This document shows, piece after piece, positions 1 to 33,263 of a DNA stretch of 33,263 nt. The notes under the pieces are model-generated. The model was not told where the DNA came from and did no database searches. It saw only the letters and a list, made by a program, of their open reading frames with translations. The position numbers and the translations under genes were made by a program. Source of the DNA: an uncultured Spartobacteria bacterium (GTDB taxonomy: Bacteria; Verrucomicrobiota; Verrucomicrobiia; Chthoniobacterales; Chthoniobacteraceae); NCBI GenBank assembly GCA_903928175.1, contig CAIYQA010000320.1, positions 1 through 33,263 of the forward strand, given 5' to 3'. How positions within the stretch are numbered: position 1 is the stretch's first letter; each line of letters opens with the position of its first letter.

Positions 1-2
1 AC

Positions 3-1007
3 AAGAGGCCCAACCTGCTGCTGCACGACCCGGAACGCCTGCTTCGTATTTTAACCAATCCACAGCGTCCGGTACAACTCATCCTTGCAGGCAAGGCACA
101 TCCGGCAGACCAGGCGGGGCAAGCCCTGATCAAGGAATGGATACGGTTCATCCGGCGGCCCGAGGTCCGTTCCCATGTGATCTTCCTCAGCGACTATGAC
201 ATGCATTTGACTGGACACTTGGTGCAGGGCGTGGATGTCTGGATCAACACGCCGCGGCGGCCTTGGGAGGCGTGCGGAACAAGCGGCATGAAGGTGCTCG
301 TCAACGGAGGTATCAATCTCTCGGAATTGGACGGCTGGTGGGCCGAGGCATACACCCCGGAAGTTGGGTGGGCGCTGGGCGACGGCCAGGAGCATGGCGA
401 CGATCCAGCTTGGGATGCGGCAGAAGCCGAAGCGCTTTACGAACGGCTCGAACGGGAGGTGATACCGGAGTTTTATGCCCGCGATGGGCAGAATATCCCC
501 GCGGCCTGGGTGCAGCGGATGCGGGAAAGCATGGCCCGGTTGACTCCGCGCTTCTCAGCCAACCGCGCAGTGCGCGACTACACCGAACAACATTACCTCC
601 CGGCTTCTGCCGCCTACCGTTTGCGAACTGCTAATAAAGGCGAAATCGGCAAACAAATGCTCGATTGGAAGCAGGCGCTGAATAGTAAGTGGGACTCATT
701 GCGCTTCGGAGACTTGCGGGTTGAAACCAACGCAGACAACCACTTGTTTGAAGTCGAAATCTTTCTGAACGATCTCACCCCCAATGCAGTGCGAGTTGAG
801 CTTTACGCGGACGGAATCAACTGGGGCGATCCCGTACGAGAAGAAATGCAATGTGAGCGACCCCTACCCGATCCCTCCCGTTGCAGTATCTATCACGCTG
901 CGGTGCCCACTGCACGGCCATCAAGCGACTATACGCCGCGAGTAATACCCCGCTGCGACGGCGTCGCAGTTCCCCTGGAAACTGCACAAATCCTATGGCA
1001 ACGTTGA
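3..1007 (+). CDS. glgP: alpha-glucan (glycogen) phosphorylase, C-terminal part; 5' end lies outside the window
   Basis: Open frame from position 3 (KRPNLLLHDPERLLRILTNPQRPVQLILAGKAHPAD...) into ORF 177..1007; contains VDVWINTPRRPWEACGTSGMKVLVNGGINLSELDGWWAEAY, typical of short-form alpha-glucan phosphorylases. Confidence 0.93.
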   Translation, partial: KRPNLLLHDPERLLRILTNPQRPVQLILAGKAHPADQAGQALIKEWIRFIRRPEVRSHVIFLSDYDMHLTGHLVQGVDVWINTPRRPWEACGTSGMKVLVNGGINLSELDGWWAEAYTPEVGWALGDGQEHGDDPAWDAAEAEALYERLEREVIPEFYARDGQNIPAAWVQRMRESMARLTPRFSANRAVRDYTEQHYLPASAAYRLRTANKGEIGKQMLDWKQALNSKWDSLRFGDLRVETNADNHLFEVEIFLNDLTPNAVRVELYADGINWGDPVREEMQCERPLPDPSRCSIYHAAVPTARPSSDYTPRVIPRCDGVAVPLETAQILWQR

Positions 1008-1064
1008 TCGGCCTTAAGTGCTTCGCAGTGAACGTTTATTTTTCCGCAAAAAGCCTGAGCCTTT

Positions 1065-1751
1065 TTACAACAGAGATGCAGCCATGCGGTCTGCGAACAC
1101 CAAAGCCTGAACCCGGTCAATTCTACCGGCCGGGATTGTAGCATCACCGTCTCGCAGCCGGACGAGCATTTTCGCCTTCTCTCGGCCAGTCACCACCCAA
1201 AGGATGCAGCGGGAACGGTTGAGAATTGGAAACGTCAACGTCATCCGGCGTCTTCCGTGCCAAACCTCGGTCAACACGACATTTGAATCGGTCACATCAA
1301 GCACCGGGTCGCCGGGAACGAGTGAGGCGGTGTGTCCATCTACTCCAAGACCCAGATGGACGAGGTCGAACACCGGAGGCAAACCGGCGATCTCCCCGAG
1401 AGTCCGAGCATAGCGGGAGATCGCTGCCTCCAGGTCTGTGGATTCCACCGGCATGGCATGGATATTATTGGGGTTTAGCGGAGTTGCGTTTAAGCATTCG
1501 AGCAGGGGAGTAAGGTTACGATCCGGGTCTCCCGCAGGTGCCACCCTCTCGTCCACCTGCACCACATGTACGTGGTTCCACGGAATCCTCTCAACCGCCA
1601 GGGAGTGTAGCATCAGCCACGGAGTTTTGCCGCCGCTGAATGCGACGACGAAGCGACCGCGCGTTTTTATGGCCGTTCGTGCTTCCGCGGCGATAAATGA
1701 GGCAGCATGGCGAGCGACTGATGTAGCGTCGGGATAAACGAGGAATTTCAT
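1065..1751 (-). CDS. pgl: 6-phosphogluconolactonase
   Basis: 228 aa; VAFSGGKTPWLMLHSL and LGLGVDGHTASLVPGDPVL motifs of the DevB/SOL family; next to other pentose-phosphate genes. Confidence 0.92.
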   Translation of the reverse strand: MKFLVYPDATSVARHAASFIAAEARTAIKTRGRFVVAFSGGKTPWLMLHSLAVERIPWNHVHVVQVDERVAPAGDPDRNLTPLLECLNATPLNPNNIHAMPVESTDLEAAISRYARTLGEIAGLPPVFDLVHLGLGVDGHTASLVPGDPVLDVTDSNVVLTEVWHGRRRMTLTFPILNRSRCILWVVTGREKAKMLVRLRDGDATIPAGRIDRVQALVFADRMAASLL

Positions 1752-2020
1752 GGCATCTCGGATTTTCCGTGGGAGCGGCAGAAACCATCGTCATCTGATG
1801 GATGTGCGGAGGGCCGCTGGCCCTTCTGCCAAATCGTATGCGCAACGGCTATTGGCGGGATTGAGGGCAAATCGCCGAGTATGATTACTTGAGACGGCAT
1901 TTATTTCTCCCAACCGTCCGCCATCTGCCGATGCGATGAATTACCGATCAATTTTTTCGGGTTCATAGAACCACTTGTCTCCTGCGGAACGCATCCCATG
2001 CACAAAATGCCAGAAATCTC

Positions 2021-2812
2021 ATGAATACAAATTCCTATCCTTCAATCACGCTCTCCTCAGAGCAGCTTTCGGGTCGGATCGCCGTTGTAACGGGTGCCTC
2101 CAGCGGTATCGGCGCGGCGACGGGCAAACTCCTTGCCATGCGCGGAGCCAAGGTGGCACTGATGGCCCGTCGCAAAAACCTCCTGGATCAACTTGTGACG
2201 GAAATCACGGCATCCGGCGGCGCAGCCTTTGCCTTTGAGGTGGATGTCACCAACCAGGCATCGGTCGATGTGGCAGCCCAAGCCGTGGCGGATAAACTCG
2301 GCGTTGTGAACCTCGTGGTTAACAACGCGGGCATCATGCTACCCGCGCCCATCGTCGAAGGCCGCACCGAAGACTGGGTTCGCATGATCGACCTGAATGT
2401 TACCGGAGCGATGCGGGTTATTGGTGCGTTTGTGCCAGTTCTGATCCAAGCCGCCGGCGACGGCCAACCGGCTGATCTTGTCAACATCTCTTCCATTGCC
2501 GCCCAGTATGTTTTCCCGTCTTTCGCAGTTTATAGCGCCACGAAAGCGGCGATCAGCCACCTCTCGCGCCATTTGCGCATGGAACTGGGGCCTAAGGATG
2601 TGCGCGTCTCCATGATCGAACCCGGAATTGTTGCGACCGAATTGCAGAGTCATGTCACAGACCCGGGCACGCTCGATTGGTTGGTTAGTTCCAAAAAAAC
2701 GATGGACTGGTTGCAACCCGAGGACATCGCCGAAGCGATCACTTTCGCCGTTGGCTTGCCTAAACATGTCAATCTCCAGCAAGTCACCATCATGCCGACC
2801 CGTCAAGTATAG
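2021..2812 (+). CDS. SDR family oxidoreductase
   Basis: 263 aa; TGASSGIG cofactor motif, NNAG, YSATK catalytic motif. Confidence 0.93.
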   Translation: MNTNSYPSITLSSEQLSGRIAVVTGASSGIGAATGKLLAMRGAKVALMARRKNLLDQLVTEITASGGAAFAFEVDVTNQASVDVAAQAVADKLGVVNLVVNNAGIMLPAPIVEGRTEDWVRMIDLNVTGAMRVIGAFVPVLIQAAGDGQPADLVNISSIAAQYVFPSFAVYSATKAAISHLSRHLRMELGPKDVRVSMIEPGIVATELQSHVTDPGTLDWLVSSKKTMDWLQPEDIAEAITFAVGLPKHVNLQQVTIMPTRQV

Positions 2813-2911
2813 GAGTCCATAAAAAAAGGCATTTATCACAAAGCGGAAACGGCTGCCGCATGTCTTTTCGTTTCCGGCAAGGCCGCACGGCTCCTCCTGC
2901 TCGTTTTCTGC

Positions 2912-3304
2912 ATGATGATCCACATCAAGCGCGTGTATGAGGAGGAGGCGAAGGAGGATGGCGAACGTTTTCTCGTGGAACGCCTCTGGCCACGAGGAAT
3001 CAAAAAGGAGATCTTGCACATTAAGGCTTGGTGCAAGGAGGTGGGCCCAAGCACCGATTTGCGCAGGTGGTTCAACCACGACCCTGCAAAATGGAAGGAA
3101 TTCCAGTCCCGCTATCGCGCTGAGTTGGACGGGAATCCCGCAGCCTTGCACCCGTTGCTGGATGCGGCTCGGCGTGGCCCCATCACCCTCATCTACAGTT
3201 CCCACGACAGGGAACACAACAACGCAGTGGCGCTCGCGTCTTATTTGAAAGAGCAGCTTGTCGGCGCAAAGCGCCAAAGACATGCGGCAAAGAGCGGAGC
3301 GTAA
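2912..3304 (+). CDS. DUF488 family protein (YeaO-like)
   Basis: 130 aa; [29 protein letters not shown]...[24 protein letters not shown], typical of the YeaO/DUF488 family. Confidence 0.88.
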
Positions 3305-3314
3305 AGGGCAATTT

Positions 3315-5381
3315 ATGAACCCGGAACTCGATAACCTTTGCGTCAACACCATCCGTTTTCTGGCAGTGGACGCCGTTCAAAAAGCCAATAGCGGACACCC
3401 CGGCTTGCCACTCGGAGCCGCACCGATGGCCTATGTCCTCTGGTCGCGCTTTCTGAAGCACAATCCAAAAAATCCTCGTTGGTTTGACCGTGATCGCTTT
3501 GTCTTGTCGGCGGGCCACGGTTCCATGTTGCTCTATAGTTTGCTGCACCTCACCGGCTACGACCTGTCGCTCGCGCAGATCCAGCAATTCCGCCAGTGGC
3601 AGAGCCAGACTCCCGGCCATCCTGAGCGCAACTGCGCGCCGGGCGTGGAAGTCACAACGGGGCCGCTCGGCCAAGGGATGGGCAACGCCGTGGGAATGGC
3701 CATTGCAGAGGCGCATTTGGCTGCGCGCTACAACCGTCCGGGACACGAGGTGATCGACCATTTTACCTATGTGCTGGCGAGCGACGGCGACTTGATGGAG
3801 GGGGTTGCTGCCGAAGCGGCTTCGCTGGCCGGACGATTGAGACTCGGTAAACTTATTTGTCTGTATGACGATAACCGGATTTCCCTCGCGGCTTCTACCG
3901 ATCTGACTTTTACCGAGGATCGTCTGGGCCGTTTTGGGGCTTACGGATGGCATGCTGAAACGGTCGCCGACGGCAACGACCTTGAGGCAATCGAACAAGC
4001 GCTGGCGAGAGCACGCGCGGAGACGGAGCGGCCCTCTCTGATCGCGATCCGCACCCACATTGGCTACGGATCGCCTCACAAGCAGGATACCTTTGAAGCT
4101 CACGGTTCACCACTCGGCGAGGAAGAAGTCCAGTTCACCAAGCAAGCTCTTGGGTGGCCGCTCGAACCGGCATTTTATATCCCCCAAGCGGCGTTGGAGC
4201 ATTTTCACAGAGCTATCGCTACGGGGCAGAGAGAAGAAGAGCAGTGGAACACAAAATCTGAAACGTGGGCACACGCCTTTCCCGATCTTGCATCCGAATT
4301 CCAGCGGATCATCCGAGGTGAACTGCCTGCGGATTGGGGCGCAGACATTCCCACCTTTCCAGTCGACTCCAAGGGGATGGCCACCCGCGTCGCTTCCGGC
4401 AAAGTGATGAACGCCATCGCTCCACGGCTTCCGGAACTGCTCGGTGGCTCGGCGGACTTGGATCCGTCCACCTACACGGCTCTAGCGGGTGAAGGGGATT
4501 TTGGAAGTCTGCGCGCTGTTCCTGGCGTTACGCAAGGCTTGGTTAGGGGCGGTTGGAGCTATGCCGGGCGCAACATTCACTTCGGCGTGCGGGAGCACGG
4601 CATGGGGGCGATCCTCAACGGGATGGCCGCTCATGGCGGCACAACTCCCTACGGAGCGACGTTCCTGATTTTTTCGGATTACATGCGGCCAGCAATCCGA
4701 CTGGCGGCACTCTCGGAACTGCATGTGATCTACGTTTTCACCCACGACAGCATAGGCCTCGGCGAGGACGGGCCGACCCACCAACCCGTAGAACAACTCG
4801 CCAGCTTGCGGATGATCCCGAATTTGATTGTAATCCGCCCCTGCGATGCGAACGAAACCGCCGTTGCCTGGCGCGTGGCGATTGAAACCCGCGACCGGCC
4901 CGTGGCGCTAGTGTTGAGCCGACAAAACGTGCCCACGCTAGATCGTATGCGGTTTGCGTCGGCGGAAGGTTTGAGGAAGGGCGCGTATATCCTGGCCGAA
5001 GCGCCGGACGGCTCGGCCGATGCGATCATGATTGCCACGGGATCGGAGGTCGGCTTGATCGTCGCCGCGCAGGAGCAATTACTCCGAGATGGCATTCGCA
5101 CCCGAGTGGTGTCGATGCCGAGTTGGGAGCTCTTTGCTGAGCAATCGGAAGAATACAGGAACTCGGTATTGCCTTCATCCGTTCGGGCGCGGTTGGCGGT
5201 GGAAGCCGGGTCCCCGCAGGGATGGTTCCGCTATGTGGGAACCAAAAACGGCGATGTGATAGGCATCAACGGCTTTGGCGCATCGGCTCCCGGCAAAGTC
5301 GTGATGCGGGAATACGGGTTCACTGTTGATGCAGTCTGCCAGCGCGCCCGCGCCTTGGTGCGATCAGAAAAGGAGGGATGA
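3315..5381 (+). CDS. tkt: transketolase
   Basis: ORF 3258..5381; likely start at 3315 ([43 protein letters not shown]); [18 protein letters not shown] and the [16 protein letters not shown] motif present. Confidence 0.95.
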
Positions 5382-5384
5382 CGT

Positions 5385-5849
5385 ATGCGCGTGGGAATTG
5401 CAGCCGACCACGGGGGATTTGATCTGAAGCAACAACTCGCTGTTGCATTGCGCGAGGCGAATAATGAGGTGCTGGATTTCGGGCCCTCGGAGCGTAATCC
5501 GTTGGATGACTATCCTGATTTTGTAATACCGCTGGCGCGTGCCGTAGCCGGGAATAAGGTTGAACGCGGCGTGGCGGTTTGCGGCAGCGGCGTCGGAGCG
5601 TCAGTTGTCGCAAACAAGGTTCCCGGGGTGCGCGCGGCGTTGATCCTCGATGGATTCTCGGCGCATCAAGGGGTGGAGGATGACGACATGAACATCATTT
5701 GCCTTGGTGGCCGGGTCGTTGGGAACGCCCTGGCTTGGGAGTTGGTGTGCTCGTTTCTCGCCGCCCGGTTCACCGGCGCCGAGCGTCACCGCCGCCGCTT
5801 GGCAAAAATAGCGGGGGTTGAAGGCGTCAGCGCGGAGAAACAAGATTGA
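5385..5849 (+). CDS. rpiB: ribose-5-phosphate isomerase B (RpiB/LacAB family)
   Basis: 154 aa; MRVGIAADHGGFDLK, VCGSGVGASVVANKVPGVRAAL; starts 3 nt after the tkt stop. Confidence 0.93.
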   Translation: MRVGIAADHGGFDLKQQLAVALREANNEVLDFGPSERNPLDDYPDFVIPLARAVAGNKVERGVAVCGSGVGASVVANKVPGVRAALILDGFSAHQGVEDDDMNIICLGGRVVGNALAWELVCSFLAARFTGAERHRRRLAKIAGVEGVSAEKQD

Positions 5850-5862
5850 GGTTTTGGAAAGA

Positions 5863-6996
5863 CTAGGAAACTGCGCGAAACCGCGTCGCCATTCCCGCCA
5901 GAGTCTCCAGCAATTTGTCGAAAGGCTTGGTAAATTTTGCGACGGCTTCATCCTCCAGTTGCTGGCTTACGGCATCCAGATTGATCCCGAGTTCCGGCAG
6001 CCGCGCCAACACCGCGCGGGCTTTTTCGATATCGCTTTCCAATCGGGCCGCAGGCACACCGTGATCACGATAGGCATTGAGCGTTTCCATCGGCATGGTA
6101 TTGACCGTGTCCGATCCGATAAGCGCCTCGACGTATTTGACATCCCTATAGGCTGGATTCTTGGTGCTTGTGCTCGCCCAAAGCAATCGCTGAATCTGCG
6201 CGCCATTGTCCGCCAGTTGGCGAAAGCGCTCACTGCCAAAAAGTTCCTTGTAAATCAAATAGGCCATCTTTGCGCAGGCAATGGCGACTTGCCCGCGCGT
6301 CTGCTCCGCCAAGTCCCCATGTTCCCCACCTTGAGTCATGAGCTTTTCGAGCAGCGGGTCTACCAACACATCGATGCGGCTTAGGAAGAAGCTGGCCACC
6401 GAGGTGACGTTCTGCACCGGTTCGCCTTGTGCCACTCGCGCTCTAATTCCAGCGAGGTAAGCATCCGCGACATCTCGATACCGGGGCAGCCCGAAGAGCA
6501 ATGTCACGTTGATGTTGATACCCTCGCTGATGGTTTGCCGGATGGCGGGCAGACCTTCGAGGGTGGCAGGAATCTTAATAAATACGTTGGGCCGATCCAC
6601 CGCCTGCCACAAGCGGCGTGCTTCGGCAATAGTGCCTGCGGTATCGTGCGCAAGGTGCGGGTCGACTTCCAGACTGACGAATCCATCCCTGCCATCCATG
6701 CGTTCATAGAGCGGGCGGAACTCATCCGCCGCACGTTGCACATCTTGCTGGCTGAGGACTTCGTAAATCTCTTTGGGGCTTTTGCCCTCCCTTGCCAAAC
6801 TGCGGATGTCCTCATCGTAATCATGACTTTCCACGATGGCCTTCTCAAAGATTGCTGGATTCGAGGTCATCCCTCGCAATCCATCCTCTTCAATCAAATG
6901 GCGTAGATCGCCGCTGGTAATCAGATCACGCCGGATGTAATCCAGCCATACTGATTGTCCCAACGCTCCAAGTTCTTTCAAGGGATTGTTTTCCAT
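5863..6996 (-). CDS. tal: transaldolase
   Basis: ORF 5863..7026, probable start at 6996 (MENNPLKELGALGQSVWLDYIRRDLI); GLRGMTSNPAIFEKAI, RPNVFIKIPATLEGLPAI, RLLWASTSTKNPAYRDVKYVE. Confidence 0.93.
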   Translation of the reverse strand: MENNPLKELGALGQSVWLDYIRRDLITSGDLRHLIEEDGLRGMTSNPAIFEKAIVESHDYDEDIRSLAREGKSPKEIYEVLSQQDVQRAADEFRPLYERMDGRDGFVSLEVDPHLAHDTAGTIAEARRLWQAVDRPNVFIKIPATLEGLPAIRQTISEGININVTLLFGLPRYRDVADAYLAGIRARVAQGEPVQNVTSVASFFLSRIDVLVDPLLEKLMTQGGEHGDLAEQTRGQVAIACAKMAYLIYKELFGSERFRQLADNGAQIQRLLWASTSTKNPAYRDVKYVEALIGSDTVNTMPMETLNAYRDHGVPAARLESDIEKARAVLARLPELGINLDAVSQQLEDEAVAKFTKPFDKLLETLAGMATRFRAVS

Positions 6997-7030
6997 AATG
7001 CTCCTTCCATAGCTGCTGCTTTTCAAACCG

Positions 7031-7672
7031 TTATCCGAGCAATTTTTCCAACTCGACTTGTGTTGTCGCGAGGCTGGTGTGATGCACCCCGTGAATCCCT
7101 AGACCAGAAGCAACTTCCACAAACATTCGGCGGTCATCCACATAAACCACCTCCTCCGGCACCGCTTGTGCGGCATCGAGAGCGAGCCGGTAGATGTCTT
7201 CGTCGGGCTTTCGGTAATGCACAAATGCGGAGCAAATATAGAAATCCACCAGACTTCCCAACCCGAAGTTTTGCACGCGGTGCTCGGTAAGTTCCCGCCC
7301 CTCATTGCTGACTGCCACGACCCGCAGGCTGTGGCGCGTTTTGAGCTTGGAAAAGTAGTCGATGGTCTCCGGGAATGGCTGTGATTGGGCGAACAAAAAC
7401 GCCCTGAATTTCTCCCGAGTGAACGCCCGCGGTTGATTGAAGACGACCAAGTCCAGGTAGCGGTCGAGAGTCATTTTTCCGACTTCATACGTGACGAAGG
7501 TCATGTGATGGCGATCGTTCATCTCCTCCTGGTCAAGACCGAATTCGGCTGCGGCGAGTTTGCGCATGTGACGATCCCAGCCGTTGGTTAGGAGCACGTT
7601 GCCAATATCGAGAAACAATGTGGTAATGGGATTTCCGCGCATCGTTGTCCTTTCTCGCCCGATTGGCGGCAA
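7031..7672 (-). CDS. HAD superfamily hydrolase
   Basis: 213 aa; LFLDIGNVLLTNGWD, VAVSNEGRELTEHRV, YRKPDEDIYRLALD, VVYVDDRRMFVEVASGLG (HAD motifs); internal start at 7642 possible. Confidence 0.85.
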   Translation of the reverse strand: MPPIGRERTTMRGNPITTLFLDIGNVLLTNGWDRHMRKLAAAEFGLDQEEMNDRHHMTFVTYEVGKMTLDRYLDLVVFNQPRAFTREKFRAFLFAQSQPFPETIDYFSKLKTRHSLRVVAVSNEGRELTEHRVQNFGLGSLVDFYICSAFVHYRKPDEDIYRLALDAAQAVPEEVVYVDDRRMFVEVASGLGIHGVHHTSLATTQVELEKLLG

Positions 7673-7777
7673 AGCCCGGCGGTCTACGCCAGAATTCGCA
7701 GCCGCGTGATGAAAAGGCCGTGGAGTTCCTTACAGTCAACTCCCTCCGAAATCCGATTTATGGGGAGGGGTTGAGAA

Positions 7778-9181
7778 ATGAACGAAAAATGCGAACTTGG
7801 GATGGTCGGGCTTGGCGTGATGGGGCGCAATTTGCTGCTCAACATGGCCGATCATCATTACAGGGTTGCGGGTTATGACAGGGACGCAGGGAAGGTTGCC
7901 TTATTGGGCGGATATGGGCCAAACATCCAAACGTTTGACAATGTCGGGGGCTTTGTCGCCGCGTTGCGGGAACCACGCGTTGTCATGATGCTGGTGCCGG
8001 CCGGCCCGCCGGTCGATTCCGTGATTCACGATCTGTTGCCGCATCTCACAGAGGGGGATTGCATCATCGATGGCGGCAATTCCTTCTTCAAGGACACCGA
8101 CCTGCGTCAGCGGACGCTTGCGGAACGCGGCATCCATTTTCTTGGCGTCGGGGTTTCTGGCGGCGAAGAAGGCGCGCGCCATGGTCCCTCGATGATGCCG
8201 GGCGGGCCACGACAAGCATGGGAGCGTGTCCGCCCAGTCTTCGAGGCTATTGCCGCGCAGGTGGACGGCGAGCCTTGCGTGAGCTACATGGGGCAGGGCT
8301 CAGCGGGGCATTTTGTAAAAATGGTTCACAACGGAATTGAATACGGGATCATGCGGCTGATTGCGGATGCCTACGACTTGATGAAACGAGGCATGAACCT
8401 CAATGACGACGAACTGAGCGCTGTTTTTGATCAATGGAACGGGACAAACCTGCGCGGTTTCCTAGTGGGAATCACCGCCCACATCTTCCGAAAAATGGAC
8501 GAGAAGACCGGCAAAAGGCTTGTCGATGTGATTCTGGACGTCGCAAGGCAAAAAGGAACCGGCATGTGGACTTCGCAGACCGCAATGGAACTCCACGTCC
8601 CCGTTCCCACCATCGACATCGCAGTATCGATGCGTGATCTTTCCACCCTCAAAACCGAACGGGTCACCGCAAGCAATCTCTTGGGCGGTTCTGCAACCAT
8701 GCAGGTTGGTGACAAGGAGGCGTTGCTCACGCAAATGCCCCGCGCGCTCTACGCCGGAATGCTGATCACTTTTGCCCAAGGGATGGCGCTTTTGCACGTT
8801 GCGTCTCGCAGTTGTGGGTATGATTTGAACTTGGAAAGCGTTGCGCGCATCTGGCGTGGCGGATGCATCATCCGGTCGGCGTTGCTTGATCCGATCTCTG
8901 TTGCATTTCACGCTCAGCCTGATTTGCCGAATCTGTTGCTCGACCCTGCCATAGCAACCGAGCTTTCCACACGGGAAACTGATTTGCGCGCGGTGGTTTG
9001 CGCTGCAGTCGCCCACGGTATTCCTGTGCCGGGATTGATGTCCGCACTCGGTTATTATGACAGCTATCGCAGCGCGTGGCTCCCGGCGAACCTGATCGAG
9101 GCGCAACGCGATTTCTTTGGCGCTCATGGCTATGAGCGGATCGACGAAAAAGGAACCTTTCACACGGAATGGACACAATGA
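7778..9181 (+). CDS. gnd: 6-phosphogluconate dehydrogenase, decarboxylating
   Basis: 467 aa; LGMVGLGVMGRNLLLNMADH, GVSGGEEGARHGPSMMPGG, KMVHNGIEYGIMRLIADAYD; stop overlaps the zwf start (ATGA). Confidence 0.95.
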   Translation: MNEKCELGMVGLGVMGRNLLLNMADHHYRVAGYDRDAGKVALLGGYGPNIQTFDNVGGFVAALREPRVVMMLVPAGPPVDSVIHDLLPHLTEGDCIIDGGNSFFKDTDLRQRTLAERGIHFLGVGVSGGEEGARHGPSMMPGGPRQAWERVRPVFEAIAAQVDGEPCVSYMGQGSAGHFVKMVHNGIEYGIMRLIADAYDLMKRGMNLNDDELSAVFDQWNGTNLRGFLVGITAHIFRKMDEKTGKRLVDVILDVARQKGTGMWTSQTAMELHVPVPTIDIAVSMRDLSTLKTERVTASNLLGGSATMQVGDKEALLTQMPRALYAGMLITFAQGMALLHVASRSCGYDLNLESVARIWRGGCIIRSALLDPISVAFHAQPDLPNLLLDPAIATELSTRETDLRAVVCAAVAHGIPVPGLMSALGYYDSYRSAWLPANLIEAQRDFFGAHGYERIDEKGTFHTEWTQ

Positions 9182-10688
9182 ATGAATCCGTCGAACCCAC
9201 TGTATTCGTGATCTTCGGAGGCACCGGAGACCTCGCCTGGCGCAAGCTGATCCCGGCGCTTTTCAATCTTCAACAAACGGGATGCCTGCCTGCGAAGACC
9301 GCAATTATCGCAATCGGCACCTCGGAAAAGGACGAAGAGTCCTGCGCGAGCGGCTTCACGAGGGCGTAAAGCAGTTTGCGCGCCCTGCCAATCCCGGAGA
9401 TTGGGAGTCCTTTGCGCCCCGCATCAGATACCAGCGAGGTGACTTCATGGATCCCATTACTTACGAGCGCCTTGCCGCTACCCTTGCGGATATGGATCGG
9501 GAGTGGAGCACCGAGGCTCAACGTATATTCTATCTCGCCGTTCCTCCCTGGATGTTTGAGGCTATACCCATAAAACTATCAGAAGTTGGCCTGGCGAGTC
9601 GGAAGCAAACCCGGCTGGTTGTTGAAAAGCCCATTGGTTCCGATCTCGAATCAGCGAAAGCCGTAAACCGCACCCTGACACAAGCGTTTCACGAATCGCA
9701 AATATTTCGTATCGACCACTATCTTGGCAAAGAGACCGTGCAGAACATACTCGCGTTTCGCTTTGCCAATCCGCTCTTTGAACCGCTCTGGAACCGGAAC
9801 TACATCAACCACGTCGCGATTACTGTAGCGGAGCAGGTGGGTGTCGAACACCGCGGTCGCTATTACGAGAAAGCTGGCGCACTCCGCGACATGATCCAGA
9901 ACCATTTATTGCAACTGGTCAGCTTGATTGCCATGGAACCACCGGTCTCCTTTGCAGCCGATGAAATCCGCAACAAGAAAGTCGATGTCCTGCGCGCCAT
10001 TCGCCCGATGGTGCCAGACAAAATCTCCACATGCGCCGTGCGCGGGCAATACAGAGCGGGTGAAATCAATGGCCAGCGCGTTTGCGCCTACCGGGAAGAA
10101 CCCGACGTGGACCCCAATTCACGCACGGAAACATTCGCTGCGCTCGAACTCTCTCTGGATAATTGGCGCTGGCATGACGTGCCGTTTTATCTGCGCACCG
10201 GAAAGCGGCTTCCAGTCCGGGCGTCAGAAATCGTGATCCAGTTTTGCCGGGTTCCGCACCGGGCGTTTCCGCCGGAGGCCGCCTCCGATTTTCAGCCGGT
10301 TCGGCTTATTCTTTCGATCCAGCCCTTCGAAGGCATCGTGCTCAAATTCCACGCCAAACAGCCGGGACGCAGCATGCATCTGCGCTCGGTTGATATGCGG
10401 TTTGGCTATCAGGAGAACTTTGAAACTCCGTCACCGGATGCCTACGAAACCTTGCTTCGAGATGTACTTGTGAACGATCCGACCCAGTTCAAGCGCGCCG
10501 ACGAGGTCGAGGCCGCGTGGATTGCTGTGATGCCGGTTTTGCAAGCGTGGGCGGCAACGCCCCCGGATGACTTTCCAAACTATGCCGCTGGCACCTGGGG
10601 ACCGAAAGCCGCGGAGGAGCTTCTTGCCCGAAGTGGACGGCAGTGGTTTCCGCCGCTTGCGGTAAAAGCCAGCATTGTGCCCCCTTGA
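9178..10688 (+). CDS. zwf: glucose-6-phosphate dehydrogenase, interrupted by an apparent 1-nt frameshift near 9340-9343
   Basis: N-terminus VFVIFGGTGDLAWRKLIPALFNL in frame 9169..9369; remainder in frame 9282..10688 (LRERLHEGVKQFA... VVEKPIGSDLESA, RIDHYLGKETVQN). Confidence 0.9.
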
Positions 10689-10694
10689 GGTTAT

Positions 10695-11183
10695 ATGAAA
10701 CTGGAGAAGATCACCCGTCGTCGCTTCCTGACCGGGATCAGCTTTGGGCTCGCCGCTGCGAGTGCCGCGCTGGTAAGCGTGCCGGTGATCGGTTCCATCC
10801 TGGTTCCGCTGTTCCGAAGGCTGCCCGAAGTGTGGCGTTCTGTGGGGCATGTGGATTCCTTTGAAGTAGGCAAAACGGTTCCGGTGGTCTTCCAAAACGC
10901 GGACCCGCTGCCGTGGGCGGGGGTTTCGGCAAAGAATGCCGCGTGGTTGCGGCGCGTGAGCGAGACCGAGTTTGTTGCGTTTGCCATCAACTGTATGCAT
11001 CTCGGCTGCCCAGTGACCTGGCTTCCAGATGCTGAGTTGTTCATGTGCCCGTGCCACGGAGGCGTGTACACCAAAGACGGAGAAGTTGCGGCGGGACCTC
11101 CACCCAAAGCCCTGGCACGCCATCAAGTGCGCGTGCGAAATGGGGAGGTGGAAGTCCTGACCATGCCCATTCCCATTGCTTGA
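10695..11183 (+). CDS. Rieske [2Fe-2S] iron-sulfur protein with Tat-like signal, cytochrome bc/b6f-type complex
   Basis: TRRRFLTG twin-arginine-like signal and N-terminal membrane anchor; CMHLGC...CPCHGGVY Rieske cluster motifs. Confidence 0.92.
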   Translation: MKLEKITRRRFLTGISFGLAAASAALVSVPVIGSILVPLFRRLPEVWRSVGHVDSFEVGKTVPVVFQNADPLPWAGVSAKNAAWLRRVSETEFVAFAINCMHLGCPVTWLPDAELFMCPCHGGVYTKDGEVAAGPPPKALARHQVRVRNGEVEVLTMPIPIA

Positions 11184-11199
11184 CCGAAAGGCCCCGGAG

Positions 11200-12618
11200 A
11201 TGTTCCTGCGAATCTTCAAAACAACCTGGGCATGGCTCGACGCGCGGTTGGGAATCTCTGCCCTCGTCGTGCCGATGATAACCCACCGAGTGCCACCGGA
11301 CGCGCGTTGGTGGTATGTCTTTGGCAGTGCAACGCTTGCCGCATTTCTCCTCCAGGTTGTCACCGGCGTGATGCTTTCCTTTTCCTATGTCCCTTCGTCC
11401 GGGGATGCCTATGCGGCGTTGCAATACCTCTCCCATGATGCGCCGTTTGGCCGGTTACTGCGGGGGCTCCACTACTTCGGCGCATCAGCTATGGTGTTGA
11501 TGGTCGGTATCCACGCGCTGCAAGTCTTTCTTTTCGGCGCGTACAAATTCCCGCGCGAGTTAAACTGGATCACCGGGGTGTTGCTGCTTGGGTTGACGTT
11601 GGGAATGGGCTTCACTGGTCAAATCCTCCGATGGGATCAAACGGCCGTATGGTCTGTGGTCGTTGGTGCCGAACAAGCGGGTCGCGCGCCGTTGGCTGGG
11701 GAATGGATTGCGCGATTGATTCTGGGAGGCGGGAACATTGGCGGGATGACGTTGAGCCGATTTTTCGTCCTCCACGTGTTTGTTCTTCCCGCGCTCATTA
11801 TGGGTTTGGTCGGCGCGCACCTGCGCTTGGTGTTGCGCAACGGTATTTCGGAGCCGCCCAAACCCGGCGCGCCGGTCGATCCCACGACATACCGGCAGGA
11901 TTACGCGGCGCTCTTGGAGAAAACGGGCCGTCCCTTTTGGCCGGATGCCGCGTGGCGTGACGTGGTGTTTGCAGCGGGTATGATTGTGGTAGTTGTGCTT
12001 TGTGCCTTCCTCTTGGGGCCCCCGGAACTCGGGAAACCGCCCGATCCGTCGCTCATCCACGCCGACCCGCGTCCCGATTGGTATCTGCTCTGGTATTTCG
12101 CCGTGCTTGCCTTGCTACCTCCGGCAACAGAGAACGTTTTCATCGTCTTTGCGCCGCTCGCAGCCGGGGTCGCGCTGCTCGTTATACCACTCCTCTTCCC
12201 GCGTGGAGAGCGGCATTTCAGCCGTCGCCCTTGGGCGGTGGCGGCGGTGTTGACGCTGCTCGTCATGTTCGGCGCACTCTGGCGCGCCGGGTTGGACTCC
12301 GATTGGTCGCCCGACTTCACAGCCCAGCCGATTCCCCAAAAAGTCGTGGCGTCCACTGACCCTCTGGTGCAACACGGGGCGCAGTTGTTTTTTTCCAAGG
12401 CTTGCATCCACTGCCACGCAATCGAAGGGAATGGCGGGCGTCGCGGCCCGAATCTCACCGATGTGAGCGACCGCCTGACCCAAGAGCAGATCACCATCCG
12501 CATCCTCAACGGCGCAACGAATATGCCAGCGTTTGGCGACATTTTGAAACCCGACGAGATGAAAGCGCTTTCGGTTTTCTTGGAATCGCGACGCGAACCC
12601 GGAAGGAAAAGCAATTAG
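11200..12618 (+). CDS. cytochrome b (b6/subunit IV-like) fused to a C-terminal monohaem cytochrome c domain
   Basis: ORF 11176..12618, probable start at 11200 (MFLRIFKTTWAWLDARLG). Haem-ligand His pairs HYFGASAMVLMVGIH and HVFVLPALIMGLVGAH; PDWYLLW Qo motif; C-terminal CIHCH. Confidence 0.92.
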   Translation: MFLRIFKTTWAWLDARLGISALVVPMITHRVPPDARWWYVFGSATLAAFLLQVVTGVMLSFSYVPSSGDAYAALQYLSHDAPFGRLLRGLHYFGASAMVLMVGIHALQVFLFGAYKFPRELNWITGVLLLGLTLGMGFTGQILRWDQTAVWSVVVGAEQAGRAPLAGEWIARLILGGGNIGGMTLSRFFVLHVFVLPALIMGLVGAHLRLVLRNGISEPPKPGAPVDPTTYRQDYAALLEKTGRPFWPDAAWRDVVFAAGMIVVVVLCAFLLGPPELGKPPDPSLIHADPRPDWYLLWYFAVLALLPPATENVFIVFAPLAAGVALLVIPLLFPRGERHFSRRPWAVAAVLTLLVMFGALWRAGLDSDWSPDFTAQPIPQKVVASTDPLVQHGAQLFFSKACIHCHAIEGNGGRRGPNLTDVSDRLTQEQITIRILNGATNMPAFGDILKPDEMKALSVFLESRREPGRKSN

Positions 12619-13892
12619 GGTTTCGCTTTGCGGGGAGCCACATTGGTGATGAGTCGGGCACCCCGGTAAAAGTTGAAATAGCTCCAGGCCCAGTCCAAGA
12701 GGACGATGACGCGGTTGCGGAATCCGATCAAGAAAACAAGGTGAACCAAAAGCCACGCGAGCCATGCCAGAAATCCGTTGAACCGGAGACCGCGAATATC
12801 CGCCACAGCGGCGCGACGGCCGATGGTCGCCATGGAGCCTTTGTCGAAGTAATGGAAGGGGATGGTCAGCCTCCCTTGGATTTGGGCCAGGATATTGCGC
12901 GCGGCGTGCCGACCTTGTTGCATTGCCACGGGGGAGACTCCGGGAAGCGGGCTGCCGGTTTGGTGCGAAAAGTTCGCCAAATCTCCGATGACATAGAGAT
13001 TTGGATATCCCGGCACGGTCAAATCGGGATTGACTCGAACCCGCCCCGCGCGATCCGGTTCAACGCCGAGCTGGCTTCCCAAGGGCGAGGCCGCGTTGCC
13101 CGCCGCCCAGATCACCGTGCGGCTGTGAATGAACTCGTCCGGCGTTTTTACTCCATCGCCGCCAACATCCTCCACTTTCGTTCCCGTGCGCACTTCAATG
13201 CCGATGGCTTGGAGTTTGCGCAGGGCTTTGGCGGAGAGACTATCCGCAAAGCTCGGGAGGATTCGAGGCGCGGCGTCCAGAAGGAGGATGCGGGCTTGGC
13301 TCGGGTCAATCCGGCGAAAATCCCGAACCATCGTGTAGCGGGCAATCTCCCCGAGCGCCCCCGCCATTTCCACCCCCGTCGGTCCGCCACCCACCACCAC
13401 AAAGGTCAAGGCAGCCTGCCGTGTTGCGGGATCGTCCGTTTTTTCAGCTTCCTCGAAGGCGAGCAGCATCCGCCTACGAATCTCCAGCGCGTCTTCGATA
13501 CTCTTGAGTCCCGGCGCATCCTTCTCCCATTCCGGGTGCCTAAAGTAGGAATGGGTGGCACCGGTGGCCAGAATCAGATAATCATAAGGGAAAGCGCCGT
13601 CGCTGGTAATGACTTGATTGCGAGTCGGATTCACTTGGAGAATGTCGGTCATGGAGACCGTTACATTCCTTGCTCGGCGAAGAATGTGCCGGATCGGCTG
13701 GGCAATCTGTGCTGGGGAAAGGGCTGCACTTGCCACTTGGTAGAGGAGCGGCTGAAAGAGGTGATGATTTGCGCGGTCAAGCACCAACACATGCACCGCT
13801 TTATCTGCGAGCGCTTTTGCGGCTGCCAATCCCCCAAAACCGGCTCCAGCGATGATGACTTTGGGATAATTCACGGCGTCATTTCCAAGCAA
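12615..13892 (-). CDS. ndh: NAD(P)/FAD-dependent oxidoreductase, type II NADH dehydrogenase (NDH-2)
   Basis: 425 aa; VIIAGAGFGGLAAAKALA, ILATGATHSYFRH, FVVVGGGPTGVEMAGALGEI, YVIGDLA. Confidence 0.92.
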   Translation of the reverse strand: MLGNDAVNYPKVIIAGAGFGGLAAAKALADKAVHVLVLDRANHHLFQPLLYQVASAALSPAQIAQPIRHILRRARNVTVSMTDILQVNPTRNQVITSDGAFPYDYLILATGATHSYFRHPEWEKDAPGLKSIEDALEIRRRMLLAFEEAEKTDDPATRQAALTFVVVGGGPTGVEMAGALGEIARYTMVRDFRRIDPSQARILLLDAAPRILPSFADSLSAKALRKLQAIGIEVRTGTKVEDVGGDGVKTPDEFIHSRTVIWAAGNAASPLGSQLGVEPDRAGRVRVNPDLTVPGYPNLYVIGDLANFSHQTGSPLPGVSPVAMQQGRHAARNILAQIQGRLTIPFHYFDKGSMATIGRRAAVADIRGLRFNGFLAWLAWLLVHLVFLIGFRNRVIVLLDWAWSYFNFYRGARLITNVAPRKAKP

Positions 13893-14775
13893 AAAGCATC
13901 AGGCCCAACAACGCCGGGAGATAAATAATCGAAACCACAAAAAGACGACGGGCGGATTCACAGTTCCGCTCAAACAGAAACAAACCCGAGCTGGCCAGCA
14001 GGACGCTATCCAACAAAAGTGCGCCCATGAGATAAACCGTCCCCGCCGTTCCCATAAAGAAAGGGGTCAATGTAATCCCTGTGAGAATCCCCGAGAAAAT
14101 AAGACCGTGCAGCGCAGCAGATTGCCCGCTGGCGTCAGCCGAAAGAAAGGCGAACCCGGCGTTCGCGTAATCGTCGCGGTGCATCCAGGCAATAGCTACC
14201 AAGTGAGGGATCTGCCAGGTGAAAAGCACCCCGAAGAGCATACCGGCTTCCCATCGCAACAAGCCGTCCACCGCCGCCCACCCGATGACAGGCGGGAGCG
14301 CGCCCGCAATTGCGCCGACGAACACACATGCCGAAGATCGTCGCTTCATCGGGGTATAGGCTGCAAGATAGACCACAAGCGCCACGGCTGCCAGGCAGGT
14401 GGCAAGCACCGTTGTTTGCAGCGCAAGACATGCCAACCCTGCGAGAGTCATCCCAACCCCAAAGACAAAAGCCTCAGGCCGTGTGACGCGGCCTGCGGGT
14501 AGCGGACGGCCTAGGGTTCGGGTCATCAACCGATCCCAGCGCACTTCGATTACCTGATTCAAAACAGCCGCACCACCGGACACCAGTGCGGTTCCAAATA
14601 ACGCGAACGCCAATCTCTGCCAGTCGATTGCCTCCCGGCTTGCCATGCAGAACCCGACAGCCGTGGCAAAGAGAACCAGAAGCCCCAACCGCGGTTTGGT
14701 AAGGCGCAAAAAATCCCATCCCCGCTCTGCGGAAGCGATATAGAAATGCGCTGCTTGCATGGAGTCCGGTGACAA
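13879..14775 (-). CDS. ctaB: protoheme IX farnesyltransferase (heme O synthase)
   Basis: TKPRLGLLVL, AAVLNQVIEVRWDRLMTRTLGRPLPAGR, YTPMKRRSSACVFVGAIAGALPPVIGWAA; multi-TM; overlaps the ndh start by 14 nt. Start may be 14760. Confidence 0.93.
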   Translation of the reverse strand: MSPDSMQAAHFYIASAERGWDFLRLTKPRLGLLVLFATAVGFCMASREAIDWQRLAFALFGTALVSGGAAVLNQVIEVRWDRLMTRTLGRPLPAGRVTRPEAFVFGVGMTLAGLACLALQTTVLATCLAAVALVVYLAAYTPMKRRSSACVFVGAIAGALPPVIGWAAVDGLLRWEAGMLFGVLFTWQIPHLVAIAWMHRDDYANAGFAFLSADASGQSAALHGLIFSGILTGITLTPFFMGTAGTVYLMGALLLDSVLLASSGLFLFERNCESARRLFVVSIIYLPALLGLMLFAWK

Positions 14776-14919
14776 AACGGATGGATGTATTGGGAAGGCC
14801 GGGTGCTCATCTCAAATAACCTGCAAATGCACGGAAAAACATGCCTCGTTCATAATTCAACGGCCTGTGCACCAGCTTTATTCGATGTTCTGACCGAGGA
14901 TACCCAAGGCCAACCGCGC

Positions 14920-15858
14920 ATGAAATTGCAGGATACATCGGTTTTCGACGCAAACAGCCCACAAGCGCGCGCCATCCTCCACCTTTTCTATTTCGACCTG
15001 GCAATTTCTGCCGTGATTTTTTTGACGGTTGCCTCACTGGTTCTTTATGCCGTCATTCGGTTTCGTCAGCGGCCCGGCGAGGGCGAACCGTTCCAAGACC
15101 CAGGAAATCCCAAGCTCGAAACGCTCTGGACCGTCATTCCCGCGCTCATCCTTTTGGCACTCTTGGTGGCGACAGCTTACACGATGCGGGTCGTCAATCC
15201 TCCGGTCATTCGTTCGGATCCCAACGTGGCTGTTATCGCCCATCAGTGGTGGTGGGAATATCGGTATCCGCACTCCGGGGTTTTGACCGCCAACGAACTG
15301 CACATGCCGCTCGGCAAAAAGTGGCTCCTGCGGCTGGAATCGGCGGACGTCATTCACGACTTCTGGGTTCCCGGTCTCGGTGCAAAGGTGGACGCCATTC
15401 CGGGCCATCCGAACTATCTCTGGCTCACACCCTCGAAAACCGGGGTCTATCTGGGCACCTGCGCGGAGTTTTGCGGAGAAGAACACGCCCTGATGGGCAT
15501 TCGTGTGATCGTGCAATCGTCGGAGGAATTCGAGGCCTGGCAGCAAAGCCAACTCCGCGTTCCGGCCAAGCCTACAGGCGTCGAGGCCGAACGGGGGGCG
15601 CGGCTCTTTGAAGAACGAACCTGCATGAATTGCCACACCATCGCGGACACGAAAGCCAGGGGAACGGTGGGCCCGGATCTGACGCATGTGGGCGACCGCC
15701 AAACGCTCGGTTCCGGGGCGATCCCCAACACGCTGGATCAACTCACAAAATGGATCATGGACCCCCAAAAGATCAAACCGGGTTGCAACATGCCCAGCCT
15801 GAAGTTGACGGAATCTCAAGCCCACGACATCGCGGTTTATCTGGAGGCACTCAAATGA
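14920..15858 (+). CDS. coxB: cytochrome c oxidase subunit II with fused cytochrome c domain (caa3 type)
   Basis: ORF 14785..15858; start uncertain, 14920 (MKLQDTSVFDANSPQARAILHLFYFDL) fits family length. WWWEYRYP, CAEFCGEEHALM CuA site, CMNCH haem motif. Confidence 0.92.
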   Translation: MKLQDTSVFDANSPQARAILHLFYFDLAISAVIFLTVASLVLYAVIRFRQRPGEGEPFQDPGNPKLETLWTVIPALILLALLVATAYTMRVVNPPVIRSDPNVAVIAHQWWWEYRYPHSGVLTANELHMPLGKKWLLRLESADVIHDFWVPGLGAKVDAIPGHPNYLWLTPSKTGVYLGTCAEFCGEEHALMGIRVIVQSSEEFEAWQQSQLRVPAKPTGVEAERGARLFEERTCMNCHTIADTKARGTVGPDLTHVGDRQTLGSGAIPNTLDQLTKWIMDPQKIKPGCNMPSLKLTESQAHDIAVYLEALK

Positions 15859-17504
15859 GCGAAGAATCCCCGGCGAATAGAGCCATCACTTCCCTGGCGG
15901 ATATGAAGGAATACCGCGGCATGCTCAGTTGGATCACGTCGGTTGATCACAAGCAGATTGGCATCCTGTATATTGTCTCGGCGTTTGTCTTCTTTCTCGT
16001 GGGGCTCGGCCTGGCGCTCGCCATGCGCATCCAGTTGATGGTGCCAGTGAGCCACTTCATGTCTCCCGGAGCTTACAACCAGATTTTCACGATGCACGGC
16101 ACAACCATGGTTTTTCTCATGGCGATGCCTTTGCTGTTCGGGTTCTCGGTCTATTTCGTGCCGCTGATGATCGGAGCCCGCGACATGGCTTTCCCACGTC
16201 TGAACGCCCTCGGATACTGGCTCTATCTCTTCGGGGCGCTGATGATGTATTTCAGTTTCGTCGCGGGCGGTGCGCCGGATGCCGGGTGGTTCAGCTACGC
16301 GCCGCTGACCGAAAAAGGCTATTCCTCATCCCCCGGAATTGACTATTGGGCGCTAAGTCTGCTCGTGATGGGCGCCGGTTCCGTGGCGACGGGGATCAAC
16401 CTCATCGTGACCGTTCTGACCCTGCGGGCACCCGGCATGACGTTGACCCGGACACCCCTTTTCATCTGGATGATCTTTTTCAATGCGTTCCTGGTCATCC
16501 TGTCGCTGCCTGCCCTCAACGCGGCACTGGTGATGATTCTCGCGGATCGGCAACTCAACGCACACTTTTTCTCACCCGCGCACGGCGGCTCAGCCCTCCT
16601 GTGGCAGAACTATTTTTGGCTGTTCGGGCACCCGGAGGTTTACATCCTGGTTCTGCCCGCCTTTGGAGTCATATCGGAAGTCATCCCGGTCTTCTCGCGC
16701 AAGGTCATCTACGGGTATGGTTTCCTTGCGGCATCGACGATAGCCATCGCTTTCCTGAGCTACGGAGTCTGGATTCACCACATGTTCGCCACCGGCATGA
16801 GCTATGTGATCCTGTATGTGTTTGCGGGAAGCAGCATGTTGATAGCCATCCCGACGGGAATCAAAATTTTCAACTGGATCGCCACGATGTGGGGGGGCTC
16901 CATCCGATTCACCACAGCCATGCTCTTTGCCACGGCTTTCCAGATCCAGTTTACCGTGGGTGGGTTGAGCGGCGTGGCCTTTGCGGCCATTCCCATCGAC
17001 TGGCAGCTCACCGACAGCTATTTCGTCGTGGCGCACATCCACTATGTCCTATTGGGCGGCACGCTCTTCGCCATGTTCGCGGGCACTTACTATTGGTTTC
17101 CGAAAGTCACGGGACGCCTGCTTTCCGAGAAGATCGGCAAACTGCATTTCTGGCTGATGGTGCTCGGCTTCAATGGCACGTTCTTCGGGATGCACTGGCT
17201 TGGCATCGCAGGAATGCCCCGGCGGGCCTACACGTACCTCGATCGCCCGCCGCTCGGGACGCTGCACCTTATCTCGTCGCTGTTCGCCTTCGTTCTGGCG
17301 CTGGCTATTTTGGTTTTCCTCTGGAACGTGGCGAGAAGCTTGCTTAAGGGCGAAGTCGCCGGGGACAACCCGTGGGGCGGATGGACTTTGGAATGGGCGA
17401 CGACCTCTCCGCCGCCGGTGGAAAACTTTGACCGGGTGCCATCCGTGCGGGGACGCCGTCCGCTCTGGGATTTGGCCCACAAAACGGAAGGAGGCCAACC
17501 ATGA
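15855..17504 (+). CDS. coxA: cytochrome c oxidase subunit I (A1-like: GHPEV motif)
   Basis: ORF 15630..17504, start at 15855 (MSEESPANRAITSLADMKEYRG); WITSVDHKQIGILYI, GHPEVYILVLPAFG, HHMFATGM, HIHYVL. Confidence 0.96.
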   Translation: MSEESPANRAITSLADMKEYRGMLSWITSVDHKQIGILYIVSAFVFFLVGLGLALAMRIQLMVPVSHFMSPGAYNQIFTMHGTTMVFLMAMPLLFGFSVYFVPLMIGARDMAFPRLNALGYWLYLFGALMMYFSFVAGGAPDAGWFSYAPLTEKGYSSSPGIDYWALSLLVMGAGSVATGINLIVTVLTLRAPGMTLTRTPLFIWMIFFNAFLVILSLPALNAALVMILADRQLNAHFFSPAHGGSALLWQNYFWLFGHPEVYILVLPAFGVISEVIPVFSRKVIYGYGFLAASTIAIAFLSYGVWIHHMFATGMSYVILYVFAGSSMLIAIPTGIKIFNWIATMWGGSIRFTTAMLFATAFQIQFTVGGLSGVAFAAIPIDWQLTDSYFVVAHIHYVLLGGTLFAMFAGTYYWFPKVTGRLLSEKIGKLHFWLMVLGFNGTFFGMHWLGIAGMPRRAYTYLDRPPLGTLHLISSLFAFVLALAILVFLWNVARSLLKGEVAGDNPWGGWTLEWATTSPPPVENFDRVPSVRGRRPLWDLAHKTEGGQP

Positions 17505-18055
17505 TGGAGCGCAACAAAATGGGCATGATCCTCTTTCTGCTCTCGGAGGCGGTGTTCTTCCTGCTGCTCATTCTCGCCTACGCCTTTTACCACACCTCAG
17601 GAGAATTGGGTACGCAGGCGGCCAACGCGCTCGACGTGGTCAAGAGCGCCCTGTTTTCCGTCGCCCTGCTGAGCAGCAGCATCACCCTGTGGCAGGCGGA
17701 TGTCTGCTTGAAATCCGGTGGCCGATCGCAAGCCCGCCTCTTGCTGGCTGCGACGATCCTGCTCGGTTTGATTTTTCTCATCGGGCAGGGAACGGAATAT
17801 GCCCATCTTCTGCGGGAGCACGTCACAATCAGCCGGAATCTTTTCGGGACGACCTTTTTTACGCTGACTGGCTTTCACGGGCTGCATGTTGCCGTGGGAT
17901 TGGCTTTGTTGCTCATATTGCTTGGACTGGCTGTAATTGGAACCTCGCGTGAACCCACCTCCCTGGCGATGGAGGCAATCTCCTTCTATTGGCATTTTGT
18001 GGACGGCGTCTGGGTGGTAATTTTCGCAGTTGTCTATTTGTGGGGATACGTATGA
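17501..18055 (+). CDS. coxC: cytochrome c oxidase subunit III
   Basis: 184 aa multi-TM; SEAVFFLLLILAYAFYH, GTEYAHLL, FTLTGFHGLHVAVGL, SFYWHFVDGVWVVIF. Confidence 0.94.
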   Translation: MMERNKMGMILFLLSEAVFFLLLILAYAFYHTSGELGTQAANALDVVKSALFSVALLSSSITLWQADVCLKSGGRSQARLLLAATILLGLIFLIGQGTEYAHLLREHVTISRNLFGTTFFTLTGFHGLHVAVGLALLLILLGLAVIGTSREPTSLAMEAISFYWHFVDGVWVVIFAVVYLWGYV

Positions 18056-18861
18056 GTGGATGGGACATACTCACTTCCGGTTGGGAGTTTCATCCTTCCG
18101 TCGTGGCGGGGTGCGCACTTCTGCTTGCAGCATATCTGACAGCGGTTCGTTTCCGCATGAACCGGAACACCCTCTTTTTTGTGTCGGGAGTGGGGGTGAT
18201 GTTCCTGGCCTTGGTCTCGCCGCTCGATTCCTTGGGCGACGACTATCTTTTCAGCGCGCACATGGCGCAACACATCCTCCTGGATATGGTCGTGCCGCCG
18301 CTCTTCATGCTTGGCCTCTCGAGCGCAATGGCCGCCGCGCTCTTACGCTGGCCGCCCGCAGCCTGGGCAGAGCGGATTCTCGGCAACCCCGTATTCGCGT
18401 GGACTCTTGGCATTACCACGCTTTGGCTATGGCACCTGCCAGCCCTCTACAATGCCACCTTGGAAAACAAAGGCATCCACATCTTTGAGCACCTGATGTT
18501 CCTCGTGACAGGAACAATCTTCTGGTGGCCGGTCTTTTCCCCGCTTCCCGAACGACGCCTGACCCCGTTAGGTTCCGTGATCTACCTCACCCTTGGAGCC
18601 ATTGCAAACGCCCTCCTGGGCATCATCTTCACCATTTCCGCAACGCCGTTTTATTCGGGTTATGCGAATCCCAAGGACGAACTCGGTGCGCTTTCCTTGA
18701 TACGCGACACCTGGGGGCTCACGCAGATTGCAGATCAGCAGTTGGGCGGCGCTTTCATGTGGACCTTTGGCAGCGTCATCTTTTTCTGGGCGATCATGGT
18801 GATGGTCACCCGCTGGCTTCGAGAAACCGAATCACAATCTAACGGAGGAAACGAGAAATGA
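18052..18861 (+). CDS. ctaG: cytochrome c oxidase assembly protein, CtaG family
   Basis: ORF 17989..18861, start at 18052 by ATGA overlap; SPLDSLGDDYLFSAHMAQHILLDMVVPPLFMLGL and HLPALYNATLENKGIHIFEHLMFL. Confidence 0.9.
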   Translation: MSGWDILTSGWEFHPSVVAGCALLLAAYLTAVRFRMNRNTLFFVSGVGVMFLALVSPLDSLGDDYLFSAHMAQHILLDMVVPPLFMLGLSSAMAAALLRWPPAAWAERILGNPVFAWTLGITTLWLWHLPALYNATLENKGIHIFEHLMFLVTGTIFWWPVFSPLPERRLTPLGSVIYLTLGAIANALLGIIFTISATPFYSGYANPKDELGALSLIRDTWGLTQIADQQLGGAFMWTFGSVIFFWAIMVMVTRWLRETESQSNGGNEK

Positions 18862-19112
18862 CCAACGGGGCTGAAAACAACGTGGAGGGATCAAACGAAG
18901 TCGTTGAATCGAACCCCCGTACGGACTATTCCGATTGGCACGCGCCGCTTCCCGAAAGGTTGCCAAAGCCTACCATGTGGCCCGCAGTGCTGGCCTTGGG
19001 CGTTTGTTTTCTGGCTTGGGGCATTGTGACTTCCTGGTTCGTTTCCGCCGCAGGGTTTGTATTGTTCGGTGCAGGATGTGCCGGTTGGATTACGGAATTG
19101 CGCAAAGGGTAA
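18858..19112 (+). CDS. small membrane protein, cytochrome c oxidase subunit IV-like
   Basis: 84 aa with two hydrophobic helices; ATGA overlap with ctaG; last gene of the coupled series. Confidence 0.7.
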   Translation: MTNGAENNVEGSNEVVESNPRTDYSDWHAPLPERLPKPTMWPAVLALGVCFLAWGIVTSWFVSAAGFVLFGAGCAGWITELRKG

Positions 19113-19123
19113 ATGGACTGAAA

Positions 19124-19702
19124 ATGGGTGATGACCAGAGGCAAGATCGACAGCGTTGCCCAGCCCTGATCCCTTCGCTGGCAATCTGGACCATTGGTCA
19201 CTCGACTCGGACAATCCATGAGTTCATCGATCTCCTGCACCACCACCAAATTTTGAATCTGGTGGATGTGCGGCACTTCCCGGGATCGCGCCGTTTTCCT
19301 CACTTCAGTAAATCGGCCATGCAGCATTCTCTATCCATCGCGGGCATCCGCTATGAGCATCTGATAGAACTCGGGGGACGTCGGCCAGCGCGACCGAACT
19401 CCCATAACATCGCTTGGCGCAATGCAGCGTTTCGAGGTTATGCCGACTACATGGAGACTCAGCCGTTTCATGATGGCATTACCAACCTTTTGGAGATCGC
19501 TCGCTCTGGGCGCACCGTGATCATGTGTTCTGAATCGGTTTGGTGGCGCTGCCACCGTTCGATGATTGCTGATTTTCTCAAAGCAGCAGGCGTGCAAGTA
19601 TTCCACATCATGGGACTGGACAAAGTCCAAGAGCATCCATTTACGTCGGCTGCGCGGGTGTCGGAGGGAAAACTTTCGTACGAACACAACCCCAAGGAAT
19701 AA
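19124..19702 (+). CDS. DUF488 domain-containing protein
   Basis: ORF 18935..19702, start at 19124; IWTIGHSTRTIHEFIDLL, LVDVRHFPGSRRFPHF, VIMCSESVWWRCHRSMIAD are DUF488 signatures. Confidence 0.9.
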   Translation: MGDDQRQDRQRCPALIPSLAIWTIGHSTRTIHEFIDLLHHHQILNLVDVRHFPGSRRFPHFSKSAMQHSLSIAGIRYEHLIELGGRRPARPNSHNIAWRNAAFRGYADYMETQPFHDGITNLLEIARSGRTVIMCSESVWWRCHRSMIADFLKAAGVQVFHIMGLDKVQEHPFTSAARVSEGKLSYEHNPKE

Positions 19703-19740
19703 CTAGGACGCTGATTCCGCAGGTGATAAGATCGAGCGCA

Positions 19741-20463
19741 ATGCGGCAAGACCTCAATTCTACTCGGTTGGTTGCGATCACGAACTCGCTCCGCGCTTGC
19801 CAGTTGTTTGGCGGCGTTGCAGCGGAAGACTTGGAAAGCATCGCTGCTTTTGTCGTACCGAAGGCATTAAAAAAGGGGGATTATCTTTTCCGCGAAGGCG
19901 CGTCCGCCGAAGGTTTTTATGTTGTGAGGACCGGCTCGATCAACGTGCATCGGGTCAGCCCGGCAGGCAGGGAACAGGTGATCAGCGTATTCCGCGCAGG
20001 GCAATCATTCGCTGAGGCTGCTGTGGCCAGCCAAGGCGGTTACCCGGCGGATGCGCGCGCCCTCGAACCATCCAATGTGTTGTTGGTGCCGAAAGCCGAC
20101 TTTGTCGAACTGCTGCGCAAACGACCGGAACTCGCGTTGCGCATGCTTGCTTCGATGAGTCAGCATTTGCGGGTGATTGTCGGTCGCTTGGAGGATTTGA
20201 CGCTAAAGGACGTGGAGACTCGGCTGGCCAACTGGCTCTTAAAGCGTTGCAAAAAACCTCCTGGAACCGCGAAAGAGATGCTTCAACTGGAAGGCACCAA
20301 GCGGGTGCTGGCAGCGGAACTCGGCACGACGAGCGAAACCCTTTCGCGCACGCTTGCAAAATTTCGCGACGACGGGTTGCTGACGGTTTCCGGGAAGTCG
20401 ATCACCTTGTTTAAACCTGCCGAAATCGAGAAACTTTTGCGCCGGAATCTCGGCGAGGTCTGA
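19741..20463 (+). CDS. Crp/Fnr family transcriptional regulator, DNR/NnrR-like
   Basis: cNMP-binding-like N-terminus (KKGDYLFREGASAEGFYVVRTGSINV) and HTH with ETLSRTLAKF recognition helix; no FNR N-terminal cysteine cluster. Alternative start at 19723. Confidence 0.9.
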   Translation: MRQDLNSTRLVAITNSLRACQLFGGVAAEDLESIAAFVVPKALKKGDYLFREGASAEGFYVVRTGSINVHRVSPAGREQVISVFRAGQSFAEAAVASQGGYPADARALEPSNVLLVPKADFVELLRKRPELALRMLASMSQHLRVIVGRLEDLTLKDVETRLANWLLKRCKKPPGTAKEMLQLEGTKRVLAAELGTTSETLSRTLAKFRDDGLLTVSGKSITLFKPAEIEKLLRRNLGEV

Positions 20464-20475
20464 TCCAATGCCGAA

Positions 20476-20504
20476 CCGCCGGTCCCCTGCAGGAGAACCG
20501 GCGG
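20476..20504. terminator. stem-loop between convergent crp and hcp genes, possible bidirectional terminator
   Basis: CCGCCGGT (20476-20483) / ACCGGCGG (20497-20504), 8-bp perfect stem, 13-nt loop; no strong T-tract. Confidence 0.5.
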
Positions 20505-20527
20505 CCCGAGCCTGGTTCTAAACGTCT

Positions 20528-22180
20528 TTACGCGGCGGTGCCCAAAATCGCGGCCAGATCCTTCTCCGGCGTGTCAATGGGCATAAGGTTGAATTTCTCC
20601 ACCAATACGCCCAGCACCGTCGGCGTGATGAATGCGGGCAGGGTTGGCCCGAGTCGGATGTTCTTGATGCCGAGAAAGAGCAGCGTGAGCAGAATCGCCA
20701 CGGCTTTTTGCTCATACCAAGAGAGTATCATCGAGAGCGGCAGTTCGTTGACGCCGCATTTGAAGGCGTTTGCGAGAGCCACCGCGACTTGGATCGCGGA
20801 ATAGGCATCGTTGCACTGGCCCATGTCCAGCAGGCGCGGAATGCCGCCGATGTCTCCGAAATCGAGTTTGTTAAACCGATATTTTCCGCACGCCAAGGTT
20901 AGTATCACGCAGTCATCCGGCACGGATTCGGCAAACTCGGTGTAATAATCTCGCCCCACTTTTGCGCCGTCGCATCCGCCCACAAGGAAGAAGTGCTTGA
21001 TCGCGCCGCTTTTCACTGCCTCGACGATTTTATCCGCCACGCCCAGCACGGCGTTGTGGCCGAATCCCGTCAGGATGGTTTTCTCCGATCCGTCCTCGGC
21101 GAATCCCGGCGAGGAGAGGGCTGCCTCGATGACGGGCGCAAAGTTGCCGTCGCTAATATGACGGACGCCGGGCCAACCGACATGGCCGGCGGAAAAAATC
21201 CGCTCCTTGTAGTTGGGCTGCGGTTCCTGAATGCAATTGGTCGTCATCAGGATAGCCCCTGGAAACCGCGCGAACTCCACTTTCTGATCCTGCCAGGCCC
21301 CGCCGTAGTTGCCCGCGAGATGTTTGAAGGCTTTGAGTTTCGGGTAGCCGTGGGCGGGCAGCATTTCGCCGTGGGTATAGATATTGATGCCCATTCCCTC
21401 AGTTTGCTGGAGCAAGTTTTCCAAGTCCTTCAGATCGTGGCCGGAGACGAGGATCGCTTTGCCCTTGATCGGCTCAACGCGCACGGAAACCGGCACGGGA
21501 TGCCCGTAGGTGGCCGTGTGGACCAGATCCAGCATTTCCATGATCTTGAGATTGATTTCGCCACACCGCATCGAGAGTGCAAAGAGCCCGTCCACGCTCG
21601 GCTGTTCCTCAGCGATATAGCTCAACGCCTCGCTGAAGTAAGCATACACCTCGTCGGATTCCTGGCCGAGAATCATCGCGTGATCCGCGTAGGCCGCCGC
21701 GCCTTTGATTCCATAGAGGAGCAACTCCTGGAGTCCGCTGATGTCCGGTCCGAATTGGTCGCAGCGGGAGAGCACCGAGACCACCTCGCCTTGTTTTACC
21801 AGGCCGGGAAGCGTCTCCTCCGGCGACCAAGTTGCGGGGCCACGCAGCACCTCTGGGGATTGTCCCGCTTCCTTCGCCGCCCGTTCGTAGAGATTCCTCG
21901 CAACATCGCGAACGGCGGCTCCGCGTCGAATCACTTTCTCGATTGCCGGGGCATCGAAATTGACATTGGTGACGGTTATAAAAAGGGCTTCGAGAATGAA
22001 GCGGTCGATGGCGCGATCTCTTGCGCCCAGGCGGTGCGCGCGATGGGCATATTGCGCAACGCCCTTGGCCGCATGAACCAGCAGGTCTTGCAGAATGGCG
22101 GTCTCATCGTCCTTGCCGCAGACGGCGAACGTGTTGCAGCCGGTTCCTTTGGAAGTTTGCTCACATTGAAAACAGAACAT
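20528..22180 (-). CDS. hcp: hydroxylamine reductase / hybrid cluster protein
   Basis: ORF 20528..22354, start at 22180 (MFCFQCEQTSKGTGCNTFAVCGK); C-x2-C-x8-C-x5-C N-terminal motif, LTLACGKYRFNKLDFGDIGGIPRLLDMGQCNDAYSA. Confidence 0.95.
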   Translation of the reverse strand: MFCFQCEQTSKGTGCNTFAVCGKDDETAILQDLLVHAAKGVAQYAHRAHRLGARDRAIDRFILEALFITVTNVNFDAPAIEKVIRRGAAVRDVARNLYERAAKEAGQSPEVLRGPATWSPEETLPGLVKQGEVVSVLSRCDQFGPDISGLQELLLYGIKGAAAYADHAMILGQESDEVYAYFSEALSYIAEEQPSVDGLFALSMRCGEINLKIMEMLDLVHTATYGHPVPVSVRVEPIKGKAILVSGHDLKDLENLLQQTEGMGINIYTHGEMLPAHGYPKLKAFKHLAGNYGGAWQDQKVEFARFPGAILMTTNCIQEPQPNYKERIFSAGHVGWPGVRHISDGNFAPVIEAALSSPGFAEDGSEKTILTGFGHNAVLGVADKIVEAVKSGAIKHFFLVGGCDGAKVGRDYYTEFAESVPDDCVILTLACGKYRFNKLDFGDIGGIPRLLDMGQCNDAYSAIQVAVALANAFKCGVNELPLSMILSWYEQKAVAILLTLLFLGIKNIRLGPTLPAFITPTVLGVLVEKFNLMPIDTPEKDLAAILGTAA

Positions 22181-22273
22181 AGTGCTTGGATATTTTGGGA
22201 ATGGGTTGATCGTCCAGGCAGCAATTGACCGCCTGACTCCGAGAACGACTACCTTGCGTGCGAGCGCCCCGCA

Positions 22274-22287
22274 TTGATCCGCGTCAA
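22274..22287. promoter_or_regulatory. FNR/DNR-type box TTGATCCGCGTCAA, hcp-proximal
   Basis: TTGAT-N4-GTCAA, one position off the perfect palindrome; about 94 bp upstream of the hcp start. Confidence 0.7.
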
Positions 22288-22340
22288 TGTTTTTGGAAAA
22301 ACCCCATCGGATCGTTTCGCGGCGCAAATCCGCAGAATGC

Positions 22341-22354
22341 TTGATCCTCATCAA
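22341..22354. promoter_or_regulatory. FNR/DNR-type box TTGATCCTCATCAA, DUF2249/qnor-proximal
   Basis: Perfect TTGAT-N4-ATCAA palindrome; a TAATGT candidate -10 at 22377-22382 would put the box centre near -41.5. Confidence 0.75.
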
Positions 22355-22422
22355 GGAACTCAGCTTGCGTTTGAACTAATGTTGGTGAACATCCTACCAA
22401 CAAATCAACCATCCATAACACC

Positions 22423-22713
22423 ATGAGCTTTCCTGAAATTCCCAAATCCAAAACCCTCGACGTCCGCCAAATCCCGTGCTCGGACAAGCACCGCCAAATT
22501 TTTGAACGCTGGAATGATATTGCGCCGGGCGATTTCTTCGTTCTGTGGAACAGGCGTGACCCGATTCCGCTCCTGCGCCATTTTGAAGCGGCGCTTGCGG
22601 GCTGTTTTACCTGGGAATACCTGCAAAACGAACCGGACTCCTGCCGGATCAAAATCTCCAAACTCCAGGTAACGTCAGAAGTCACTGACTACCCGACCTG
22701 CCACGGTCACTGA
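22423..22713 (+). CDS. DUF2249 domain-containing protein
   Basis: 96 aa; LDVRQIPCSDKHRQIFERWNDIAPGDFFVLWNRRDPIPLLRHFEAALAGCFTWEYLQ. Confidence 0.85.
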   Translation: MSFPEIPKSKTLDVRQIPCSDKHRQIFERWNDIAPGDFFVLWNRRDPIPLLRHFEAALAGCFTWEYLQNEPDSCRIKISKLQVTSEVTDYPTCHGH

Positions 22714-22775
22714 GGCAGCCCCCATCCGTAGCACCCGCCAGAAGCGATTGATCTCTGATTCAAGTCATCGCTTCC

Positions 22776-25091
22776 ATGAACTCAATAACACCCCCTTCGG
22801 GTCAGCAATCCCCTTCGCAGCGCCCCCTGCTGGTATCCCGGCACTGGGTTCAGGCGGCGATCCTTATCTTTCTCTTCGGGTTCTTCGTGCTCGGGTTCCT
22901 AGCCTATCGCACCTATACGAGCCAGGCACCAATTCCCAGCAAAACGGTCGATCCGCAAGGCGCAGTGGTGTTTACGCGAGCCGATGTCATGGGCGGCCAA
23001 CAGGTGTTTTTGCGCAATGGGCTGATGGAATACGGCTCGATCTTCGGTCACGGCGCATACCTTGGCCCCGATTACACCGCCGATTGTTTGCGGCGCTGGG
23101 CGTTGGCGGTGTTGGAGTCCAAGGGCGGCGCAATCGCGGATAAGGCGCGCGCGGAAACCTTACGGGAATTCAAGACGAACCGATTCGATCCAACTACCGA
23201 CACGCTGAGTTTTTCCAGCGCTCAGGCGAAGGCATTCAACGATCTGAAGGTCTATTACGGCAAATTTTTCGGTGAACCGACCTCCCGGTTCGGGCTTCGA
23301 CCCAAAGCGATTTCCGATAAGCAAGACATCCAGCAGCTTAGCGCCTTCTTCTGCTGGGCCGCCTGGGTGACCACCGCACAGCGACCCGGCGAGGACTATT
23401 CCTACACCAACAACTGGCCGCCGGAACCGCTGGTGGGCAATGCGGCAACCGGCGACGCGGTGGTATGGAGCGTCCTTTCGCTGATTGCCCTGTTGGGTGG
23501 AATAGGCCTGCTCTTCGCCGCCTTTGGGCGTTGGGATTTCCTCGGCTGGCATAGCCGCGAGCGCGAGAGTCTTGCCTTCAGGGCGCCGGATTCGGTGGCG
23601 CTGACTCCCAGCCAACGGGCCTGTGCCTGGTTCTTCCTGGTCATGGTTGCCTTGTTTCTTATTCAAACGATGGTGGGCGGGGCCTCCCAGCATTATCGGG
23701 CCGAACTCTCCAACTTCTTCGGGATCGACCTTGCGCGGTGGTTGCCTTTCAACCTTGCCCGCACCTGGCATTTGCAGCTTGCCATTTTCTGGGTTGCCAC
23801 CTCGTTTCTTGCGGCAGGAATTTTTCTCGCGCCGATGATTTCAGGGAGGGAACCCAAAGGCCAACATTGGCTCGCTTACGGACTTCTTGGGGCACTCGCC
23901 TTGGTCGTGTTTGGGAGCATGGCGGGCGAGTTTGCCGGAATTCACGGCTTATTTCGTCAGAACTGGGAATGGTTCGGCGCCCAAGGGTTTGAATACCTCG
24001 ATCTGGGCCGGTTCTGGCAGGTATTGCTGATTGTAGGGCTATTCTTCTGGGTGGTGATTCTCTATCGCGGATTGCGCGGACACCTTGCGGGCGAGAACAA
24101 GGGCAACATGCCGTGGCTCTTCTTTTTCTCGGCGCTCTCGATTCCTGCTTTCTACGCTGTGGGCCTCCTGGCTCGGCCCTCGGTGCATTTCACCACCACC
24201 GATTTCTGGCGGTTCTGGGTCGTTCATCTTTGGGTGGAGGATTTTCTGGAACTCTTCACCACCATCATGGTGGCCTACCTCTTCGTGCTGCTCGGCGTGG
24301 TGCGCGAACGCGTAGCCCTGACGGTCATCTACCTCGACATCGTGCTCTATTCGGCGGGCGGTGTCATTGGAACCATGCACCACGTCTATTTCTCAGGCGA
24401 ACCCGCTATCCACATGGCCCTCGGGGCCTTTTTCTCTGCGGCGGAAGTCATACCGCTCACATTTTTGACCGTTGAAGCGTGGCGTTTCCTGCAACTCGGC
24501 TCGGTGCAACAAGCGAAGTCGGGCGCTCCCTTTCCCCATTTTTGGGCGGTGATGTTCCTGGTTGCGGTCGGCTTTTGGAACTTCCTGGGCGCAGGCATCT
24601 TTGGCTTTTTGATCAACCTGCCCATCGTCTCCTACTACGAGATCGGCACTGCTTTGACGGCAAACCACGCCCACGCTGCCATGATGGGCGTGTATGGCAT
24701 GCTCTCGGTCGGACTGTCACTCTTTTGCCTGCGTTATATGATCCCCGAAGCGCGGTGGTCGGATCGCGCCGCCAAACTCAGTTTCTGGTCGCTCAACATC
24801 GGACTTTTCTGGATGGTCTTTGTCACGCTGTTCCCGCTGGGCATCCTCCAACTCTACACCTCCGTCAACGAAGGATACTTTGAGGCCCGCAGCCTCAAAA
24901 ATATCACGAGCGGAACCAACGCGCTTCTGGAATGGATGCGGTTACCAGGCGACGTGGTGTTCATCCTGGGGGGCGTAATTCCGATTCTATACCTTTGCTG
25001 GCTTGGCGTGCGCTACATGAGACCGTACGTCCATGAGGAAGAACCTCGGCCTGCCCTGTTCACAGAAATCAGTGAAGACGAAAAAATGTAA
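22776..25091 (+). CDS. norB: nitric oxide reductase, single-subunit quinol-dependent type (qNOR)
   Basis: 771 aa; N-terminal extension lacking CxxCH (MEYGSIFGHGAYLGPDYTADCLRRW) and NorB core (RTWHLQLAIFWVATSFLAAGIFLAP, HHVYFSGEPAIHMALGAFFSAAEVIPLTFL, NHAHAAMMGVYGML). Confidence 0.94.
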   Translation: MNSITPPSGQQSPSQRPLLVSRHWVQAAILIFLFGFFVLGFLAYRTYTSQAPIPSKTVDPQGAVVFTRADVMGGQQVFLRNGLMEYGSIFGHGAYLGPDYTADCLRRWALAVLESKGGAIADKARAETLREFKTNRFDPTTDTLSFSSAQAKAFNDLKVYYGKFFGEPTSRFGLRPKAISDKQDIQQLSAFFCWAAWVTTAQRPGEDYSYTNNWPPEPLVGNAATGDAVVWSVLSLIALLGGIGLLFAAFGRWDFLGWHSRERESLAFRAPDSVALTPSQRACAWFFLVMVALFLIQTMVGGASQHYRAELSNFFGIDLARWLPFNLARTWHLQLAIFWVATSFLAAGIFLAPMISGREPKGQHWLAYGLLGALALVVFGSMAGEFAGIHGLFRQNWEWFGAQGFEYLDLGRFWQVLLIVGLFFWVVILYRGLRGHLAGENKGNMPWLFFFSALSIPAFYAVGLLARPSVHFTTTDFWRFWVVHLWVEDFLELFTTIMVAYLFVLLGVVRERVALTVIYLDIVLYSAGGVIGTMHHVYFSGEPAIHMALGAFFSAAEVIPLTFLTVEAWRFLQLGSVQQAKSGAPFPHFWAVMFLVAVGFWNFLGAGIFGFLINLPIVSYYEIGTALTANHAHAAMMGVYGMLSVGLSLFCLRYMIPEARWSDRAAKLSFWSLNIGLFWMVFVTLFPLGILQLYTSVNEGYFEARSLKNITSGTNALLEWMRLPGDVVFILGGVIPILYLCWLGVRYMRPYVHEEEPRPALFTEISEDEKM

Positions 25092-25202
25092 CTATCGGGA
25101 CATGTCGCGTTCGCAACAGGAATCGAATTGTGAAACCTCTCGGCGGAAACTGCGGCTGGCGCTTGTCAACATTTTGCGTGAAGCTCACAAAGCTTCCAAA
25201 AT

Positions 25203-25673
25203 ATGACAAGCGTTCAAAAGCGATTGCAACGTGAGCGGATTACCATCCAACTCATGATCGGAATTTACTGCCGGGGTCGGCATTTGGAGGTGGAATCCCT
25301 CTGCGCTTCCTGTCAGCAACTAGCCGATTACGCGATGCAGCGCGTCGATAGATGCCGGTTCCAGAAAGCCAAACCCACCTGTGCCAAGTGCCCAATCCAT
25401 TGCTATAATCCGGCCATGCGAGAGCAGGTGCGAGAGGTGATGCGTTATGCAGGGCCGCGAATGATGCTACATCACCCCTTACTCGCCATTTTGCACGCAC
25501 TGGATGGATGGCGCACCCGTAATCCGCAAGTCATCGCCGCCAGCGTAAAGCCCGCTCACCTTGAGCAACAACGCGATTCCTTCGGGTCAGTAAGCGCCCA
25601 GGAAAAATGCCACCTGCAAATAGTCTCGCTCGTTCATAGGTTCAGAATGCCGCAAAAGGCATCGAACCCGTGA
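25203..25673 (+). CDS. nitrous oxide-stimulated promoter family protein (YgbA_NO)
   Basis: 156 aa; RERITIQLMIGIYCRGRH...LCASCQQLADYAMQRVDRCRFQKAKPTCAKCPIHCYNPAMREQVREVMRYAGPRMMLHHPLLAILH. Confidence 0.9.
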   Translation: MTSVQKRLQRERITIQLMIGIYCRGRHLEVESLCASCQQLADYAMQRVDRCRFQKAKPTCAKCPIHCYNPAMREQVREVMRYAGPRMMLHHPLLAILHALDGWRTRNPQVIAASVKPAHLEQQRDSFGSVSAQEKCHLQIVSLVHRFRMPQKASNP

Positions 25674-25732
25674 GTTAAACGCGGGGCAGAAACCGTTAAA
25701 AAACCATTAACACCTTGGGGAAACTCTTCGAT

Positions 25733-25864
25733 TTATTCGGGACATTGCCCTGCCAGATAGGCGAGAGCCGCGAGCGCAGCCTGAATCTTGGTCAGGTTCG
25801 CAGTTCCGAGAGCGGCGTTGATCTGGTCAGTGCTCACCTGTTTCCAATGTAATAGGCCACTGGG
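25733..25864 (-). pseudogene. short C-terminal remnant of an unidentified protein
   Basis: Reverse-strand open segment ...PSGLLHWKQVSTDQINAALGTANLTKIQAALAALAYLAGQCPE*; upstream reading interrupted by a stop in this frame. Confidence 0.3.
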
Positions 25865-26044
25865 AACCGAGGCCGGATGTCACTGCCGATGGAGTAGATC
25901 GCTACTTTGGATCTACCCCTGGTGAGCAACATCGAGAACTTGTCCTGTTTTCGGCCATAAATCTGGTAGCAAATGGTAGCAGACAAGTCAGAACAACTCA
26001 CGCCAACTCAGCATAACGTTTTTTTGCAGGCATTGCCGTCTGGC

Positions 26045-26151
26045 CCTTTATTCATACGGTTTCCAGAGTAAATTTGCCAGAAAATCATTTTCAATCATCT
26101 CGGGTTCGAGCCCCGTAGACTCCGCCACTTTGCAAATCTCTGCAAAGTGGC
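26045..26151 (+). repeat. att-like module A: 57-nt conserved leader, tRNA T-arm/acceptor-like 26-mer, hairpin
   Basis: CCTTTA..CGGTTTCCAGAGTAAATT... then GGGTTCGAGCCCCGTAGACTCCGCCA (26102-26127) then GCCACTTTGCA-AATCTC-TGCAAAGTGGC; same layout as module B at 32071. Confidence 0.75.
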
Positions 26152-26299
26152 TTCATTACAAGCCTCCAGCCTAATAACAGGCTTCAATAAAGCTGGTGAA
26201 CTTTCAATTTTCTGTCCAGTTTCGGTTTCAAGCGCGATCTTCGGGATCCAGTCGGGTTGGGGCTTGATTCGGATATTTCGCACATCAATATGCCCCTAG

Positions 26300-26677
26300 A
26301 TGACACTCGAGCATAAAAAACCACCGGGGCGAAAAAAATACCAGTCCGCAAAAGCCCTGGATCCAACAAATGATTTCTGGGCGAACATCGATGTCAATAC
26401 TTTCGGCATATGGGCGAACCATCCGCTACGTACATTGGCGACAAAAGTCGCCACAATACGGTTGCAACAGGACTCCGACAAGACCGGGGGCACAACTAAA
26501 TCACGCGAATGGTTGCGAATCAAAATCGAGGAATTGAAAAAAGAAATGGGTATCCAAATGACCGAGATGGCTCTGCAGGGTAGGGTTCTTTACGACCAGA
26601 GCCAAACCAATACGGGGTGGCTTGTAATCCCACTCGACGGCTCGGGCGGCAGGACTCCACAGCGCGCCAAAACATAA
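26300..26677 (+). CDS. hypothetical protein
   Basis: 125-aa ATG ORF in the accessory region with no competing recognizable gene; composition plausible but no family recognized. Confidence 0.35.
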   Translation: MTLEHKKPPGRKKYQSAKALDPTNDFWANIDVNTFGIWANHPLRTLATKVATIRLQQDSDKTGGTTKSREWLRIKIEELKKEMGIQMTEMALQGRVLYDQSQTNTGWLVIPLDGSGGRTPQRAKT

Positions 26678-27478
26678 ACCAAGTGCGAGAACGTGAATGC
26701 GAAGGGAGTGCTGAGGTTCCTTTTTATTCGATGAGTCCATTCTGATGAAGCTGACGATTTTTCGAGAGGCACTCCTGCGGTTTTTCCATTTGCCGCAAGG
26801 TGTTATCGGATGCTTCTCTCCCTGTCGAACAGAAGAGCACTCATGATGCCTGATTCGCACATCAGGGAAACTCTGATCCCTGGCTTGTTGCAACGGTTTT
26901 CATGTTCTGATGTGATGATCGGGAAAATTGGACGGGGGGACCCATCAACGCATCTCCTCCAATCTCCTTTTAAACAGGGTTCCCAAAATCGGGCATATTG
27001 CGATAAGCCACCCGATTTCCAACCGATAGTATTCATCACTTTCTCCCGTCAGCGGAAAAAACGGGGATAACTTGGTGTTCGCTTGCCGTTTATTTTCAGG
27101 TCAAAAAGAGTGATCCGAGCACATTGGAAAACTCAACCATCAAAGTGACAAGTAATGGCCCCATGTATGGGCGTGAGGTTGGAGTTCAGAGAGCATGGTC
27201 AATTCGCCCATCCCTCGCCGCCCCATCGGTTATATCTTGCTGGGGTCGCCTTGATCTGGCAGGGTCGAACCATCGACATCGGATACGATTGCCATTCTTT
27301 TGCGTTAGTTTTTCTTCAACAACGCTCACAGGGGAGAGAGGTCCACGTCGACGAAGATCGTTACTACAAGGAAAACACAGTGAAAATATTATTGCGAGTC
27401 TCAAACGAAACGCCTCAGCATTAGGCACCTAATTTACCCACCTAACAGAGTAATCTCTCAACTGTTTCTTGAAAGCCA

Positions 27479-27784
27479 ATGAAGAAGTCGCTATTCCTTA
27501 CAATCCTGTCGTTGTCAATTTTCGCGGTCGCGTTTCTAGGTGAAGCCGTCATTAGTGTCAGTTTTGAAAGTTCAGATGGTTTGTGGAGCGATTCCACATG
27601 TCCGTTGAAAGGACGCGGTTTTCGCATAGTATTAGCCGATTTCGAGAAATACCGCATGATGGCAAATAATCCGAATGTAACTTTGGTCAGAACCACTCGT
27701 GCCCCATTCTGGTTCGTTCAGAACAATCCAGAATGGAACGTTCCATACGCACCACCCTCTGGATATGCCAAGCCGCGGTTTTGA
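27479..27784 (+). CDS. hypothetical small protein with N-terminal signal/TM segment
   Basis: 101 aa starting MKKSLFLTILSLSIFAVAFLGEAVISV, a good signal-peptide-like start; no family recognized. Confidence 0.45.
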   Translation: MKKSLFLTILSLSIFAVAFLGEAVISVSFESSDGLWSDSTCPLKGRGFRIVLADFEKYRMMANNPNVTLVRTTRAPFWFVQNNPEWNVPYAPPSGYAKPRF

Positions 27785-28020
27785 GCATTTTGCATAAGTG
27801 AATGCAAACGCCTCGCGTCTCGATTTGCCTCAATTTGTCATTTATCTGAGAGACCGAGAAAAAGAATCAAATTTTTGATTTTCGTTGGCGGGAATCGTTG
27901 ATCTTGGCTCGGTGGAAATCCGGCTGCTTTTTGCTGCCATTCGACGAGTTGGGGAATCTTACCTCCTCAATTTCATCAGGGAAACCCTGCCTTACAATAA
28001 GTCCTACGCTGCCGCATCTG

Positions 28021-28089
28021 GATTATGCCGCGCAGATGGTTGCATCCGCTATGGATGCTGCGGCATCGGCGCAGCATAGTGGCATAATC
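28021..28089. repeat. complex imperfect palindrome at the 3' end of the tyrosine recombinase remnant; probable mobile-element terminus
   Basis: GATTATGCC (28021-28029)/GGCATAATC (28081-28089), nested GCATCC (28042-28047)/GGATGC (28053-28058) and ATGCTGC (28055-28061)/GCAGCAT (28071-28077). Confidence 0.7.
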
Positions 28090-28387
28090 AGAGGGCTGCC
28101 AGGAAGGCGAGCAACTCGTCGTTCGGACGATAGCGGCCTACGGGAATGGCGACGGGCTGGGTTTTGGCCAGAGCTTGTTCCTTTACCTGGATGTCAGCGT
28201 GGATGTACATTTGCGTGGTTTCCACGGATTCATGGCCCAACCAAAGCGCAATCACCGTGAGATTCACTCCTTTCTGGATCTGCATGGCTGCGCTATGGCG
28301 AAGCACATGTGGGGTAATAACCTCTGGCTTGCCCCATGTCCCCCTCGCAGAACGCTCACCAACAACGTAGCCCACTTGGGAGAGCAA
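28088..28387 (-). pseudogene. C-terminal fragment of a tyrosine recombinase (RIT-element-like)
   Basis: ITPHVLRHSAAMQIQKGVNLTVIALWLGHESVETTQMYIHAD: HxLRH, LGH and catalytic Tyr present; in-frame TGA shortly upstream removes the N-terminal part. Confidence 0.8.
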
Positions 28388-28515
28388 CCACGAAAGCGGA
28401 CTTCAATCAGCTCCAGATGCTCTGCGTGCTTTAGAATGAAAAATGCCGATTGGTGAAAATCCCGGTAGGCGATCCACCGACAATCGCCCGATCTACACTG
28501 CTGCTCCTCAAGAAG

Positions 28516-30939
28516 TCAATCCCACTTGAAAACGCCGTTTGGGTCTTCCTTGACCAGTTCATAACCCATTTGGCGAAATGCCGACAAGCGCTTCCGGTGC
28601 ATGTGGGACGTGAGGGCATTGTCCGTCTCGACGTAGTCATAAACACGAACTTCGCTCTTTCCCTTACACTGCCGGTGCAACCGTCCCGCATACTGAATGA
28701 TCCGTCCCTTGAATGAGATCGGCATAGCGAGAAACAACGTATCCAACTCCGCCAAATCAAACCCCTCCCCAAGCAACGACGAGGTCGCCAACAAAATAAA
28801 TGGTTCGCGCGCAGACGCCCGCCGCTGGAGTTCGCCAAACAAAGCCCCTCTTTGTTTCTTGTTCATGGAACCGTCAATCCTGAAAATTATACCCTCGTCG
28901 CCGGGCATGCTTGTTTTCAACATGGCTTCCAAGTGCTGAAGGTGTTCTTTGCGGTCGCTCAAGACGCCACTGAAGCGTTTTTCGAGGGCGGCGCTGACAA
29001 TGTCTGCCACAATCGCCTTATTGCGTTCGTCCGAGTTTACGATGGCATCCCAGAGGAGGTGAATTGGCAATCGGCTCTCCGCGGGATCCCTGCGTAGCAA
29101 CAAGTCGCGCACAATCAGTTTTCGCAGAACCGCTGGGTCGCCATCCATCTCGACTTTATGACGGATCGGCCCGCACTGGAGAAAAAGCAGTTTTTGAAGA
29201 CCGTCCTTGCGAACGGGAGTAGCCGTGAGCCCAAGGATAAACCGCGCCGGAGTCTTCTTGATCACCGCTTCAATGGATGCAGCCGGAACATGATGGCACT
29301 CATCAATGACGATATGGCTGTAAGGAGCAAGTAGGGCCTCCGGGAATTCGCATCTTGTCAGCGTTTGTAACATTCCAAGCGTGACGGAGGCAGACGGATC
29401 GATCCCTGATTGCCCCAAAACAGAAATGGACGAATCTTCCAATCCCAAGAACGTCTTGATGCGCTCGCGCCACTGTTCAAGCAGCGTTTTTCGGTGAACA
29501 AGAACCAGCGTCGATGTACCTCGTTGTGCGATGATCGCACAGGCCATCACGGTCTTTCCAGCCCCGGGCGAAGCCATCAGGACACCCTCGTCATGCTCCA
29601 TTACTTCCCGGACAGCCTCGCTCTGAATACTGGTCAGTTCCCCCGCGAAAGAAAACTCCACTTTCGACGCCACGGGGCGCTCATCTGATACCTTGAGCTT
29701 ACCGCCAGCTTTATGAACGAGAGCCTTGAGTTGCGGAAGTGTTCCCCGGGGCAACACAATAACACCTGGCCGGAGCGCTCCGCAGAAAATGAATCTCGGA
29801 ATGTTATAGGTTGGAAAACGCAACCGCTGCTTTTCGTAAAACACAGGGTTGGCAAGAGTGCCCAATCGTTTGATCGCGGAGATTAGGCAGGCAGGGAGTC
29901 CGTCTGCGGCAATTTCAATCTGGGCATTGCGGCGCACTTGAATGGTTCCTGTGAATACCCCCTTTGTCACCGCTGCGGGCAGAATATCCAGCACCCTCTC
30001 GTCGAATCTCAAAGCAAAGTTCTCGCGAGGCTCCGTGGATTCGTCCTTCACCGCACCAACGATGGTTTCAACAAGGCGCTCCAAAACATCGGGTGCCACC
30101 CTGCGAATTGATGCCAAATAACCCCACTGATCCGAAATCGAACACAATGATTTGTCCAGAAACACGGTATTCCCCTGCTCACGAGTGCCCTTCTGGAGAG
30201 GCAGTGCGATCAGGTTGCCAAATCCGCCATCGGGCAATGTGTCCTGATTCGGGAAAAATCGGTCATACGTTGCCAGCTTCATCCCGGAATGAAGAGAAGA
30301 AGCTTTTGTCGTGATCAATGTTCCCAATTGACGAGCCAGGGTCGCCGACGTGGGCGCTGTGAAAAAAATCCATCCGTGTGCGCCTTGGCCAGAGCGGGAT
30401 CGTTCCACGGCGACATCCAGGCCAAAAGATTCTGCGGCTTCCCGATAGGCGGTAACATCTGTCTCCCATCCATCTCCATCGAAATCCGCTGCAAGGAAGA
30501 TGCAAGTGTTGTCCTCGCGGATCGCATACGTTCCGATGGTTTGCCTGCCCGTGAGATGAGCCAAAACAGCTTCTTCATCAAGAGGAGCGAATCTCTGATT
30601 GAAACACTCCGCACATTTCACGCGCGGCTTTTCGCAAATGCCGCGCGCCCATTCATTGAGACAAACAGGCGAATAACCTTTCTTTCCCGATCTTGAGTTT
30701 TCCCAGAGCCGGGGAAATACGTTTTCCCTGCAGCGGAAGAGCGACAGAAAAAAAGCGATTTTTTCATCCGGCGTGGCAGGTCCCTCTGGCAACGGTTGAT
30801 GAACAGCTTCAGGCGCTGGGAGTCTGCGAAGCTCCTCCAGTTCACTCCGAAGCGCCTCCTTCTTAATTTCAATACGCCGGAGTTCTTCCTCAATCTGGGC
30901 GATTCGCTGTTGCGGCATTTTTCCCGTTTGACTATTCAT
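28516..30939 (-). CDS. TOTE-type archaeo-eukaryotic primase domain fused to DEAD/DEAH (SF2) helicase
   Basis: 807 aa: N-terminal coiled coil; primase-like FLAADFDGDGW (DxD) and RSGQGAHGWIFF (sxH); helicase motifs ASPGAGKTVMA, DECHH, LTATP, QYAGRLHR. Confidence 0.88.
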   Translation of the reverse strand: MNSQTGKMPQQRIAQIEEELRRIEIKKEALRSELEELRRLPAPEAVHQPLPEGPATPDEKIAFFLSLFRCRENVFPRLWENSRSGKKGYSPVCLNEWARGICEKPRVKCAECFNQRFAPLDEEAVLAHLTGRQTIGTYAIREDNTCIFLAADFDGDGWETDVTAYREAAESFGLDVAVERSRSGQGAHGWIFFTAPTSATLARQLGTLITTKASSLHSGMKLATYDRFFPNQDTLPDGGFGNLIALPLQKGTREQGNTVFLDKSLCSISDQWGYLASIRRVAPDVLERLVETIVGAVKDESTEPRENFALRFDERVLDILPAAVTKGVFTGTIQVRRNAQIEIAADGLPACLISAIKRLGTLANPVFYEKQRLRFPTYNIPRFIFCGALRPGVIVLPRGTLPQLKALVHKAGGKLKVSDERPVASKVEFSFAGELTSIQSEAVREVMEHDEGVLMASPGAGKTVMACAIIAQRGTSTLVLVHRKTLLEQWRERIKTFLGLEDSSISVLGQSGIDPSASVTLGMLQTLTRCEFPEALLAPYSHIVIDECHHVPAASIEAVIKKTPARFILGLTATPVRKDGLQKLLFLQCGPIRHKVEMDGDPAVLRKLIVRDLLLRRDPAESRLPIHLLWDAIVNSDERNKAIVADIVSAALEKRFSGVLSDRKEHLQHLEAMLKTSMPGDEGIIFRIDGSMNKKQRGALFGELQRRASAREPFILLATSSLLGEGFDLAELDTLFLAMPISFKGRIIQYAGRLHRQCKGKSEVRVYDYVETDNALTSHMHRKRLSAFRQMGYELVKEDPNGVFKWD

Positions 30940-30981
30940 CCCGGTGATTTCGTCTCAACGCCTTTTCTCAACAACCCAAAC

Positions 30982-31488
30982 TCAACTTGCCTCAGTGTTA
31001 TGCTGGCGCACAGTCTGGATGGGAAGAAAGAGCGTTAAGGGGGAGTCTTCCAAGGGTATAAAACTAAATTGAGCATAATAAGCAGCTGCTTGCTCATCCT
31101 TGGCATCGACGAATAACCCCACACCTCCGGCAATTTTCTCGGCGCGTTCCACCATTTGAAATGCACAGGAAAGCAGCATGTGCCCAATACCCTCCCGTTG
31201 CCTTGCCTGCGAAACCGCCAACCGCCCCAAGCGCATGGCGGGAATTTGTTGCGGAAGTTTTTTGGCCAGCGCAGGCGGCAATATTCCCCCGTCAATCTGG
31301 CAGTAAGTCAGGGTGAAATAACCTGCGATGGCTTCCTTCGCGCCTTCCTCTACCAAGACGTAGGTCTTTGCGATTCCCTTTGCTTCGTGTTGCCGGGCAA
31401 TTTGCCGCAAATACCGATTCAGCGGCTCGACTCCGCAGTCGAATCCAGCGCGATCATGATGATCCGCAAGCGGTTCGAAATTAAACAC
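30982..31488 (-). CDS. GNAT family N-acetyltransferase, probable toxin of a type II TA pair (TacT/AtaT-like)
   Basis: 168 aa; FDCGVEPLNRYLRQIARQHEAKGIAKTYVLVE, AMRLGRLAVSQARQREGIGHMLL; overlaps the upstream DUF1778 gene by 8 bp. Confidence 0.88.
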   Translation of the reverse strand: MFNFEPLADHHDRAGFDCGVEPLNRYLRQIARQHEAKGIAKTYVLVEEGAKEAIAGYFTLTYCQIDGGILPPALAKKLPQQIPAMRLGRLAVSQARQREGIGHMLLSCAFQMVERAEKIAGGVGLFVDAKDEQAAAYYAQFSFIPLEDSPLTLFLPIQTVRQHNTEAS

Positions 31489-31762
31489 GAACGTTGGCCT
31501 TGAAGAGTGAAGCCGCGCGTTTCAGACGGGCGTTGGGCTTCGGAGGGTTTTCCAGAAGGGAAAAGACCTGTTTGGCCTGGGTTTCAGAGAGCCGGATCAG
31601 AGTTTCCCGCTCAACAATCTGCTGCGCCTCCTTGTAGGCGGATTGCACTAAAAATTGATTGAGAGCGGCTCCTTGCAAATCGGCTGCCATTTGGATCACC
31701 CGCCGGACTTGCTCAGGAACTCGGGCTACAACGCGGGCGTTTTTGGGATGGATAACCTGCAT
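31481..31762 (-). CDS. DUF1778 family antitoxin (TacA-like)
   Basis: ORF 31481..31849, likely start at 31762 (MQVIHPKNARVVARVPEQVRRVIQMAADLQGAALNQFLVQSAYKEAQQIVERE); RHH-like N-terminus, adjacent GNAT. Confidence 0.85.
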   Translation of the reverse strand: MQVIHPKNARVVARVPEQVRRVIQMAADLQGAALNQFLVQSAYKEAQQIVERETLIRLSETQAKQVFSLLENPPKPNARLKRAASLFKANVRV

Positions 31763-31780
31763 GGTGCCAATATGGCACCA
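31762..31780. promoter_or_regulatory. perfect inverted repeat over the antitoxin start, candidate TA operator
   Basis: TGGTGCCA-ATA-TGGCACCA; related GCACCA-AC-TGGTGC at 32026-32039. Confidence 0.6.
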
Positions 31781-32008
31781 CCACAATGATTGGTCAACCC
31801 CTTTGCTGTCTTTCGTATCAGAATGAGGCAAAGCCCCCCATGATACCATCGCGCGTTCCGATTACCGGTTGGTCGGAGTCTACGACCAGGATACCCCAAA
31901 GCGGGCTGCAATGCTGCAAAAACGGCACTTTTTCCCGATGCGGCGGCGCGGCGGACGCGAAAATGCGGTTTTTGCGAGGGTGACAGATTTACTCTGGGAG
32001 GGTGACAC

Positions 32009-32027
32009 GCATGTTGCTTCAACATGC
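32009..32027. repeat. perfect inverted repeat GCATGTTG-CTT-CAACATGC
   Basis: 8-bp arms, 3-nt spacer, read directly; lies upstream of module B. Confidence 0.7.
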
Positions 32028-32070
32028 ACCAACTGGTGCCAACTTCCAAAAATGCCGATGGCGATCAGAG

Positions 32071-32187
32071 CCTTTAACCATGCGGTTTCCAGAGTAAATT
32101 CGGCAAAAATTGAAAACTTAATCTTTTGGGTTCGAGCCCCGTAGACTCCGCCATCCGCAAAGCCTGATGGATAAAGGCGCGGATGGC
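32071..32187 (+). repeat. att-like module B: 57-nt conserved leader, tRNA T-arm/acceptor-like 26-mer, hairpin
   Basis: CCTTTA..CGGTTTCCAGAGTAAATT... then the identical 26-mer GGGTTCGAGCCCCGTAGACTCCGCCA (32128-32153) then GCCATCCGC ... GCGGATGGC; equal leader spacing to module A. Confidence 0.75.
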
Positions 32188-33082
32188 AAAAATGAGGGTT
32201 CTAAAAATTTGGGAACATGGCGCGGCTGAGAATTTCCGCTGTCTTATGCCTCGCAAACAATACCTCCCCTGGCCGAGAAAAGTGCGCTCCGGTCATTCCG
32301 TCGTCACAGTCTACCGCAACCATTACAAGGGCGCGTGGCGCTATCAACTCCGCTACATGCAAGGTGGGATTGTAGTCCGCGAGGCCTACTCTGATGAAAC
32401 AGACGCCATTTCCCAGGCTGAGAACAAGGCCGACGAACTCAACGCCGGTGAGAATGGGGCGCTTACGCTGAATCCTGAGCTTGCGGCGATCTACCGGGCG
32501 GCCCTTAATGCGTGCGCTTCCGTTGATAAGGGCGTCTCACTGGATGCGGTTTGCCGGGAGTGGGCGGAAATCAAGCGCAGATTGGGGCACGTCGCGCCGA
32601 TGACCGCCGTGGACGAGTTCCACTGCCTGGCCAGCCGTGGGCGGCTGGGTGGCGAGGATCATTTTCTTGCGCGTTGCCGGGAGTTTGGGGTGATCACCGT
32701 CTTGGCCACGCAATCCCTCTCCCTTTTGGCGGGAGCGCTCCGGGACTCAGACAAACTGCACGCCTTGGCCGCGAATTGCCGCACACGTGTCTTCGGCTCC
32801 AACACCGACGGCGTGACCAATAACTTGGCCGCCGGGTTTTGCGGAACGAGCAAGGGCACTCCGGTTCAACGGGCGCGGGTTTGGCACGAAAGCAAGGCGT
32901 TCCGCCGGGCTGTCAGCGACTCGGACGGCGAGGAGCGATTGCTTGTCGAACCGCACCGGTTCGCGGAACTGCGGACCGGACAATTCTACGTTGCCACACC
33001 ATCGCGCGGGGTCTATTGGCTTGACCTTAACTTCCGATTGGCGAAGCCGACCGTGAAGGTTCTCCGGCCACCCGCAGAATAG
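32183..33082 (+). CDS. chimeric ORF: integrase-like N-terminal region fused to TraD/VirD4-like coupling protein C-terminal domain
   Basis: 299 aa; N-terminus VVTVYRNHYKGAWRYQLRYMQGGIVVREAYSDETDAISQAENKADEL; C-terminus VDEFHCLASRGRLGGEDHFLARCREFGVITVLATQSLSLL...NCRTRVFGSNTDGVTNNLAAGFCG; no Walker A. Start may be 32246. Confidence 0.65.
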   Translation: MAKMRVLKIWEHGAAENFRCLMPRKQYLPWPRKVRSGHSVVTVYRNHYKGAWRYQLRYMQGGIVVREAYSDETDAISQAENKADELNAGENGALTLNPELAAIYRAALNACASVDKGVSLDAVCREWAEIKRRLGHVAPMTAVDEFHCLASRGRLGGEDHFLARCREFGVITVLATQSLSLLAGALRDSDKLHALAANCRTRVFGSNTDGVTNNLAAGFCGTSKGTPVQRARVWHESKAFRRAVSDSDGEERLLVEPHRFAELRTGQFYVATPSRGVYWLDLNFRLAKPTVKVLRPPAE

Positions 33083-33154
33083 GATTCAAGGTAATCGCGT
33101 TGTAAGATGGGCAACCGCGAGGAGGGCGTGATTCAAAGTGGGTGAGTAAAGATT

Positions 33155-33263
33155 TCAATTCCAGAGATGGGCCCATTGACCGTTGGCGCGTAGGACTCGG
33201 AGTTGCGCAACGGCGTCGGCATTTTCGGCAAGCCAGGCCGTTCCGGGTTGCTTGAGACGTGCC
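33155..33263 (-). CDS. C-terminal fragment of a transposase-like protein (possibly ISKra4-type), continues beyond the window
   Basis: Reverse-strand reading ARLKQPGTAWLAENADAVAQLRVLRANGQWAHLWN*, open to the window edge. Confidence 0.4.
   Translation of the reverse strand, partial: ARLKQPGTAWLAENADAVAQLRVLRANGQWAHLWN

Follow-up and report, generated by a model that had tools for sequence, protein, structure and literature searches.

Displaced tRNA-Asp 3' ends point to a probable tandem array of decayed genomic islands in an uncultured Spartobacteria bacterium

Introduction

Why should a bacterial contig carry, some 6 kb apart, two identical fragments of what looks like a tRNA gene, and what do they enclose? 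The question is raised by a stretch of 33,263 nt from an uncultured Spartobacteria bacterium (GenBank assembly GCA_903928175.1, contig CAIYQA010000320.1, positions 1 to 33,263 of the forward strand), referred to here as the window. Genomic islands at tRNA ends are a well-known kind of element; here they are met in a little-studied genus, apparently of the Verrucomicrobiota. Our analysis indicates, with good confidence, that the window contains part of an array of genomic islands, now decayed, that integrated in tandem at the 3' end of a tRNA-Asp(GTC) gene.

Results

Two displaced tRNA-Asp ends bracket the islet

The 26-mer GGGTTCGAGCCCCGTAGACTCCGCCA occurs exactly at two places in the window, both on the forward strand (cores 1 and 2, Table 1), compared with an expected count of 0 in shuffled sequence. 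The 57-nt leaders that precede the cores align without gaps, are identical at 38 of 57 positions and have in common an 18-mer (CGGTTTCCAGAGTAAATT) that is found exactly nowhere else in the genome; past the end of the core the likeness is gone, with 11 of the next 60 positions agreeing between the copies. This arrangement confirms an earlier note on the same DNA, which had described two modules with an ungapped 57-nt leader and an identical 26-mer (26 of 26 positions). The note's further statement that neither copy is a full tRNA also holds, as the 5' part of the tRNA is absent at both cores, no whole tRNA lies anywhere in the window and an Rfam search returned no credible match in the region. 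An exact leader followed by the core-like GGTTCGA was present in none of 197 relatives' genomes, the GTDB contigs or IMG/VR.

Table 1. Positions of the islet, its bounding modules and neighboring features in the window.
Position	Strand	Feature	Evidence
25965..25980	+	GGTAGCAAATGGTAGC direct pair, candidate integrase arm site of left-hand element	weak: motif not enriched genome-wide
26045..26101	+	leader 1, candidate right end of left-hand element	38/57 vs leader 2, no gap
26102..26127	+	core 1, displaced tRNA-Asp 3' end (T-arm to CCA)	exact match, intact tRNA-Asp on contig C387
26124..26151	+	hairpin from CCA end of core 1	-18.8 kcal/mol, z -8.1
26300..26677	+	ORF, 125 aa	no family found
28088..28387	-	tyrosine recombinase C-terminal stub, 99 aa	PF00589 E 3.9e-10, profile positions 122-169 only
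28516..30939	-	TOTE-type archaeo-eukaryotic primase fused to superfamily 2 helicase, 807 aa	PF22548 E 4.6e-88, PF04851 E 9.8e-25
30982..31488	-	GNAT acetyltransferase	weak PF13508/PF00583 matches, mostly below curated cut-offs
31481..31849	-	TacA-like antitoxin	PF08681 E 2.1e-20
31981..31997	+	inverted copy of leader motif, TGACAGATTTACTCTGG	
32071..32127	+	leader 2, candidate right end of islet	leader comparison
32128..32153	+	core 2, displaced tRNA-Asp 3' end	exact 26-mer
32150..32187	+	hairpin from CCA end of core 2	-23.8 kcal/mol, z -4.9
32183..32607	+	tRNA-targeting tyrosine integrase, N-terminal part	matches G003 and G004 integrases; homologues adjoin tRNA genes
32608..33082	+	TraG/TraD C-terminal part	PF12696; 86% aa identity to G003:C1; 82% DNA match from 32608

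The origin of the cores became evident from a search of the genome (3.62 Mb, 532 contigs) for the 26-mer and for an intact tRNA ending in it, a check that the earlier note had proposed. Three occurrences lie within three mismatches and all are exact. Two are the cores of the window; the third terminates an intact tRNA-Asp(GTC) gene, the sole intact tRNA-Asp found in the genome, on a contig (C387) separate from that of the window. Among relatives, matches to the 26-mer are likewise nearly always the tRNA-Asp gene. The note had correctly seen a T-arm and acceptor end in the 26-mer, but had called it tRNA-Ser-like; because the third copy ends an intact tRNA-Asp(GTC), that assignment is wrong, and tRNA-Ser is ruled out as the source. 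The direct repeats are the 3' end of a tRNA gene in their own genome, a hallmark by which islands are recognized.

Copies of a tRNA end might also arise with no integrase involved, as duplicates of the tRNA-Asp gene that have since decayed, and the tRNA sequence and trailer-like hairpin borne by both copies are what such duplicates would retain. We consider this origin very improbable: both copies end at the same T-arm position and have a non-tRNA leader in common, the 26 nt are perfect even though the remainder would have decayed, and relatives show the same truncation beside integrases (see below).

Read in reverse, the leader (window 26045-26072 and 32071-32098, minus strand) resembles the sequence directly 3' of tRNA-Ser(CGA), TTTACTCTGGAAA..G..T.A..AAAGG, a likeness whose score was reached by 0 of 200 leader shuffles. 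Comparable sequence is found at loci L008 (1503-1530), L053, L047 and L064 (near 1400), and CCAGAGTAAAT is found also between tRNA-Glu and the integrase in one relative (G042). The resemblance could mark an integrase site or, alternatively, a tRNA trailer that the loci share. Counts of the TTTACTCTGG motif near tRNA genes are biased, several loci having been retrieved using that motif. At the L053 locus (G000:C48, about 31828-31900, minus strand), where a complete tRNA is lacking, the 3' part of a tRNA-Ser survives in truncated and degenerate form together with its trailer; this is possibly a displaced end or a decayed tRNA.

Hairpins follow displaced and in-place tRNA ends

A hairpin starting in the CCA end follows all six of the cores folded, displaced and in-place alike. 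The two in the window differ in sequence. That of core 1 lies in a region resembling the tRNA-Asp trailers of two relatives (G003 and G008), and the match there to the G003 tRNA-Asp end and trailer is 90% over 62 bp. It may be that each element arrives with a tRNA trailer of its own.

Many tRNA-Asp genes of the family have a 3' hairpin whose 5' arm begins in the GCCA end of the tRNA itself (GCCA...TGGC), without an obvious U-run; such hairpins occur at window 26124-26151 and 32150-32187 and at L003, L021, L027, L028, L031, L034 and L036. The predicted integrase start codons at window 32183 and in G004 (L038 9187) fall within the hairpin 3' arm (ATGGCAAA and GTGGCAAA, respectively). In addition, GGGTCTACA(C/T)CAAAGTTTGGGGA recurs on the downstream side of several tRNA genes, both in the genome of the window and in those of relatives (L003, L018, L030, L082, L093 and L096).

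The islet carries a TOTE-type primase-helicase and a TacAT-like pair

The GC content of the islet is 51.6%, compared with 57.2% to its left and 59.5% to its right. A gene-poor stretch of lower GC content is found between the cores, along with the C-terminal stub of a recombinase, a TOTE-type primase-helicase and a GNAT/TacA pair. The primase-helicase also matches PF00271 and, with PF22548 and PF04851, combines the AEP-TOTE primase domain and helicase that characterize TOTE conflict systems. The TacA-like and GNAT reading frames overlap by 8 bp, as in TacAT modules, where the antitoxin overlaps the GNAT toxin gene, and the predicted acetyltransferase is likely a TacT-like toxin. The Pfam matches agree with the primase-helicase and toxin-antitoxin pair that the earlier note had listed as cargo; its third item, a RIT-like remnant, fared differently. 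RIT (recombinase in trio) elements comprise three recombinase genes in a row. A tyrosine-recombinase fragment is indeed present between the copies, but since one 99-aa C-terminal stub stands where three adjacent tyrosine-recombinase genes would be needed, and since the flanking repeats reproduce a tRNA end in direct orientation rather than forming inverted element ends, we reject this assignment and hold a RIT origin to be extremely unlikely.

The islet is flanked by candidate att sites, recognized by the tRNA identity of its ends, and the reading frames searched within it include, beyond the recombinase stub, no gene for integration or transfer. Because att ends appear to be kept while the integration genes are reduced to this stub, the islet resembles, in its predicted content, a cis-mobilizable element (CIME) whose cargo consists of a TOTE primase-helicase and a TacAT-like pair.

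Homologues of the TOTE protein were located at six loci, four of them in metagenome-assembled genomes labelled Verrucomicrobiaceae, Verrucomicrobia or Opitutaceae, an indirect pointer to the host group; a tRNA is absent from the flanks examined at five of the six, and two tRNAs lie near the sixth. A diverged second TacAT-like pair (34% and 31% identity) is located near tRNA-Thr(GGT) on contig C327 (L086 881-1628).

A fragment of a tRNA-associated integrase lies beyond core 2

Examination of the sequence past core 2 revealed that the open reading frame at 32183-33082 is an integrase N-terminus fused in frame to a TraG/TraD C-terminus. In four genomes with homologues of this N-terminus, a tRNA lies close 5' of the integrase: G005, G042, G009 (tRNA-Glu) and G002 (tRNA-Gly). 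On another contig of the window's own genome (C143), an intact member of this integrase family comes after an exact displaced 23-nt tRNA-Glu 3' end. The window itself holds no complete integrase gene, only this N-terminal fragment and the C-terminal stub at 28088. The fused reading frame is what would be expected as the leftover of a decayed conjugative element with a tRNA-adjacent integrase.

Relatives of the same genus provide islands at the same tRNA gene. In G003, an intact tRNA-Asp is followed, at a distance of 11,137 bp, by a displaced 24-nt 3' end, and the 19 kb around them contain no other long direct repeat. A tyrosine integrase sits immediately inside the displaced end, a second recombinase and a cytosine methylase are also contained in the island, and directly outside the end lies a DUF6538 fragment that is probably an integrase N-terminus. 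In G004, an integrase of the 32183 family begins 15 bp after tRNA-Asp and is backed by Mrr, type I restriction and HipA-like genes. A displaced tRNA-Asp end is also present in G018. Together, these three cases indicate that the tRNA-Asp end has been used repeatedly. The G003 and G004 islands resemble the window in their tRNA gene, in the integrase family of the 32183 fragment and in their defence-type genes, but differ from it in having intact integrases, other cargo and no leader in common; they also differ from each other, the integrase lying at the far end of the island in G003 and beside the tRNA in G004. No empty site with the same flanks, for which the earlier note had proposed a search of related strains, was found; a norB homologue was tried, and G004 diverges directly after norB. 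Nor was a far att site located for the islands of G004, G005, G002, G042 and G009.

Serial insertion accounts for the layout

These features can be combined into a model in which an element carrying a tRNA 3' segment would recombine site-specifically with the 3' end of the tRNA gene, from T-arm to CCA. The segment brought in, which would sit next to the element's own end sequence, would complete the tRNA gene and displace the old 3' end to the far side of the element, and repeated insertion would stack elements with one displaced end between neighbors. Core 1 would then be the junction of a left-hand element with the 6 kb islet, and core 2 that of the islet with a third element whose integrase N-terminus begins about 30 bp on; the right-hand element would be the oldest insertion. 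Renewal of each core from the tRNA would explain why the cores are identical while leaders and trailers have diverged to the extent described above.

The att interpretation is supported by the independent relatives (G003 and G004) in which tRNA-Asp islands come with integrases. The central reading of the earlier note, att-like modules that serial integration left at a tRNA 3' end, is accordingly supported by the tRNA-Asp identity, the 11.1 kb island of G003 and the tRNA-adjacent integrases, while the Ser and RIT details fall away.

The nature of the left flank is less certain, and we infer both the identity of the left-hand element and any past or present mobility of the array. Window 1065-25673 is dense with pentose phosphate, haem-copper oxidase, Crp-like regulator, hybrid-cluster-like, nitric oxide reductase and YgbA-like genes, several of them named from translations alone. 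It is possible, although we judge it the lesser likelihood, that this flank is chromosome rather than island and that the array was relocated from tRNA-Asp by inversion, deletion, translocation or secondary-site insertion; the flank is a dense metabolic and respiratory block without mobility genes, and tRNA-Asp is located on a different contig. Against relocation, the homology of the two leaders gives the left flank the ending expected of an element, and features of C387 hint, weakly, at a single large left-hand element: an rpiB-like fragment, and a GGTAGC pair downstream of tRNA-Asp similar to that at 25965. GGTAGC pairs were no more frequent than in a reversed control (8 against 16), although several of them are located close to a tRNA gene or a displaced end.

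The rpiB-like sequence on C387, identified by its translation, corresponds to a C-terminal part (L004 136-408, minus strand) and is separated by about 3.5 kb from the intact tRNA-Asp upstream of it; the window, too, has an rpiB-like gene, at 5385-5849.

Under the tandem-island model, the left-hand element could in principle run from the C387 tRNA-Asp to position 26101, in which case the block of pentose-phosphate, haem-copper oxidase and nitric-oxide-reductase genes would itself be a tRNA-Asp island, some 30 kb or more in length. We regard this extent as unlikely; if it were true, a whole module of carbon metabolism and respiration would have been mobile at a tRNA site that serves defence islands as well.

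Discussion

We take the pair of displaced tRNA-Asp ends to be real, and the tandem island array to be probable and ordinary in kind. Relative to the published cases compared here, the locus would extend tandem island accretion both to a host group and to a target, tRNA-Asp, that are new. It also suggests that, within the genus, defence-type genes have entered repeatedly at the tRNA-Asp end, with restriction genes in G004, a methylase in G003, and the TOTE primase-helicase and TacAT-like pair in the window. More generally, displaced tRNA ends of 23-26 nt could serve as simple island markers in fragmented metagenome assemblies.

The closest published parallel in layout is provided by the ssrA islands of Dehalococcoides, which lie in tandem, have inserted in the T-loop region of an RNA gene whose 3' end is repeated in short direct copies at their borders, have a conserved motif upstream of the repeat and in some cases lack integration genes (PMC3146451). 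The tandem repeats, T-loop insertion, upstream motif and lack of integration genes all have counterparts here; however, those islands target tmRNA and use a serine recombinase, whereas the present locus involves tRNA-Asp and tyrosine recombinase fragments, and the cargo differs (PMC3146451). A second parallel is offered by cis-mobilizable elements, which are att-flanked, have lost integration and transfer genes and can accrete in tandem (PMC5704250, citing Pavlovic 2004). The islet is similarly flanked by candidate att sites, has lost such genes and lies in tandem with another decayed element; whereas CIMEs descend from conjugative elements and are mobilized in cis by a neighboring element, the islet is likened to them by its sequence layout.
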